Source: Terripilifer ovatus
GTDB taxonomy: Bacteria > Pseudomonadota > Alphaproteobacteria > Rhizobiales > Beijerinckiaceae
Assembly: GCA_029222685.1 (NCBI GenBank)
Contig: JARHVB010000027.1
Span: 62,001 to 126,000, forward strand
Direction of reading: 5' to 3'
DNA: 64,000 nucleotides
The notes below the pieces were generated by a model. The model was not told the DNA's origin and made no database searches. It saw only the letters and a program-made list of their open reading frames with translations. The translations under genes and the position numbers were made by a program. Below are positions 1 through 64,000 of the stretch, piece after piece. Every line of letters starts with the position of its first letter. Position 1 is the stretch's first letter.

Positions 1-41
1 AGCTGCGGTGGCCGCGCGCGGATGCATGAGGAAGCCCCCAA

Positions 42-1157
42 ATGGCAGGTGTAACAAAGCATCACACGAAGCGCGATTTCGGCCGAGCCTTCCCGGCTAG
101 CCATTATGATGACCCCCGCGGCGGACGGCCATCGGGGCTGGAGCGCAACATCCTGCGCTACAGGGCGACCGAGGCCACAGTTTATCTTTTCTACGCCGAG
201 GAAATCCGTGCCTTCTTGTTGACCGACGTCCATCGTGCTGCCACCCGCCAAGGGGGCGAAACGATCTGGGACCCGCCCGAGGAGCGGCGGCTACAACATA
301 TCTTGGCCGATCTATTGCGAGACGCTGAGACGGCCGGGAAGCTCCCAGCGGAAGATGCGGCTTCCCTTCGCCACGCCTTAGCAAGTCAGCGGCAGCAAGG
401 CAAAAAACTCAAGGTCGCCCTTGGTTACGCCGTCACGATTGGCATCTTCACCGAGGCAGAAGCGGCCGAGCTGAAGGGGCTCCTGGATTACCGGAACGAC
501 ATCGCGCACCGCATTCACCTGGTGATGTCCGACGTCAACCGGAACTATTGGGCGATCGATCACGTGGCTTATGCCGCGCCAACTTATAAGGGCGAGGCTC
601 TGGATCGACTGCGTGCCTTTCGGCGCTCACTGTGGGAACGTGCGCGGGCCAAGCTCATTTTGACCCTTTCCATGGATAGTATGCTGTTCGAACTTGCCGA
701 GCATACATACGAACAAGACCTGAAGCGTTTAGACCGCCTCATCACCAAGCAAATTGCTCACGAACGTGAACGCTATGGCGCGATCAACGCCGAACTCGAT
801 CTCCGGAGCACGGAACTCGTCGACGACCTGTCGCCTCGGTTTCCTGCCAATCATCGGCCCGGCCGTCAAGGATACGGCGATGACTACATTCCTGCGACGG
901 GACACCTTACGAAACGAGGCGTCGAGATCTGCTACCGACTCTTCGACCTGGGCAAGAGCCCGATAGCGGTCTCCTACCTGATGGGGATGACGCTTCGCTC
1001 TGCAGAGCGCCGCCATCGGAATTGGATCAAGGCCGGTGGTTTGCGGCGTGTGCGCGCGGAGGTGGAGCGCTACGACCTCCGCTCAATGCGACGGCTGTCC
1101 GCACCCTTATTGGACGAACTAGAAGAGCGCATGCGGGAGACGGAGGACGACAAGTAA
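42..1157 (+). CDS. HEPN-motif protein with C-terminal HTH-like region, putative defence effector
   Basis: A 371-residue soluble protein without signal peptide or membrane segments. Residues 148-160 read LDYRNDIAHRIHL and contain R151-N-x3-H156, the R-(polar)-x3-H arrangement that is the catalytic signature of HEPN ribonucleases; the surrounding predicted helices fit a HEPN fold. Residues about 288-333 (KRGVEICYRLFDLGKSPIAV onward) look like a small helix-turn-helix. A GAGGAAG Shine-Dalgarno lies just ahead of the ATG. The stop codon abuts the ATG of the next small reading frame, and a nuclease-STAND NTPase gene follows, so the three probably form one transcript. HEPN proteins are frequent RNase effectors of toxin and abortive-infection systems. 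The family of the whole protein was not recognised; the HEPN call rests on the motif and context. Confidence 0.6.
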   Translation: MAGVTKHHTKRDFGRAFPASHYDDPRGGRPSGLERNILRYRATEATVYLFYAEEIRAFLLTDVHRAATRQGGETIWDPPEERRLQHILADLLRDAETAGKLPAEDAASLRHALASQRQQGKKLKVALGYAVTIGIFTEAEAAELKGLLDYRNDIAHRIHLVMSDVNRNYWAIDHVAYAAPTYKGEALDRLRAFRRSLWERARAKLILTLSMDSMLFELAEHTYEQDLKRLDRLITKQIAHERERYGAINAELDLRSTELVDDLSPRFPANHRPGRQGYGDDYIPATGHLTKRGVEICYRLFDLGKSPIAVSYLMGMTLRSAERRHRNWIKAGGLRRVRAEVERYDLRSMRRLSAPLLDELEERMRETEDDK

Positions 1158-1400
1158 ATGCTGTCATTCCGCGAAGCCCAGGCCGTCGAAGACATAGCCA
1201 GCCTTCTATATGACTTGCTCCCCGGTAGCGGGAATTCCCGGACGGCGTTTCCAATCGCGGCGGCGCGGGCTGGCCTCGGTGCGTTCCCGCTCGCGGGAGA
1301 GCAAATCGGTGGGGGCTTTAAGGTCCGTCACCATCCAGTCCACCCTGCACTGCGGAGTCCTTGTTGGCCTCGATAGAGATTTTTGTGGGCGCGCCGATTG
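1158..1400 (+). pseudogene. Small adaptor-like gene, apparently frameshifted
   Basis: The ATG at 1158 directly follows the TAA of the HEPN-motif gene, an arrangement typical of translational coupling. The first about 45 codons ([20 protein letters not shown] and neighbours) look like a compact helical domain. From about 1300 the protein-like signal jumps to another frame, where [18 protein letters not shown] follows. Read together they resemble one continuous domain of the effector-associated adaptor kind found beside STAND NTPases, split by a frameshift; this resemblance is from memory. As the sequence stands the frame ends at 1376, overlapping the start of the NTPase gene. It could alternatively be an intact 72-residue protein. 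The frameshift reading is an inference. Confidence 0.35.
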
Positions 1401-4400
1401 AGCATGCTTCCGAGCGGGCCACGCTGAAGCACGCCTATGAATCTCTGTCAGCGCATGGCATTCCAGCCGTCATCCTTGCGAATGTGAATCTTGGCGATAG
1501 GCAGGTCGATCTCGTCATCGCGATTGACCGCGCCGCGCTGGTCACCGAGTCAAAAGGCTTCACTTCGGCCGTGCGCGGCGGCCGCAACGGCGATTGGGAA
1601 GCCCAACTTGCTTCCGGTGCCTGGAAAAAGTTCTCAAATCCATATCTCCAGGTCATCGGCGAGAAGCTGGCGTTACGTGATGCGATGCGAAGCTTCGCCG
1701 GGGCCGACGTCCCCTATCCGAATGCGGCCCTGGTCTTCGCTCCAGCCGTTCCTCCGGGTTCGACGATCCCGCAGGATGATTTCAAAGTTTCGATCGGCGG
1801 CCTCGCTGAACTTCCGGCGTTTATCGCATCAATGAAGCGCGACGGATGGTCGTTGGATCAGTGGCGGGCCTTCGCGGCCCACCATCGCTTGCTCGCGGCA
1901 CCGTCGATCGAGGCGGCGTTGAGCCCGCTATTGCTCGATGCCGAGCAGTTGCTCGGCGCCTACGGTGAAGCATTCATCCGAACCTACGGTGCATCTGCGT
2001 CTGAGATGGTGCCCATGTCGTGCGTTTGCGAAAGCGAAGAACTTTCGTCGGAGGTCGTGCTGGAACGCTCAGTACAGGACGACAACGTATTGCTGATGGG
2101 ACCTTCAGGATGCGGCAAGAGCTTGCTCTCCTTCAGCATCGGGCTCGCCGGGTTGGCGCGCGGAAACGTGCCGATCGTCGTGCCGGCGAAGGATTTTGAA
2201 GGAAACTTGCGCGATGTAGTGAATCGTGAGGCCGCCTTGCTCGAGGCGAGGTCTGCTGCCGCGGTGATTTCCGCTGCGCGGCGGCTGAACCGCCGACTTA
2301 TGCTTGTCGTGGACGGCTACAACGAATGCACGCCAGGGGAACGACAGCGCTTGACGCGAAGTATTGCTGCGGCCGTGAAACGGTATGATGCGCGAGCCGT
2401 CATCTCCACTAGGATGCCGCTTGAGCGCGGCGATCTTCTACCCGCACGCAGCTACGCGGTACAGATTCCCGACACCAAAACAAAACTGGCCATTGTGCAA
2501 CAGGCGGCTGGCGGCGTTTCTGCCGAACCGTTTGCGGAGTTGCTCGGTACCGTCGGAAGCGGCCTTGAAGCGAAGATGATCGGGCAGTTGGGACAACAGT
2601 TGCCGCCTGACACCAGTAAGTATGGTCTGTTCGATGCCTATGTGCGCGAACGGCTCGGCTCTGCCGCCTCCGATGGCATTCGCGCTCTATCCCGCATCGC
2701 TGGAATGATGACCGAGCGCATAAGTTTCAGCCTTTCGGTCCGCGAGCTAGACCGCCTGTCAGATCGGGAAGGGGTATCGGGCGCCTTATTGCAGACGCTT
2801 GCAGATGCAAACATTCTGGGCAGGCGTGGTGACCGGGTGAGTTTCAACCACGAAATGTTCCTCAACGTATTCGCGGCCGAAGCGATCATCCGGCGCGCGG
2901 GTGACGATCCTGAAGCGGTGGTGGCTGCGCTGCGGTTGCCGCAACATCTTGAGATGAGGCCGTTCGTACTGGGAGCGATCGATGATGACAGCTTCCGGCG
3001 CCGGGTGTTGCCACATCTAACAGACGCGCGAGTAATTCAGGCCTGCCTGGCAGGCCAATGCGGATCTGATGCGCAGCGTTGGGCAAACGAGCGCTGTAAC
3101 GAGGTACTTGCGCGGGTCGGCGAGGAAATCGAGACCGTGCGGTTTGATGTTTCCGATGAGTTCGTGTGGCACGTGCAAGCAAAGCCGGAGACGGTTCAGC
3201 CGTGGTCCACACAGGACCGTGCGCTTCTTGCGGCCATTCCGCACGAGCTGGTAGCGGGCCGGCGTCTCGATCAATTGCTCGGTCTCATTGGGAAAATGGA
3301 TGATCGGCTAGCCGAAGAGCACCGCAGATTGCTTGATCAAGCGAGGGAAAAGAAGCTTGGTCTACGAACGGGCCTCTATGCGGTTTGCTACGCGGGCGTC
3401 GGGATGCGCGAAATTGGGCTTTCGTGTATTTGCAGCCCCATTTCAAGCGGTCACCTCTACAACGGACCAAAAGTCGCAGCGAATGTGAACCTGCGCGGGC
3501 GGTTGCAGTCCGAAACCTTGAGCCCTGGCCAGATTGGCCTCCTCATCGAACTCGACAAGTATTCCAGTCGTGACGCGCCGTCGATCGGAACGATCCTTCC
3601 GGGAATCCTCGTCCGAATCTGGCCAAGAGCCGCCCATCATCTGCGGCTCGGGCTGATGCATGCGGCGATGATGAGCGCCCACGCATTAGATGACGATCAG
3701 CGTCGCGCATTGACTGCCGCCATCGAGGCGACGTGCATGACCAATGGCGGCGTTGACGCCTGGGGGATGATCGATGCGCTCAAATCCCTCGGCGCGCTCG
3801 ACGACGATCAGGAAGAACACGTCGCGACCGTTGGGGCGGAGATGAACGAGGTATTGGCCGACCGGGACAATCCTGATTCATGGAGGCGCGCGGCCGGCCT
3901 ATGGAATGCGCAATTCGATCATCCCTACGATGGCGCGTATTGCCAAGCCTGGAACGACCTTTCCGGCGACGACCGCAAGGCCTTGCAGGTCATGGCCGCC
4001 AAGAGCGTCGATCGCGACTCGATGTTCACCCCTTCTTTGATCGCGGAGGTCGCATCACATTCGGACCAGATTGTCGGGCCAATCATTGAGCGCTGGACGG
4101 AATTGCCGCCCAAGAAGGATGCATTCTTTCAGGACAGCATTCGCACGTTCGAGATGGCCTACGCAGCGTTGGCGCGCTTGCGCTGCCCGTTGCCTGACCG
4201 GTCGGCCGAAGCGGTTTCTGCAGCGGACCATGCGCTGCTGGCTTGCGGCCGGCTTCTCTATTGGCTGAATCGCGACGACCTTCCATTTTCGGAACGCAAG
4301 TCGAATTGTGCAGCTCCGCTCGCCGTCCTGTCGCGCCATGAAACCGGTGTCGCGGCTGCCGTCGTTGGGGAATTCTTCAGGTCGGACCACATGTTCGCGG

Positions 4401-4711
4401 AAAGCGCACGGCGGCTTCCAGGTTCGGAGCCGGTAGTGACCTCTTTTGGACAGTTCTTCCCCGATGAGGTCGCGGCGATCTACCGGGCGGCCCTTGAAAA
4501 GCCGACCCTTCAATCCGGCTATTTCGAGTTCTTCCGCATCGAAGACGTGATCGAAAGGGCATTGGTGAATGTGGGGCGGTTGGGTAGCGCGAGCGACATT
4601 CCGCTGCTTCGTGCTTGGTCGATCTACCCTGATCTGGGGCGCTTCGCGATACAGGCGATCAGGGAGATTGAAGAAGCGCCCGGCCAGATGCAGTTGCGTG
4701 CCAAGGGCTAG
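1361..4711 (+). CDS. NERD-like nuclease / STAND (NACHT-type) NTPase, putative antiviral protein
   Basis: A 1,116-residue multidomain protein starting at a TTG (no ATG is available before the nuclease region). Residues 1-85 resemble a PD-(D/E)XK NERD-type nuclease: D50 in RQVDLVI, then E63-x-K65 in LVTESKGF, then GGRNGDW. Walker A is GPSGCGKS at 247-254 and Walker B is LVVDGYNE at 315-322, the NACHT-style DGxxE form, followed by a sensor-1-like VISTRMP. A winged-helix-like stretch containing [13 protein letters not shown] follows the NTPase, and the remaining about 600 residues are mostly helical and repeat-like, the usual sensor region. Nuclease-STAND fusions (Avs and bacterial NACHT proteins) sense phage proteins and then cut DNA. 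Target and trigger are unknown. The HEPN-motif gene upstream may be a second effector. Confidence 0.7.
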
Positions 4712-4815
4712 ATCAGGTAGTGCGCGGCATCCCTGATCAGCACTTGAAGGGCTGACAAACCGGGCATTCTTGGGAGTGCGGAAAACACCACAAGAAACCG
4801 GGCTACACAATGTGA

Positions 4816-5088
4816 AGGGCACGCGCACATGGCGTTTGGACTAGTGACGGGGGCTGTCCGCTCACCATCGAGGTCACGTGGACATCAGGCGGAATTCGAG
4901 CCGACCGAAAACAGGCGCCGTTGCACTTCGTTGATGGCGTGGTTCCAAGAGTGACGGTGAGTAGCGAGCATAGCGAGTGCGAACGCGTTGTGCTACGAAT
5001 GGCTGACGGTCTTTCCTTGTATCGGCGCGTAGCGTACCCCATGGTCGATGGCGTGAAAAATCGACCGATCGTTGTCGATAGACGCTGA
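4816..5088 (+). pseudogene. Open frame without start codon, possible gene remnant
   Basis: Between the STAND gene and the toxin-antitoxin pair, a 90-codon frame stays open from the TGA at 4813 to the TGA at 5086. Its product looks protein-like, with alternating hydrophobic and polar residues such as PLTIEVTWTSGG and RVAYPMVDGVKNRPIVV, suggesting beta structure. No ATG, GTG or TTG occurs in the first third, so it is either a 3' remnant of a lost gene or uses a non-standard start. No family was recognised. The rest of 4712-5375 is AT-rich and holds no other convincing gene. Confidence 0.3.
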
Positions 5089-5322
5089 AACGTCGCTGAA
5101 TTCGAATCGCGCGAATTTTCCTTTGAAATCATAAGCGAAAAATTTTGACGGCGCGATGGTCGGGCTTTGACCGTCAGAAGAAATATTTTGCTCTTATAAA
5201 TCAGCGCATTACGATGCATTGAGAGAATCGAGTGGGAGTGAGGGGTACAGCAGCTCGCGCTGACGCGATTAGACGTTTTATCTCAATAGCTCGAAAAGAT
5301 GCTCTATTTAATTGGAATTACT

Positions 5323-5328
5323 TATAAT
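5323..5328 (+). promoter_or_regulatory. Candidate -10 box of the toxin-antitoxin operon
   Basis: A perfect TATAAT lies in an AT-rich stretch about 50 bases ahead of the putative toxin gene, followed by AAGGAAG at 5335-5341. No good -35 hexamer is found at the standard distance. The AT-rich 5090-5370 segment is the only plausible promoter region for the pair. Confidence 0.35.
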
Positions 5329-5375
5329 ATCGGCAAGGAAGAAATCGATTCGCTCGTGGCTTTTGCTGGGGGTGT

Positions 5376-5756
5376 GTGTCCTCGGCAAAAATTCAAAGGT
5401 GGGTATCGATATCCCGTGAACGCGGCAGATGGGACTTGGAATTCAGCTATCTCTCGGACGTTATGCGGGACGTGACCCTCAACAAAGATGCTGCGCGTCG
5501 CCTTTTCGGCGCAGAGGATGCTGACGCTTTCCACAGCTTGGTGGCCGACATGAGAGACGCAATGTTCGTCGGGGAGTTGCCAGATGAGCCAATACAAACT
5601 GGGCAGAAAGATCAGTTGTTGTTGCGGCTGCGGCTTGGTCCTGGGACATATCTCGAAATTGAGCCACTAGGCAGCGAAGCTAAAGCTGGAAATTGGCGCG
5701 ACGCATATCGCGTCAAGTTCCTGCATATACACCGCGAAGGAGAAGTTTTGGCATGA
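5376..5756 (+). CDS. Putative HigB/RelE-superfamily toxin
   Basis: A 126-residue protein if begun at GTG 5376; a TTG at 5436 would give a start (MEFSYLSDV) closer to family members. The order of features matches RelE/ParE-superfamily proteins often annotated as killer suppression protein or HigB: a helical N-terminus (AARRLFGAEDADAFHSL), then strands LLLRLRLGPGTYLEIEP and DAYRVKFLHIHREGE, equivalent to the usual L-x-L-xx-GYRL-x-FEPA and AVRILEI-x-DYH. Its TGA overlaps the ATG of the next gene (ATGA), and that gene encodes an HTH-ImmA/IrrE protein, the standard antitoxin partner. Such toxins cleave ribosome-bound mRNA; activity here is inferred from family and context. Confidence 0.6.
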   Translation: MSSAKIQRWVSISRERGRWDLEFSYLSDVMRDVTLNKDAARRLFGAEDADAFHSLVADMRDAMFVGELPDEPIQTGQKDQLLLRLRLGPGTYLEIEPLGSEAKAGNWRDAYRVKFLHIHREGEVLA

Positions 5757-6859
5757 GCTTCGAGCCAGACTGGGCTTCATCTCCGGGAGCTACGATATCG
5801 CGATTGATGACGCTTCGCGATATAGCATCTGATGAGCTGGCATTTGGATTGGGAATGGAAGCCCAAGATCTTAATGCGTTGATCGGAGGAAATATCCGCA
5901 TAACACGTGAAGTCGCTGAGGCTCTTGCTAATTGTCTAGGATCTTCTCCAAGATTTTGGATGGCTCGCGATAGGACTTATCTTCTTGAGGCCGAGCGTCT
6001 TCGTCGCAGTTCGGTGAAAGATATTGAAGCCTGGAGCAAGGCCCTGCCGCTGAAGTCCATGCGAGAATTTGGTTGGTTGTCCGACGTTAAGGGCGAACAC
6101 CGATACAACGAATTGTTATCTTTCTTCGGTTGTAAGACACTATCAGAATGGGGCCAACGCTACTCTGCAGGAGTGGGCGCTGTAGCATTTCGTACATCGT
6201 TTGCATTCGAAGCTGACGCTATGGCCACGCTGGTTTGGCTACGTATCGCCGAAAGACAAGTCGAGAAACAAAAACTAAATCGATACGATGAACAAGCATT
6301 TGAAGCGCTGCTTCCGCATCTCAAGAGAATTTCGGTCTTCAAGCAACCCAAGACTTTCGTTCCCCGGCTCCAGGCTGCATGTCATAGTGTAGGAGTTGCA
6401 TTGACAACCGCGAGAGCTCCTAGAGGCTGTCGAGCAAGCGGTGCTTCGTGGGTATCAAAAACAGGAAATCCGGTAATTCACCTCAGCTTCAGGCATAGAT
6501 CGGATGACCATTTCTGGTTTACGTTTTTTCACGAAGCTGGCCATGTATTGTTACATCGCGAAAATCATATCGATGTTGATGGGTCGGATCCTGCACTCTT
6601 TGGATCGACAACAAACAGGGAAGCTGAGGCTGACGCTTTTGCTCAAGAGGCACTTGTGCCGTCAGACATTCGCAAAGATATTTTGAATGGGCGTGTCGCT
6701 CCTTCCAAGGTCATTGCTGCGGCCAAAGCGTCGGGTGTCACCGCTGGAATAATTGTTGGTCAATTGGAAAAAACAGGGGCGCTCCCTCACGGCAAAATGG
6801 GTTTTCTTAAACGTCGTTATCGCTGGGAAGATGATCCTTATTTGCCAGTATTGGGTTAA
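5753..6859 (+). CDS. HTH / ImmA-IrrE metallopeptidase domain protein (HigA-like antitoxin)
   Basis: A 368-residue protein starting at the ATG of an ATGA overlap with the upstream toxin-like gene. Residues about 20-75 form an XRE-type HTH of the HigA kind (MTLRDIASDELAFGLGM, then an AEALANCLGSSPRFWMAR stretch). The C-terminal half is an ImmA/IrrE (DUF955) domain: HEAGH at residues 260-264 is the HExxH zinc site, with NREAEADAFAQEALVP downstream supplying the third ligand region. In this class of toxin-antitoxin module the protein binds its own promoter and neutralises the toxin; the peptidase domain may allow stress-triggered cleavage. G+C is lower than in the core genes, consistent with transfer. 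Confidence 0.85.
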   Translation: MSFEPDWASSPGATISRLMTLRDIASDELAFGLGMEAQDLNALIGGNIRITREVAEALANCLGSSPRFWMARDRTYLLEAERLRRSSVKDIEAWSKALPLKSMREFGWLSDVKGEHRYNELLSFFGCKTLSEWGQRYSAGVGAVAFRTSFAFEADAMATLVWLRIAERQVEKQKLNRYDEQAFEALLPHLKRISVFKQPKTFVPRLQAACHSVGVALTTARAPRGCRASGASWVSKTGNPVIHLSFRHRSDDHFWFTFFHEAGHVLLHRENHIDVDGSDPALFGSTTNREAEADAFAQEALVPSDIRKDILNGRVAPSKVIAAAKASGVTAGIIVGQLEKTGALPHGKMGFLKRRYRWEDDPYLPVLG

Positions 6860-7734
6860 CCTCGAAAGTATTCATATTTTTCCGGGCGCTTTTGCCAATT
6901 GCATAAGCTGTCTTCTAAAACCTGCTTTCCCGTGTGAAGGTAGTCGTCTAGCATATCGACGCTAGCTTCGAGAGCTTTTGCCGCTATCCTAAACGACCTA
7001 TCGCCATGAAAAAGAAGCCTTGCTCCAGCAAGTGGTCCTGTTGCTCCGACTAAGTAAACCGAACCTGGCTCAATAGGCGCGAGGTCGAGCTTTCCCAACA
7101 TCGTTAGAAAATCAAACTTGCCGAGACGTCCAAAGCCCGCAACCGCATCAAGAGATTTGTAAAGTGCATCAAATGTACTCGTCGCTTCTTGGCCGTGTTG
7201 CTCATGAACCGCGCGTATAAGTCTCGCGAATGAACCCTGCGCAAATTGCCAGCTATGAAACGAGGCAAATGTTGCAGCGATACTTTGCGGCTTTTTGCTT
7301 TGATACTGACGATGATTTGAGTAACGGCCCGACAGATTTTTGTCGTTTAGCTGTACGCTATTTGCATTAAGCATTGCCTCAAATTGGTGCGGTGCGTGGC
7401 CGTATCTAGCTGCGGTCCAGATAGGTCCATGACCAAATGAGCCCATTACATTGGAAGCGAGCTTCCAGCCGTCATCTATATGCTTTCCAAATTGCGTTCC
7501 AATAAACGTCATCCATACGGCCTCATCCAGAGCGCCTTGTCTTGCCCGTAAGGCAGCCCCCTTGATTGGGTCAAAAGCATTCTGATGAGGATCGCATCGA
7601 TCGGCAGAAATATCGCGTCTTGCAATTTGCTGTACATATTCGATCCGACGGAGGCTGGAAATAATTTGAGCAACAAAAGTTGCTCGCCATTGAGGATCAA
7701 CTAAACCAGGTAGAACAGCCTTGCTGTTGCTCAA
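6856..7734 (-). CDS. Protein resembling alpha-glutamyl/putrescinyl-thymine pyrophosphorylase
   Basis: A mainly helical 292-residue protein, last gene of a leftward three-gene set, 54 bases after the thymidylate-synthase homologue. Its most distinctive segments are FGRLGKFDFLTMLGKLDL (201-218), GATGPLAGARLLF (230-242) and QVLEDSLCNWQKRP (271-284), together with an N-terminal PIWTAARYGHAPHQF. They match my recollection of the alpha-glutamyl/putrescinyl thymine pyrophosphorylase group, described computationally in phage DNA-hypermodification clusters and related to helix-hairpin-helix DNA glycosylases. Adjacency to a thymidylate-synthase-type enzyme supports the assignment. Its 3' end overlaps the convergent antitoxin gene by 4 bases. 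The catalytic role in a bacterial setting is unknown. Confidence 0.5.
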   Translation of the reverse strand: MSNSKAVLPGLVDPQWRATFVAQIISSLRRIEYVQQIARRDISADRCDPHQNAFDPIKGAALRARQGALDEAVWMTFIGTQFGKHIDDGWKLASNVMGSFGHGPIWTAARYGHAPHQFEAMLNANSVQLNDKNLSGRYSNHRQYQSKKPQSIAATFASFHSWQFAQGSFARLIRAVHEQHGQEATSTFDALYKSLDAVAGFGRLGKFDFLTMLGKLDLAPIEPGSVYLVGATGPLAGARLLFHGDRSFRIAAKALEASVDMLDDYLHTGKQVLEDSLCNWQKRPEKYEYFRG

Positions 7735-7788
7735 ATGCTGCCAGCGCCAGTTCGATCTGTTGATTCTTTTCTCTATGAACGCCAGCCG

Positions 7789-8847
7789 TCATTGAATTTT
7801 TCCTGCGGTCAGAATTTTGAGGAGTCGCCTTGCGGGTCCCAGCTTTCTTTCGATGCGATCCAAGACAAATAATTTGTATGTTGGATCGATGATCTTCTCG
7901 ATCAATGCTGCAGCTTCTTCTTGCTCGATGCCGTGTCGTTTTATCGTTACGTAATAGATTCTAAGAAGCGTTAGGAAATCGGTCCAGTATGGATTGAGCT
8001 CTACAGTTGGCCCGTAAGTGCGGTTTCCCTTACGAATTTCGGCCTCTGCTTTTATGACTTCATTTAGTGACGGCCAAGGATTACCATCAGGCATCCGAGG
8101 CATCTGAATCGGATCGTGTAGGCCCTCATCTAAATAGGCCTGAGCAAGCGTTTTGAACTTTCGTTTGTCGGTATCGCTGTACAGATGCAGACTTGCGACT
8201 GAATGTTGATACGAGCCAATTTCACAATTTAGCTGTCGTGCCGCTATTTCCTGAAGCATTGTGAAAGAGAAAATATCGTGTGGCAGGCCCAAAAAGGCAT
8301 CATTGGAACGCATATGCGTATGTAAGTGGACCTTATCGTTTCTTATTGCAAAATGTAGGGTGCAAGTGCAAGGAATGTCGTTGCTGTCGATCTCTGCGTC
8401 TCGGTTTGCAAAGATTTGAATGATTCCGTTTCTCGAACCGTTGCGCTGACTTAACGTGTCGATAACGCGCTGCCACTGGGTTCGCGAGGATATTTCCGCA
8501 TTATCGATGCCCTTGCTGAATATTCGAGGTCCATACGCGCCGTTCGCGGTTTTGCCATCATCAGAAAATTGGCTATATCCCGGAATGTAGTACTCGATGA
8601 ATTCGATTGAATTGTTGGAAGAAATATACCAAATAAGTTCACCCAATGAGCTGTAAATGCGTGCGCGGCTCTGTGATCGGCTTATTCGTGCTCTTGGATT
8701 CGTTAATTCCAGGAGCACGCCAAATATCTCTCTGCTATCTCCCTTCCTTGAAGATCTTACATCGAAGTCATTTGTGTTGTTTGACAAAAGGCGCGCAAAG
8801 ACGGCTCGCATGAGGTCATCGATGTTGTCAGAGCTTTTATAAAACAT
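7789..8847 (-). CDS. Divergent thymidylate-synthase-family enzyme (predicted dCMP/CMP-directed)
   Basis: A 352-residue homologue of ThyA and dCMP hydroxymethylases. Recognisable elements in order: SSLGELIWYIS near residue 68; the catalytic loop IPCTCTLHF with nucleophile Cys160; MRSNDAFLGLPHDIF at 179-193; and the nucleotide-binding SYQHSVASLHLYSD at 212-225. The Asn that ThyA uses to read the uracil ring (E. coli N177, in LGLPFNI) is Asp191 here. In dCMP hydroxymethylases and in laboratory variants this Asn-to-Asp change selects cytosine nucleotides. It is therefore unlikely to be the housekeeping thyA and more likely makes a modified pyrimidine nucleotide. Low G+C and partners (AbiV-like, pyrophosphorylase-like) point to a mobile modification or defence cassette. 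Confidence 0.8.
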   Translation of the reverse strand: MFYKSSDNIDDLMRAVFARLLSNNTNDFDVRSSRKGDSREIFGVLLELTNPRARISRSQSRARIYSSLGELIWYISSNNSIEFIEYYIPGYSQFSDDGKTANGAYGPRIFSKGIDNAEISSRTQWQRVIDTLSQRNGSRNGIIQIFANRDAEIDSNDIPCTCTLHFAIRNDKVHLHTHMRSNDAFLGLPHDIFSFTMLQEIAARQLNCEIGSYQHSVASLHLYSDTDKRKFKTLAQAYLDEGLHDPIQMPRMPDGNPWPSLNEVIKAEAEIRKGNRTYGPTVELNPYWTDFLTLLRIYYVTIKRHGIEQEEAAALIEKIIDPTYKLFVLDRIERKLGPARRLLKILTAGKIQ

Positions 8848-8914
8848 CTTGTCAGCTCTTCTTTAGGTATGCCGGTGGTGAGCCGCGTGAAAGATGATTG
8901 TGGGCAAGCGATCT

Positions 8915-9820
8915 TCACACTGTCTTTTGCTGTGGGACGATGAGATCACGCCACTGCGCATTGAATAGACTTTTCAATTTTGGAAGTTGATCTTTAAATT
9001 CATTCTGTTCTGATTCTGGCAGCGTTGAAAAATAGACGTCTATAAATTCCTCGCCCGAGCGGACTCGCCGAAGGATATCATCGAAGAAATCAGACGCATT
9101 TTTATGCGTGTCCGGACGAACTCCAAACTTTCCTTCAAGGCGAGCAGCCAGAGGACTAAACGGCGCCATGAAGTCGCCCGCCTCTAGTAAGAGTAGAGCC
9201 CGCCTGGCTACGAACAGCCAGCGGTGAATCTCGTGTAGTCCAATCTCGGCTGGATCGGATGTTACGACTCCGTTGGAGACATCCACATACATGCCTCGCT
9301 GACGAGCCTGTTCAACCTCTCCCTTGCATGCTGATTCAAGAATTGTGCGAATGTAATGCAGCTCGAGTTGTGCAATTGCGGCTTGATCCCCGCTTAAATG
9401 CTGGATCGCTGGTCGCGAAGCCTTCGCGACTGCCTGCCGAAGCTCATCTGAAAGAGGCCGGTTAAATACCTCAGACAAGGTCTTAGTGCCCTCATGCCGA
9501 GCTCGCAGTTCCGCCTGAATTTGCTCTGGCAGCTGCACCGGCTTAATGCCGTATTTCTGTAATACAGCCAGTTGAAGCATGAAGCCGGCGATGATCTGGC
9601 GAAATTGGTGCCAACTTGGTGTCCGCTTCGTCTTAGCTAAATCCAACTCTTCGCGAAGGCCTTTGCCTGCTTCCTCGAACGCCAAGATAGCTAAAGCGAT
9701 TGATGATCCATGACTGCCTTGCTCAAGCAATAACGCAGAATCTGCAATCAGTCGTTTGCAGTTCGCAATGATGGCAAGGATAGCGGGTGTCGGCTCATGT
9801 ACAGGTATACTTTGATTCAT
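8915..9820 (-). CDS. abiV: AbiV-family abortive infection protein
   Basis: A 301-residue helical protein, first gene of the leftward cassette. The N-terminus carries the AbiV signature: a helix DSALLLEQGSHGSSIALAIL followed by AFEEAGKG (E49, E50, K53). A later QARQRGMYVDVSNG (about 173-186) corresponds to the family's RxxGLYVD-type segment. AbiV of Lactococcus protects against phage by blocking phage translation through a phage-encoded trigger. Here it is followed after 67 bases by the thymidylate-synthase homologue, a combination I do not know from described systems; the C-terminal about 80 residues look like an added domain. The family call is fairly secure, the function in this cassette is not. 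Confidence 0.7.
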   Translation of the reverse strand: MNQSIPVHEPTPAILAIIANCKRLIADSALLLEQGSHGSSIALAILAFEEAGKGLREELDLAKTKRTPSWHQFRQIIAGFMLQLAVLQKYGIKPVQLPEQIQAELRARHEGTKTLSEVFNRPLSDELRQAVAKASRPAIQHLSGDQAAIAQLELHYIRTILESACKGEVEQARQRGMYVDVSNGVVTSDPAEIGLHEIHRWLFVARRALLLLEAGDFMAPFSPLAARLEGKFGVRPDTHKNASDFFDDILRRVRSGEEFIDVYFSTLPESEQNEFKDQLPKLKSLFNAQWRDLIVPQQKTV

Positions 9821-10811
9821 CCGAATATCTCAGTAATTGAAGTTAAGTGCATTAACTACTTCGTCTTTGCCAAAAGCAAGTATCGTGGACCTTCTCTCAG
9901 GTGGAAAAAACTTGATTTGGCGCTGGAACCAGCGTTGGGACGAGGGCTTAGGTAACGTGCCGTCACCGGCTTCCCCTCTAATTTCCGTCCATGCCCACCA
10001 TCCGCAACCTCATCCTCATCCTCGGCGATCAACTCACCCCCACACTCACCAGCCTCGCCGCCAGCGATCCCTCCCGCGATCTCGTCCTCATGGCCGAACT
10101 CCAGGAAGAAGCCACCTACGTTCCCCATCACAAGAAGAAGATCGCCTTTCTCTTGGCGGCCATGCGGCATTTCGCGGGGGAGCTGCGGGCGGCGGGGTGG
10201 CGGGTGGCGCATGTGAGGCTCGATGAGCCGGACAACCGGGGTTCGTTTACGGAGCAGGTGGCGCGGGCCGTGGCGGTGCATCGGCCGGAGCGGATCGTCG
10301 TGACCGAGGCGGGCGAGTGGCGGGTGGCGCGGATGATGGCCGCGTGGGGTGCGCGCTTCGGTGTGCCGGTCGATATCCTGCCTGATGAGCGGTTCCTGTG
10401 TTCGCATGGCGCGTTCGCGGCCTGGGCGGAGCAGGCGGCGCCGTTGCGCATGGAGTATTTCTATCGCGAGATGCGGCGGCGCACCGGCCTGTTGATGGAG
10501 GGCGGGGAGCCTGTGGGCGGCCGGTGGAATTTCGATGCGGAGAACCGCAAGGCGGCGAAGCCAGATCTGTTCATGCCGCGGCCACCGCGCTTCGCGCCCG
10601 ATGCGGTGACGCAGGAGGTGCTGGCCCAGGTCGCCCGGCGCTTCGAGGGGCATTTCGGCGATCTCTTGCCGTTCTGGTTCGCGGTGACGCGGGCGGATGC
10701 GGAGGCCGCGTTTGAGGCCTTCGTGGCGGAGGCGCTGCCGCGCTTCGGCGATTTTCAGGATGCGATGCTGAGCGGCGAGCCGTTCCTCTATCACAGCGTC
10801 ATCTCGCTTTA

Positions 10812-10909
10812 GAGCTTCGGTTCTGATGGAATCAGAACCGAAGCTCTCATTTTTGTTTTGAAGCGTTTTCTTCACGCGAACCGGCGACCACTTCGCTCGA
10901 AAACGCTTC
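10812..10909. mobile_element. MITE-like two-hairpin element, copy 1 (inside phrB)
   Basis: A 98-bp insertion flanked by TA at 10810-10811 and 10910-10911. It folds as two hairpins: perfect 16-bp arms at 10812-10827 and 10831-10846, and 10-bp arms at 10861-10870 and 10899-10908. Non-coding. The TA duplication is typical of elements moved by IS630/mariner-type transposases. Similar two-palindrome repeats are dispersed in rhizobial genomes. Confidence 0.85.
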
Positions 10910-11388
10910 TATTTGAACTGCGGGCTGCTCGACCCGCTGCGCGTCTGCCGAGAGGTGGAGGCCGCCTGGCGCGTCGGCGCCGTGCCGCTCAACGCGGCGG
11001 AGGGGTTCATTCGCCAGATCATCGGCTGGCGCGAGTATGTGCGCGGCATCTACTGGCTGAAGATGCCCGGCTATGAGCACGCCAATGCGCTGGGCCACAC
11101 GCGGCCGCTGCCGTGGTTCTACTGGAGCGGCGAGACCGACATGGCCTGCGTGCGCGCGGCGGTGACGCAGACGAAGCAGGAGGCCTATGCCCATCACATC
11201 CAGCGGCTGATCATCACCGGCAATTTCGCCATGCTCGCCGGCGTCGATCCGCACGCGCTGCACATCTGGTATCTCAGCGTCTATGCCGATGCCTATGAAT
11301 GGGTGGAACTGCCCAACACGCTCGGCATGAGCCAGTTCGCCGATGGCGGCCTGCTGGGCTCAAAGCCCTATGCGGCGAGCGGCGGCTA

Positions 11389-11484
11389 GAGCTTCGGTTC
11401 TGATGGAATCAGAACCGAAACTCTCTTTTTGTTTTGACGCGTTTTCTTCACGCGAACCGGCGACCACTTCGCTCGAAAACGCTT
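11389..11484. mobile_element. MITE-like two-hairpin element, copy 2 (inside phrB)
   Basis: A 96-bp insertion flanked by TA at 11387-11388 and 11485-11486. Its sequence is nearly identical to the copy at 10812 in the same orientation, differing by a few substitutions and small length changes. It interrupts the photolyase just before the Fe-S cysteine segment. Confidence 0.85.
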
Positions 11485-11855
11485 TATATCAACCGCATGT
11501 CCGACTATTGCGGCGCGTGCCGCTACGACGTGAAGCTGCGCACGGGGCGCGACGCATGCCCGTTCAACGCGCTCTACTGGGATTTCATCGGGCGGCACCG
11601 CGCGCGCCTGGCGGACAACGAGCGCATGGCACCGGTGGTGCGGGCCTATGAAGAGATGGATGGGGAGGAGCGGGGGCGGATCGCGGAGACGGCGGCGGCG
11701 TTTCTGGCGGGGTTGTGAGGGGCGGAAATCCGCAACCGACCCACCGCGCGCCATGAACGCGACTGGAAGAAGGGCATCTATCTGTCCTTTGACGGGGCGC
11801 GCGGAGCGAGCTCGCCATAAAGTTTGATAGCGCCTCGCCGCACGTCCGGCATCTT

Positions 11856-12983
11856 TCATTTGGTGTCGACTTTGCCCTGCGGCTTGGGGCTGCCGGCAAG
11901 CGCGGCGGACGCGTTGCGCCATGCCGGATCGGCGGGATAAAGCGCGGAGCGGAGATACGCCCAGGTCATCCGCTGAACGACGCCCAGCCGCTCGGAGTCC
12001 TGATCCTGGGATTCGGCGACGTCATAGCCGGAGACGCCGCCGAGCGCGTGCTTTGCGCCGAACATCGTCAGAAGGGCTTTCGGTCCCGGGCTGAACGTGT
12101 AGGCGTCGGCGCGCCAATCCTTGCGCAGCGCGAACAGGTCGGTCTGATCGAGATCGCCAGCGACCACGAGCGCCTGGGCCGTCATCTTCGAATAAACGGT
12201 GTTGCGCAGTACCTTATAGTGTTCGGAGGCGAAAGGGGCGAGGTCGCTGCCATTGCCGGGAGGCGCCAGCAGCACGCCGGCCTTGATCCGCGAATCGCTC
12301 AGGTCCCACTCCTTGCCGTCCACCGGATCGACGACACGCATGCCGGCAAGCATGCCGGCCGTATGGCCACCCATCGAATGCCCGACGGCGACGATACGGT
12401 TGCGGTCGGTCCTGCCGGACAGGCCGGGAACGGCCGCCTCGATCTGCGGCAGATGGTCGAGCACGAAGTGCACGTCCTGCGCGCGCGATAGCCAGAACAA
12501 GGGGCCTTCCGGGCCTTCTGGATCGAGGCCGAGCGCCTTCGAATCCTGGTGCGTCGGCTGGATGACGACAAAGCCGTGCGCGGCGTAAAATTCGGCGAGC
12601 GGATTGTAGCCGCGCAGCGAGGACAGATAGGTCGATTGGCCGTGGCCGTGCGACAGGATTAGAATTGGGAGATCACGGCCGGCAATCGGGGCGGTGACCT
12701 TCAGTTGCAATTCCGTCTGGCGTCCCGGCACCGGGAACGCGATCGGACTGACCGACATGAACAGGGTCGGCGCGTCCACTGGAATATATTCGGCTGTGTT
12801 GATGGGCTTGTTCACGAGAGTGTCCTTTCCTTGGTTGCTTGATTGCGTGCCTGTCGCAGCGGCGGGATTGAGGTGCGCATCCGCATAGGAGACGGCGACC
12901 AGAGCGGAGCCGGTCGTCAGCACGCCCCGCCGTGTAAGCTTGGCGTGGGTCGATCCTTGCTGCTCGTTGAAACCATTTTGCAT
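11856..12983 (-). CDS. Tat-exported alpha/beta hydrolase (chlorophyllase/PAF-hydrolase-like)
   Basis: A 375-residue protein with a twin-arginine-type leader (LTRRGVL at 16-22, then a hydrophobic stretch) suggesting periplasmic export. The mature part is an alpha/beta hydrolase: LPILILSHGHGQ (oxyanion region near 105-116) and VAVGHSMGGH, with nucleophile Ser203 in G-H-S-M-G. A late Asp (VAGDLDQTDLF) and His (FGAKHALGG) complete a plausible triad. AGGAG precedes the ATG by six bases. Resembles chlorophyllase-like or platelet-activating-factor acetylhydrolase-like esterases; the substrate is not evident and the neighbours give no clue. Confidence 0.8.
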   Translation of the reverse strand: MQNGFNEQQGSTHAKLTRRGVLTTGSALVAVSYADAHLNPAAATGTQSSNQGKDTLVNKPINTAEYIPVDAPTLFMSVSPIAFPVPGRQTELQLKVTAPIAGRDLPILILSHGHGQSTYLSSLRGYNPLAEFYAAHGFVVIQPTHQDSKALGLDPEGPEGPLFWLSRAQDVHFVLDHLPQIEAAVPGLSGRTDRNRIVAVGHSMGGHTAGMLAGMRVVDPVDGKEWDLSDSRIKAGVLLAPPGNGSDLAPFASEHYKVLRNTVYSKMTAQALVVAGDLDQTDLFALRKDWRADAYTFSPGPKALLTMFGAKHALGGVSGYDVAESQDQDSERLGVVQRMTWAYLRSALYPADPAWRNASAALAGSPKPQGKVDTK

Positions 12984-13689
12984 GATACGCTCCTGTCAGT
13001 ACGCCGCTGACGCGATTGGCGTCGACGTCGTGGATTTATCGCGCCGCAGAGGTCGTGGGTGCCGCATCGAAAACTCGTAGTTTAAGGCAGGGCATCCTCG
13101 TGCATCGCAAGAGGACACTAACTTCGAAAGCCCAGCCGAGCATTCGCATATAACGCCAACATAGTAGCAGTCGGCGCCAATCGATTGACGATTGACGTCT
13201 GAGGTCGCACGAGCGGCCCCACATCCTAGCGGCAATTTTTAGAGAGGGTCATCACCACCGGAAATGTGGTACGACCTGACAGAAAATCCGAGGCGATACT
13301 TCGCGGGGCCGGCATGCTGTAAACCGCACTTTGGCGGCGCCTTCCCCGACTTTTACGGGCGATCGACAATTTAGAACAGCGATGCGCGAGGTTCTTAACC
13401 GCCCCTCTAATCGCCCACGAGCGCCGTGCTTATCAGCGTGATACCATGCTCCATCGCGACGAGATTGAGCAGGCTCCCATGTGAGACATGATCAACGTCG
13501 TGCAGTCAGGGCCAGAACTCCGCGTGAGAACGACCCACGTTAGACACGGATAGGCGGCTACCCAGTCCATCCGACACACACACCGCGATCACCTACGCTA
13601 GGGCTTATCCATGAGGACGGCCGCAGACAAAGGCGTCTCAGCCATATGGCCACTAGATATGACCGAAAGGTTTAGTGGATGGAGCAGCG
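12984..13689. other. About 700-bp stretch without a convincing gene
   Basis: Both strands were read; only short frames with atypical composition are present. No repeat, tRNA-like fold or obvious promoter was recognised. It separates the exported hydrolase from the AraC-type regulator, both leftward. Confidence 0.5.
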
Positions 13690-14712
13690 CTAGTGGAGCG
13701 AGGCCCGCTCGCCGTTCCGTTCCCGCCAATTGTGCGGCGTCACACCCTGTCTTTCTTTGAAGGCGCGATAGAACGAACTGGTGTCCTGATATCCGAGGAG
13801 AATGGCCACTTCATCGATGCTGATGGATGAATCCAACAGTAGGTGCTCCCCGAGCTCTTGCCGTGCTGCTGCGAGAATTTCGCGGAAGGTCGTACCCTCT
13901 TCAGTGATACGGCGCTGCAGGGTGCGTTCGCTTGTACCTAATTCGCGCGCGATGTTCGAAACGTCGGGCCTACCACTAGCGAGGCTGCGCTTAAGGACGA
14001 TCTTCACCTGTTCGGAAAATGTACTCTCAGCTTCGAGATCTTTGCGCGCGGCGGCGAGCGCCGGCGTCAACAGATCGAGGAACTCCGAGTTGCGTCCCGG
14101 GAACGGCCGGTCAAGATCGCTGGACCTCATCACAAGCAGATTTCGTGGCGAGCCGTACCGTATCGGACATCCGAAGAAGGTCTCGTGATCGAGGCTACGC
14201 GGCCCAGCCCGTGCGAGGTCGACACGGACAGGGGTAATACGCTGACCCGTGCCCTTACGTCCGAGTTCAATGACAAAGGCGAAGGAGACGTCGATGGACA
14301 AAGCTGGTTCCGGCTCCGGCGAGTACGGCCATTCCTTCGAGACCGTAACCTCTCCACTCTGTTCGGAAATGACGAACGTTTCGCACGTGCTGAGCCGTTT
14401 GAACCGATCGATGCGACCCAATGCGTCGCGATAGTCGGCCGCATAGCACGCGGCTAGAAACGCGGGCTGATGGCCCGAGCGGTCGAACGCTTTGACGAAC
14501 TTGATGGCGAAGCCAGGATCGTCGACAAGCTCCTCCACCGCTCTGTAAATCGCAAAAATTTGGGCTGTGGACAGAAACACGTGTGGATTGAGGTGGAGCG
14601 TTGCCGGAAGCCGAGCCTGACGCAGAATGGCGGCAGGCTTTACCCCTGCATCGGAAAATGCGCGCCAAAACGCCTGCGGCATCTTGCATCGATCGGCCGG
14701 AATTCCACTCAT
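13690..14712 (-). CDS. AraC-family transcriptional regulator (OruR type)
   Basis: Starting at the ATG ending at 14712 (MSGIPADRCK) the protein has 340 residues. The N-terminal about 200 residues fit the AraC-type arabinose-binding/OruR domain; the C-terminus is a double HTH: ARELGTSERTLQRRITEEG, then DEVAILLGYQDTSSFYRAF and the terminal GVTPHNWR. Regulators of this subfamily often control oxidation of small molecules or hydrolases. An upstream in-frame ATG at 14754 is possible but adds residues unlike the family. The target is unknown; the leftward hydrolase beyond the gap is one candidate. Confidence 0.85.
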   Translation of the reverse strand: MSGIPADRCKMPQAFWRAFSDAGVKPAAILRQARLPATLHLNPHVFLSTAQIFAIYRAVEELVDDPGFAIKFVKAFDRSGHQPAFLAACYAADYRDALGRIDRFKRLSTCETFVISEQSGEVTVSKEWPYSPEPEPALSIDVSFAFVIELGRKGTGQRITPVRVDLARAGPRSLDHETFFGCPIRYGSPRNLLVMRSSDLDRPFPGRNSEFLDLLTPALAAARKDLEAESTFSEQVKIVLKRSLASGRPDVSNIARELGTSERTLQRRITEEGTTFREILAAARQELGEHLLLDSSISIDEVAILLGYQDTSSFYRAFKERQGVTPHNWRERNGERASLH

Positions 14713-14905
14713 ATCGTCTCTTCCTCGGCACTGCGTCGACGTCAGCGACGTCACAATTTCGGCGAAGCCACGGGCCTCGATAGTTCGGTTTCGCCCGTAA
14801 TCAACTCACGGATTGCGAGGTGTTATTTTAGCCGACGTTGCGGTAGAGAAAATGGCATAATACGCCAACGGACTTGCAATTTGCGCCACTGAGTCTTGCC
14901 TGATC

Positions 14906-15163
14906 GTGAAACGTCATCCGGATGAAAGGCCTTCCGTCGTGAGTTACAAGGACAGCACACCATCCGTCGAGCGTCGTGTTCGCCGCATCGCTGTGCGTCA
15001 TGGGCTGCACATCCTGAAGCCACAGAAGCCTGACCCCAGGATGGCCGGGCGGGGCGGCTATATGCTGCGGGATGTGGAGACCGCCAAGATCGTCCTTGGT
15101 GACCAGCCCCATCCCTTCGCCGCCGGCCTTGAGGACATCGAGGCGTATCTCGAGAAACTGTGA
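14906..15163 (+). CDS. Small conserved hypothetical protein
   Basis: An 85-residue frame from GTG 14906, or 74 residues from GTG 14939. The core SVERRVRRIAVRHGLHILKP, then GRGGYMLRDVETAKIVLG and IEAYLEKL, resembles a family of small alphaproteobacterial proteins of unknown function in which a basic helix precedes a G-x-Y-x-L-x-D strand pair. Stand-alone and soluble. The start is uncertain because neither GTG has a good Shine-Dalgarno. Confidence 0.6.
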   Translation: MKRHPDERPSVVSYKDSTPSVERRVRRIAVRHGLHILKPQKPDPRMAGRGGYMLRDVETAKIVLGDQPHPFAAGLEDIEAYLEKL

Positions 15164-15182
15164 CCCGACTTCGTCCTTCGAT

Positions 15183-15332
15183 ATGGGCTTCATCGGCCGG
15201 GTGCGCGCACGCGATGCGGAGCAGTTCGCGCGCATCCATCCGCCAAATGACCTGATCCTGTCCGGCGTCGTCGAGAAACTTTTGCAGGACGGGCGTTCGA
15301 TCCTGACAGTTTCCGACACATCGACACGCTAA
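15183..15332 (+). CDS. Possible 49-residue protein
   Basis: A short frame from ATG 15183 encoding MGFIGRVRARDAEQFARIHP and a likely second helix (GVVEKLLQDGRSIL). Codon use is compatible with coding, but there is no visible ribosome site and no recognised family. It may be a remnant of a longer gene. Confidence 0.25.
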   Translation: MGFIGRVRARDAEQFARIHPPNDLILSGVVEKLLQDGRSILTVSDTSTR

Positions 15333-15407
15333 CTTCCGAGCTCGCTCCACCTGCCCCTTCAAAGCAAAGATGGATGGCCTTCTCCCACGAAAATAGAAGG
15401 ATCAGTT

Positions 15408-15782
15408 ATGACCAATCAGGAAGCCTGGAGGCTGTACGAGAAATATTTAACGGCCTGGAATACGACCTCAATTGAGGAACGCTTGAAAAGTGCCAACGAG
15501 ATTTTGAGCGAGAACATTGAATATCAGACCGCCAGACATGACCTGTCCACCGGACGATCGCTGGTCATCGAAGATATGGCCACGTTCCACGAGCGATTCC
15601 CGGGCGGTCATTTTGAAATCGGCGATGTCTCTTCGCACCATAATGTGGCTTTATTGACCTGGGTTATCATCCAGGCCGATGGCAAGGAGTTTGCTCGCGG
15701 AGGTGACCAAATCACAGTCGGTCGCAACGGACAGATCATCAAGATCATTACCTTTGCGCCGTCTGTGAGAGATCCAAATTGA
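15408..15782 (+). CDS. SnoaL-like / NTF2-fold protein
   Basis: A 124-residue single-domain protein. The N-terminal helix (WRLYEKYLTAWNTTS), the middle HERFPGGHFEIGDV and the C-terminal strands (GGDQITVGRNGQIIKIITF) follow the SnoaL-like, nuclear transport factor 2 pattern used by small isomerases, cyclases and ligand-binding proteins. AAGGAT lies ahead of the ATG. Substrate unknown; no partner gene is evident. Confidence 0.75.
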   Translation: MTNQEAWRLYEKYLTAWNTTSIEERLKSANEILSENIEYQTARHDLSTGRSLVIEDMATFHERFPGGHFEIGDVSSHHNVALLTWVIIQADGKEFARGGDQITVGRNGQIIKIITFAPSVRDPN

Positions 15783-15836
15783 ATTCCGGGAAGTTCGATG
15801 TCGACCAGGATCGAGGCGGGTCGCGTCGCAGATCGA

Positions 15837-16436
15837 TCACTGATCCTTCTTGAACACATCCTGGAAGATAAGCGGCCCCCAGACGCGGCCGCGGGCGTGC
15901 ACGAGCCGGCCGCCCTCGTCGAGCTTTCCCAGGTTGACGGGGGCGAAGCCGAGTTGTCTGGCCAGGGCCGCCACGGGCGCGATTGCGTCCTCGTCGTCGC
16001 TTGACAGAAAGACGACGCGGTGGCCGCCCTCGACGGTCGGATCGGTCGCGAGGGTGGCCGCGATCAGGTGATTGAAGCCTTTCACGAGCCTGGCGCCGGT
16101 GAACGATTTCGCGACGAAGGCGGAGGAGGGGAGGCCGTCCAATTCCTCGGGGGCAACCTGCGCGTTCATCGCGTCGATGATCGTCTTGCCGTTCCAGTTA
16201 GACAAAGCCTTTGCAACTTCGCGATGCTCGCCGAACGGGACCGCGAGGAGGATCGTGTCGGCTGCGAGTGCTTCCTGCAGCGACCTGGCGGTGACCGTGG
16301 GGCCGATCGCCTGGGCCTGGGTTGCCAGTGCCTCGGGCGGCCGGCGGCTCGCGACGGTCACGTCGATGTTCTTGCGGGCGAAGGCGCGGGCGAGGGCCTG
16401 GCCTATCCTGCCGAAGCCGATAATTGCGGTGCTCAT
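15837..16436 (-). CDS. NADPH-dependent F420 reductase-like Rossmann protein
   Basis: A 199-residue dinucleotide-binding protein beginning MSTAIIGFGRIGQALARAFA, where GxGxxG defines the nucleotide loop and the following SRRP suits NADP. Later DTILLAVPFGEH and VKGFNHLIAATL match NADP-dependent oxidoreductases related to the coenzyme F420 reductase family and YwnB/BofC-like reductases. The ATG ending at 16436 lies seven bases after GGAGA; the ATG just upstream is too close. It follows the SDR gene after a short gap in the same direction, so the two are likely co-transcribed. Confidence 0.8.
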   Translation of the reverse strand: MSTAIIGFGRIGQALARAFARKNIDVTVASRRPPEALATQAQAIGPTVTARSLQEALAADTILLAVPFGEHREVAKALSNWNGKTIIDAMNAQVAPEELDGLPSSAFVAKSFTGARLVKGFNHLIAATLATDPTVEGGHRVVFLSSDDEDAIAPVAALARQLGFAPVNLGKLDEGGRLVHARGRVWGPLIFQDVFKKDQ

Positions 16437-16452
16437 CATGTTTCTCCGATTT

Positions 16453-17187
16453 TCAGATGGCCGAGAGGCCGCCGTCGACAGACAGTTCCAGCCCGTTGAC
16501 GAAGCTTGAATCGTCTGACGCAAGAAAGAGCGCGGCTGCCGCGATTTCCTCCGGACGGCCCATCTTTCCGCGCGGGATCGCGGATTCGAACATCTGCTTC
16601 GCCTCCGGGGTGAGAACCTTGTCCTGCATCGGCGTGGCGATCGGCCCCGGGTGCAGCACGTTCACCCGGATATTCCGGCCCTTCAACTCGTTGAGCCAGC
16701 CGCGCGCGAAGGCGTGCAGCGTCGCCTTGCTCGCCGCATAGACGCTGTAGCCGGGATAACCTTTCAGCGCGGCAACGGACCCGGTCATGAAGATCGATCC
16801 GCCATCGTTGAACAGCGGCAGCGCCTTCTGCACCGTAAACAGCGTGCCGCGCGCATTCAGGTTGAAGGCCGCATCGAAGTGCTGCTCGGTGATCTCGCCC
16901 AGCGGGACGGCTTCGCCCATGCCGGCGCTGGCGTAGAGGATGTCGATCCTGCCCTTTTCCCGCTTGACCGTGGCGAACAGGCGATCGAGGTCGTCGAGAT
17001 TGGCCGCGTCGCCGCGCACGCCGGTGACGTTGCGGCCGATCAGCCTGACGGCCTCGTCGATCGCCTCCTGCCGCCGCCCGGTGATGAAAACATAAGCGCC
17101 TTCTTCAACGAACCGCATGGCGCTCGCCAGCGCCATGCCGCTCGATCCGCCCGTGATGACCGCAACCTTGCCTTCGAGCTTTCCCAT
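16453..17187 (-). CDS. SDR-family oxidoreductase
   Basis: A 244-residue classical short-chain dehydrogenase. The cofactor loop reads TGGSSGM rather than the usual TGxxxGIG; NAG is replaced by SAG (YASAGMGEAV), and the catalytic Ser, Tyr and Lys are in TGSVAALKG and YAASK. The C-terminus FVNGLELSVDGG is standard. Catalyses NAD(P)-linked alcohol/ketone interconversion on an unknown substrate. The divergent LysR gene at 17400 is its probable regulator. Confidence 0.9.
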   Translation of the reverse strand: MGKLEGKVAVITGGSSGMALASAMRFVEEGAYVFITGRRQEAIDEAVRLIGRNVTGVRGDAANLDDLDRLFATVKREKGRIDILYASAGMGEAVPLGEITEQHFDAAFNLNARGTLFTVQKALPLFNDGGSIFMTGSVAALKGYPGYSVYAASKATLHAFARGWLNELKGRNIRVNVLHPGPIATPMQDKVLTPEAKQMFESAIPRGKMGRPEEIAAAALFLASDDSSFVNGLELSVDGGLSAI

Positions 17188-17399
17188 GACTTGTCCTTTC
17201 GGTTTTCATCTGCCCCCAGGCCTCGATCAAGCATCGGGGCCAGCGTCGGGGCTGAAATGGGGCCGGCCGCGCCAGGCGTGCAGTGCGGACGTGCGCACAT
17301 CGGTGGTGCAAAATCGAACCGGGCAAGCTAGGACGAGATGGGACGCGGACGCTGGAAGGCGCACCGAGCGGTGCGGGATCGCACCATGATTGGCTGGCC

Positions 17400-18296
17400 A
17401 TGATCGACTGGGATGACGTTCGCTATTTTCTCGCCGTCGCGCGCGGAGGCTCGGTGCGGGCCGCCGCCGAGCGCCTCGGCGTGAACCACTCGACCGTGCT
17501 GCGCCGCATCGCCCAGCTCGAGGGACGGCTCGGGGTGCAGATGTTCGAAAAGCTGCCCGCGGGCTACCGCCTGACGGCTGCGGGCGAGGAGGTTCTCGAA
17601 TTCGCGGAGCAGATGGAAGCCTCGTCGCACCTGCTGGAGACACGCGTCTTCGGGCGCGACCAGGGCGTGCGCGGGCTGCTGCGGGTGACCCTGGCACCGC
17701 CGCTCGCGACCCATCTGCTGATGCCGGACTTCGCCGATTTCGCGCGTCTGCACCGCGACATCGAGATGGACATCCTGGCGTCCGGCGAGTTGGCAAATCT
17801 GACCAACCGGCAGGCCGACGTCGCAATCCGCGTCGTCTACGACCGCAAGACCCTGCCGCCCAATCTTCACGGCCTGAAGGGGCCGGAGGTGTCCGGCGGC
17901 GTCTACATGTCCCGCGACCTGCTGGCCGCGTGGCGCGCGGGAGCGCCTGATCCGATCCGGTGGATCGTCATCAGCATGCATGGAATTCCGGATTGGGCCA
18001 GCGCGGGTGAGGTGCGCACCGCGGGGGTTCCATTCAGGACCACGGACGCCGGGGCGCAGATCGCCGCCGTCCGGCAGGGGCTCGGGATCACGACGCTGCC
18101 GTGCTTCGTCGGCGATGCCGACCCGCACCTGGTGAGGGTGCCGGGCACCGGGCTGCACATCTACGGAACGCTCTGGCTTCTCACCCAGGGGGAAACACGC
18201 AAGACGAAGCGCGTGCGGCTCTTCACCGAGTTCGCATCGCGCAGGCTTGCCGCATATGCTCCGCTTCTCGCGGGGCTGTCCGTATCGCGCGACTGA
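17400..18296 (+). CDS. LysR-family transcriptional regulator
   Basis: A 298-residue LysR protein from ATG 17400 (MIDWDDVRYFLAVARGGSVR). The winged HTH is at residues 5-62 (AAAERLGVNHSTVLRRIAQLEGRLG), followed by a co-inducer domain. It is divergent from the SDR/reductase pair across 212 bases, the usual arrangement for LysR regulation of a neighbouring operon. A longer frame exists upstream, but the HTH begins directly at this ATG. Confidence 0.9.
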   Translation: MIDWDDVRYFLAVARGGSVRAAAERLGVNHSTVLRRIAQLEGRLGVQMFEKLPAGYRLTAAGEEVLEFAEQMEASSHLLETRVFGRDQGVRGLLRVTLAPPLATHLLMPDFADFARLHRDIEMDILASGELANLTNRQADVAIRVVYDRKTLPPNLHGLKGPEVSGGVYMSRDLLAAWRAGAPDPIRWIVISMHGIPDWASAGEVRTAGVPFRTTDAGAQIAAVRQGLGITTLPCFVGDADPHLVRVPGTGLHIYGTLWLLTQGETRKTKRVRLFTEFASRRLAAYAPLLAGLSVSRD

Positions 18297-18340
18297 CCCT
18301 GAGTTGTGCCGGGACTGCGACCCAATTGAAGGCTGCACTC

Positions 18341-18504
18341 ATGAACGATATCACATGGTCTCCCTCCGAAAAGAAGATCGCCCGCCGCGCGTTTGACGCA
18401 GCGCTCGATGCCGCACTGGCTACATGGAGGAAGCCAGCCTTGCCGGCCTGTCCGACGAGAAGCAGGAAGCCATTCGGCGTTTGCTGAAATTGAGGGAAGG
18501 TTAA
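18341..18504 (+). pseudogene. Internally deleted small hypothetical gene
   Basis: ATG 18341 opens MNDITWSPSEKKIARRAFDA, the usual start of a small alphaproteobacterial protein of about 100 residues. After about 27 codons the matching continuation appears in a different frame (YMEEASLAGLSDEKQEAIRR, stop at 18502-18504). The middle, where the family typically has an RRREIDELFDYR-like segment, is missing. The simplest reading is an internal out-of-frame deletion. The comparison is from memory of the family. Confidence 0.5.
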
Positions 18505-18611
18505 ACCGCGTTGCAATTGGTTCCGCAAGGCAGATCAGGCAGCGATGCCCCAATTTGATATGTATCTCTTGGTCAGCGCGCCCGGGGGACGGGCTGATTT
18601 TCAGGAAGCAG

Positions 18612-20117
18612 TCACGTCTCTTCCGTAAACGCGGCGCTGCGACCACGGCGGATCTGCGGCAGCAGGACGACCAGGCACATGGCTGCCGCTATGCCAAGCA
18701 TCGATATCGAAAGCGGGCTCTGGTAAAAGATCGCCATATCGCCGTCCGACAATAATAGCGCCCGGCGGAAGTGTTCCTCCATCAGCGGTCCGAGGATGAA
18801 GCCGAGAAGCAGCGGCGCTGCTTCAGCACGCATGCGCCAGAACAGGCAACCCACCAGCGTAAATCCGGCCGCGAAATATATCGGGAGCACCCGGTTTGAG
18901 ATGCTGTAAAGGCCGACGCAGCAGACCGTCAGGATGATGGGAAACAGGATCCAGTAATGCACCTGGATCAGCCGGACCCAGAGCGGAATGAGCGGCAGAT
19001 TCAGCACCACAAGCATCGCGTTGCCGATCCACATTGAGGCGATCAGGCCCCAGAATATCTCCGGGTTGGACACCATCACATAGGGACCGGGTGCGATGTT
19101 GTGCACCATCAGCGCGCCGATCATCAAGGCCATGACGCCGTTGCTTGGGATGCCCAATGTGAGCATCGGGATGAACGAAGTCTGGGCGCCAGCGTTATTG
19201 GCGGATTCCGGGCCGGCCAGCCCGGCGATCGCGCCATGACCGAATTCTTCGGGGGTTTTGGACAGGCGCTTTTCGATCGCATAGGAGGCGAAAGAGGAGA
19301 TCATCGCGCCGCCGCCCGGCAGGAGACCCAGCAGCGAACCGATCGCCGTCCCTCTCATGACCGGGAAAGCAGCCTGCCTGGCTTCCCTGCCGGTCATCCA
19401 GAGATTGCTGAAGGTGGGCGCCTCGACCTCGCGCGCCGTGTCTCCCCGGATATTGGTCAGGATGTCGGTGAATGCGAATAATCCCATCGCGACAGCGACA
19501 AATTCAATTCCCTCGGTGAGCGAGAATGAGCCGAATGTAAAGCGATAGGTGCCGCTGTTCACGTCGGCGCCGACAAGGCCGAGGATCAGCCCGGTCAGCA
19601 CCATCGCAACGCCTTTGATGAATGAGCCGTGCGCGAGAAGCGTCGCCGCGGTGAGGCCAAGCACCATCATGGCGAAGTACTCGACCGGCCCAAACAGAAA
19701 AGCCACTTCCGCAAGGGCAGGGGAAAACGCCGCGATCAGGATCGTGGCGACAGTTCCCGCAAAAAAAGATCCTAACGCCGCGATGGCAAGGGCGGCGCCG
19801 GCGCGGCCGTTGCGGGCCATCTGGTAGCCGTCGAGGCAGGAAACGATCGAGGACGATTCTCCGGGCAGATTGACGAGGATGGCGGTCGTCGAGCCGCCAT
19901 ACTGCGCGCCGTAGTAAATGCCGGCGATCATGATCAATCCGGTGACAGGCTCCAAGGAATACGTCAGCGGCAGAAGCATAGCGATCGTGGCGAGCGGCCC
20001 CAGCCCCGGCAGAATGCCGATGGCGGTTCCGACAAGGACGCCGACGAAACAGAATGAGAGATTATTCAGGGATAGCGCGGTGGCAAAGCCGATTTCGAGA
20101 TTGCTGAAAAAATTCAC
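18612..20117 (-). CDS. tctA: TctA-family permease of a tripartite tricarboxylate transporter
   Basis: A 501-residue integral membrane protein with about 11-12 hydrophobic segments. Family marks include GTAIGILPGLGPLATIAMLL (about 32-51), YYGAQYGGSTTAILVNLPGE (about 68-87) and the mirrored GLLPGGGAMISSFASYAIEK later. It forms the large subunit of a secondary importer for carboxylates, with TctB and the periplasmic TctC. It starts at GTG, four bases after tctB. Last gene of the leftward importer operon. Confidence 0.95.
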   Translation of the reverse strand: MNFFSNLEIGFATALSLNNLSFCFVGVLVGTAIGILPGLGPLATIAMLLPLTYSLEPVTGLIMIAGIYYGAQYGGSTTAILVNLPGESSSIVSCLDGYQMARNGRAGAALAIAALGSFFAGTVATILIAAFSPALAEVAFLFGPVEYFAMMVLGLTAATLLAHGSFIKGVAMVLTGLILGLVGADVNSGTYRFTFGSFSLTEGIEFVAVAMGLFAFTDILTNIRGDTAREVEAPTFSNLWMTGREARQAAFPVMRGTAIGSLLGLLPGGGAMISSFASYAIEKRLSKTPEEFGHGAIAGLAGPESANNAGAQTSFIPMLTLGIPSNGVMALMIGALMVHNIAPGPYVMVSNPEIFWGLIASMWIGNAMLVVLNLPLIPLWVRLIQVHYWILFPIILTVCCVGLYSISNRVLPIYFAAGFTLVGCLFWRMRAEAAPLLLGFILGPLMEEHFRRALLLSDGDMAIFYQSPLSISMLGIAAAMCLVVLLPQIRRGRSAAFTEET

Positions 20118-20121
20118 GGAT

Positions 20122-20583
20122 TCAAATCCCGATCATCGGCACGGGTATGCCGAGGAGATAGACAAAGACGACGTAGCAGAAGGCCAGAAGCCCCAGGCTG
20201 AGCGCAATGGCCCGCTTCACGGTAAAATGTTGCGAAGCACGCAGCGCAATGAAAACCTGGGCGGGAACAGCCACAGTAAGCCCCACTGTCAGAAGAAGGA
20301 ATGCAAAAACCAGCAATGATGCCGTAATCAGGATGATCGGCCAGAGCGGCAGGCTCCTGGCTTCTTCTCCGCCAAATAAAATACCTTTGATGAAGATCAC
20401 CAGGCCGATGACCGCCAGCAGGGTTCCCAGCATCAGGGGAAACAGGCCAGGACCCATGGCTGCAATGGTGCCCAGGTTGTATTGCAGGGACAATGCTGCC
20501 GTAAGCCCTCCGAACAAGGTGAAGAACAGTCCGGCCTCGATGTCGGCGTTTCTTTTTGGCATTGCAGGCACCACAAGCTCCAT
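20122..20583 (-). CDS. tctB: TctB-family small membrane subunit
   Basis: A 153-residue protein with four predicted membrane helices (FFTLFGGLTAALSL, FPLMLGTLLAVIGLVIFI, IILITASLLVFAFLLL and a C-terminal one), the usual size and topology for the TctB subunit. It sits between tctC (13-base gap) and tctA (4-base gap). An internal ATG ending at 20562 is an alternative start. Confidence 0.9.
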   Translation of the reverse strand: MELVVPAMPKRNADIEAGLFFTLFGGLTAALSLQYNLGTIAAMGPGLFPLMLGTLLAVIGLVIFIKGILFGGEEARSLPLWPIILITASLLVFAFLLLTVGLTVAVPAQVFIALRASQHFTVKRAIALSLGLLAFCYVVFVYLLGIPVPMIGI

Positions 20584-20596
20584 CGTGGTCTTAGAT

Positions 20597-21574
20597 TCAC
20601 TCGGGCTTCAGGCCGATGCTCTCAATAATGGATTTGCTCGTCGCCATCTCTTTCAGGAGATAGTCTTTCGCTGCCGCCGACGTACTTGCGATTGGTGTAA
20701 TGTTCTGTGCGGCCAGTTTGTCCTTGACGTCCTGCTGCGCGAATATTTCCGTCAGCGCGCCATTCAGCTTTTCGGTAATTGCAACGGGTGTTCCGGCGGG
20801 GGCGATCAGCGCCAGCCAGTTTTGATATTCGAAGCCCGGAACGGTCTGAGCAATCGCGGGAATCTGCTCTCTGCCGAGCGGCTCGGTGCCGGTATGGGCA
20901 AAGGCTTTCATTTTTCCGCTTTGCACGAAGGGGCGCACGGTTTCATAGCCCGAGAAGACCATATCGATAAAACCACCCGCGACATTGCTGAGGCTTTCAC
21001 CCGCGCCTTTGAAGGGGATGTCGCGGATCTTGATGCCGGCGCTTTTGTTCAAAAGGCCCAAAGCGAGCTGGGCGCCGGCGCCACGGCCCGAGGTTCCGGC
21101 TGTCAATTTGCCCGGGTTGGCCTTCGCATAGTCGATCAGCTCCTGAATATTCTTGAACGGCAGCTTGCTGCGAACACCCAGAACGAAGGGATAAGAGGTG
21201 AGAATGGAGACCGGGACGAACGCTTCCGTCTGATACGGAAGCTTGGAATACAGGAACGGATTATTGGCGATGGCGCCCGTCACAACCAGTAGCGTGTAGC
21301 CATCGGGCTTGGACTCCGCGAGCAATGCCGTTCCAATCACGGAGTTGCTGCCGGCATGATTTTCTTTGATGATCGGTTGCCCTAATTTCTGCGCCAGCTT
21401 GTCCGAGAATGCGGCCGCAACGGCATCGGTCCCACCGCCGGGTGCGTAGGGTATAATGAACTTGATCGGCTTGGTGGGGTAGGGCGCGTCCTCAGCAGCA
21501 GCGCATCTGACGGACACTCCCGACACTGCGGCAATGGCCGCCGACAGCGCCAGGGTGCGGATCATCTTTCCCAT
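20597..21574 (-). CDS. tctC: TctC/Bug-family periplasmic carboxylate-binding protein
   Basis: A 325-residue exported protein; the leader runs to about residue 27 (AAAEDAPYPT). YPTKPIKFIIPYAPGGGTDA and GTALLAESKPDGYTLL are the two conserved loops that hold carboxylates in Bug proteins. An AGGAGGAGAGA ribosome site precedes the ATG. First gene of the leftward importer operon and 110 bases from a palindrome shared with the divergent catabolic operon. The substrate is probably the acid activated by the CoA ligase at 22922. Confidence 0.95.
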   Translation of the reverse strand: MGKMIRTLALSAAIAAVSGVSVRCAAAEDAPYPTKPIKFIIPYAPGGGTDAVAAAFSDKLAQKLGQPIIKENHAGSNSVIGTALLAESKPDGYTLLVVTGAIANNPFLYSKLPYQTEAFVPVSILTSYPFVLGVRSKLPFKNIQELIDYAKANPGKLTAGTSGRGAGAQLALGLLNKSAGIKIRDIPFKGAGESLSNVAGGFIDMVFSGYETVRPFVQSGKMKAFAHTGTEPLGREQIPAIAQTVPGFEYQNWLALIAPAGTPVAITEKLNGALTEIFAQQDVKDKLAAQNITPIASTSAAAKDYLLKEMATSKSIIESIGLKPE

Positions 21575-21684
21575 TCTCTCCTCCTCGAAGGGACGTTTTT
21601 ATTTCTGGGCTATACCGAAAAGGCGCGCCCCACATTGTCCTGGACGGGTCCGGCCCGAATGGGCAGAAAGACACTAGCGGGCGA

Positions 21685-21698
21685 AGACAGCGTTGTCT
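21685..21698. promoter_or_regulatory. Probable operator of the LacI-type regulator (site 1)
   Basis: AGACAGCGTTGTCT, a 14-bp near-perfect palindrome with central CG typical of LacI-family operators. It lies between the divergent tctC and lacI-type genes and differs in one base from the perfect palindrome at 22887. Confidence 0.75.
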
Positions 21699-21798
21699 AT
21701 AGTGGTTTTCACCGTGTTTGTGCTTCTGCCCGTGATTTGCGTGGTAGAGATGCCAACGGCATCGATGCAGATATGAGACAAGCGACACACTGGAAGAC

Positions 21799-22824
21799 AT
21801 GAAGAACCCTACCTTGGTCGACGTCGCGAAGCAGGCGGGAGTTTCTCTCAGCACGGCGGCGCGCGTGCTTCGCAATTCCGACTATTCGGTCGATCCGGCT
21901 CTCCAGGAGAAGGTGAATGTCGCGGCAAAAGCCGTCGGCTACATTCCCAACCTTGTGGCAAGGCGGTTGCGTGGCGGCAAGCAGGGCGTCGTCGGGCTCG
22001 TCATCGGCGACATGCTGGATGCTCACTATGCGATGATCGCGGAAAGCGTTACGAAGCGAGCGGAGACCGCGCACTCCACCTTCGCCATCGTCTGCAACAT
22101 GCAGCGCGATCCGATGCTGGAAATCAAATATCTGCGCAAGCTGCTCGAGTATCGGGTCGACGGCATCATTCTGGCCGGCGGCGGCTTCGACCAGTGGACG
22201 CATCACAAGGCATTGGCGGAGACGATCGAAGAACTGAAGCGATCAGGCACGATCGTCACATCGCTCATGCCCAGAAACATAGAAATGCCAGTGTTTTCTG
22301 CCGATAATGCCGCAATCGGAATCACCAAGGCAAAATTCATTGTCGAGAAAGGCCATACGAAGATCGGCATTCTGCTGGGCCCCGCACGCAACGACATGAC
22401 CAAGGAGCGGATGCAGGCGATGACCAGTTACCTGTCGGGCTACATGGTCGATTATGCCATCGCCAATATTGAATCGACGCCTGAGGCCGGAGCCCACGGC
22501 GCCGCCGAAATGTTGGCCCGGAATCCGGATTTCAGTGCGTTGATCTGCGGCTCCGACGCAATTGCCTTCGGCGCGATAAGCTATCTTCGCGGTGAAGGCA
22601 TCGATATTCCCGGACGGATTTCCGTCATGGGGCTTGGGAATACGCGCCTCGCCACCTTGTGCACGCCGCAACTGACGACGGTTGAAATGAACTTCGACAG
22701 GGCGGGCAGCGCGGCGCTCGATTTCATCGCCTCCCATAGCGCGTCGTCTGTTGATGCGAGTGGAGAGGTGATCCCTCATTCACTCGTCATTCGAGAGTCG
22801 TTTGCCCAACTCAACGGTTCTTAA
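21799..22824 (+). CDS. LacI-family transcriptional regulator
   Basis: A 341-residue regulator. Residues 5-26 form the LacI HTH (TLVDVAKQAGVSLSTAARVL), the hinge ends NLVARRLRGGKQGVVGLVIG, and the rest is a periplasmic-binding-protein-like sensor domain (DFSALICGSDAIAFGAISYL; ISVMGLGNTRLATLCTPQLT). It lies between the importer and the CoA-ligase operon. Palindromes at 21685 and 22887 are probable binding sites, so it likely represses both until the pathway substrate, or its CoA ester, is present. Confidence 0.95.
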   Translation: MKNPTLVDVAKQAGVSLSTAARVLRNSDYSVDPALQEKVNVAAKAVGYIPNLVARRLRGGKQGVVGLVIGDMLDAHYAMIAESVTKRAETAHSTFAIVCNMQRDPMLEIKYLRKLLEYRVDGIILAGGGFDQWTHHKALAETIEELKRSGTIVTSLMPRNIEMPVFSADNAAIGITKAKFIVEKGHTKIGILLGPARNDMTKERMQAMTSYLSGYMVDYAIANIESTPEAGAHGAAEMLARNPDFSALICGSDAIAFGAISYLRGEGIDIPGRISVMGLGNTRLATLCTPQLTTVEMNFDRAGSAALDFIASHSASSVDASGEVIPHSLVIRESFAQLNGS

Positions 22825-22886
22825 AGCCTGTTCAAGGCATAAGCCGTTGCGCTCTTGACTGCCAAAATTTTCACATTTATCAAGTC

Positions 22887-22900
22887 AGACAACGTTGTCT
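22887..22900. promoter_or_regulatory. Probable operator of the LacI-type regulator (site 2)
   Basis: AGACAACGTTGTCT is a perfect 14-bp palindrome centred on CG, 21 bases ahead of the CoA-ligase ATG at 22922. It matches 13 of 14 bases of the site at 21685. It covers a TTG that could be mistaken for a start codon. Confidence 0.8.
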
Positions 22901-22921
22901 AAAATAACGACTGGCCCAATA

Positions 22922-25075
22922 ATGGATCCGAAATCCTTGCAGACCTCCAAAGCCTCGCAGACCGGCGCGTTTCCCGCACCAAAGACGATCGCGGTCGCGG
23001 GAGCCTCGGCTATCGAAGGTGGAAATTATTACGGCGCCAGAGTGCTTGCCAATCTCGTCGAAGGCGGCATCGACGCAACGATCTATCCGGTCAATCCCAG
23101 ACTGGCCGGCTCCAGACTGCTCGAGCTGCAGGTTTACGCATCGCTTTCAGATCTGCCGTCGACGCCCGACATGGTGTTTGTCGTGACGCCGGTAAAGTTC
23201 GTCATTCCGACGCTGGAAGAGGCGGCCGCACTGGGTGTGGGCATGAGCGTCGTGCTGGTGGCCGAAAGCGGCGGTGAAGACGAGCGGCGCAGATTTCGAG
23301 AGCGGATTGCCGAGATCGCCCGTACATCTCGAATGCGGATTATCGGGCCGAACTCGATGGGCGTCATGAATGGCAATCTGAGCTTGAATGGCAGCTTTGC
23401 ATCGGGAACCGCGGGAGGGCGTGTTCCACCCGGCAGCATCGCCTGTCTGTCGCAGAGCGGCGCGACGATTTCGGCCATGCTGCAATGGTTCGGCGATGCG
23501 ACCGTCGGCTTTTCCTGGCTGATCAGCACGGGAGACGAGAGCGCGACCGGCATGGAAGAACTGTTGCAGGCCATGGTCGAGGATCCGACTGTGCGCTCAA
23601 TCATGCTGTTCCTGGAGGGTGTCGGTGACGGCGCGGCCTTCCGGCGCGCGGCGCTGGGGGCGCGGTTGGCTGGAAAGCCGGTGACGCTGCTGCAGGTCGG
23701 CAAATCAGACAGAGGACGCGAGGCCGTTCAGTCCCATACCGGGCGCGTGGCCGGCACGCGCGAGGTCTTTGCCGCCGTGGCCGCGGAGACCGGCATCATC
23801 GAGACCGAGAGCTTTGAGGAATTCTTCAGTACCGGCCGCACGATGGCGCAGCGGCCGCAGCGCCCCGACAATCTGCCGCGCAACCGGCGTGCGGCGGTTG
23901 TCACCGTATCGGGCGGCGCCGCGTCGCTCGCTGCCGATCAGCTCGCGGCGGAGGGCTGGGATCTGGCCGACTTTTCGCGCTCGATGGTTGCCGCACTTGC
24001 ACAGTCTACAGGGCAGGCGGGCCTTCATAATCCAGCCGATATCGGCGGGGTGTGGCGAGCGCCTGAGAAGATAGGGCGTGCGATCGCCACGATTGCCGAA
24101 GACAGCAGCATCGACACGATCTTCATTTCACTGGGCGCCGGTGGCGTGTTTGCAGACGCGGTGGCGCGCGCGATCGTGTGCGCCGCCGCGGCCGTCACAC
24201 AGGATGTCTTCGTTGTCTGGGTCGGGATTTCGGCGCAGGTGAACAGCATCTTCGAGCGCGCCGGCATTCCCGCCTTTGGAGATTTTCCTCTGGCGCTCCG
24301 CGCAGCAGAGGCTGGCGCCAAATTTTCGGCAAGTCAGGCCGGCCGGAAGGATGCGGAAGACCTGATGCGTCTTCTCTCGACCGCGCCGGCAAGCATGCCG
24401 GCACATCGGGCGGCGGCGTCTCAGCACATCTGGACCGTGACGGAGGCTCTCGGCGATCTGCGGCAGGCCGGGCTTCCCTGCGCGCCGTTTGATGTCGCGG
24501 CTGCGCTTGATCCCAAGGACATCGCCGGGCGTGCCGAACGGATTGGATTTCCGGTTGTCTTAAAACTCAGTTCTCCCGACATGAACCATAAGTCCGACGA
24601 TGGCGGCGTCGCCATACGATTGTGCGACCAGGTAGCCGTAGAGGCCGCCGTCGCTGCTTTCCAGACGGTTGCTGCGCGCAAGCGGCTGACTGCGACGTCG
24701 GTCCTGGTTCAGAAGATGGAGCAGGGTGTCGAAATTCTTGTCGGCATCAAGCGCGACCCGTCGTTCGGGTCTGTTCTGGTTGTCGGTCTCGGCGGCACGC
24801 TGGCTGAACTGCATGCCGAAGTCGCCGCGGCCACCCTGCCGACCACGCCTTCTTTTTTACGCAAGCTGTTATCACGCAACAGCCGGTTGAACCTGTTGCT
24901 CGATGGCTATCGTGGCCAGCCGGCTGTGAACCGGGAGGCGCTGGTCTCGTTTCTTGCCGATGTCGCGCGCTGGGCGCTGAGCAAGGACGAGAGATTGCTG
25001 GAGGTGGATTTGAACCCGGTGATGATATCGGGCGAGCGAATATCGATCGTCGATGCACGGGCTGTATGGAACTAA
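22922..25075 (+). CDS. ADP-forming-type acyl-CoA synthetase (acetate-CoA ligase family)
   Basis: A 717-residue single-chain synthetase beginning at ATG 22922, just after the operator. Domain order: CoA-binding Rossmann domain (about 20-150; IAVAGASAIEGGNYYGAR), succinyl-CoA-ligase-like domain (IACLSQSGATISAML, SHTGRVAGTREVF) and a C-terminal ATP-grasp domain (FPVVLKLSSPDMNHKSDDGG, ILVGIKRDPSFGSVLVVGLG, LLEVDLNPVM). It activates a carboxylic acid to its CoA thioester with ATP. First gene of an operon with thiolase-like, DUF35 and enoyl-CoA hydratase genes, so it probably activates the acid imported by TctCBA. Confidence 0.9.
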   Translation: MDPKSLQTSKASQTGAFPAPKTIAVAGASAIEGGNYYGARVLANLVEGGIDATIYPVNPRLAGSRLLELQVYASLSDLPSTPDMVFVVTPVKFVIPTLEEAAALGVGMSVVLVAESGGEDERRRFRERIAEIARTSRMRIIGPNSMGVMNGNLSLNGSFASGTAGGRVPPGSIACLSQSGATISAMLQWFGDATVGFSWLISTGDESATGMEELLQAMVEDPTVRSIMLFLEGVGDGAAFRRAALGARLAGKPVTLLQVGKSDRGREAVQSHTGRVAGTREVFAAVAAETGIIETESFEEFFSTGRTMAQRPQRPDNLPRNRRAAVVTVSGGAASLAADQLAAEGWDLADFSRSMVAALAQSTGQAGLHNPADIGGVWRAPEKIGRAIATIAEDSSIDTIFISLGAGGVFADAVARAIVCAAAAVTQDVFVVWVGISAQVNSIFERAGIPAFGDFPLALRAAEAGAKFSASQAGRKDAEDLMRLLSTAPASMPAHRAAASQHIWTVTEALGDLRQAGLPCAPFDVAAALDPKDIAGRAERIGFPVVLKLSSPDMNHKSDDGGVAIRLCDQVAVEAAVAAFQTVAARKRLTATSVLVQKMEQGVEILVGIKRDPSFGSVLVVGLGGTLAELHAEVAAATLPTTPSFLRKLLSRNSRLNLLLDGYRGQPAVNREALVSFLADVARWALSKDERLLEVDLNPVMISGERISIVDARAVWN

Positions 25076-25095
25076 GCAAATTGGGAGGCAAGCCA

Positions 25096-26238
25096 GTGGC
25101 CGGCATGAGTATGAAAGCCTGCGTTACAGGGGTGGGCAATACCGAATATCGCAAGCAGATAAATCGTTCGGCCGAAGTCCTGGCGGTCGAGGCCGTCGTG
25201 GCGGCAGCGGCCGATGCAGGCATTGATCCGCAACAGATCGACGGGCTAATTCCATATCCCGGCCATATCGGCGACGACGTTATTCAGGCCGCGCTTTCGC
25301 TCAATCCGCGGTTTCGCGCAACCATCGATATGGGCGGCTGCGGCGCAGTCTCGGCGCTGCGGCTGGCGTCCATGGCGGTTCTGAGCGGCGCCGCCAATCA
25401 CGTGTTGCTGTTTCGCGGCCTCAAGGGCAGTTCTGGTGCGCGCAAGGCCGACCGTCCTTCCTTCCTGCCCGGACAGCCTTTCCGCCGGCACCTCGAATAT
25501 GTCTATGGAATGAACACACCAGCGCAGCGTTATGCCGTTTTGTGCCAGCGCTACAAGCATGAATACGGGCTCGACCGGCGCACTTTGGGGGAGATCGCGC
25601 TTGCCGCCCGCGCCCACGCCAATCTCAATCCGATCGCCCAGATGCATGGGCGCGACCTGACGATGGACGACTATCTCGCCGGCCGCATGATCGCCGATCC
25701 CTACACGCTGTTCGACTGCTGCCTCGAAACTGACGGTGCGAGCGCAGTCATTGTCTCGGCCCGCAACGACGCGCGCGATATCCGCATCCTTTCGGTCGCC
25801 GAGGGCCAGGGCGCATCTCCCGACGACACTTCGAACCGCGAACCCTTCCTCGATATAGGCCTGACACAGGCGGCCAACCGGGTATGGAACGATCTCGGCA
25901 TGGGACCGGAGGATATGGATGCGGCGATGATCTATGATTGCTTCACCTTCGAGGTGCTGCATCAGCTCGAGGAGGCGGGCTTCGCCGGGCACGGCGAAGG
26001 CGCTGCGTTGATTGCCGATGGCGGCATCCGGCTCGGCGGCAAGTTGCCGGTCAACACGCATGGCGGGATGCTGTCGGAAGCCCACCAGGCCGGCCTCAAT
26101 CACGTCGTCGAAGCGGTGCGGCAGTTGCGCGGCGAATGCGGCGCCCGTCAGGTCGAGAACGCCCGTCTCATCGCGGTAACCGGATGGGGACAGCTTGGGG
26201 ATGGAAGTTTCGCTGTTCTGGGAGGAAGGAATGTTTGA
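25096..26238 (+). CDS. Thiolase-family protein (SCP-x/lipid-transfer type)
   Basis: About 380 residues. GTG 25096 is preferred: GGGAGG lies seven bases ahead; an ATG at 25066 would overlap the ligase gene. Thiolase fold marks: TGVGNTEYRK near the start, DMGGCGAVSALRLASMAVLS (nucleophile-region Cys), LPVNTHGGMLSEAHQAG and the terminal VTGWGQLGDGSFAVL. Members of this branch act with a DUF35 partner, which is the next gene (8-base overlap), in cleaving or condensing acyl-CoA chains with side branches. The exact reaction is not deducible. Confidence 0.85.
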   Translation: MAGMSMKACVTGVGNTEYRKQINRSAEVLAVEAVVAAAADAGIDPQQIDGLIPYPGHIGDDVIQAALSLNPRFRATIDMGGCGAVSALRLASMAVLSGAANHVLLFRGLKGSSGARKADRPSFLPGQPFRRHLEYVYGMNTPAQRYAVLCQRYKHEYGLDRRTLGEIALAARAHANLNPIAQMHGRDLTMDDYLAGRMIADPYTLFDCCLETDGASAVIVSARNDARDIRILSVAEGQGASPDDTSNREPFLDIGLTQAANRVWNDLGMGPEDMDAAMIYDCFTFEVLHQLEEAGFAGHGEGAALIADGGIRLGGKLPVNTHGGMLSEAHQAGLNHVVEAVRQLRGECGARQVENARLIAVTGWGQLGDGSFAVLGGRNV

Positions 26239-26656
26239 ACTCGCTCAGATCCCGGTGCCGGATCTTACGGACGAAACCTTTGCGCCGTTCTGGCAAGGCA
26301 CGCGCGATCACAAGCTGAGGATCCAGAGGTGCTGCGACTGCAAGACACATCGCTGGCCGCCGCGCATCACCTGCCGAAGCTGCCGGTCGACGAACGTCGA
26401 ATGGGTGGCCGTTGAGCCGCGCGGGACGCTTTATACCTATACGATCGTCGGCCGCCCGACAGCGAAGGGGTTTTCTACGACGCCATATGTCGTCGGCTTT
26501 GTCGCGCTCGACGCAGTCCCGCATGTCCGCATCATCGGCAATGTCGTCGATGTCGATCCTTCCGCTCTGACGATCGGCATGGCGCTTAACGGGCGGTTCG
26601 TCACCGCCGGACCGAACGATGAAATGACGCTTATCCACTGGTCGCCAGCCAAGTGA
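26231..26656 (+). CDS. DUF35 zinc-ribbon/OB-fold protein, thiolase partner
   Basis: A 141-residue protein from ATG 26231 (GGAGGAAGG just upstream; overlaps the thiolase stop). An N-terminal zinc ribbon has Cys34/Cys37 and Cys48/Cys51 in CCDCKTHRWPPRITCRSC, followed by an OB-fold (GTLYTYTIVGRPTAKGF). DUF35 proteins bind acyl-CoA and form complexes with SCP-x-type thiolases or hydratases; the adjacency here fits that. Confidence 0.9.
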   Translation: MFELAQIPVPDLTDETFAPFWQGTRDHKLRIQRCCDCKTHRWPPRITCRSCRSTNVEWVAVEPRGTLYTYTIVGRPTAKGFSTTPYVVGFVALDAVPHVRIIGNVVDVDPSALTIGMALNGRFVTAGPNDEMTLIHWSPAK

Positions 26657-26664
26657 GAAAAAAG

Positions 26665-27444
26665 ATGGATGGATTGCTTTACAGTAAGGTCGAGGACCGG
26701 GGCCATATCCGCATTGTGACCATGAACCGGCCGGAAGTGGCCAATGCGCTGAACCGCGAAGCGAGCCACGAACTCGAGGAGGTGTGGAACGATTTTGCCG
26801 CCAATGACGATCTCTGGGTCGGCATCATAACGGGTGCGGGCGACCGTGCCTTTTCGGCCGGTAACGATCTGAAGGCCCAGGCCGCTGGCAAGCGCGGTCC
26901 GCGTCCGCACACGGGTTTCGGCGGGCTGGCCATGCGCTTCGATCTGACCAAGCCGGTGATTGCCGCGGTGAATGGCCTGGCCATGGGCGGCGGCTTCGAA
27001 CTAGCTCTGGCCTGCGATCTGATCATCGCTTCTGAGAACGCCTATTTCGGCTTGCCGGAAGGCAAGGTCGGCATGATTGCGTCCGGCGGCGGCGTCCAGC
27101 GCCTGCCTCGCATCATCCCGCAAAAGCAGGCACTCGGCATCATCCTCACCGGCCGCCGCGTCAGCGCGGAAGAAGGCCGGCAGTTGGGCTTCGTCAACGA
27201 GGTCGTGCCGGTCTCTCAGGCGCTCGATGCAGCTCTCGTCTGGGCAAACCAGATCCTCGAACTCGCGCCCATCGCGGTTCGGGCCGCCAAGGAGGCGGTT
27301 TATGCCAGCCTCGATAAACCTCTACTCGAAGATGCGGTCAGGGCGACCTATCCGATCCATTCCACGCTCACCAGCACCGATGATTTTATCGAGGGCCCGA
27401 AAGCTTTTGCGGAGAAGCGCAAGCCGGTGTGGAAGAACCGGTAG
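26665..27444 (+). CDS. Enoyl-CoA hydratase/isomerase family protein
   Basis: A 259-residue crotonase from ATG 26665; GTG 26653 is a weaker alternative. GAGDRAFSAGNDLKAQ supplies the first oxyanion hole, and GLAMGGGFELALACDLIIAS the second. In the position of the first catalytic Glu lies VGMIASGGGVQRLP, so that acid is not in its standard GxxP context. Last gene of the ligase operon; probably hydrates or hydrolyses an intermediate acyl-CoA. Confidence 0.9.
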   Translation: MDGLLYSKVEDRGHIRIVTMNRPEVANALNREASHELEEVWNDFAANDDLWVGIITGAGDRAFSAGNDLKAQAAGKRGPRPHTGFGGLAMRFDLTKPVIAAVNGLAMGGGFELALACDLIIASENAYFGLPEGKVGMIASGGGVQRLPRIIPQKQALGIILTGRRVSAEEGRQLGFVNEVVPVSQALDAALVWANQILELAPIAVRAAKEAVYASLDKPLLEDAVRATYPIHSTLTSTDDFIEGPKAFAEKRKPVWKNR

Positions 27445-27625
27445 TTTATAGGGTTTGCGATCGCCAAGTCGAAATCTGTTTGCGCCGGCCTCATCTGCAA
27501 CGCTGTATCAACGAGGCGCGAGGCGTTTGCGTTCTGCACTCGACCTGCCGGGAGCCGACAACGCGGGCTATCCGGGTCGAAATTGAGTTCGTTAATCTGC
27601 TCACGATCGGATATGGCACCTTCGT

Positions 27626-28477
27626 CTAATCCCCAAGGAACTCCGTCACCGACTTGTTGAACGCCGCCGGATCCTGAAGAAACGCGAAGTGGCTGGTGTT
27701 GGGCAGGATCAGCAGGCGGGCGTCGGGGATGGTTTTCGCCATCGTCTCGGTGTGCTCGCGCTTGATCGCCTCGTCGTGTTCGCCGTCGACGATCCAGACC
27801 GGAACCTTGATGGTGGCGAGCTGGCCGTCGGTCCAGTTGGGTTCGCTCTCCCACATCTTGCCGATCTGCTTATGGAAGGCGTCGTATTCGCCGGGCGTGG
27901 GCGAGAGGCGTGTATAGTCGCCGCTGGCGCGCGTCACGAAGGCGGCAAAGGTCGGGTTCTGCTCGACGTCGTCCTTGACGCCGGAGGTGAGCGTGTTGGC
28001 GCCGAAGGCGAACACGCGCGTCACGCGCGCGGGATGGCGCATGGCGAGGTCGAGGCCGATGATCGCGCCGTCGCTCCAGCCGACGACGGCGGCCTTGTCG
28101 ATCTTCAAAGCGTCGAGCAGGGCGACGACATCGTCGGCCATCAGGTCGTAGCCGAACGGGCGCCCGTCGCGCGTGCTGCGCCCGTGGCCGCGGCTGTCGA
28201 CCAGGATGACGCGATGTTTGTCTTTAAGCGCACGCGCGACATCGGCCAGATAATCCGAATTGGAGAGGCCGCCGTGCAGCAGCAGGACGGGCGAGCCGGA
28301 GCCGGTGTCGACGTAATAGAGGCGGATGCCGTTGACCTCGGCGTGGCGTCCCGTGGCCACGGGCGCGGGCGTCGGCGGCAATGTCTGCCAGAGCTCCGCC
28401 GCACCGGCGGGGATGGGCGCCGTTGCGGCACAGGCCACCGCGAACAAGACCGCCTTGATGAACGCACGCCTGATCAT
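27626..28477 (-). CDS. Secreted alpha/beta hydrolase
   Basis: A 283-residue protein from the ATG ending at 28477 (MIRRAFIKAVLFAVACAATA), eight bases after GGGAGG. The hydrophobic leader indicates export. The hydrolase core shows LLLHGGLSNSDY (oxyanion), VVGWSDGAIIG with nucleophile Ser in G-W-S-D-G, IVDGEHDEAI (acid) and LPNTSHFAFLQ (His). Much longer upstream reading in this frame is the antisense of the next gene and is not coding. Substrate unknown. Confidence 0.85.
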   Translation of the reverse strand: MIRRAFIKAVLFAVACAATAPIPAGAAELWQTLPPTPAPVATGRHAEVNGIRLYYVDTGSGSPVLLLHGGLSNSDYLADVARALKDKHRVILVDSRGHGRSTRDGRPFGYDLMADDVVALLDALKIDKAAVVGWSDGAIIGLDLAMRHPARVTRVFAFGANTLTSGVKDDVEQNPTFAAFVTRASGDYTRLSPTPGEYDAFHKQIGKMWESEPNWTDGQLATIKVPVWIVDGEHDEAIKREHTETMAKTIPDARLLILPNTSHFAFLQDPAAFNKSVTEFLGD

Positions 28478-28566
28478 GTGATGAGCCTCCCACCGTCCCG
28501 ATGCTGCGCGCAGACTATCACGCCCGCCGGCGATTCCGAGTGCCGGCAGGCGCGTCGCGCCGCCGG

Positions 28567-29898
28567 TCACTTGAGGAAGGTGCGGAACCAGTCCGGGACG
28601 TTCTCCGCGCCGGCGAGCGTCGCCGCGTCGCCATAGAGGCCGGCGAGGAAGGTGGCGCGGTGGCTGGCGCCGGCGGTGGGAATGCCGCGCGCGAGTCTGC
28701 CGCCCGCCGACAGCGCCCGGTAGACCATGGCCGGATGGATGGCCTCGTCCGCGAGGCCGTAGTGGAAGCGGATCGGCGCATCGTAGTTCCAGTAGGAGCT
28801 GCGGTTGGCGGCGAGGTGCCTGAGAAAGGCGCTGTTGCGATCGTCCGTCGCCTGATCGAAGAAGCCCGGCACCAGCAGATCGGATCCGGTGGGGAACGGC
28901 TTGGTGAGGTCGAAGTCGTTGTTGTAGGTCTTCCAGTAGGCGAGCGCCATGTCGTGGAACTGCGGCCGGATGGCGCTTTGCATCAGTCCGGTCAGGCGGT
29001 ACTGGAGCTCGTAGCTGCCGAGCGCGACGATCAGGCACAGCGGGATCCAGTTCGGTATCGCCGGGTAGGACGTCATCCCCTGGGGCAGGGCGAATGTCTG
29101 GTTGCCGGTCCAGAAGCTCCACGCCTCGTTGAGATCGTTGAACGGGCTCGCCGCCGCAGTCGCCGCGATTGGGCGGCCTTGCGTGCGCAGGGCCTGATGC
29201 AGCCATTGCGTGTTGATGGCGCCCTGCGACCAGCCGTGCAGGAACAGCTTCGACGGCCTGAGGCCGAGCGACCGCATGGCGGTCTCGCCGGCCGCGAGCA
29301 TGTCGATGCAGGTGCGCACGCTGACGCCCTTGACGCCGTAGCCCTCGCCGCGGCCGTTGCGGAAGGGGCCCTTGCCGACGTAATCGGCGGCGATGACCGC
29401 ATAGCCTTGCGCGGCGAAGCGCTGGACGTTGAAGAGCGTCTCCAGCGAGTCCGCGGCATCCGTCAGTTCGTAGGCCGGATCATTCAGGCGGATGAGGTTC
29501 GAGGGCACCTGATCGAACGAGAGGATCGTGCCGTGCTGCCAGGAGAGCAGCGGCAGGTCGCCTTTGGCGCCGACGGGCACCGCCAGCAGACCGCTGACCT
29601 TCAACCGCTCGCCGGTCTCCGGCACGACTGTCTGGGTGACGATGCGGTGGAGATCGACATCGAAGCGGGCACCATTCTTCTGCGCGTCGAAGGCCGGCAG
29701 GATCGCGGGTGTGTTGAACAGCGGATAGGCCTTGGCCACCTGAGCATCGAGCCGCGCGGCGCTGACGCGGCATGTGCTATCGATGAGGCCCGGCCGCGAT
29801 CTGCCTTCGCCCGCCGCCAGCGCTGGTATCGCGCCCGCGCACAGAGCCGCGGCCGTCGCGCCGGCGCCGAGCAGCAAGGTCCGCCGCGTGGCGCCCAT
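28567..29898 (-). CDS. Tat-exported secretory-lipase-like alpha/beta hydrolase
   Basis: A 443-residue protein from the ATG ending at 29898, preceded by AAGGA. MGATRRTLLLGAGATAAALC is a twin-arginine-type leader. The mature protein resembles secretory lipases: LPLLSWQHGTILSFDQVPSN, FAAQGYAVIAADYVGKG, nucleophile in LHGWSQGAINTQWL, and later IRFHYGLADEAIHPAM with AGASHRATFL supplying acid and His. Same strand as the hydrolase downstream. Likely an esterase or lipase acting in the periplasm or outside the cell. Confidence 0.85.
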   Translation of the reverse strand: MGATRRTLLLGAGATAAALCAGAIPALAAGEGRSRPGLIDSTCRVSAARLDAQVAKAYPLFNTPAILPAFDAQKNGARFDVDLHRIVTQTVVPETGERLKVSGLLAVPVGAKGDLPLLSWQHGTILSFDQVPSNLIRLNDPAYELTDAADSLETLFNVQRFAAQGYAVIAADYVGKGPFRNGRGEGYGVKGVSVRTCIDMLAAGETAMRSLGLRPSKLFLHGWSQGAINTQWLHQALRTQGRPIAATAAASPFNDLNEAWSFWTGNQTFALPQGMTSYPAIPNWIPLCLIVALGSYELQYRLTGLMQSAIRPQFHDMALAYWKTYNNDFDLTKPFPTGSDLLVPGFFDQATDDRNSAFLRHLAANRSSYWNYDAPIRFHYGLADEAIHPAMVYRALSAGGRLARGIPTAGASHRATFLAGLYGDAATLAGAENVPDWFRTFLK

Positions 29899-30247
29899 GT
29901 TATCCTTCAGCGCCTGCGATGGCAGCGGTTGCAACGGGCGAGGGGCGACGATTGGCTGGCAGGCCATGAGGGATTTCCTTCCGTTCTTTCGGCTGAAGGC
30001 CTAGTTCCCGGCGGCGATGGCGTGCATTGACCTCGATCAATTCGCGGGCCCAGGCATCGCAGACAGAGGCAGCTTGTCGGGTGATGAGCGAACACGCGGG
30101 TTCAATGCGCGGCGCCGTTGCGAGAAATCATTCGATAGCAAACGAACCATCTGCCGGTGCATTCGTGAAAGCGAGCAGTTGAGTTGCAGGACGTTTCGCG
30201 TAAAATAGCTATACCATATAACGATCGGCAACGGAGGGAACCTGCAC

Positions 30248-31225
30248 ATGACCGACCGCACACGATTCAGCCTGGCTGCTCTTCTCGCGACAGCATTGAG
30301 CGTCGCGGCTCCTGGCATCGGCCATAGTCAGGAGTATCCCTCGCAGGACATTCATTTCATCGTCGGCTTCGCGCCGGGCAGCGGGCCAGACGTGATTACG
30401 CGATGGGTGGCGGAGAAGATGCGTCCCTCGATCGGCCGCACCATCGTCATCGAAAACAAGGTCGGAGCCGGCGGCAATATCGCCACCGAATATGTCGCGC
30501 GGGCGAAGCCTGACGGCTACACCGTCTATATGACCGGCGGCAGCGCGCTGGCGGCGAGCGGGCATCTGTTCCGCAATCTTTCCATCGACGTCAGCAAGGG
30601 CTTCGAGACCGTCGCGATGCTGGCGCGCCAGCCGACCCTGCTCGTCGTCGGCCCCAATTCGCCCTACAAAACCGTTGCCGATCTCCAGGCGGCTTTGAAG
30701 TCCAAAGGCAGCAAGGGGAGTTATGGCACCGCGTTTCCGACAGCGCGCGTGCTGGGCGCCATGGTCCGGGACTCCGCCGGCGGTCAGGCTGTCGAGGTGC
30801 AGTACCGCACGTCGGCCGACTGGATCAATGACCTGGCGAGCGGGACTCTGGACTTCGCCTTCATCGATGCCGCCTCCGGCGTGGGCCATGCCGCGCAGAA
30901 CCGTATCCGGATCATGGCGGTCAGTCTGGCTGACCGGTTCTCAACCATGCCCAATATTCCGACGCTCAAAGAGTCGGGCATAAATGTCGACGTTTCCGGA
31001 TGGTGGGCGGCCTTCGTGGCCGAGGGCACGCCGAAGCCGATTGTCGAAAAGCTGCACAAGGCGTTCACCGAGGCCGTCAAGACGCCCGAAGCAAAAACGT
31101 TCTTCAACGGCATCAGCAACGAACCCTGGCCGATGAGCCAGGCCGACGCACAGAAATTCTATCTGCGCGAGTACAAGGACTGGGGCGACTACGTCCGCCT
31201 CGCCAAGATCGAGCCGCAAGGCTGA
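30248..31225 (+). CDS. Orphan TctC/Bug-family solute-binding protein
   Basis: A 325-residue exported binding protein; GGAGGG precedes the ATG and the leader ends near residue 27 (GIGHSQEYPSQ). Loops IHFIVGFAPGSGPDVI and EYVARAKPDGYTVYMTGGSA are typical. No permease genes lie beside it; such orphan Bug proteins are common in Proteobacteria and may share membrane subunits or act in sensing. Ligand unknown. Confidence 0.9.
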   Translation: MTDRTRFSLAALLATALSVAAPGIGHSQEYPSQDIHFIVGFAPGSGPDVITRWVAEKMRPSIGRTIVIENKVGAGGNIATEYVARAKPDGYTVYMTGGSALAASGHLFRNLSIDVSKGFETVAMLARQPTLLVVGPNSPYKTVADLQAALKSKGSKGSYGTAFPTARVLGAMVRDSAGGQAVEVQYRTSADWINDLASGTLDFAFIDAASGVGHAAQNRIRIMAVSLADRFSTMPNIPTLKESGINVDVSGWWAAFVAEGTPKPIVEKLHKAFTEAVKTPEAKTFFNGISNEPWPMSQADAQKFYLREYKDWGDYVRLAKIEPQG

Positions 31226-31273
31226 GCGCAGGCTGACGGCGGGTGGATGAGCGCGTCCGACGGTCTCATCCGC

Positions 31274-31972
31274 TCACGCGCCGAGCCAGCGAAATGACTT
31301 CGCAAGAAAGACATTGCCGTTGGCGCGCGGCCACTCGCCGTGCGCCACGATGACGCGACGGCAGTTCCAGCTCAGCACCTTGTCGCGCGCCCGGCGGGCC
31401 GGCGCGCGATTGATAAACGACAACCGCCATTCGCGTGGGGCGCAGGCCTGGTCCTGGGTGAGGCCGTCGAGGCGCGCCAGGAAGCGCCACTTGCCCCAAT
31501 GTTCGCGGAGAAAGCGATCGCTGAACGTCTGGATCAGATCGGCGACGATCGCGGTGGCGGAGGGGCGATGAAGAAAGACGATCTCGTCCATGGCGAACGA
31601 ACCGCGGAACCATGCCTGGTCGATATCGGGAAGCCATTCGGGCGGCGGGGCGTCCTCCAGCGCTTCGCGGAAAGAGAGGTCGGCGCACTTCCTGATCGTC
31701 GATCGCGGCCCCCATAACGCGGCCTCGGGATAGGCCGCTTTCCACTCCTTCAGGTAGAGGTGGTGGAGCTTGTTGGGGCTGACGAGGTGGCGCACAGGGC
31801 CAAGACGATCCACCTCGCTGCGCAGATCCGCAGACAGCTTGACAGGCGACCACACCCACAGATCGCCGTTCTGCAATCGGGCGATGACGGAGCGCGTCGG
31901 ATAGGCAATGCCAAAGAAGCTGACGATCTCTCCCTCGACGAGCCAAAGAGCCTCATGTACCTGCTCGAGCAT
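31274..31972 (-). CDS. DUF4336 protein (metallo-beta-lactamase-like fold)
   Basis: A 232-residue protein starting MLEQVHEALWLVEGEIVSFF. PTRSVIARLQNGDLWVWSPV, then VRHLVSPNKLHHLYLKEW, and later DEIVFLHRPSATAIVADLIQ match DUF4336, a family related to metallo-beta-lactamase folds that retains few metal ligands (HH in NKLHHLY, H in VIVAHGEW). Function unknown. No operon partner. Confidence 0.75.
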   Translation of the reverse strand: MLEQVHEALWLVEGEIVSFFGIAYPTRSVIARLQNGDLWVWSPVKLSADLRSEVDRLGPVRHLVSPNKLHHLYLKEWKAAYPEAALWGPRSTIRKCADLSFREALEDAPPPEWLPDIDQAWFRGSFAMDEIVFLHRPSATAIVADLIQTFSDRFLREHWGKWRFLARLDGLTQDQACAPREWRLSFINRAPARRARDKVLSWNCRRVIVAHGEWPRANGNVFLAKSFRWLGA

Positions 31973-32044
31973 GGCGTCATCCTCCGCGAGGCTAAACAGC
32001 GCTACGCGCCCCGCGTTCCAACCGTGGCCTTCTCGAGAACCTGA

Positions 32045-32395
32045 TTATTTCCGCAGGATCTTTTCGATCGCCTTTCCCTTGGCGAGTTCGTCGATCAGTT
32101 TGTCGAGATAGCGGATTTCGCGCATCACCGGCTCTTCGATGGTCTCGACGCGGACACCGCAGACCACGCCGGTGATGAGCGAGCGGGAAGCATTCATGCC
32201 CGGCGCGGTCGCGAAGAAATCCTCGAAACTCGTCTTTTTCGCCAATTCGTCGTCGAGCGTCTGCTGGCTGTGGCCGGTGAGCCAGCGGATGATCTCGTCG
32301 ACCTCGGCTTTCGTCCGCCCCTTCTTCTCCGCCTTGGCGACGTAAAGAGGGTAAACGCTGGCGAGGCTGACCGAATAGATGCGGTGCCTGGACAT
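32045..32395 (-). CDS. DUF2200 family protein
   Basis: A 116-residue protein from the ATG ending at 32395 ([20 protein letters not shown]). The pattern [20 protein letters not shown] and GYDQ-like GHSQQTL followed by [20 protein letters not shown] matches DUF2200, a small conserved family without known function. Divergent from the ArsR gene across about 110 bases. Confidence 0.85.
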
Positions 32396-32503
32396 GAGCC
32401 TTCCTAACGCTGACTGCGTGCCTCGTGCAAGACGGGGATGGCGCACAAGACCGGGACGGAGAAGCGGTTTGACACGATCATCAGTTTATACTAATCATAA
32501 GTC

Positions 32504-32821
32504 ATGACTGTTGATACCGCCCAGCTCGCCGCGCTCGGCGACCCGACCCGCCGCTTGATTTTCGAGATGATCGCCGAACGCCCGCGCTCGGTGGCCGAGA
32601 TCACCCGGCAGGTGCCGGTGTCGCAATCGGCCGTCTCGCAGCATCTCAAGGTGCTGCGGGACTCGCGGCTCGTGCGTGCCGAGCCGAAGGGCGCCAGCAA
32701 TGTCTATCACATCGATCCGCACGGGCTGGGGCAGATGCGCGCCTGGCTCGACCAGTTCTGGAGCAAGACGTTGACGGCCTACAAGCAGGCTGTCGAGCAA
32801 CCCAAGGAGCCTTCGCCATGA
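32504..32821 (+). CDS. ArsR-family transcriptional regulator
   Basis: A 105-residue winged-helix protein: LAALGDPTRRLIFEMIAERP, then AEITRQVPVSQSAVSQHLKV as recognition helix, then a wing RAEPKGASNVYHI. It lacks the ELCVCDL metal site of ArsR/SmtB, so it is of the SRPBCC-linked kind. Its stop overlaps the next gene (ATGA); such pairs co-regulate and often repress their own operon. Confidence 0.9.
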   Translation: MTVDTAQLAALGDPTRRLIFEMIAERPRSVAEITRQVPVSQSAVSQHLKVLRDSRLVRAEPKGASNVYHIDPHGLGQMRAWLDQFWSKTLTAYKQAVEQPKEPSP

Positions 32822-33303
32822 ACACCCGCGTCACACCAGCGCCCGTGAAACACTCGATCGTCGTCGACGCGCCCATCGCGCGCGCCTTCAAGGTGTTCAC
32901 GGAAGACTTCGGCAGCTTCAAGCCGCGCGACCACAACCTGCTGCGCGTCGACATCGCCGAGACGGTGTTCGAGCCGCGTGTCGGCGGCCACGTCTATGAC
33001 CGCGGCGTCGACGGCAGCGAGTGCCGCTTCGCCCGCGTGCTGGCCTTCGAGCCGCCGCATCGGGTGCTGCTGAGCTGGGACATCAGCCCCCAATGGCAGA
33101 TCGAGACCGATCCGGCAAAGACCAGCGAATGGGAGGTGCGCTTCATCGCGGAGAGCGAGGCCCGCACCCGCGTCGAACTCGAACACCGCAAGCTCGAACG
33201 CCATGGCGACGGCTGGGAAAGCGTGCGCGGCGGCGTCGACGGCGACAAGGGCTGGCCGCTGTATCTGCGGAACTTCGCGGAGCTGTTCGCGCGCAAGGGC
33301 TGA
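32818..33303 (+). CDS. SRPBCC (AHSA1-type) domain protein
   Basis: A 161-residue helix-grip protein: VKHSIVVDAPIARAFKVFTE at the start, GGHVYDRGVDGSECRFARVL and GWESVRGGVDGDKGWPLYL at the end, typical of the Aha1/START-like group that binds small hydrophobic ligands. Translationally coupled to the ArsR gene by a 4-base overlap. Confidence 0.9.
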   Translation: MNTRVTPAPVKHSIVVDAPIARAFKVFTEDFGSFKPRDHNLLRVDIAETVFEPRVGGHVYDRGVDGSECRFARVLAFEPPHRVLLSWDISPQWQIETDPAKTSEWEVRFIAESEARTRVELEHRKLERHGDGWESVRGGVDGDKGWPLYLRNFAELFARKG

Positions 33304-33337
33304 GGGGGGCGCCTCAGACAGCCGGCCTGGCGCGCCA

Positions 33338-33437
33338 GAGCATTTTCGGTTCTGATAGAATCAGAACCGAAGCTCTGGTTTTTGTTTTGATGCGTTTTCT
33401 TCACGCGAACCGGTTTCCACTTCGCTCGAAAACGCTC
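33338..33437. mobile_element. MITE-like two-hairpin element, copy 3
   Basis: A 100-bp copy of the element found twice in phrB, in the same orientation, starting GAGCATTTTCGG and ending GAAAACGCTC, which reveals its inverted termini. Flanked by CA on the left and TA on the right, so any duplication has decayed. It lies between convergent SRPBCC and antiporter genes and its last base forms part of the antiporter stop codon. Confidence 0.8.
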
Positions 33438-35020
33438 TAATCCCCGCGCTGAAACGTGATCGCCAGTTCCTCCACGTCGAGGTCGCGCTCCAGCTCATGC
33501 AGGACCTCGTCCTCGATGTGCCCGTCGCGGTGGATGCGGATGAGTTCTGCCCGGCCGGCGGCGATGGAGGCGAGCAGGACGTCGAAGTGCGGGCGCAGGA
33601 TCTCCATCGTGGCGCTAGCGTCTTCCTCATAGCGCTCCATGAACTCCATGCGCCGCTTATATTCCTCGAGCAGGCGCGGATGGATGAGCGTGCCGTCTTC
33701 CGCATAGGCGAGTTCCTCGACCCTGGCCATCCGCGCGCGGGCCATGGCGCCTTCCGTCGCCGGCATGTTCATTTTCGCCGGCGGGTCGTTATCGACCGGG
33801 CAAACCGTCCGGATGAGCCAGCCGAGGCTGGCGCCCTGCACGACGACGGTGGCGAAGATCGCCGCGAAGGCGCACAGCAGCATGAGGTCGCGCCCAGGCA
33901 TTTCGAGCGGCAGGGTGAGCGGCACGGCCAGCGTCACCACGCCGCGCATGCCGGTCCAGCCAAGCACCGTCGCCTGCCGCCAGCCGAGCGGGCGGGCGCG
34001 CTTCAGCCCGGCCTTGCGGGCGAGCGCGAGAACGGCGTCCGATCCGAAGACCCAGATGAACCGCGCGACGACGACGGCCAGCACGACGCCGAGCACGGCG
34101 GCGATCGTCGATACGGGCGTCGCCTCGATGCCGCCCAGCCGTTCGATGACGCCGCGCAGGGAGAAGCCGATGAGGATGAACACCATGGCTTCCAGCACGA
34201 ACACCAGGATGTGCGAGAAGGAGCCGCCGATGAGCCGGACGATGGCCGGAAAGATCACATGCTGATACCAGCCGACCGCGAGCCCGGCGGTGACGGTGGC
34301 GATGACGCCCGACACATGCACCGCCTCGCCGGCGAGATAGGCCGCCCAGCCGAGCAGGGAGGTGGTGACGACCAGCAAGGTTGGATCGCGCAGGCGTTTG
34401 GCCACGAGCATCCACCCCGCCGCGACCACAAGGCCGACGGCGATGCCGCCCACGGCGACCAGAACGAAATTGCCCAGCGCCTCGCCGGCGTGAAAGACGC
34501 CGCTGAGCGTCGCCGCCACCGCAAAGCGGAACAGGATGAGGCCGGTCGCGTCGTTCAACAGGCTTTCGCCCTCGAGCAGCGCGGACAGCCGGCGCGGCAG
34601 CGACACGCCCTTCAGCACCGCGCGCGCGGCCACCGCATCGGGCGGCGACACGATGGCGCCCAGCGCGAAGCAGGCGGCCCAGGGCAAGGACGGCACAAGC
34701 CAGTGCGCCACCGCGCCGACAACCAGCGTGGTGAACACCACGGCCCCCACGGCAAGCGACAGGATGCCCGGCAGATGCCGCCGAAACCGCCCGAGCGCGG
34801 TCGAATAGGCGCCGTCCATCAACAGGGGCGGCAGGAACAGCACCAGCGCCAGCTCCGGATCGAGCGAGACGGACGGCAGGCCGGGCACAAAGGCCAGCGC
34901 GCCACCGCCGACGAGAAGGGCGGCGGAGGGGGGAAGGCGGAGTTTCAGCGCGAGCCAGTGGAGGGCGACGATGAGGGCGAGGAGGACGAGGACGAGTTTG
35001 AAGGCGTCGACGGCATGCAT
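33437..35020 (-). CDS. CPA1-family Na+/H+ antiporter
   Basis: A 527-residue membrane protein from the ATG ending at 35020 (MHAVDAFKLVLVLLALIVAL). About 12 hydrophobic segments; FALGAIVSPPDAVAARAVLK and ALLEGESLLNDATGLILFRF carry the ion-site residues of NhaP/NHE-type exchangers (the ND pair in LLNDATG). ATVLGWTGMRGVVTLAVPL is the conserved late helix. A cytosolic helical tail of about 110 residues follows. Exchanges Na+ (or K+) for protons. The TAG stop is built from the boundary of the mobile repeat. Confidence 0.9.
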   Translation of the reverse strand: MHAVDAFKLVLVLLALIVALHWLALKLRLPPSAALLVGGGALAFVPGLPSVSLDPELALVLFLPPLLMDGAYSTALGRFRRHLPGILSLAVGAVVFTTLVVGAVAHWLVPSLPWAACFALGAIVSPPDAVAARAVLKGVSLPRRLSALLEGESLLNDATGLILFRFAVAATLSGVFHAGEALGNFVLVAVGGIAVGLVVAAGWMLVAKRLRDPTLLVVTTSLLGWAAYLAGEAVHVSGVIATVTAGLAVGWYQHVIFPAIVRLIGGSFSHILVFVLEAMVFILIGFSLRGVIERLGGIEATPVSTIAAVLGVVLAVVVARFIWVFGSDAVLALARKAGLKRARPLGWRQATVLGWTGMRGVVTLAVPLTLPLEMPGRDLMLLCAFAAIFATVVVQGASLGWLIRTVCPVDNDPPAKMNMPATEGAMARARMARVEELAYAEDGTLIHPRLLEEYKRRMEFMERYEEDASATMEILRPHFDVLLASIAAGRAELIRIHRDGHIEDEVLHELERDLDVEELAITFQRGD

Positions 35021-35158
35021 CAAAGAGGGCTCCGGTTGGCGAGGCACGATAACTTCGACATGGCTACGCTTTTTATCGGAGCGTGCATTATCGCGGACTA
35101 TAATTGACGGCAGGGATCAACACGATAGCAACAGTTGCCTGTCACCTTAGGCCTGCAT

Positions 35159-35704
35159 TCAGCGCTCTTCGTCCCACTCGCAAACATACTGCCCCGCATA
35201 GAACCGCAGCAACAGGTGCGCATCTTTCGTAATCCCAATCCGGATGCTTTTGCCGATCCTGCGGCCGGCATAATCATCTTCCCCAAGTCGCAGTGGGCCC
35301 TTGCGGCACAGGTCCACACCGTCGAGCGTGCGTCGATCCGCAATGCCCGCGCCAGCCGTCCCGGCCCGCGCGCCAGATCGCGCAACCGCTCCGTCCCTCA
35401 GTTCTGCTGCATGATCGCTATGCCCTCCAGCGGTCGAGCACGCGGATCAGCACGTCCGCCCCAATGCCTGCAGCCTCCGCCGAGACGTTGAGCATGTTGG
35501 AGGTGCCGTAGGCGATATAGCCATAGGCGCGGCTGGGCTCGAGGAGCGAGCCGTTGCGCGGGGTCATGCCGCGGTAGGCGTGGCTGGCGGCGTCGCCGGG
35601 CAGATAGGCTTCGGTCGCGACGATGCGGCCGCTGGCGATGCGTTCGGGCAGGCGGCGTCGGGCGGCAGGTCCTTGCGCTTGGGCAGGCGGGGGACGGCCA
35701 TCAT
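35159..35704 (-). pseudogene. Decayed 3-methyladenine DNA glycosylase gene
   Basis: Reading leftward from an ATG that overlaps the LysR stop (TGATG), pieces of the Mpg/AAG family appear in several frames: RIASGRIVATEAYLPGDAAS, then AYRGMTPRN and YIAYGTSNMLNVSAEAAGIG, then LDGVDLCRKGPLRLGEDDYA-like and ITKDAHLLLRFYAGQYVCEW before the final TGA. An N-terminal deletion and at least one frameshift in the middle break it. An intact paralogue lies at 37269. It is therefore a duplicated copy that has been lost. Confidence 0.8.
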
Positions 35705-36651
35705 CAGGGCTGGATGGTTTTGTCGCTTGCGCCGGCGCGGCCTTTCACGTGATCGATGAAGGCGCGCAGCTTCGGCATCACCTGGTGGCGGCTGGGATAG
35801 TAGAGAAACACGCCGGGCGCGCCTGGCGCATAGGATTGCAGGACGTGGACGAGCTTTCCGGCCTTGATGGCGCCGGCCGCGATCGGCGCGGGCACCTGCG
35901 CCAGGCCCATGCCTTCGACGGCCGCGCCGAGCAGGGTGGGAAAATCGTTGGCGATGAGCGGGCCCGACACGGCGATGTCGATAGCGCTCTCATTGGCTCC
36001 GGTGCCGCCTTGCAGCGACCAGAGCGCCAGGGCGCCACCGGAGCGGCGCAGCCGCAGGCAGGCGTGGTGGCGCAGATCGTCCGGCCGTTTCGGCTGGCCC
36101 CTGCGGGCGAGATAGGCCGGGCTGCCGACGACGATGAAGCGAAACGGCGGTGTCAGCCGCACCGCGACCATGTCGGCGGCGATGAACGGACCGAGGCGGA
36201 TGCCCGCATCAAACCCTTCGGCCGCGATGTCGACCAGCTCCTCGCTGGCGTCGATCTCGACTTCGACCTGCGGATAGGCGTCGCAGAAAGAGGCGATCAG
36301 CGGCTCCAGCAGGATCGGCACGACGGCGCGCGGCATGGTCAGGCGCAGCAGCCCGGCCGGGCGCTGCCCAAGATCGCGCGCCACCTCGCTGGCTGCGACG
36401 AGCTCTTCGAAGGCGGGCCTGGCGCGCGCGAGAAAGCGCTCGCCGGCTTCCGTCAGGCCGACGCTGCGCGTCGTGCGCAGGAAAAGCGCCGCGCCGATCC
36501 GCGCTTCGAGGCTGCGCACTGCCTGGCTGATTGCCGAGGGCGTCACCGCGAGTTCCGCCGCCGCCCGGCGAAAGCTGCGATGCCGGGCGACGCTCAGGAA
36601 GGTCTCGATGCCGTCGAGCGCGCCCTGCCGGACTGTGAAGTTCTGCTTCAT
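35704..36651 (-). CDS. LysR-family transcriptional regulator
   Basis: A 315-residue LysR protein. HTH at about 14-70: FLSVARHRSFRRAAAELAVT, SAISQAVRSLEARIGAALF; the effector domain ends with FLYYPSRHQVMPKLRAFIDH, which is the DHCR/CrgA-like branch. It is divergent from the small membrane protein gene at 36740, a probable target, and its stop overlaps the start of the decayed glycosylase gene. Confidence 0.9.
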   Translation of the reverse strand: MKQNFTVRQGALDGIETFLSVARHRSFRRAAAELAVTPSAISQAVRSLEARIGAALFLRTTRSVGLTEAGERFLARARPAFEELVAASEVARDLGQRPAGLLRLTMPRAVVPILLEPLIASFCDAYPQVEVEIDASEELVDIAAEGFDAGIRLGPFIAADMVAVRLTPPFRFIVVGSPAYLARRGQPKRPDDLRHHACLRLRRSGGALALWSLQGGTGANESAIDIAVSGPLIANDFPTLLGAAVEGMGLAQVPAPIAAGAIKAGKLVHVLQSYAPGAPGVFLYYPSRHQVMPKLRAFIDHVKGRAGASDKTIQP

Positions 36652-36656
36652 GGTTT

Positions 36657-36681
36657 ATCGACATTATCGCAAATAGTCGAT
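36657..36681. promoter_or_regulatory. Inverted repeat between LysR and membrane protein genes
   Basis: ATCGAC at 36657-36662 and its complement GTCGAT at 36676-36681, 13 bases apart, in the 88-base divergent intergenic region. Placement and size suit a LysR-type recognition site; no experimental support. Confidence 0.4.
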
Positions 36682-36739
36682 CGCGGGAAGCAATCGTAGA
36701 TTGAGCGGCAGTGCCGATCCGCCAATCACGAGGCTTCCG

Positions 36740-37252
36740 ATGTCGACCGGACCCATCTTCCAAACCCAACTCGTCCTGGGCTATGTAGCGTGGCTGCTTT
36801 GCTTCGCCGCCTACATCCTGCCCTGGCTCAGATCGATGGACAGGGTCGAGGCGCATCGCGCCATCGCAACCCTGCACAGCTTCCGTTTCTTCGGGCTCGT
36901 CTTCATGGTCCCGGGCGTCGTCAGCCACGACTTGCCCGCCAGCTTCGCGGGTTTCGCCGCCTGGGCCGACCTGGCGACCGGGGTGCTCGCCATGCTGGCG
37001 CTCCTCACGATCAGGATGCGCCCGGCCTTCTGGCTGTTCGTCATCGCCTTCAATCTCGTGGGGATGCTCGACCTTATCCTCGATTACTATCACGCCATCG
37101 AGATCGGCCTTCCGGCGCGGGCAGGAGACCTGGGCGCCGCCTATGCCATCCCGATCATCTACGTGCCCCTGCTGATGATCACGCACGTCTTCGCATTTTC
37201 CTTGCTGCTGCGTCCGCAGCCAAAGGCAGCCCTGGCCGCACTGCATCGGTGA
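36740..37252 (+). CDS. Small integral membrane protein
   Basis: A 170-residue protein from ATG 36740 with four to five hydrophobic segments (LGYVAWLLCFAAYILPWL, FFGLVFMVPGVV, WADLATGVLAMLALLTI, AFWLFVIAFNLVGMLDLIL, AIPIIYVPLLMITHVFAFSL). The family was not recognised. Divergent from a LysR gene, which may control it. Confidence 0.75.
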   Translation: MSTGPIFQTQLVLGYVAWLLCFAAYILPWLRSMDRVEAHRAIATLHSFRFFGLVFMVPGVVSHDLPASFAGFAAWADLATGVLAMLALLTIRMRPAFWLFVIAFNLVGMLDLILDYYHAIEIGLPARAGDLGAAYAIPIIYVPLLMITHVFAFSLLLRPQPKAALAALHR

Positions 37253-37268
37253 TACACCCGCGCGCGTC

Positions 37269-37865
37269 TTACACGTTGAGGGCTTTCGTCCCGCTGACGA
37301 ACGGACTGCCGCGCAGATAGAATCGCAGGAGGCGGTCGGCATCCTTGGTGATGCCGATCCTGATGCTTTTGCCGATCTTGCCCGGCTCGTGGTCATCGTG
37401 TGCGAGCCATAGCGGGCCTTTGCGGCAAAGATCGAGCCCGTCAAGCGAGCGATCGATGCGGAGCGCGGCAGCGAGCCGTCCCGGCCCTCGCGTGAGATCG
37501 CGCAGACGTTCGGTGCCGCGGTTCTGCTGCATGATCCCGATGCCCTCCAGCGGCTCGAGCGCCCTGATCAGGACGCCGGTGCCGGTGCCTGCATTGCCGC
37601 TCGAGACATTCAGCATGTTGGAAATGCCGTAGGCGACATAGACATAGGCGTGTCCGGGTTCGAGGAACAGCGAGCGATTGCGCTGGGTCATTCCGCGATA
37701 GCCGTGCCCGGCGGCGTCGCCGACGACATAGGCCTCGGTTTCGACGATGCGGCCGCTGACGATGCCTTCAGGCAGCTCGCGCACCACGATTTTGCCGATA
37801 AGGAAGCGGGCGAGGGCGGCGGTGTCGATCGACAGTTCCCGCCGTGCGAGCGGGCGGATAGCCAT
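37269..37865 (-). CDS. mpg: 3-methyladenine DNA glycosylase (Mpg/AAG family)
   Basis: A 198-residue intact enzyme from the ATG ending at 37865. LARFLIGKIVVRELPEGIVS, then GRIVETEAYVVGDAAGHGYR with the catalytic Glu in ETEAY, GHAYVYVAYGISNMLNVSSG, and ALRIDRSLDGLDL are the family motifs. It removes alkylated purines such as 3-methyladenine from DNA as the first step of base excision repair. A broken paralogue lies at 35159. The start overlaps the end of the SnoaL-like gene only if the longer upstream start were used. Confidence 0.95.
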   Translation of the reverse strand: MAIRPLARRELSIDTAALARFLIGKIVVRELPEGIVSGRIVETEAYVVGDAAGHGYRGMTQRNRSLFLEPGHAYVYVAYGISNMLNVSSGNAGTGTGVLIRALEPLEGIGIMQQNRGTERLRDLTRGPGRLAAALRIDRSLDGLDLCRKGPLWLAHDDHEPGKIGKSIRIGITKDADRLLRFYLRGSPFVSGTKALNV

Positions 37866-37882
37866 TTTACGGCGGGCAGGTC

Positions 37883-38263
37883 TCACGATATCGGCTCGAC
37901 CCATTGCGCGCGCGACGGGCCAGGCTCAAACGGAGCGCCGAAATACTGGGTCTCGCGTGCCACTTTTCCCTCGACGAATTCCATGATGCTCACCGTATAG
38001 GACGGCTGCCCGTCATAAGTCAGGACATATTCGGTAATCCAGAGATTGCCCGTGCCGGTGATCCGCCTGATGGCGAAGCGCTTGCGGTTAAGCTGCGCGG
38101 TGCGGGACGCCTGGATGTTCTTCCGCCCGCGAATGCGCTCGCCCGATTGCGGATAGTCGAGCACCGCCTCGTCTCGATAGATATCGTGCTCCGCCTCGAA
38201 GTCGCTCGCATCGGAGGCGGCCCAATGGCGATCCAGCGCCGTTCGAATGTCCTCATCTTGCAT
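37883..38263 (-). CDS. SnoaL-like / NTF2-fold protein
   Basis: A 126-residue protein: IRTALDRHWAASDASDFEAE, HDIYRDEAVLDYPQSGERIR and VSIMEFVEGKVARETQYFGA follow the SnoaL-like pattern. It ends 17 bases before the glycosylase start on the same strand. Function not deducible; proteins of this kind often bind or isomerise small organic molecules. Confidence 0.8.
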   Translation of the reverse strand: MQDEDIRTALDRHWAASDASDFEAEHDIYRDEAVLDYPQSGERIRGRKNIQASRTAQLNRKRFAIRRITGTGNLWITEYVLTYDGQPSYTVSIMEFVEGKVARETQYFGAPFEPGPSRAQWVEPIS

Positions 38264-38272
38264 GCGCGGCCC

Positions 38273-39160
38273 TCAAGTCGCCTGCCGCGCCTTCAATTCG
38301 CGCAGGAAGCCGTGGAGCATCTCTGTCGACAGGCCGTGCAGCATCAGCCGGAAGCCGGCCTGCAGGGTGGAGAAGGGCACGAGCGGATGGCGATTGTTGA
38401 TCATCGCCAGATGCTTTTCTTCGCCGGTGAGGCGCGCCGCGTAGATGCCGATGGTTTCGTCGAGCTGCAGCGAGTTCGATGCACGCCAGAAATCGCGATC
38501 GGTGAGCATCAGGGCATAGGCGGGCGTGTAGCACTCGATGGCGGTCTGCAGGTCGATGATGTTGAAGCGGCCGGACGGCAGCGGGTCGAGGGCGACCGTG
38601 TCGCTGATCGCCGAAAAATCCAGCCTGGCGACAGGCCCGATGGTCGTGCCGCGCCGATCGAGTTCCCGGTTCAACTGGATCAGGAAGTTGAAGATGTTGA
38701 GGTCGTGATCGAGGAACATATTGTCCTCCACGTCCGCGATATTGCGCGGGCGCATGGGCGCCAGTTCGGGATGAAAGCCCGGCGTGGCATTGTCGGCGAT
38801 GAAGCGCAGGATTTCCGCACCCAAATGGAAGTGGCGCAGGATCAGCCGATTGGCGTTCGGCGTCAGGACGTGGCGCATGCCGAAGCCGATCGAGCGATGC
38901 AGAAAGCGCGGCGCGTGCGGCCAGTGCGGGCTGAGAATGCGGAAGAGCTGCACCAGGACGATCGTGGCGCGCGCCAGCGGGCGCACGACGGGCAGCAGAA
39001 ACTGGCGGCTGCGCGATGTCTGGTCCTGAAGCAGCGCCATTTTCGCGTCGGGATCGATCGGCAGCGAGCGATCGGCCATCAGCGCCAGGAAGGGATCGGG
39101 ATCGCGCTTGTCATAGGCCGCCATCCGTGATGCGAGCTCAGCCGATGTGCGCTCAGACAT
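38273..39160 (-). CDS. Conserved hypothetical protein of a KAS III/diiron operon
   Basis: A 295-residue protein from the ATG ending at 39160 (MSERTSAELASRMAAYDKRD); it overlaps the upstream diiron-protein gene by 8 bases. Mostly helical with no clear membrane anchor; LILRHFHLGAEILRFIADNA and DVEDNMFLDHDLNIFNFLIQ are rich in His, Asp and Glu and could form a metal or cofactor site. The family was not recognised with confidence. The tight coupling suggests it acts with the two enzymes upstream. Confidence 0.7.
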   Translation of the reverse strand: MSERTSAELASRMAAYDKRDPDPFLALMADRSLPIDPDAKMALLQDQTSRSRQFLLPVVRPLARATIVLVQLFRILSPHWPHAPRFLHRSIGFGMRHVLTPNANRLILRHFHLGAEILRFIADNATPGFHPELAPMRPRNIADVEDNMFLDHDLNIFNFLIQLNRELDRRGTTIGPVARLDFSAISDTVALDPLPSGRFNIIDLQTAIECYTPAYALMLTDRDFWRASNSLQLDETIGIYAARLTGEEKHLAMINNRHPLVPFSTLQAGFRLMLHGLSTEMLHGFLRELKARQAT

Positions 39161-39824
39161 GATCGAGCTCTTCCAGTTGAAGCCGGTAGAGGCGGGCGAC
39201 GACGCGAGCGTGGTGCACGATGTCCTCCGCTGCTGCCTCGTTGTCGCCCACGGCGAGCGACAGCGCCTGATCGAACAGGTCGATATGTCCGGCATCATTG
39301 GCGCCATGATAGGTAAGAAAGCTAACGGCGTCACTTTCAAGGCCGAGCTGCGCGGTGATCGTCTTTGCCCATGGGCCCGCAATCCGCTCGCCGAGGCTTT
39401 CGATGACGAACATCGCGCCGAGCAGGCCGATCGGATCGCGTTTCGAGGCGATCTGATACATGAAGGCCGACAAAGCCTCGGTGCCGATGTTCTTGCGGCC
39501 GGCCCTGATGTGCTCCAGCACGCCGCCGGCGGCAACGTAATCCGCCTCGAGCAGGCGATAGTCGCGATGTTCGGCGACGGCGTGACGCACAAACATCGAG
39601 CGCAGGTCTTCGTGCTCGGGTCCGAAACTCGATGCGGCGAGGCTGATCCAGCGGCTGCCTTCGATCACCTGCTGGCGCAGGTTGAACAGCAGGCTGCGAT
39701 AATCCTCGATGCGCAGCCGTCCAGATGTGAGCCGCGCGATGACAGGCACCTGCACCAGCGCGCTTTCGAAATCGATCCATACGCGGGCCAGGCCGCGATG
39801 CGCAGCTTCCAGGGCAGTGCTCAT
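39153..39824 (-). CDS. Haem-oxygenase-like diiron protein (iron-containing redox enzyme)
   Basis: A 223-residue helical protein with the pattern of haem-oxygenase-like diiron oxidases: E55, H81 and E85/H86 in VRHAVAEHRDYRLLEADY, E142 in FVIESLGE, and H173-x3-D177-x2-H180 in YHGANDAGHIDLF. Family members include UndA, which turns fatty acids into terminal alkenes, and N-oxygenases. Its ATG overlaps the stop of the KAS III-like gene, so the substrate is plausibly a fatty acyl product of that enzyme. The specific reaction is an inference. Confidence 0.8.
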   Translation of the reverse strand: MSTALEAAHRGLARVWIDFESALVQVPVIARLTSGRLRIEDYRSLLFNLRQQVIEGSRWISLAASSFGPEHEDLRSMFVRHAVAEHRDYRLLEADYVAAGGVLEHIRAGRKNIGTEALSAFMYQIASKRDPIGLLGAMFVIESLGERIAGPWAKTITAQLGLESDAVSFLTYHGANDAGHIDLFDQALSLAVGDNEAAAEDIVHHARVVARLYRLQLEELDHV

Positions 39825-40960
39825 TGTCCGGCCTCCACAACGGTAAGGCCAGCATAGGATATGATGCATTGGCCGCTTTCCGGCACCGCCAGCAGGATTT
39901 TTTGTCCATGGATCAATTGTCCAGAGCGCAGCAGATCGTCGATCATCAGGAAGATGGCGGCTGCGCCGACATTGCCCTTGTCGTAGATGTTGGTGAACCA
40001 GCGCTCGGCCGGGATCATGCAGCCCGCACGGGTGGCGAGTTGTGTCATTTCCTCGCGCAGGCTGTGGGCGGAAAAGTGGCATAAAAACCAGTCGACCGCT
40101 CGCGGATCGATGCGTCCAAGATCGACGAGCCGCATGAACTCGCCGAGCCAGACCGGCAGCATGCGATAAAGCGCCGCCACATCCTGGCGCAGCTGGAACG
40201 CGCCCGCTTTCGCGGCGGCGCCGATGTCGCCGTTCATGCTCCACGGGCTGATCGCGCCGTTGCCGTCATGCACGGCGCCGCCGGTCATGCAGGGGGCGAA
40301 GCGATCGGCGAAGGAGCGTAGCGAGATCCAGTCGATCCGTAGCGACAGGCCACGCGGGGCAGGGGCTTTCTCGATCAGCAGGCCCGCGGCGCCGTCGCTC
40401 AGGGTCCAGCGCAGAAATTCGGCGTCGGCGGGCAGGGTGCCGTCGGCGCGCATCACGTCGGTGCCGAGGTATTTGTCGGGCCGGAAGTAGCGGCTGGAGA
40501 ATTCGGCGCCGACGGCGATGGCCGCGGGGTGTTCGTCGGCCGCGACCTGGAGCGCTGCGGTCTTCAACGCCATCATCGAGCTGGCGCAGACGCTTTGCAG
40601 GCTCGCCACCTCCATGGGCGGCAGGCCGGCTTCGGCGTGGGTGAGGCTGGCGAGGCCGGGAACCAGAAGATCGTTCTGCGTCGTTGCGGTGGCGAGGAAA
40701 CCGATCTGATCGGCATCGATCGCCGCTGTGTCGAGCAGGTTTCGCACCGCTGCGCCGGCCAGCCTGGCAACAGTCCAGTCGCTGCTGCCGTCGGGACGGA
40801 TCGCATAGTGGCGATGGCGGATGCGGTTCTGCCGCAGGGTCAGGCGGCCAAGCCGCTCGGCTTCGGGCGACAGACGGCCAATAAAATCAGCCATCTCGTC
40901 ATTGCCGACCGGCGCGCCTGGAAGGCATTGGGCGCTGGCGGTCACATAAACGGGTTGCAT
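39821..40960 (-). CDS. Beta-ketoacyl-ACP synthase III-like enzyme
   Basis: A 379-residue thiolase-fold condensing enzyme from the ATG ending at 40960. Nucleophile Cys125 lies in LQSVCASSMMALKTA. The later His is in DWFLCHFSAHSLREEM, where FabH has HQAN, and the Asn lies in DKGNVGAAAIFLMIDD. This departure from HQAN indicates a specialised KAS III-like or OleA/PqsD-like enzyme rather than FabH. First gene of a leftward operon with a diiron oxidase and an unknown protein, facing a TetR gene across two palindromes. Confidence 0.85.
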   Translation of the reverse strand: MQPVYVTASAQCLPGAPVGNDEMADFIGRLSPEAERLGRLTLRQNRIRHRHYAIRPDGSSDWTVARLAGAAVRNLLDTAAIDADQIGFLATATTQNDLLVPGLASLTHAEAGLPPMEVASLQSVCASSMMALKTAALQVAADEHPAAIAVGAEFSSRYFRPDKYLGTDVMRADGTLPADAEFLRWTLSDGAAGLLIEKAPAPRGLSLRIDWISLRSFADRFAPCMTGGAVHDGNGAISPWSMNGDIGAAAKAGAFQLRQDVAALYRMLPVWLGEFMRLVDLGRIDPRAVDWFLCHFSAHSLREEMTQLATRAGCMIPAERWFTNIYDKGNVGAAAIFLMIDDLLRSGQLIHGQKILLAVPESGQCIISYAGLTVVEAGQ

Positions 40961-41005
40961 ATCGACGCCTCCGCGGGGGCCGGACAAACCCATTATGCCA
41001 AAGAA

Positions 41006-41020
41006 TTGAACATTGTTCAA
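41006..41020. promoter_or_regulatory. Probable TetR operator, site 1
   Basis: TTGAACATTGTTCAA is a 15-bp palindrome with 7-base perfect arms, in the 105-base gap between the divergent KAS III-like and TetR genes. Confidence 0.7.
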
Positions 41021-41028
41021 TAAAATAA

Positions 41029-41043
41029 TTAGACATCGCTCAA
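41029..41043. promoter_or_regulatory. Probable TetR operator, site 2
   Basis: TTAGACATCGCTCAA matches the neighbouring palindrome at 41006 in most positions and has the same spacing of half-sites. It is 23 bases away centre to centre, about two helical turns, and ends 22 bases before the TetR start. Confidence 0.55.
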
Positions 41044-41065
41044 TTAATTTTCTAACTCTACCGGC

Positions 41066-41671
41066 ATGGCACGACGATCCGATCACACACGACCGGAACT
41101 GCGCGAACTGATCCTCGCCGAGGCGCACCGGCTGATGGCAGAGGTCGGCTATGCGCATTTCTCGGCGCGCGAGGTCGCCAAGCGGATCGGCTATTCGATC
41201 GGCACCATCTACAATGTGTTCGGCAGCCTCGACCTGCTGGTCGTGGCCGTCAACAGCCGGACGGTCGGGCTGTGGGCGGCAACGGCGCGCGCGCGGTTGA
41301 ACGAGGCGGGTGCGAATCGCATCGCGGCCCTGGTCGAGGGCTATTTCGATTTTGCCGAGCGCAATCAGAATCTCTGGATGGCGATTTACGACCATCACAT
41401 GCCCGAAGGCGAGACGTTCTCGTCAGACTATGTCGAGCAGCTCGGCGAGCTCATCGGTATCGTCGAGACTGAGATCGTAGGACTGCTGCCACAGCTGGGT
41501 TCCGGCGAGGCTGGGACGTTGACCCGTTCTCTCCTCGCCACCGTCCACGGTCATTGTGTCTTCGCCCTCAACGGCACGTTCGCGCTGCTTGGCGTCCATG
41601 ATCCCAGGCATGTGGCGCTGGCTCGCGTGCGTGAAGCCCTTGCGGCGGCCAGCGGGAACGTCCCGCCCTAG
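41066..41671 (+). CDS. TetR-family transcriptional regulator
   Basis: A 201-residue regulator. HTH at about 25-55: FSAREVAKRIGYSIGTIYNV; the ligand domain (LVEGYFDFAERNQNLWMAIY) is helical, as in the TetR_C/WHG group. Divergent from the KAS III-like/diiron operon with two related palindromes between them, so it most likely represses that operon and itself in response to an acyl compound. Confidence 0.9.
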   Translation: MARRSDHTRPELRELILAEAHRLMAEVGYAHFSAREVAKRIGYSIGTIYNVFGSLDLLVVAVNSRTVGLWAATARARLNEAGANRIAALVEGYFDFAERNQNLWMAIYDHHMPEGETFSSDYVEQLGELIGIVETEIVGLLPQLGSGEAGTLTRSLLATVHGHCVFALNGTFALLGVHDPRHVALARVREALAAASGNVPP

Positions 41672-41740
41672 GTGAGTCATCTGGCCCGCGAAATCGATGA
41701 TTTTGCGGGCGCAATGAAAACCTGATTGCGGGTGACGGGA

Positions 41741-41778
41741 CGCAGGCCCGGCCTGGTGGATTGTCCGGCCGGCCTGCG
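41741..41778 (+). terminator. Candidate terminator hairpin after the TetR gene
   Basis: GC-rich arms at 41741-41753 and 41766-41778 with one bulged base and a 12-base loop. No T-run follows, so an intrinsic terminator is only weakly supported. Confidence 0.3.
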
Positions 41779-41789
41779 ACCGTTAGAGA

Positions 41790-42851
41790 ATGGCATCGGG
41801 GTTTACGTCAGAAATCAGATCGGACCTCTGCTTGAGTGAAGTTCAGTTTGAAGCCGTCTCCATAAACGGCGGCCGCCCGCGCCTGTCCGCTCTGTCGCGC
41901 CTGCTGTTGGTGCTTGCGACCCTGATTGCGGCTGCCTGGACGGCAGGCGCCGTCTGGTTTCAGATCTCGCCGTCGTGGCATTGGCTTCTCATCGGGCTCG
42001 CTGCTGCTGCGGCGATTGCGATTTGCTGGTTGGGCTTCCGACGCCCGCGCGATGGATGGATCGCGCTCGGGCTGGCCGGCGCGCTCGTTGCGGTGTGGTG
42101 GGGCTCCATCCTGCCTTCCAATGATCGCGACTGGGCGCCCGATGTGGCGCGCGGCGTGACGGCGGAGATCAACGGCGACGATGTGGTCGTCCGCAATATC
42201 CGCAATTTCGACTGGCAGAGCGACGACTATGCGGTGCAGCGCTGGGACACGCGGCCATATAAGCTGAGCGCCATCACCTCGGTCGATCTCGTGAGTTCGG
42301 TCTGGGACAGTCCGGCGATCGCCCACACCATGCTCAGTTTCGGCTTTGCTGACGGGCGGCACCTCGTCTTCTCGGCGGAGATCCGCAGGGAGAAGGGCGA
42401 GGCCTTCTCCGAGATCGGCGGGTTCTTCAAGCAGTTCGAACTGGTGCTGATCGGGGCGGACGAAAGCGACATCCTGCGCCTGCGCACCAATGTGCGCGGC
42501 GAACAGGTGTCGCTATTTCCCGTGCGGCTGCCGCAGGCGAAGATGCGCGAACTCTTCGTGTCCTATCTTGAGAAAGGCAATGCGCTGGCGAGGAAGCCGG
42601 AATTCTACCAGACGATCACGACCAACTGCACGACGGTGATCTTCCAGCTGGCGCGGCTGGTGGAGCCGGGCATGCCGATGGACTGGCGCATTCTCGTGTC
42701 AGGCTATGTGCCGGACTATCTCTACGAGCACGGAGCGCTGCTGACCCGCCTGCCGCTGGAGCAGGTGAAGCAGGGGGCGGTCATCTCCGCACGCGCGCAG
42801 GCCGCGGCGGCGGCCGATTATTCGACGGTTATCCGCAGGCCCGTTCCGTGA
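41790..42851 (+). CDS. DUF4105 membrane protein
   Basis: A 353-residue protein with three N-terminal membrane segments (LSRLLLVLATLIAAAWTAGA, HWLLIGLAAAAAIAICWLGF, WIALGLAGALVAVWWG), then a soluble DUF4105 domain: VRNIRNFDWQSDDYAVQRWD, HTMLSFGFADGRHLVFSAEI, RREKGEAFSEIGGFFKQFEL, and YQTITTNCTTVIFQL, whose Cys is characteristic of this cysteine-peptidase-like family. Probably faces the periplasm. The upstream start adds residues ahead of the first helix; ATG 41790 is accepted but not certain. Confidence 0.85.
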   Translation: MASGFTSEIRSDLCLSEVQFEAVSINGGRPRLSALSRLLLVLATLIAAAWTAGAVWFQISPSWHWLLIGLAAAAAIAICWLGFRRPRDGWIALGLAGALVAVWWGSILPSNDRDWAPDVARGVTAEINGDDVVVRNIRNFDWQSDDYAVQRWDTRPYKLSAITSVDLVSSVWDSPAIAHTMLSFGFADGRHLVFSAEIRREKGEAFSEIGGFFKQFELVLIGADESDILRLRTNVRGEQVSLFPVRLPQAKMRELFVSYLEKGNALARKPEFYQTITTNCTTVIFQLARLVEPGMPMDWRILVSGYVPDYLYEHGALLTRLPLEQVKQGAVISARAQAAAAADYSTVIRRPVP

Positions 42852-42861
42852 GAGTGTGCTC

Positions 42862-43347
42862 TCATTTATGATCGGGGCGATGACGCTGAACATGTAGTTG
42901 GCGTATGTCGTCGGAAAGCTCCTCGACCGGACCGTCAACGATCGTATCGCGGATGACGTCCTGTATCGACAGTCTGCGGACTTTCGACGGCGGCACGCCA
43001 AGTTCGGCCATCCAGCCGGCGAGCTGGGTTGAAGAACTGATGTAGACGATACGGCCCAGGCCGACCCATCCATGGGCGGCGGCGCACATGGAGCAATGTT
43101 CTCCCGATGTGTAGACCGTGGCCTTGCCGCGCTCTTCCAGCGGCATGTTCTCAGCGGCCCAGCGCGCAAGGGCGAATTCCGGATGGCGTGTCAGGTCGCC
43201 GCTCGAAGACCGGTTGTAGTCCTCTCTCAGCACGTCGCCGTTGGCGGCGACGAGAATGGAGCCGAAAGGCGGATTGCCTTCGCTGAGGGCAATGCGCGCG
43301 AGTTCGACGCAGCGCCGCAGGTGCTTCATATCGATATCGTTTATCAT
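42862..43347 (-). CDS. Nucleoside/cytidine deaminase-fold protein
   Basis: A 161-residue protein from the ATG ending at 43347 (MINDIDMKHLRRCVELARIA). The zinc site of the tRNA-adenosine/guanine deaminase group is visible as H-P-E in TRHPEFALARW and EHCSMCAAAHG (Cys-x2-Cys). NPPFGSILVAANGDVL is the usual preceding strand. It hydrolytically deaminates a base or nucleoside; HPE rather than HAE argues against TadA. Substrate uncertain. Confidence 0.85.
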   Translation of the reverse strand: MINDIDMKHLRRCVELARIALSEGNPPFGSILVAANGDVLREDYNRSSSGDLTRHPEFALARWAAENMPLEERGKATVYTSGEHCSMCAAAHGWVGLGRIVYISSSTQLAGWMAELGVPPSKVRRLSIQDVIRDTIVDGPVEELSDDIRQLHVQRHRPDHK

Positions 43348-43478
43348 CAAGCATCTCCATCCGTATCCCTTATGGTTATCGAGCCGCCCCCAATCGTCAA
43401 ATCCTCGATCGGGGCCGCGCATATGCGAACCGAACGCTCCGGGACGCGTTGTTATGCAAACCCACAGGAGTTTGCGCC

Positions 43479-44501
43479 ATGGCCCAGCCGAAAAACCGCG
43501 TCCAGCAGATGTTCAAGCCGGAATTCCGCTTCGGCCTAGGCGGTGTTCCGCTGGGGAATGAATTCAACAAGATCACGGACAAGGATGCGGAGGCGACGCT
43601 GGAGGCGGCGTGGAGCGTGGGCATTCGTTATTTCGACGTCGCGCCCTGGTACGGTTTCGGCCTTTCCGAACGGCGCTTCGGTCATTTTCTGCATAACCAG
43701 AAACGGAGCGATTACCTTCTGTCATCGAAGGTCGGCAAGCTGTTCAAGGCGTCGAAAAACAATCGCCACGCGGAGATTTTTCCGCTGTCGGATTCGCCCA
43801 ACGACATCGTGTTCGACTATACCGCCGACGGCGTGCGCCGGTCGATCGAGGACAGCCTCCAGCGCCTCGGCGTCGACAGTCTCGACATCGCCTTCGCCCA
43901 TGATCTGTCGCCCGACTTCGCCTACTTCCCCAATGGCTGGGAAGAGCAGTTCAGGATCGCCGAACGAGGTGCGTTTCCGGCACTCTCGCGGATGCGCGAG
44001 GAGGGGATCATCAAGGCCTGGGGCATCGGCGTGAACTGTCCGGAGCCGATCCTGCGCGTCATCGACGTCGCCGATCCGGATGTCTGTCTGTGTGCGGCTC
44101 AATATTCTCTCGTCGACCATGCGAACGCGGTGAACGAGGTGTTTCCGGCCGTGCGCGAGAAAGGCGTGTCGCTGGTCATCGGCTCGGCGCTGAACGCCGG
44201 CTTCATTTCGGGCAGCCCGCGCTACAACTACGGCAAGACGAACCACGAGATCGCTGCTGACAAGATCGACAAGCGGCGGCGGTTGCGGGAGGTCGCCGCG
44301 CGTCATGGGGTCGATCTACGGACGGCGGCACTGCAGTTCTCGGCAGCGCCGTATGTCGCCGTCGCACTCGTCGTTGGGGCCGGCAGCGCGCAGCAAGCCC
44401 AGGAAAACTACAATTCGATGCAGGCCAAAGTTCCTGCCGCTTTCTGGCAGGAACTCAGGAGCGAGGGCCTGATCGACAAGGCCGCAGCGGTGCCGGCGTA
44501 A
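43479..44501 (+). CDS. Aldo/keto reductase
   Basis: A 340-residue reductase from ATG 43479, eight bases after AGGAG. AWSVGIRYFDVAPWYGFGLS holds the catalytic Asp and Tyr, LSSKVGKLFK the Lys, and IAFAHDLSPD replaces the usual LIHxPD, so the His is kept. It belongs to the L-fucose dehydrogenase/pyridoxal 4-dehydrogenase-like branch. Uses NADP(H) or NAD(H) to interconvert an aldehyde or sugar and its alcohol or lactone. Confidence 0.9.
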   Translation: MAQPKNRVQQMFKPEFRFGLGGVPLGNEFNKITDKDAEATLEAAWSVGIRYFDVAPWYGFGLSERRFGHFLHNQKRSDYLLSSKVGKLFKASKNNRHAEIFPLSDSPNDIVFDYTADGVRRSIEDSLQRLGVDSLDIAFAHDLSPDFAYFPNGWEEQFRIAERGAFPALSRMREEGIIKAWGIGVNCPEPILRVIDVADPDVCLCAAQYSLVDHANAVNEVFPAVREKGVSLVIGSALNAGFISGSPRYNYGKTNHEIAADKIDKRRRLREVAARHGVDLRTAALQFSAAPYVAVALVVGAGSAQQAQENYNSMQAKVPAAFWQELRSEGLIDKAAAVPA

Positions 44502-44505
44502 GGCG

Positions 44506-45294
44506 TCACGCCGCCGTCTGGTACCGCTTCGCCGCGTGTGATTGCGCGAAATTCGGCAGCATGGACAGCCGTGCTGTGTTGAACGCGCTCCACTGCGCGG
44601 CGTCGGGCAGGGGCGGGATGGTCACGGTCTCGCGGCGGTCGAAGCCGACCAGGGCGGCGTCCACCAGTTCTGAGACCTCCATGACACCCGTCAACGTGTT
44701 GACGTCGCGGCCGGACCGTTCCCAGATTTCGGTGCGTGTTGCGGCAGGCAGTACGGCCTGCACATAAACGCCCTTGCTCCCGAGTTCGAGCTGGAGGCTT
44801 TGGGAGAGGTAAAGCATGAAGGCTTTTGTCGCGCCGTAGACGCTCATGCCGAATTCCGGCGCAAGTCCGACGACAGAGGCGATGTTGATGATCGCGCCTT
44901 CGCCGGCGGCGGCGAAACGTGGCGCGACCGCGCCGGCAAGGCGGGAGGGGGCCGTGACATTGAGATCGATGAGCCTGGCGATGGCGTCCGGCGTCTGGTC
45001 TAGGAATGCGCCTTCCAGCGCGGCGCCGGCATTGTTCAGCAGCACGCCGATGCGCGCGTCATCGCGCAACCTCGCCTCGACCGTTGAAATGTCCGCCGGT
45101 CTGGTGAGATCGGCCACGAGAATGTCGATTGAAACGCCGGTCTCGGCGCGCAGCCGCGCGGCAAGGCCGTTGAGCCGGGCGGCGTCGCGCGCCACCAGGA
45201 CGAGATCGTGGCCGCGTCTGGCGAAGCGGTCCGCATAGACAGCACCAATGCCCGTCGAGGCGCCGGTGATCAGAACGGTGGGTTTGGCTGACAT
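44506..45294 (-). CDS. SDR-family oxidoreductase
   Basis: A 262-residue classical SDR: TGASTGIGAVYADRFARRGH at the cofactor site, LLNNAGAALEG, IINIASVVGLAPEFG with catalytic Ser, and YGATKAF with Tyr and Lys. Divergent from a TetR gene with a palindrome between them; such pairs are common and the TetR protein likely represses the dehydrogenase. Substrate unknown. Confidence 0.9.
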   Translation of the reverse strand: MSAKPTVLITGASTGIGAVYADRFARRGHDLVLVARDAARLNGLAARLRAETGVSIDILVADLTRPADISTVEARLRDDARIGVLLNNAGAALEGAFLDQTPDAIARLIDLNVTAPSRLAGAVAPRFAAAGEGAIINIASVVGLAPEFGMSVYGATKAFMLYLSQSLQLELGSKGVYVQAVLPAATRTEIWERSGRDVNTLTGVMEVSELVDAALVGFDRRETVTIPPLPDAAQWSAFNTARLSMLPNFAQSHAAKRYQTAA

Positions 45295-45312
45295 GATGGC
45301 AGTTCCTTATTC

Positions 45313-45330
45313 ATGATATTCATCATGATT
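45313..45330. promoter_or_regulatory. Probable TetR operator between SDR and TetR genes
   Basis: TCATGAT-ATTC-ATCATGA, perfect 7-base arms with a 4-base centre, located 19 bases ahead of the SDR start in the divergent gap. Confidence 0.55.
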
Positions 45331-45381
45331 GAATACATGACGATCATCATCTATATTGTCAAGAGGAGATCGGAGATAGAA

Positions 45382-45978
45382 ATGCGGGTCAGTCGCGAAC
45401 AGGTTGCGGAGAATCGCCGGAAAATTCTGGAAGCTGCCGGCCGGCTGTTTCGGGAACGGGGTTTCGAGGCCGTGACTGTGGCGGACGTGATGCAGGCCGC
45501 CGGGCTCACCCATGGTGGGTTCTACGGCTATTTCAAATCCAAGACGGACCTCATTGCTGAAGCGCTGGCGGACATTCTGGTCGGCCCGGGGCCGGATGCG
45601 GATCTCGCCGCCTATGCCGCCGGCTACCTGTCGCCGGCCCATCGCGCCAATGTCGCCGGCGGCTGCGCCACCGCCGCGCTGGCATCGGAGACGCTGCGCC
45701 AGGCGCCCGAGGCGCGCGCGGCGATGACGGCCGGGCTGCAGCAACAGATCGACGACTTGAGCCGGCATGCGCCGGGCGACAGCGCGGCAGCGCGCCGCCA
45801 AGCGGCCATCGGGACCTGGGCGGCGATGGTCGGGGCGTTGATCCTTTCGCGCGTGAGCGATAATCGTGCACTGTCGGACGAGATACTTGACCAGACACGC
45901 GCGTGGCTGCGAGCCAAAGGGCAGAAGGCGAGGATGACGCCGTCATCTCGTACCGAGGCTGTGTCCAGATCAAAATAA
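45382..45978 (+). CDS. TetR-family transcriptional regulator
   Basis: A 198-residue regulator from ATG 45382; the hydrophobic stretch that a longer frame would add is the operator region and not protein. HTH: VADVMQAAGLTHGGFYGYFK at about 33-52. The C-terminal domain (AGGCATAALASETLRQAPEA) matches the TetR group beside SDR or oxidoreductase genes. Divergent from the SDR gene. Confidence 0.9.
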   Translation: MRVSREQVAENRRKILEAAGRLFRERGFEAVTVADVMQAAGLTHGGFYGYFKSKTDLIAEALADILVGPGPDADLAAYAAGYLSPAHRANVAGGCATAALASETLRQAPEARAAMTAGLQQQIDDLSRHAPGDSAAARRQAAIGTWAAMVGALILSRVSDNRALSDEILDQTRAWLRAKGQKARMTPSSRTEAVSRSK

Positions 45979-46013
45979 TGGAATTTCTAGCTCTGTCCCG
46001 CCTTCAGCCCGCA

Positions 46014-46035
46014 GGCCGCCGCATTGGAGGCGGCC
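46014..46035. terminator. Small GC hairpin after the TetR gene
   Basis: GGCCGCC and GGCGGCC arms around an 8-base loop, 36 bases after the TetR stop. No T-run follows. The rest of 45979-46326 holds the repeat at 46106 and no gene. Confidence 0.3.
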
Positions 46036-46105
46036 AAATAGAGGTCATCGGGGCTGCATCACGTTGCGATCGCGAGGAATCGCGTCGTGATCTCATCTCT
46101 TGTTC

Positions 46106-46151
46106 GAGCATCATCTCTTCGGAAAGCCGGTTTCCACTTTTCCGGATCATG
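46106..46151. repeat. Palindromic intergenic repeat of rhizobial type
   Basis: An imperfect inverted repeat starting GAGCATCATCTCTTCGGAAA and ending CACTTTTCCGGATCATGC. Its shape and the core CGGTTTCCACTTTTCCGGAT are familiar from repeats spread through Bradyrhizobium, Bosea and Mesorhizobium relatives. A single copy in this window; different family from the phrB insertions. Confidence 0.55.
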
Positions 46152-46326
46152 CCCCAGCGAGGTGTCGAAATCCGTAGTCCTGATCTCATGCTGCCAGCGC
46201 GGCGTGCAGGTTTGTTCCCGCCAGAAAGTTCCATATAGTCAACAGATCGCTCCTTGCCGGATCGCTCCCTGCTTTCAGGCATGAGCGGTTCGAGGGGGCT
46301 TCTCGCTTTATGGAGCGTTCTGCGCG

Positions 46327-47760
46327 ATGCGCGGATGGTTGCGGGGCAAGATGATTGGATTTCCCGCTGCCGATTCAGCGCGAGCACCGCTTCATATCCC
46401 GCGGCAGCAACCGGCCAGGGGCTTGCCGTCCGCGCGATGCCATCTCGTCGCCCTGTGTCTGGCGTTCATGCAGGCCTCGGCCGCGCTGGCGCAGACGGCG
46501 GCGCCTGACCAATCGAACGCGCAGCACCGGAACGAAAACGGCGAGATGCTCCGACCGGACTCCGATCCGGTGACATGGACGTTCACCTACAACAGCGACG
46601 TCAATGCGGACGTCAGCGGCGGCAACGGGACGGGCGGAGCCTATCTGCATCGGCTTGGCGTGATCGGTGACGCTGATCTCGACCGGTTGGTCGGCTGGCG
46701 CGCGGCGTCCGCCCACATCAGCATCCATGCCATCCAGGGCAGCGGTCTGTCCGCCCTGCGGGTCGGCAATGCTCTGGCGGTCAGTGGGATCGAAGCCGAG
46801 CCAGCCCTCAGGCTTTTCAACCTCTGGATCGAACAGAAGCTGGGCGATCACGTCTCCGTGCGTGCCGGCCAGTTTACCGCGGCGCAGGAATTTGCGGTCA
46901 GCACGACAGCCAGTCTGTTCGTGAACTCCACATTCGGATGGCCGGGCAGTTTTGCCAACGATCTGCCAAGCGGTGGCCCGGCCTATCCGCTGTCGGCGCC
47001 GGGCGTACGACTGGCGGCGGGTGCGGATGACAAGACGATGTTTCGCGTCGCCGCGTTTTCCGGCGACCCCGCCGGGAGAGGCGGCGGAGATCCACAGCGC
47101 CGGGATTTCTACGGTCTCAACGGCTTTCGCCTCCAGGGCAGGCCGTTTCTCATCGGCGAGATTCAGCGCTCCGCCGGTGGTCACGATCCGGCGTGGTCGC
47201 TCACGATCGGCGGCTGGGTTCATCTCGATCGGTTCGACGATCTGGGTTACGACACCCGCGGCATTTCCCTTGCCTCGCCGCTGTCGAACGGCCAGCCGTT
47301 GCGGCATGCAGGAAATTATGCGGTCTATGCGATGGCAGACGGACGTCTGTGGGACTGGGGTGCGCGCTCCGTCCATGGGTTCGTCCGGGCATCGGCCAGC
47401 CCCGCAGACCGTAACGCTCTCGATCTTTATGTCGATGGAGGGCTATCCGTAACATCGTTGTTTACCACCCGCCCCAATGACGTTTTCGGCATCGGCTTTG
47501 CCATCGCCCGCACGTCTCCCCGGCTGCGGTCGTTGATCCGCGCCAGCGCCGAGATCGCCGGGACGCCCGTTTATCCGCCGGGTTTCGAAGGCGTCATCGA
47601 AGCCAGCTATCAACTGCAGTTAAAGCCGGGGCTGTATGTTCAGCCGAATATCCAGCTTGTGGTGCATCCGTCCGCCGCGATGCTGACCGATCCGGGCGGC
47701 TTTGACCGCACACCACGGAATGCCGTGGTCATCGGGATACGGACGTCTTTTCGACTCTAA
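46327..47760 (+). CDS. OprB-like carbohydrate-selective porin
   Basis: A 477-residue outer-membrane protein. The signal peptide is probably the segment LVALCLAFMQASAALAQ, so the true start may be an ATG or GTG downstream of 46327. The mature part has repeated amphipathic strands, ends in Phe-x-Leu (TSFRL) as outer-membrane barrels do, and shows OprB-type features (GAYLHRLGVIGDADLDRLVG, VRAGQFTAAQEFAVSTTASL). Allows sugars or other polar solutes across the outer membrane. Confidence 0.75.
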   Translation: MRGWLRGKMIGFPAADSARAPLHIPRQQPARGLPSARCHLVALCLAFMQASAALAQTAAPDQSNAQHRNENGEMLRPDSDPVTWTFTYNSDVNADVSGGNGTGGAYLHRLGVIGDADLDRLVGWRAASAHISIHAIQGSGLSALRVGNALAVSGIEAEPALRLFNLWIEQKLGDHVSVRAGQFTAAQEFAVSTTASLFVNSTFGWPGSFANDLPSGGPAYPLSAPGVRLAAGADDKTMFRVAAFSGDPAGRGGGDPQRRDFYGLNGFRLQGRPFLIGEIQRSAGGHDPAWSLTIGGWVHLDRFDDLGYDTRGISLASPLSNGQPLRHAGNYAVYAMADGRLWDWGARSVHGFVRASASPADRNALDLYVDGGLSVTSLFTTRPNDVFGIGFAIARTSPRLRSLIRASAEIAGTPVYPPGFEGVIEASYQLQLKPGLYVQPNIQLVVHPSAAMLTDPGGFDRTPRNAVVIGIRTSFRL

Positions 47761-47774
47761 ACAGAAAGCGCAGC

Positions 47775-48470
47775 ATGCCCATTTTTCCGCAGGATATTTT
47801 CACCGAACCGACCGATGTGGACCCCGATACATTGGCAAACCTTGGTCCGCTCCGCCGCCTTGCCGGCACGTGGGAGGCTCGCAAGGGTGTCGACATCAAT
47901 CCCAAAGCCGGAGGACCTGAGCGCCGCGTCTTCATCGAACGCAATGAACTCGAGCCGATCGATCCGCAGACCAACGGTCCACAACTGTTCTATGGTCTGC
48001 GCTATCATGTTCACATTACCACGGAAGAGGAAGACACCACCTTTCACGACCAGACCGGCTATTGGCTGTGGGAGCCGGCCACGGGCCTGGTGTTGCAAAC
48101 GGTCGCCATTCCGCGCGGGCAGATCGCGATGGCGTCTGGTCAGGCGACCGCTGACGCAAACCGGCTGGTGCTGAGCGCAAAGCGCGGCCAGACCGACTAT
48201 GGCATTTGCTCGACCGCTTTCCTAGAATACGCGTTCCGCACCGACAGCTACCAGATCGAGGTCATTTTCAACGCCGACGGCTCCTGGAGCTATGTCACGG
48301 ACACCGTGCTGAGCGTGCGCGGCAGGCCGGCTCCGTTCACGCATCGCGACCAGAGCACGCTCGTGAAGATCAAAGAGCCCGAGCCCAACCCGTTGGTCCG
48401 GATTTTTGCCGCGAAGCGGGCCGCAGGCGGAAATTCGGGCGATGTAGCCAAGGCCGAGGTAGAAGATTAA
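47775..48470 (+). CDS. Nitrobindin-like/FABP-like heme-binding beta-barrel protein
   Basis: A 231-residue protein 14 bases after the porin gene. LRRLAGTWEARKGVDINPKA, then FHDQTGYWLWEPATGLVLQT and VAIPRGQIAMASGQATADAN are the pattern of the THAP4/nitrobindin-like family. In nitrobindins a His ligates haem; a candidate is in RYHVHITTEE or FHDQT. Probably soluble. Role unknown; co-transcription with the porin gene is likely. Confidence 0.75.
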   Translation: MPIFPQDIFTEPTDVDPDTLANLGPLRRLAGTWEARKGVDINPKAGGPERRVFIERNELEPIDPQTNGPQLFYGLRYHVHITTEEEDTTFHDQTGYWLWEPATGLVLQTVAIPRGQIAMASGQATADANRLVLSAKRGQTDYGICSTAFLEYAFRTDSYQIEVIFNADGSWSYVTDTVLSVRGRPAPFTHRDQSTLVKIKEPEPNPLVRIFAAKRAAGGNSGDVAKAEVED

Positions 48471-48646
48471 AGGACTCGCCCGCGCTTTCCCGCATCGCGC
48501 GCGCGCCTGCGTTCGAATTTCGCCATCTTATTTGCCGATCTGCGGAACCTTCCCGTAAGTGGCGCGTTACGAAAGGTTGGCCTAACTAGAAATCGGTCGG
48601 GCCGCAGCTGTACCAGGCACCTGCCTGGGGACGCGGGGGACTTGCC

Positions 48647-51600
48647 ATGAACGTCGAACTGCCGCGCGATCGACTGGATCGCCGACATATCCTGATGGCG
48701 CTACGGGCCTTCCGCCGGGGTGATTTCTCCGTCCGCCTGCCGATGCCACTCGACGGTCTCGACGCGGATATCGCGGAGACCTTTAATGAAATCGTCGAAA
48801 TCAATCAGCAACTGACGAAAGAGTTCCAAAGGCTGTCGCAGGTCGTCGGCAAGGACGGCAGGATCGGCGAGCGGGGCCTTGTGCGTAGTGCGACGGGCGG
48901 CTGGGAGACAAGCATCCACTCCGTCAACACCCTCATCGAGGACATGGTGCAGCCGACCGCCGAGGTGGCGCGGGTCATCGGGGCCGTCGCCAAGGGCGAC
49001 CTGTCGCAACAGATGATGGTGGAGATCGACGGCCGGCGCCTGCGCGGCGAATTCCTGCGCATCGGCAAGATCGTCAATACCATGGTCGATCAGCTCGCCT
49101 CCTTCACCTCGGAAGTGACGCGTGTCGCCCGCGAGGTCGGCACCGAGGGCAAGCTCGGCGGCCAGGCGAAGGTCAAGGGCGCTGCCGGCACGTGGAAGGA
49201 CCTGACCGACAATGTCAACGCGATGGCCACCAACCTGACCAGCCAGGTGCGCAACATCGCCGAAGTCACCACGGCGGTCGCCTCGGGCGACCTGTCGAAG
49301 AAGATCACCGTCGACGTGAAGGGCGAGATCCTGGAGCTGAAGAACACCATCAACACGATGGTGGACCAGCTCAACTCCTTCGCCTCGGAAGTGACGCGCG
49401 TGGCGCGCGAGGTCGGCACGGAAGGCAAGCTCGGCGGCCAGGCGCGAGTCGAAGGCGTCGGCGGCACCTGGAAGGACCTGACCGACAACGTCAACCTGAT
49501 GGCGGCGAACCTCACCGGCCAGGTCCGCAACATCGCCGAGGTGACCACGGCCGTGGCGCTCGGCGACCTGTCGAAGAAGATCACCGTCGACGTGCGCGGC
49601 GAAATTCTGGAGCTGAAGGACACCATCAACACGATGGTGGACCAGCTCAACTCGTTCGCCTCGGAAGTGACGCGCGTCGCCCGCGAGGTCGGCACCGAGG
49701 GCAAGCTCGGCGGCCAGGCGCAGGTGCGCGGCGTCGCCGGCACCTGGAAGGATCTCACCGACAACGTCAATCTGATGGCCGACAATCTAACCGGCCAGGT
49801 GCGCAACATCGCCGAGGTGACGACGGCCGTCGCCTCCGGCGATCTGTCGAAGAAGATCACTGTTGCCGTGCGCGGTGAAATCCTCGAGCTGAAGGACACC
49901 ATCAACACCATGGTGGACCAGCTCAACTCGTTCGCCTCGGAAGTGACGCGCGTGGCGCGTGAAGTGGGTACCGAAGGCAAGCTCGGAGGCCAGGCCGACG
50001 TGAAGGGCGTCGGCGGCACCTGGAAGGATCTCACCGACAACGTCAACCTGATGGCGGCAAACCTCACCGGCCAGGTCCGCAACATCGCCGAAGTGACCAC
50101 CGCCGTGGCGCGCGGCGACCTGTCGAAGAAGATCACCGTCGACGTGAAGGGCGAAATCCTCGAGTTGAAGAACACCGTCAACACGATGGTGGACCAGCTC
50201 AACTCCTTCGCCTCGGAAGTGACGCGCATGGCGCGCGAGGTGGGCTCGGAAGGCAAGCTCGGCGGACAGGCGCATGTGGAAGGCGTCGCCGGCACGTGGA
50301 AAGACCTGACCGACAACGTCAACGCCATGGCCGGCAATCTCACCGTTCAGCTTCGCGACGTGTCCAAGGTGGCGACCGCGATTGCCACCGGCGACCTGAC
50401 GCAGAAGATCACCGTCGACGCGCAGGGCGAGATCCTGCAGATCAAGGACGTGATCAACACGATGGTGGACCAGCTCAACTCGTTCGCCTCGGAAGTGACG
50501 CGCGTGGCGAGGGAGGTGGGCTCCGACGGCAAGCTCGGCGGCCAGGCGCAGGTGCGCGGCGTCGCCGGCACGTGGAAAGATCTGACCGACAACGTCAACG
50601 CCATGGCGGCGAACCTGACCGGCCAGGTGCGCAACATCGCCGAAGTGACGACGGCGGTCGCCTCCGGCGACCTGTCGAAGAAGATCACCGTCGACGTGCG
50701 CGGCGAAATCCTCGAGCTGAAGGACACCATCAACACGATGGTGGACCAACTCAACTCGTTCGCTTCGGAAGTGACGCGCGTGGCGCGCGAAGTCGGCACC
50801 GAGGGTAAGCTCGGCGGCCAGGCGCAGGTGCGCGGCGTTGCCGGCACCTGGAAGGACCTGACCGACAACGTCAACCTGATGGCCGACAACCTGACCGGCC
50901 AGGTGCGCAACATCGCCGACGTGACCACGGCGGTCGCGCGCGGCGACCTGTCGAAGAAGATCACCGTCGACGTGAAGGGCGAAATCCTCGAGCTCAAATC
51001 CACCATCAATACCATGGTCGATCAGCTCAACTCCTTTGCCGGCGAGGTGACGCGCGTGGCGCGCGAAGTCGGCACGCAGGGCAAGCTCGGCGGCCAGGCC
51101 CGCGTCGAGGGCGTTGCCGGCACCTGGAAGGACCTGACCGACAACGTCAACCTGATGGCGACCAACCTGACCAACCAGGTGCGCGGCATCGCCGAGGTGG
51201 TGACGGCGGTGGCGCAAGGCAACCTGAAGCGCAAACTGGCGGTGGACGCCAAAGGCGAAATTGCCTCGCTTGCCGATACCATCAACGGCATGATCGAGAC
51301 GCTCGCGACCTTCGCCGACCAGGTGACCAACGTGGCGCGCGAGGTCGGCATCGAAGGCAAGCTCGGTGGCCAGGCGCGTGTGCCGGGCGCGGCGGGACTG
51401 TGGCGCGACCTCACCGACAATGTGAACCAGCTTGCAGCGAACCTGACGACGCAGGTGCGCGCCATCGCCGAAGTCTCCACCGCCGTGACCAAGGGCGACC
51501 TGACCCGCTCGATCGCGGTCGAGGCCTCGGGTGAGGTTGCTGCGCTGAAGGACAATATCAACGAGATGATCCGCAACCTGAAGGATCAGACGTTGAAGAA

Positions 51601-54331
51601 CGCCGAGCAGGACTGGTTGAAGACCAATCTGGCGCGCTTCTCGCGCATGCTGCAGGGCGAGCGCGATCTCTCCACCGTGTCGCGGCTGATCATGTCCGAA
51701 CTGGCACCGCTGGTGAACGCGCAATACGGCGTATTCTACGTGACCAACCGCGAGGAAGACGAGTTCTATCTCGAACTGGCCGCTTCCTACGGCGCCGGTA
51801 GCAATGCCGCCATGCGCCAGCGCCTGGAAGCACGCGAGGGGCTTGTCGGGCAGGCGGCTGCCGACAAGCGCGTAATCGTGCTGAACAATGTGCCGCCGGA
51901 GTTTCTGCGCATCTCGTCGGGACTCGGGGAGGCGGGGCCTGCCAGTGTGGTCATCCTGCCGGCGCTGTTCGAGGACGACGTCAAGGCGGTGATCGAGCTT
52001 GCTTCCTTCGGGCAGTTCAGCGACACGCACCAGTCGTTCCTCAACCAGTTGATGGAGTCGGTCGGCATCGTGCTGAACACGATTGCCGCGACCATGCGCA
52101 CCGAAGGCCTGCTGAAACAGTCGCAATTGCTGACTGCAGAGCTTCAGTCGCGGCAGTCGGAACTGACCAAGAAGCAGGAAGAGCTGCACGCCACCAACGA
52201 GGAACTGCAGGAGAAGGCGCAACTGCTCGAGAATGAGAAGAAGCAGGTCGAGAACAAGAACCTGGAAATCGAAATGGCGCGCCGGGCGCTCGAGGAAAAG
52301 GCCGAACAGCTGGCGCTGACCTCAAAGTACAAGTCCGAGTTCCTGGCCAACATGAGCCACGAACTGCGTACGCCGCTCAACTCGCTGCTGATCCTGTCGA
52401 AGCTGCTTGCCGGCAACCAGCAGGGCAATCTCAACGACAAGCAGGTCGAATTCGCCCGCACGATCAATTCGGCCGGCACCGATCTGCTGAGCCTCATCAA
52501 CGACATTCTCGACCTGTCGAAGATCGAATCCGGCACCGTGTCGATCGATCTCAACGAAATGCCGGTCGCGCAGCTCAAGCAGCATATGGAGCGCACGTTC
52601 CGCCAGTTGGCGACCGACAAGGGCCTGAGTTTCGCCATCCGCGTCGACGCCGCCGTTCCAGAGACAATCCGCACCGATGAGAAGCGGCTGCAGCAGGTCG
52701 TCCTCAACCTGTTGTCGAACGCTTTCAAGTTTACCGCCGAAGGCGAGGTGGTCCTGAGCATGAAGACAATCAGCCGGCCTGGCTCTGGCCGCCGCCGAAG
52801 CCAGGCGCTCGCCATCGCGGTGAGCGATACCGGCATCGGCATCCCGGCCGAGAAGCAGAAGCTGATCTTCGAGGCGTTTCAGCAGGCGGACGGCACCACC
52901 AGCCGGAAATATGGGGGCACCGGCCTGGGGCTCTCCATCAGTCGCGAAATCGCCCGGCTGCTTGGCGGCGAACTCAAGGTCGAAAGCGAGCCCGGACAAG
53001 GAGCCGTCTTCACCCTGACGATTCCGCTCGACGAACCGCAGAGCGCGGCGAAGCCCGCCGGCGGCGCCCGTGCCGCGAGGACAGAGGTCAACGGTGCGGA
53101 AGCAGCCGTCGAGTTTGCCGATGACCGCGACACGATCTCTCCCGATGACCGAGTGGTCCTCGTTGTCGAGGATGACCCAACCTTCGGATCGATCCTGATC
53201 AAGATGGCGCGTGACGCCGGTTTGAAAGGCGTTCTTTCAACGGCCGGCACCGGAACGGTGGCGCTGGCGCGCCGCCTGGTGCCTGACGCCATCACGCTCG
53301 ATCTCGGTCTGTCGGATATCGACGGCTGGGTGCTGTTCGATCTGCTGCGGCATGATCCGAAGACACGCCGTATTCCGATTCATGTCATATCCGGCGGCGA
53401 AGACCTGGCGGCCCTGACGGCAAAGGGCGCCGCCAGCGTCTGGACCAAGCCGGTGGAACCGGCGGAGCTGAACACCATCTTCCGCGACATCGGCACGCGC
53501 ACCGCGCGCGTGCAGCGCAATGTCCTCGTGCTCGATAGTGCCGCCGACCGCCGGCTTTCGATCGTTGAAGCCCTGCGCGACGGCGTCACGTCGGTCAACG
53601 GCCTGTCGCATCTGCCGGCAGATGTCCGCGGCACGGAACTCGATCGATACGACGCGGTGGTGATCGGACTCGGGCGCTCGGCGGCGGAGAATGCCAAGAC
53701 GCTTGCCGGGTTCCAGCCGGCCGCCTCGAAGCTGCTGCTGTTCAGCGAATCGACCGATGCAATCGACAAGGCGCTCGCCGCATTGCCCGCGCTGGCGGTT
53801 GGCCAACGCGTTCACAACATCGCGCTGCTGGGAGCGGAACTTGCGGCAGCGATGAGCGACGCGTCGGCCAAAGACGTCGCGAGTGTTGATGAGGAGCGGC
53901 CCGACGCAATCGATCTTGCCGGAGCGCGTGTGCTGATCGTCGACGACGACATCCGCAACATCTATTCCCTGACCAGCGTGCTGGAAACGTTCGGCATCGA
54001 GGTGCTGCACGCCGAGCGCGGCCAGGAGGGGATCCAGATCCTCGATGAAACGCCGAACATCGACGCGGCGCTGATCGACATCATGATGCCCGATATGGAC
54101 GGCTATGAGACGATGCGAGAGATCCGGCGCCGCCGCCACCTGAAAGAGCTGCCTCTGATCTCGGTGACGGCCAAGGCGATGAAAGGCGATCGCGAGAAGT
54201 GCATGGAGGCCGGCGCTTCCGACTACATCGCAAAGCCGGTCGACCTCGATCTGCTGCTCGCCCTGCTGCGGGTCTGGGTCGGCCGTTCGCGCAGCCGCCG
54301 TGAAGCGGCCACCCTGTCAGGGGTTGCGTGA
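48647..54331 (+). CDS. Cytosolic HAMP-array hybrid sensor histidine kinase
   Basis: A 1,894-residue kinase with no membrane segment. Residues about 20-980 form an array of alternating HAMP units: ten GDL-type signals (for example [10 protein letters not shown]) and nine EGKLGGQ...DLTDNVN segments at a 92-residue period, almost identical to one another. A GAF domain (about 1010-1150) and coiled coil ([20 protein letters not shown]) follow. HisKA has phospho-acceptor His1238 in [10 protein letters not shown]; HATPase motifs are [17 protein letters not shown] and [12 protein letters not shown]. Then a receiver (D1552), a receiver-like domain lacking the Asp, and a terminal receiver with D1811. 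The architecture resembles fungal group III (Nik1/Os-1) osmosensing kinases. The next gene overlaps by 4 bases. Confidence 0.95.
49105..51450 (+). repeat. Nine tandem 276-bp coding repeats in the kinase gene
   Basis: Units of 92 codons repeat nine times at high DNA identity, for example at 49190, 49466 and onward. Near-identical blocks make the array prone to unequal recombination and to assembly collapse. Within the protein they encode successive HAMP units. Confidence 0.9.
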
Positions 54332-56394
54332 CCGCAATGCCGACACGTGGAACTGCCACAGAGACACGCCACAGGCCGCGCATTCTTGCGGTCGATGACG
54401 ATGAGCGCAACCTGATGGTGGTCGAGGAAGTGCTCTCGCCCCTCGGAGAGGTGGTGTGTGCGCGCTCGGGCGAAGAGGCGTTGCGCTACCTGCTCAAGGA
54501 CGAATTTGCCGTCATCCTGCTCGACGTGCTGATGCCCGGCATGGATGGCTACGAGACGGCGAACCTGATCAGGCAGCGGGAGCAGTCAAAACGTACGCCC
54601 ATCATCTTCCTGTCGGCGATCAACAAGGAAGATGCACATATGCTGCGCGGGTACGATGCCGGCGCGGTGGACTATGTCTTCAAGCCGTTCGACACCCTGA
54701 TCCTGCGCTCGAAGGTCGCGGTGTTCGTGGATCTTTTCGAAAAGACCCGCGAGATCAAGGAAAATGCGGCGCAGGAACAAAGACTGCTCCAGGCCAATCT
54801 GCGGGCCCACATCGAAAAGCTCGAGGCGGAGCATGCGCTGCGCCGGAGCAAGGAGCGGCAGGAGGCGGTTCTGCGGGCCTTGCCGGTCGTCTTCTATTCG
54901 CGTTCGACCGAGCCGCCTTATCCGGCGCTGTTTGTCAGCGACAGCGTCGCCGCGCTGACCGGTTTTTCGCCGCAGAGGTTCACGTCCGAGCCGGCGTTCG
55001 GCATCAGCCGGATTCATCCTGACGACCGGAAGAAGATCGACGAGGCCCACGCCGACGCGATCAGGCACGGCGTCTATACCTGCGAATATCGCTGGCAGGC
55101 GGCGGACGGAAGCTGGAAAATGGTCCTCGACCAGGGTGTTCTGGCGCCTGCCGAGGGCGACCAGCCGCGCGCGTTTTTCGGGACCTTGCTTGACGTCACG
55201 GATCGGCGCCATCTGGAGGAGCAGCTGGCGCAGGCGCGCAAGATGGAAACCATCGGCCAGCTCACCGGCGGCATCGCGCATGACTTCAACAATCTCCTCG
55301 CATCGGTGCTGAGCGGCCTGTCGCTGATCGAGCGTCGGGCCAAATTGCCGGAAAGCTCGCAGAAGGTGCTGGAGATGACTCGGCATGCCGCGCAGCAGGG
55401 CGCCGAACTCATCAATCGCATGCTCGCGTTTTCGCGGCGCCAGCAGCTCACGCCGGCCGCAGTCTCGGTTCCGGCGCTCGCGGAAACCCTCGAGCGGATG
55501 CTGGCGCCGGTGCTCGGCGGCCTGATCCGGCTGCGCTGGAAAATCGACCCGGATGTGGGATCGCCGCATGCAGACCGCGGGCAGATCGAGCTCGCCGTGA
55601 TGAACCTCGTTCTCAACGCCAGGGATGCCATGCCCCAGGGCGGCACAATCACCGTCGGCGCCGAAAATCGTGCCGGCGGCTCCGACACGCCTGAAGTCGA
55701 ACCAGGCGATTACGTTGTGCTTTACGTCGAGGACACGGGCGTCGGCATTCCGCCGCAGTCCCTTGCCAAAGTCGTCGAGCCATTCTTTACGACCAAGGAG
55801 GTCGGCAAAGGTACCGGCCTCGGGCTCAGCACCGCCTATGGTTTCGCCCGACAGTCCGGAGGGACGTTGCGCATCTCCAGCGAGGTCGGGCGAGGAACGA
55901 GAGTCGAGCTGTGGTTGCCGCGCTCGCAAGAGGTGGCAGACGTGCCCACACCGTTGCAACCAGTTGCAACGCAGCCGGCATCGAATGTGTCGCCGCGGCA
56001 GCGGCCGGAGATTCTGCTGGTCGACGATGCCGCCGATCTTCGCGAACTGACGGCTGCCATCCTCATCGAGCGCGGTTTCTCGGTCAGGACGGCTGCCGGC
56101 GGCGCCGAAGCGCTGGCGCTGATGGAACGGGAGCCGGACCGTTTTGATGTCATTGTGACCGATTTCGCCATGCCGCTGGTCTCGGGGCTCGACGTGATTC
56201 GCTTCGCCCGCAACCTGCGATCGGGATGGCCGGCGATCATTATCAGCGGCTATGCGGATGCTTCCTCGATCGGGGACCGGCCCGAAGATGTAGCCTTGCT
56301 GGGCAAACCGTTCTCGGATGAAGCGCTTGTCGAGGCGATCATGAACTGCCTGAACAATGGCGCCGTATCGGACGCGCGCCGTGGCGTGGTGTGA
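54328..56394 (+). CDS. Receiver-PAS-histidine kinase-receiver hybrid protein
   Basis: A 688-residue cytosolic protein; GTG 54328 overlaps the upstream stop (GTGA), and ATG 54337 is an alternative. Domains: N-terminal receiver (ILAVDDDERNLMVVEEVL; D66 in VILLDVLMP), PAS (FVSDSVAALTGFSPQRF; YEYRWQ-like CEYRWQAADGSW), HisKA with His318 in GGIAHDFNNLL, HATPase (NLVLNARDAMPQGGTI; GTGLGLSTAYGFARQSGG), and C-terminal receiver with D612 in VIVTDFAMP. The HDFNN form is that of the HWE-distant, PAS-linked kinases. Its first receiver probably accepts phosphate from the HAMP-array kinase, forming one relay. Confidence 0.95.
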   Translation: MTAMPTRGTATETRHRPRILAVDDDERNLMVVEEVLSPLGEVVCARSGEEALRYLLKDEFAVILLDVLMPGMDGYETANLIRQREQSKRTPIIFLSAINKEDAHMLRGYDAGAVDYVFKPFDTLILRSKVAVFVDLFEKTREIKENAAQEQRLLQANLRAHIEKLEAEHALRRSKERQEAVLRALPVVFYSRSTEPPYPALFVSDSVAALTGFSPQRFTSEPAFGISRIHPDDRKKIDEAHADAIRHGVYTCEYRWQAADGSWKMVLDQGVLAPAEGDQPRAFFGTLLDVTDRRHLEEQLAQARKMETIGQLTGGIAHDFNNLLASVLSGLSLIERRAKLPESSQKVLEMTRHAAQQGAELINRMLAFSRRQQLTPAAVSVPALAETLERMLAPVLGGLIRLRWKIDPDVGSPHADRGQIELAVMNLVLNARDAMPQGGTITVGAENRAGGSDTPEVEPGDYVVLYVEDTGVGIPPQSLAKVVEPFFTTKEVGKGTGLGLSTAYGFARQSGGTLRISSEVGRGTRVELWLPRSQEVADVPTPLQPVATQPASNVSPRQRPEILLVDDAADLRELTAAILIERGFSVRTAAGGAEALALMEREPDRFDVIVTDFAMPLVSGLDVIRFARNLRSGWPAIIISGYADASSIGDRPEDVALLGKPFSDEALVEAIMNCLNNGAVSDARRGVV

Positions 56395-56700
56395 GGGATA
56401 TCGTTGCCTCGGAAAAATCATTGAACGGAAATTTGTGTGCGAAACGAGAAGCTTCTCGCTTGAACAAGAATGTTTCACATTCAATGGACTGGACGTCTCT
56501 TTCCCAAAGAGGCTATAGAGGCCCCCCGAATTTGATGCGCCTGGCTTTGCCGATCGCGCGAAGGTGGCTTGCCCACAGGGCCGGCCGCTAGCGGCGCGGC
56601 CTCATACGATTTCTCTTCGTGCCGTGTCGCAATCTGGCGCTCCCGTTCGTCCTTCGAACGACAATCCGTCCCTGCCATCACGCGGCCCAAGGAAAGCACC
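56395..56700. other. Intergenic region without a gene
   Basis: About 300 bases between the second kinase and the MFS exporter. No convincing gene, repeat or strong promoter; AAGGAAAG near 56690 is the exporter's ribosome site. Confidence 0.5.
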
Positions 56701-58182
56701 ATGACTGGAGACAATTTCGCCATTGCCGAACAGCCGGTGGACGCTGCCCCGCCGCCGGATCATACCGCTCGCAACAAAATGGTGATCGGGCTCCTGCTGG
56801 TCTCGGCTTTCGTGGTGATCCTGAATGAAACCATCATGATGGTGGCGCTGCCGCACTTGATGGCCAGCCTCGACATCACCGCCAGCACCGCGCAATGGCT
56901 GTCGACCGCGTTCATGCTGACCATGGCGGTCGTCATTCCCGTGACCGGCCTGCTGCTGCAGCGGTTCAACACCCGTCCGGTGTTCATCCTCGCGATGTCG
57001 CTGTTCAGCGCCGGCACCCTGATCTCGGCGCTGGCCTTGGGATTCCCCATGCTGGTGATCGGACGCATCGTCCAGGCCTCCGGCACCGCCATCATGATGC
57101 CGTTGCTGATGACAACGGTGATGCATCTGGTGCCGCCGGAATCGCGTGGCAAGACCATGGGCAATATCTCGATCGTCATCTCGGTGGCGCCGGCCATCGG
57201 GCCGACCATCTCCGGCCTGATCCTGTCCGTGCTCGACTGGCGCTGGATGTTCCTGCTGGTGCTGCCAATCGCGCTCGCTGCGCTGGCGCTGGGAGCAAAG
57301 CGCATTGTCAACGTCACCACGCCGAGCGATGCGCCGATCGATATCCTTTCCGTGCTTCTGTCCGCAATAGGCTTCGGCAGCTTCGTCTATGGCCTCAGCG
57401 AGTTCGGCGCGTCCTCGTTGAATCCCACGCCCGTATCGCCATGGATTCCGTTTGTCGTCGGCGCCGCCGTCATCACTATCTTCGTGCTGCGCCAGTTACG
57501 GTTGCAGAAGCAGAACCGGGCGCTGCTCGATCTGCGCACGCTGACCAACAGGACGTTCACCATCGCCGCCGTCATGATGGCCATTCTGATGATGTCGATG
57601 TTCGGCATCTTCATTCTGTTGCCCATCTACATGCAGAATGTGCTTGGCCTGACGACATTACAGACCGGTCTGCTGCTTTTGCCGGGTGGACTGATCATGG
57701 GCCTTTGCGCCCCCACCGTCGGCGGCCTCTTCGACAAATTCGGCCCGGCGCGGTTGGTCATCCCCGGCGCCATCCTGCTGTGTATCGTGACGTGGGGACT
57801 GACTTTGATCCAGCAGGACACGCCATTCTGGATGATCCTGGTTGCGCATCTGGTGCTCAGCGTTGCGCTGGCCCTGATGTTCACGCCGCTGTTCACCGTC
57901 AGCCTCGGGGCGCTGCCGCCGAACCTTTATTCGCACGGCAGCGCCATGATCGGCACGACGCAGCAGGTTGCGGGCGCGGCCGGCACCGCGCTGTTCGTGG
58001 CCATCATGACCTGGCAGTCGACCCGCCTCGGCATTGCCGGCGCAGATCTGGCGGCGGCGACGACCGGCGGCATCCGGGCTGCGTTTCTCGGCAGCGCCAT
58101 CATCGCGCTCGGCGCCCTGTTCGCGGCCTTCTTCGTCAGGAAGCCGGAGGGCGGGCAGCCTGAAATGGGGCATGGCCACTAG
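56701..58182 (+). CDS. DHA2-family MFS multidrug exporter
   Basis: A 493-residue membrane protein from ATG 56701. About 14 hydrophobic segments, which is the DHA2 (14-helix) drug:H+ antiporter layout. Motifs: LNETIMMVALPHLMASLDIT (helix 1), TAFMLTMAVVIPVTGLLLQR, IGRIVQASGTAIMMPLLMTT, and motif C-like VISVAPAIGPTISGLIL. Exports hydrophobic compounds using the proton gradient. No adaptor or regulator gene is adjacent. Confidence 0.9.
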   Translation: MTGDNFAIAEQPVDAAPPPDHTARNKMVIGLLLVSAFVVILNETIMMVALPHLMASLDITASTAQWLSTAFMLTMAVVIPVTGLLLQRFNTRPVFILAMSLFSAGTLISALALGFPMLVIGRIVQASGTAIMMPLLMTTVMHLVPPESRGKTMGNISIVISVAPAIGPTISGLILSVLDWRWMFLLVLPIALAALALGAKRIVNVTTPSDAPIDILSVLLSAIGFGSFVYGLSEFGASSLNPTPVSPWIPFVVGAAVITIFVLRQLRLQKQNRALLDLRTLTNRTFTIAAVMMAILMMSMFGIFILLPIYMQNVLGLTTLQTGLLLLPGGLIMGLCAPTVGGLFDKFGPARLVIPGAILLCIVTWGLTLIQQDTPFWMILVAHLVLSVALALMFTPLFTVSLGALPPNLYSHGSAMIGTTQQVAGAAGTALFVAIMTWQSTRLGIAGADLAAATTGGIRAAFLGSAIIALGALFAAFFVRKPEGGQPEMGHGH

Positions 58183-58188
58183 CGGCAG

Positions 58189-58770
58189 CTACAGCCACTT
58201 CGGAACATCGACACGCGCATAGTTGCGCAATTTGTCGATCAAGGTCGCGGCATCGGCATCCACGCAGATCGAATGGCGATGTGCCGGCGGCAGGAATTTG
58301 GTCTCGACCATATGGTCGATGAATCCCAGGAAAGCCGTGAAGAATTCGGCGACGTTCAGCAGGCCGACCGGCTTGTCGATCTCCGACAGTTGGTTCATGC
58401 TCCAGACCTCCATGAACTCTTCGACCGTTCCGATTCCTCCGGGCAGGGCGATGAAGGCGTCCGCCATCTCGACCATGCGCTGCTTGCGTCCGCGCAAGGT
58501 CGGGCTGATCTCATGGTTTGTCAGGCCGGCGTGGGAATGCCCGCGCCGGTGCAGGCTCTCCGTGATCACGCCGTAGACGCTGCCGCCGCACGCAAGTGCT
58601 GTATCGGCGACGATACCCATGAGCCCCTTGGTCGTTCCGCCATAGACCATGGTTATTCCGGCTGTTCCGAGCGCCTTACCAAGCGCCCGTGCGCCATCCG
58701 CGAAGGCTTCCGATGCCCCGTAGTTGGATCCGCAGAATACGGCGATGGACTTGATCTGGCGTGTCGTCAT
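58189..58770 (-). CDS. LOG-family protein (nucleotide phosphoribohydrolase)
   Basis: A 193-residue Rossmann protein: IAVFCGSNYGASEAFADGAR and VYGGTTKGLMGIVADTAL at the start, and the LOG signature PGGIGTVEEFMEVWSMNQLS with RKQRMVEMADAF ahead. LOG enzymes cleave ribose-5-phosphate from cytokinin nucleotides or from other purine monophosphates. Convergent with the MFS gene. Gene stands alone. Confidence 0.9.
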   Translation of the reverse strand: MTTRQIKSIAVFCGSNYGASEAFADGARALGKALGTAGITMVYGGTTKGLMGIVADTALACGGSVYGVITESLHRRGHSHAGLTNHEISPTLRGRKQRMVEMADAFIALPGGIGTVEEFMEVWSMNQLSEIDKPVGLLNVAEFFTAFLGFIDHMVETKFLPPAHRHSICVDADAATLIDKLRNYARVDVPKWL

Positions 58771-58862
58771 TGGCTGGCTTTCGGCGCTGAGAGATTGTGT
58801 TGAGGGATATATCGATCGGGCAGTGCCTGTCGACTATTCCGTACCGCGGGGCTTTTGCGTTG

Positions 58863-59360
58863 TCATCTGCGCGAAAGCTTCTCGAAACGCTTGATCAGCC
58901 GTTCGCGCTTGAGGCGGGATAGGCGCTGAATCCAGAAAATTCCGTTCAACTGGTCGATTTCGTGCAGATGGCAGGCCGCGCGCAAGCCATCTGCTTCCTC
59001 GATATGAAAATTGCCGGCAAGATCCTGATAGGTGATGCGGACTCGGGCGTGGCGCTGCACATCCTCGCTCATGCCTGGCATCGAGACGCTGCCTTCCCTG
59101 TGCTCGGTCATCTGCGGGGACGCCCAGTCGATCTGCGGATTGGCGTAAACGCGTCCTCCTTCGGCGGGGTCAAGTTCAAGGACGACCAGCCGCAGCGAAA
59201 CGCCGACGTGTGGTGCAGTGATGCCGATGCCGGGCGCAGCGTGCATGGTCTCGAGAAGGTCGTCCGCGAGGTTGCGCAGCAAATCGTCGAAGGCGGTGAC
59301 GGCCGCAGCCGGTTGCGACAGGCGAGGGTCGGGATAACGGACGATCTGGCGAATAGGCAT
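58863..59360 (-). CDS. Peptide-deformylase-like protein lacking metal ligands
   Basis: A 165-residue deformylase homologue. Motif 1 is GIGITAPHVG (44-53) with His51 where Gln is normal. Motif 2, normally EGCxS, is EGSVS with Ser91 replacing the metal-binding Cys. Motif 3, normally HExDH, is HEIDQ (133-137), so the second His is Gln. Two of three metal ligands are thus changed and normal deformylase activity is doubtful. The fold and length are intact, so it is not decaying. It may bind N-terminal peptides or have another reaction; the essential deformylase must lie elsewhere. Confidence 0.85.
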   Translation of the reverse strand: MPIRQIVRYPDPRLSQPAAAVTAFDDLLRNLADDLLETMHAAPGIGITAPHVGVSLRLVVLELDPAEGGRVYANPQIDWASPQMTEHREGSVSMPGMSEDVQRHARVRITYQDLAGNFHIEEADGLRAACHLHEIDQLNGIFWIQRLSRLKRERLIKRFEKLSRR

Positions 59361-59436
59361 GATGACCGCAAATTGTACTCGTGAGCCAAAACAGGCAAGA
59401 TCGCCGCTACGGCTTTCAAGGGGGGCGAAGGACTGA

Positions 59437-59664
59437 ATGTCGCCTGATGACTACAATCTCAAACAGGAGGTGGAAAGCCTGCGAGCCGAAAACGCGGCAC
59501 TTCGGCGAATGAGGGCCAGGGCGCCGAGACGGCGACACCGGGGTCGCGTGATTCTCAGCTGCCTGATGCTGGCCGCCTTCGTCGCTGTTGCCGTCTTCTC
59601 ATCCCTGAACAAGCGCTCGATCATCGAAAATGCCTTCGATCAAATTGGTCGCGCATTCCAATGA
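59437..59664 (+). CDS. Small coiled-coil membrane protein
   Basis: A 75-residue protein: an N-terminal coiled coil (LKQEVESLRAENAALRRM), a basic stretch (RAPRRRHRGR) and one hydrophobic helix (VILSCLMLAAFVAVAVFSS), so the N-terminus is probably cytosolic. Divergent from the deformylase-like gene. No family recognised. Confidence 0.6.
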   Translation: MSPDDYNLKQEVESLRAENAALRRMRARAPRRRHRGRVILSCLMLAAFVAVAVFSSLNKRSIIENAFDQIGRAFQ

Positions 59665-59700
59665 TTGCCCCTCCCGCCGCACTGGAAAATCCATCCGCCG

Positions 59701-61380
59701 TCACCCTTCGAACACCCGCTCCAGCACGGCCTCGACGTCGATTCCTGTCGGCTCGATCGCCCCGAAGACGCGGCCCGCGTGCGGATCTCCAAGCCTGGTT
59801 GCGATGAAGGCGTCGGCGATCGGGTTGGGAGCGTGGGCGTTGAGGAGGGCTGCCTGGCAGAGGAGGGTGAGCTGTTGGGCGATGCCGCGGCTGCCGGCTT
59901 CGAGGTTGGCGCCGCCGGCGAGACGCGCCGCGAGATTGGCGAACTCGCGGGTAAGTAGCGCATTGCCGTTGGAGATATCCGCGAGATGCGTCAGCAGCGC
60001 CCTCATATGGTCGGTGTCGCGCGCGAGCGCGCGCAATACGTCGAGGCACATGACATTGCCGGATCCCTCCCAGATGGAATTGACCGGGGCTTCGCGGAAG
60101 AGGCGCGCCATGATGCTTTCCTCGACATAGCCGTTGCCGCCGAACACCTCCATCGCCTCGCCGGTCAGTTCGACGGCGCGCTTGCACACCCAGAATTTTG
60201 CCGCCGGCGTGACGATGCGCTTCCAGGCGGCGTCGAGCGCGCTGCCTTCCCCTTCCGCCTGTTCGAAAGCCTGCGCCAGCCGCATGCTCAGCGCCAGCGC
60301 CGCCTCGCTCTCGAGGGCGAGGTCGGCAAGCACCGTGCGCATCAGCGGCTGCTCGATCAGCTTGCGGCCGAAGGCAGAGCGATTTTTTGCATAGTGGCAT
60401 GCCTGCACCGCCGCCTGTCGCATGATGGCGGCGCTGCCGATCACGCAGTTGAGGCGCGTATAGGTCGCCATTTCGATGATGGTGGGGATGCCGCGACCTT
60501 CCTCGCCGAGCAGGATGCCGCTGGCGTCCTGGAATTCGACCTCGCTGCTGGAATTGCTGCGGTTGCCGACCTTGTCCTTGAGCCGCTGGACGAGGATGGC
60601 GTTGCGCGTGCCGTCATCGCGAAAGCGCGGCACGAAGAAACAGGCGAGGCTGTCGGTGTCGCTCGTGCGGGCGACGACGAGATGAGCGTCCGACATCGGC
60701 GCCGAGTAGAACCATTTGTGGCCGCGCAGCAGGTATTCGCGGCCGCGCCCACCTAAGCCCACGGGTGTGGCCGTGGTGCGGTTGGCGCGCACGTCGGAGC
60801 CGCCCTGTTTCTCGGTCATGCCCATGCCGATGAAGATCGAAGCCTTGCGGTCGATCGGCGCATCGGTGGCGTCATAGCTGTTGCTATAGAGCTTGTCGCG
60901 CAGGCGCACCCACAGCGCCTCTTCCTTCTGCAGGACAGGAATGCTCGCCTGCGTCATCGTCGCCGGGCAGAGCGTGCCGAGTTCGACCTGGGCATGCAGG
61001 TAGAAGCCGGCGGCCCATGCCGACCAGCGACCGGGCCGCTGCTCGCGGAAGGGCTGCGAGACGAAGCCCTGTTCGCGGTACATGCCAAGCAGCGCATGCC
61101 AGCTCGGATGGAATTCCACCGTGTCGATGCGGCGGCCACGCGGATCGAACGTGTGCAATTCGGGTGGACGCCGGTTGGCGGTCTCGGCGAGGCGATAGCT
61201 GGCCTCGGTGCCGATGCGGGCGGCATAGTCCTGTAGTTGCGGTACTGCCCAATCGGCGCCGGCGCGGGCGACGGCGTCGCGCAGCGCCGGGTCGGTGGCG
61301 AAGAGATTGTAATCGGCGAGGTCGGCAACCTGGTTTTCGACCTCGTGCGTTTGCCAGGTCTCGTTTGCCAGCAAAGTCAT
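59701..61380 (-). CDS. aidB: AidB-like acyl-CoA dehydrogenase
   Basis: A 559-residue flavoprotein. The N-terminal ETWQTHEVENQVADLADYNL, GMGMTEKQGGSDVRANRTTA (FAD/substrate loop) and MEVFGGNGYVEESIMARLFR with NSIWEGSGNVMCLDVLRAL are typical of AidB, the adaptive-response protein of E. coli that binds DNA and FAD. Its C-terminal extension is longer than in metabolic acyl-CoA dehydrogenases, as expected for AidB. No ada or alkB lies beside it. Role in alkylation protection is by family. Confidence 0.9.
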   Translation of the reverse strand: MTLLANETWQTHEVENQVADLADYNLFATDPALRDAVARAGADWAVPQLQDYAARIGTEASYRLAETANRRPPELHTFDPRGRRIDTVEFHPSWHALLGMYREQGFVSQPFREQRPGRWSAWAAGFYLHAQVELGTLCPATMTQASIPVLQKEEALWVRLRDKLYSNSYDATDAPIDRKASIFIGMGMTEKQGGSDVRANRTTATPVGLGGRGREYLLRGHKWFYSAPMSDAHLVVARTSDTDSLACFFVPRFRDDGTRNAILVQRLKDKVGNRSNSSSEVEFQDASGILLGEEGRGIPTIIEMATYTRLNCVIGSAAIMRQAAVQACHYAKNRSAFGRKLIEQPLMRTVLADLALESEAALALSMRLAQAFEQAEGEGSALDAAWKRIVTPAAKFWVCKRAVELTGEAMEVFGGNGYVEESIMARLFREAPVNSIWEGSGNVMCLDVLRALARDTDHMRALLTHLADISNGNALLTREFANLAARLAGGANLEAGSRGIAQQLTLLCQAALLNAHAPNPIADAFIATRLGDPHAGRVFGAIEPTGIDVEAVLERVFEG

Positions 61381-61558
61381 GACAAGCCTCCATCGTGCCT
61401 GACGTCAGGCTAGCACATCCCCGGACGGTCTAGTTCGGGATATATTTGCGCGCCGGCCAGACCAGCGGGACAGACAGAATGGAACTCAGGACGACCACAG
61501 CTCCCACCTCTCCGGCGCGCTTCAATCGGCAATGCGATTGCGGGTTGTGCGTCCAGGA

Positions 61559-62197
61559 TCATTTACGCCTGGGCCGGCGAATGGCGCGCACCTTGCCGCT
61601 GTTGCCACCGCCGCAGAACAGTTGATCGCCGCCGTCGGACTCAAGCCCCGACACGCCCATACCGGGCGGCATCTCCAATCGCTCGAGGACTTCTCCGGTT
61701 TGAGGATCGATGCGCCGGACGTCGCTCTCCTCGCCGTCCCAGGTGCCGTGCCAGAGCTCACCGTCGACCCAGGTGACGCCGGTGACGGAGCGCTTGGATT
61801 CGATGGTGCGAAGAATAGCACCCGTGTCGGGGTCGATCTGGTGGATCGTCTTGCCGCGATACTGTCCGACCCAGAGCGTGCCTTCGGCCCAGGCGAGTCC
61901 TGAGTCGCCGCCGCCGCCGGGCGCCGGGATCGTCGCCAGCACCTTGCCGGTTTTCGGGTCCACTTTCTGGATGCGATCCTCGGCAATCTGAAACAGGTGC
62001 TGACCGTCGAAGGCGGTTCCCGCATGCGCGGCGACATCGATTGAGCGGAGCACATTGCCGCTTTCGGGATCCAGCGCGTTGATCTTGCCTCCGGCCGCAA
62101 ACCAGACGTTGCTGCCGTCAAACGTAAGGCCATGCACATGGTCGACATCGGGAAAGGGGCCGTATTCGCGGATGATTTCGGCTGCTGCTTGTTTCAT
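61559..62197 (-). CDS. YncE-like/quinoprotein-type beta-propeller protein
   Basis: A 212-residue protein from the ATG ending at 62197 (MKQAAAEIIREYGPFPDVDH). Repeated blades such as VWFAAGGKINALDPESGNVL, RIQKVDPKTGKVLATIPAP and HQIDPDTGAILRTIESKRS form a small beta-propeller like glutamine cyclotransferase or YncE proteins. No signal peptide is seen. It may be regulated by, or report to, the TPR/HTH regulator just upstream on the same strand (38-base gap). Confidence 0.75.
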   Translation of the reverse strand: MKQAAAEIIREYGPFPDVDHVHGLTFDGSNVWFAAGGKINALDPESGNVLRSIDVAAHAGTAFDGQHLFQIAEDRIQKVDPKTGKVLATIPAPGGGGDSGLAWAEGTLWVGQYRGKTIHQIDPDTGAILRTIESKRSVTGVTWVDGELWHGTWDGEESDVRRIDPQTGEVLERLEMPPGMGVSGLESDGGDQLFCGGGNSGKVRAIRRPRRK

Positions 62198-62235
62198 GGC
62201 CTTGTCCTCGTTGCTCGTGTTTGACTGCGTGCAGC

Positions 62236-63456
62236 CTAGTCGCTTGGAAGCGGGCCAGGGAGTAACAAGATTGTCGGAAAGCCGGGCACGGACGGTGTCG
62301 TCCAGCGGCGCGCCGGCCCACGGCCGAACGACTGCACCTTGCGTGCCGCTGCAAGCGCATCGAGCGCCCGCTGCACCGTGCGCGGGCTCGCTCCAAGCGC
62401 AATCGCCAGCGCCGAACTCGACCATGCCTCGCCATCGGCGAGGAAGGCGAGCACCTGGCCGTGCTGCTCTTCGACCGGCGGCGTCAGCACCACGACCTCG
62501 CGGCTGCTGTTCGGCATCAGCGCAAAGCCTCGCTCTGTCGCACTGATGTCCGCCAGTGTCTTGAGTTCGGCGCGCAGCCGCCCGATTTCGACGCGCAACC
62601 TTGCGCGATGGGATTCGTCGGCGTGCTTGCCGCGGAAGGCGCCGGCGATAAGCGCGTTTCTCGATACGTCGGCGGGCCAGGCTTCGGCCAATGTGCGCGC
62701 CAGGGCGAACAGGACCGGGCGCGTTGCAAGCGGGATCACCGTGTCCGCGTCGCGTACGACATTGCGGCAGGAGTCGACGATGAGAGCCCCGGACGCCGGC
62801 AGCCTTTCAACGTCCTCGAGCAGCAGCAGCCGCTCTTCGCCATGCGCGATCAGCCGCGCTGCCGGCGTATCGATGACGAGTGAGGCGTTGTCCACCTCCG
62901 CCATCAGCGCAGGGATGCCGGCCTCGCGCGCTGCGCGCCCGGCGCGTGCAAGCGCGGCACGCGCAACCTTCGTCTGCAGGCGGCGGATGGCGATGCCCGC
63001 AACGGCCAGTTCATGGGCGACCCGCGACGCCGGCGGCAGCGGGGCAGGGTCGAGCCCGGCGAGCATGCGTTCGGCCTCGTCGAGACGGCCGATCAACAGC
63101 AGGCGGCGGACTTCGAGATGGCGCGCATGCGCGGCATTGATGCGGTCGCCCTGCGTTTCGAGGATCGCCCGTGCGGCGGCGAGCGCCTTTGCCGGCCAGC
63201 CGAGATCACGGGAAACGAGCGCGATCTCGGCTTCGGCAACGACGCAGCGCGCCCGCGCCACGGCTTCCCTCGGACCGAAGGCGCGCGCCGCGCGGCGCAG
63301 CAGAACCTTGGCGCGAACGAGATCGCCGAGCTGCGCCATGGCGATGCCGCGCAAGGCCAGCGCCGGTGCGTCGTCGCGTAGCGCAACCCGCTTCAACGCG
63401 CCGAGCAGGTCGCCTGCCGCGAGCGCCCGCGCCGCGGCGGTGATCAGCGAGTCCAT
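62236..63456 (-). CDS. Helical-repeat (TPR-like) HTH transcriptional regulator
   Basis: A 406-residue protein. Residues 1-180 are tetratricopeptide-like helices (ALKRVALRDDAPALALRGIA; DEAERMLAGLDPAPLPPASR); a middle part contains a wing-like ESHRARLRVEIGRLRAELKT (OmpR-like DNA-binding region as in SARP/HTH regulators), and a C-terminal winged helix has SALAIALGASPRTVQRALDA. It precedes the beta-propeller gene on the same strand and probably controls it. Confidence 0.65.
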   Translation of the reverse strand: MDSLITAAARALAAGDLLGALKRVALRDDAPALALRGIAMAQLGDLVRAKVLLRRAARAFGPREAVARARCVVAEAEIALVSRDLGWPAKALAAARAILETQGDRINAAHARHLEVRRLLLIGRLDEAERMLAGLDPAPLPPASRVAHELAVAGIAIRRLQTKVARAALARAGRAAREAGIPALMAEVDNASLVIDTPAARLIAHGEERLLLLEDVERLPASGALIVDSCRNVVRDADTVIPLATRPVLFALARTLAEAWPADVSRNALIAGAFRGKHADESHRARLRVEIGRLRAELKTLADISATERGFALMPNSSREVVVLTPPVEEQHGQVLAFLADGEAWSSSALAIALGASPRTVQRALDALAAARKVQSFGRGPARRWTTPSVPGFPTILLLPGPLPSD

Positions 63457-63562
63457 GGCAATCCCGTGCGGAATCCCGTCACACTTGTCACTCCCATCCC
63501 TTCGGCGTCCGGCGTTAGGTCTACCCCGTCACGCACCAAACCGAAAACATTGGACGAGAGCA

Positions 63563-64000
63563 ATGACGCAGAACACGACTTTGAACACAACGCTCGCCGC
63601 GAATACCCCATCGATCGTTTCGCCGAAGGAATGGGAGGCCGCGCACGCCGATATGCTCGGCAAGGAGAAAGCTTTCACCCGCGTACGCGACGTGCTGGCC
63701 GCCGAGCGCCGCCGCATGCCGTGGATGGCGGTGGAAAAGGCCTATGCTTTTGAAGGGCCTGACGGAAAGGCCAGTCTGCTCGATTTGTTCGAAGGGCGGC
63801 GCCAACTGATTGTCTACCGTGCCTTTTTCGAGCCGGGCGTCTTCGGCTGGCCCGATCATGCCTGCCGCGGCTGTTCGCTGGGGGCAGATCAGGTCGGCCA
63901 TCTCGCCCATCTGAACGCCCGCGACACCACGCTCGCCTATGCTTCGCGCGCCCCGCAAGCGGATATCGCACGGCTGAAGACGCGGATGGGGTGGGAGATG
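63563..64000 (+). CDS. DUF899 (thioredoxin-like) protein, truncated by the window
   Basis: 146 codons visible from ATG 63563. EWEAAHADMLGKEKAFTRVR, DVLAAERRRMPWMAVEKAYA and GRRQLIVYRAFFEP are the family start, and CRGCSLGADQVGHLAHLNAR with TTLAYASRAPQADIARLKTR the centre. The family has a thioredoxin-like fold and often a Cys pair; here Cys-x2-Cys is in ACRGCS. Divergent from the HTH regulator. Function unknown; the C-terminus is outside the window. Confidence 0.9.
   Translation, partial: MTQNTTLNTTLAANTPSIVSPKEWEAAHADMLGKEKAFTRVRDVLAAERRRMPWMAVEKAYAFEGPDGKASLLDLFEGRRQLIVYRAFFEPGVFGWPDHACRGCSLGADQVGHLAHLNARDTTLAYASRAPQADIARLKTRMGWEM

Follow-up and report, generated by a model that had tools for sequence, protein, structure and literature searches.

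A conserved, mobile four-gene module with a predicted cytosine-modifying enzyme beside an AbiV gene in Terripilifer ovatus

The genes at the locus

We have analyzed a 64,000 nucleotide stretch of the genome of Terripilifer ovatus (the window). The genes considered here are collected in Table 1. The three on the minus strand, encoding an AbiV protein, a thymidylate synthase (TS) homologue and a protein that we call aGPT3, had been described in a first-pass annotation as a cassette with gaps of 67 and 54 bases and a low G+C content. This layout is confirmed, and the G+C content per kb is 0.46-0.51 over 5-10 kb of the window versus 0.55-0.70 in the remainder. The limits of the unit were nevertheless misjudged, for two plus-strand genes that converge on aGPT3 and are conserved had been overlooked. 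The protease gene probably starts with the ATG at 5753, so that its first 4 bases are also the last 4 of the small ORF. At its other end its stop shares 4 bases, tail to tail, with that of aGPT3.

Table 1. Features of the locus, with positions in the window
Feature	Position	Strand	Basis
AbiV/HEPN protein, 301 aa	8915..9820	-	PF18728, profile match to solved AbiV 9bj5
TS-superfamily enzyme, 352 aa, predicted dCMP 5-hydroxymethylase	7789..8847	-	PF00303, MilA match, residues
aGPT-Pplase3 / amino acid:DNA transferase family protein (aGPT3), 292 aa from TTG	6856..7734	-	PF18746, PF18724
Xre/HigA-like + ImmA/IrrE (M78) protease gene	5693..6859	+	PF06114, PADLOC PD-Lambda-2_B, HExxH
Small ORF, 126 aa from GTG, predicted HigB/RelE fold	5376..5756	+	structure model
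Four-gene core	8847-6856 and 5376-6859	- and +	

The families proposed for the three minus-strand genes were all borne out by profile searches. AbiV matches HEPN_AbiV (E = 4.7e-15; 56.5 bits against a cut-off of 27.1) and the solved AbiV structure (E = 4.4e-5). The TS homologue matches the thymidylate synthase family with E = 8.8e-22. The third gene, annotated as thymine-pyrophosphorylase-like, matches aGPT-Pplase3 with E = 5.3e-87 (292.2 bits against a cut-off of 25), overlapped by a match to 'Amino acid:DNA transferase' (E = 2.6e-76). PADLOC scans gave matches only for the protease and AbiV among the four core genes and AbiV. The residue H71 of AbiV is invariant in the 19 aligned sequences and is a candidate for the alternative conserved histidine that the accessible text of PMC3710099 describes in the insert between HEPN helices 2 and 3.

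The start of aGPT3 is unusual in this copy. The distance from the TS stop to the aGPT3 start is at most 24 bases, or the two overlap, in 37 of the 39 loci measured (window included). The exceptions are L035, which has an extra gene between TS and aGPT3, and the window itself, where the 54-base gap is present but atypical. The relatives of aGPT3 begin with about 20-25 residues ahead of the open frame of the window. Yet the window encodes a recognizable aGPT3 start, MTAGVHREKNQQIELALAAFEQQQG, running from an ATGA overlap at 7792 in another frame, and the equivalent of the native N terminus (7735-7792, about 25 codons) is out of frame with the remainder. Because of this out-of-frame start the TTG at 7734 is, by sequence comparison, probably not native, and because the N-terminal codons lie in another frame the window copy of the module may be impaired. 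The break may be a real lesion, an internal restart or a sequencing error.

The extra gene between TS and aGPT3, of about 270 codons, occurs in six loci (L035, L051, L052, L058, L059 and L099). It carries motifs that we take to be reminiscent of uracil-DNA glycosylases; Pfam and PDB profile searches did not support that identity.

Conservation and mobility of the four-gene core

An alignment of aGPT3 was scanned against the GTDB species genomes, giving 41 loci. Clustering of the neighbors in these loci revealed two halves. TS precedes aGPT3 and is read in the same direction, whereas the opposite strand encodes a protein of about 370 aa that is directed towards aGPT3, with a small ORF behind it. 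Five protein profiles were then run over 71 loci, 41 from genomes, 5 from plasmids and 25 from viral contigs, a gene being scored only where the contig has room on the relevant side. TS, the protease and the small ORF were each found in 65 of 66 loci, and the complete core in the correct orientation in 60 of the 61 loci whose contigs extend far enough to either side, in a set that includes near-duplicates. Among the misses, L043 matches over just some 45 residues of aGPT3, and L042, which lacks the protease and small ORF, is a stump adjoining an IS21-type element. The profiles for the protease and small ORF were built from genome loci, excluding the 30 plasmid and viral-contig loci; all of these 30 have TS, 29 have the protease and 27 the small ORF, and where a gene is missing the contig ends too early.

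Does the core also descend as a unit? All four proteins are full-length in 62 sequences (window included), of which 50 are non-redundant. For these 50 loci the pairwise distances of the six protein pairs are correlated with r = 0.85-0.93, and none of 2000 permutations reached any observed value. These correlations fit inheritance as a unit, although any genes kept together would show the same. Seven further loci came from sampled genomes. TS and protease were present in six, two of which are identical in sequence to loci already counted, and the small ORF in five, one being cut. The remaining locus, L093, has aGPT3 without TS or protease, adjoining a beta-lactamase-like gene.

The core is rare. 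aGPT3 was detected in one genome each among 101 relatives and 385 members of the class, in 5 of 327 genomes from the order and in 4 of 398 from the phylum; every one of these counts includes the source genome. It is also mobile. Eight of 72,556 plasmid records carry aGPT3, and the core was complete on all seven examined. The carriers belong to the Alphaproteobacteria, Pantoea, Arthrobacter and Leptospira, covering three phyla, and include conjugative plasmids as well as a Pantoea plasmid in which the core lies beside phage portal and tail-fiber genes. A search of 50,697 phage records did not find aGPT3; the 25 loci from IMG/VR are possibly proviruses. The four genes thus constitute a conserved, co-inherited and mobile arrangement. 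The proposal, made from the window alone, that phage-type pyrimidine-modifying enzymes make up a chromosomal unit stands.

Predicted activities of the core proteins

The closest solved relative of the TS homologue is the CMP 5-hydroxymethylase MilA (E = 2e-46), and the deciding residues of CMP and dCMP hydroxymethylases have been assigned in PMC5175136 and PMC6400193, so far as their accessible text goes. We compared these positions in the 62 sequences (window included). The cysteine nucleophile and the active-site tyrosine are present in all 62, as is a cytosine-selecting aspartate at the position of the uracil-selecting asparagine of ThyA. The deoxy-type serine is found in 62 of 62 and the arginine in 59 (lysine in the other 3). 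The residue three before the cysteine is acidic in 61 of 62 (Asp 44, Glu 17, Asn 1). The window protein carries the complete set, with C160, D191, S181, R139, D157 and Y105.

The likeness to MilA and to T4 dCMP hydroxymethylase thus extends to the nucleophile, the selecting aspartate and the acidic residue at Cys-3, as these are given in the accessible parts of the two papers. Unlike MilA, the TS homologue has the deoxy-type serine and arginine, the equivalents of Ala176 and Lys133 being absent from the window protein. Unlike the T4 enzyme, it does not retain Ser94, two before the active-site tyrosine, which is replaced mostly by glycine (57 of 62, window included). Because of the residue pattern in the 62 sequences, our best prediction for the TS homologue is dCMP 5-hydroxymethylase activity, though it lacks one residue of the signature. 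The earlier view of it as a phage-type pyrimidine-modifying enzyme is thereby refined, its residues pointing to dCMP rather than to thymine chemistry. Among phage records, 1507 contain relatives of TS, but in none of them does a single site reach 80% coverage of the query.

We also considered whether the TS homologue might replace ThyA. The protein falls short of the ThyA NCBIfam equivalog cut-off (66.9 bits versus 327). Replacement was rejected because a full-score ThyA (416 bits) is encoded on another contig of the same genome.

The best solved match of a structural model of aGPT3, made without the native N-terminal stretch, is 8z2n, the 5-phosphomethyl-dU glycinyltransferase PUGT gp46 of phage PaMx11. 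The model also resembles HhH DNA glycosylases, and aGPT3 is predicted from its modeled fold to be a DNA-base transferase. In phage hypermodification a TS-type enzyme supplies the hydroxymethyl group. The present module differs from the phage thymidine pathway in that cytosine is the predicted base, there is no kinase in the module, and the genes are carried by bacteria and plasmids together with a toxin-antitoxin-like half. A profile search of the source genome for the 5-hmdU DNA kinase PF18723 gave no match, its control being likewise silent.

That second half is formed by the plus-strand genes. The protease matches PF06114 (E = 6.9e-9) and the PADLOC model PD-Lambda-2_B (E = 3.1e-27), its score with the HigA model is below cut-off, and all 62 sequences contain the HExxH motif. 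In a structure model the small ORF takes up a HigB fold, and a pairing of HigB-fold and Xre-protease proteins is predicted. According to the accessible text of PMC9519451, PD-lambda-2 defends against phage lambda, its component B is toxic alone and rescued by A, and component C is related to a P4 antitoxin. The likeness to that system as it is there described lies in the gene order, a small gene with a predicted HigB-like product preceding that of the Xre-peptidase, in addition to the component B match of the window protease. The difference is that in the present module this pair meets TS and aGPT3 tail to tail, and its role in toxicity or defense is putative.

No convincing repeat common to the upstream regions of TS and of the small gene, such as a shared operator, was found in 21 chosen loci. 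The sequence TCAACC-N9-GGTTGA occurs five times in 1.13 Mb of loci, always just upstream of TS (L015, L016, L017, L019 and L021) and overlapping the apparent ribosome-binding site. It may be an operator or an RNA hairpin.

AbiV and the possible functions of the module

AbiV had been put forward as the effector of a unit with TS and aGPT3. A profile of 19 sequences, the AbiV of the window together with the 18 most similar to it, which a distant HEPN protein could escape, matched none of the 71 loci, and no HEPN_AbiV match was found by Pfam among the selected flanking proteins scanned. What recurs is the four-gene core. On the contrast between 0 of 71 and 60 of 61 loci we reject AbiV-TS-aGPT3 as a conserved unit, and for the same reason AbiV is likely to be an optional accessory effector beside the core. 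Its orientation and 67-base gap make co-transcription with TS possible. Within the class, five genomes out of 385, among them the source genome, match the AbiV profile, and no relatives were confirmed in viral contigs. The AbiV of the window belongs to the same Pfam family as the Lactococcus AbiV of the HEPN superfamily, but is divergent and longer than that protein as presented in the accessible text of PMC3710099, and lies beside a base-modification module.

The neighbor on the TS side varies across the 38 genome loci with TS, not every neighbor having been scanned. Shedu SduA occupies this position in L015, L016, L017 and L020, a type I restriction-modification system in L040 and L031 (L017 and L031 being assigned by clustering), and Mrr in L011. 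Restriction or Shedu genes are therefore adjacent to TS in 7 of 38 loci, a frequency for which the background rate was not measured. L009 has a dCTP-deaminase-like gene there, and the other neighbors are ordinary genes or nothing recognized.

The reading that we prefer, with a confidence that falls a little short of even, is a mobile anti-phage module of toxin-antitoxin type, in which a hypermodified cytosine is placed under a HigB-like/Xre-protease switch with AbiV as an optional addition. On its predicted residues the TS homologue would convert dCMP into 5-hydroxymethyl-dCMP, which host kinases and polymerase would carry into DNA. From its fold, aGPT3 would flip out the modified base and attach an amine or amino acid; this would parallel what PUGT does to 5-phosphomethyl-dU, but the scheme does not account for activation of the base. 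By analogy with PD-lambda-2, activity or toxicity would reside in the Xre-peptidase, which the HigB-fold protein would keep in check until infection sets it free. The modified base might then harm or mark fast-replicating phage DNA, and a neighboring effector (AbiV here; Shedu, Mrr or type I restriction-modification elsewhere) could add RNA or DNA cleavage. In its favor we count the constancy and joint divergence of the four genes, the residues of the TS homologue, the modeled fold of aGPT3, the PD-Lambda-2_B-like protease, the rarity and plasmid carriage of the core, and the restriction or Shedu genes next to TS in some loci. A more far-reaching version is rather doubtful. In it the dCMP hydroxymethylase and the DNA-glycosylase-fold transferase would give cells immunity through a new modified cytosine in DNA, governed by the Xre-protease/HigB-fold switch, and exchangeable effectors alongside (AbiV, Shedu, Mrr or type I restriction-modification) would exploit the mark.

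Other readings carry less weight with us. The enzyme pair might make a free nucleotide, hm-dCMP or an amino derivative, acting as a poison of phage polymerase or as a signal to the switch or AbiV, so that DNA would not be the substrate. MilA, the nearest solved relative, indeed makes a free nucleotide for an antibiotic, and the module has no DNA-acting kinase, but the resemblance of aGPT3 to a DNA-base transferase and DNA glycosylases, and the deoxy-type residues of the TS homologue, argue the other way and we think this unlikely. We give similarly low credence to self-marking or addiction, where the DNA of the carrier would be kept modified and the Xre-protease/HigB-fold pair, or a neighboring nuclease, would act when the mark is missing; such an element would be hard to lose and unmarked phage DNA would be attacked. 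The toxin-antitoxin-like half, carriage on plasmids and the restriction-type neighbors of some loci are consistent with this, but modification at the level of the precursor should enter host and phage DNA alike, and many loci have no recognizable nuclease beside TS.

A dedicated system of three genes, in which AbiV would act as effector for TS and aGPT3, is very improbable. The three share a strand and low G+C, with the 67-base gap between AbiV and TS, but the AbiV profile matches none of the 71 related loci, where the protease and small ORF are as constant as TS, and other genes occupy its position. The sole pointer to the trio outside the window is a hint from contigs of equal length in the protein database, seen when AbiV relatives are set beside the best 120 aGPT and TS matches: at length 7352 the AbiV relative P0251, the aGPT relative P0035 and the TS relative P0179, and at 4753 the AbiV relative P0252 and the aGPT relative P0013.

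The components of the module are of known kinds. In the open-licence PMC literature searched we found no paper on this four-gene module, nor the combination with a PD-lambda-2-like pair. DefensePredictor (PMC13092281), in its accessible text, lists an aGPT-Pplase system as a predicted, unvalidated defense, which may be the present module, and names domains of TS and of 5-hmdU kinase as parts of systems that have been validated.

The locus illustrates that a defense gene adjoining a conserved module need not be part of it. Enzymes of base hypermodification are known mainly as armor of phages. If the preferred reading is true, the module turns this chemistry against phages or makes it the basis of addiction, and as a defined four-gene unit it is open to direct testing.

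Sequences adjoining the TS gene

An inverted repeat, TCAACC-N9-GGTTGA, lies upstream of the TS-superfamily enzyme gene (TS) at some related loci, exact in five (L015, L016, L017, L019 and L021) and imperfect in several more. This may be an operator, or else an RNA hairpin where translation starts.

Some related loci carry an additional gene between TS and the aGPT-Pplase3 gene (aGPT3), the copies being 44-51% identical to that of Leptospira; searches of Pfam and the PDB gave no match to it. At locus L009 a dCTP-deaminase-like gene is found directly upstream of TS, a second deoxycytidine-nucleotide enzyme adjoining the module.

Features in the window and at related loci
Feature	Position	Strand	Match or loci
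371-aa ORF	window 42-1157	+	no match in Pfam or PADLOC searches
NERD-domain protein, 1116 aa	window 1361-4711	+	domain profile matches
Photolyase-related gene (DPRP), in pieces	window 9991-11718	+	PF04244
dCTP-deaminase-like gene	L009 7976-8596	+	PF22769, E 4.7e-28
Additional gene, ~270 aa	between TS and aGPT3		L035, L051, L052, L058, L059, L099

Other genes in the window

The photolyase-related gene appears to be split into several pieces. The first occupies 9991-10812, and later ORFs at 10913 and 11434 resemble continuations. Copies of a palindromic repeat, GGTTCTGATTCCATCAGAACC, are located at the breaks in the gene (10811-10847 and 11388-11416), and a third site is present at 33348-33376.

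The 1116-aa protein has an N-terminal NERD domain scoring above the cut-off, together with a STAND-type NTPase match that scores below it. Its gene is possibly a further defence gene of the same island.
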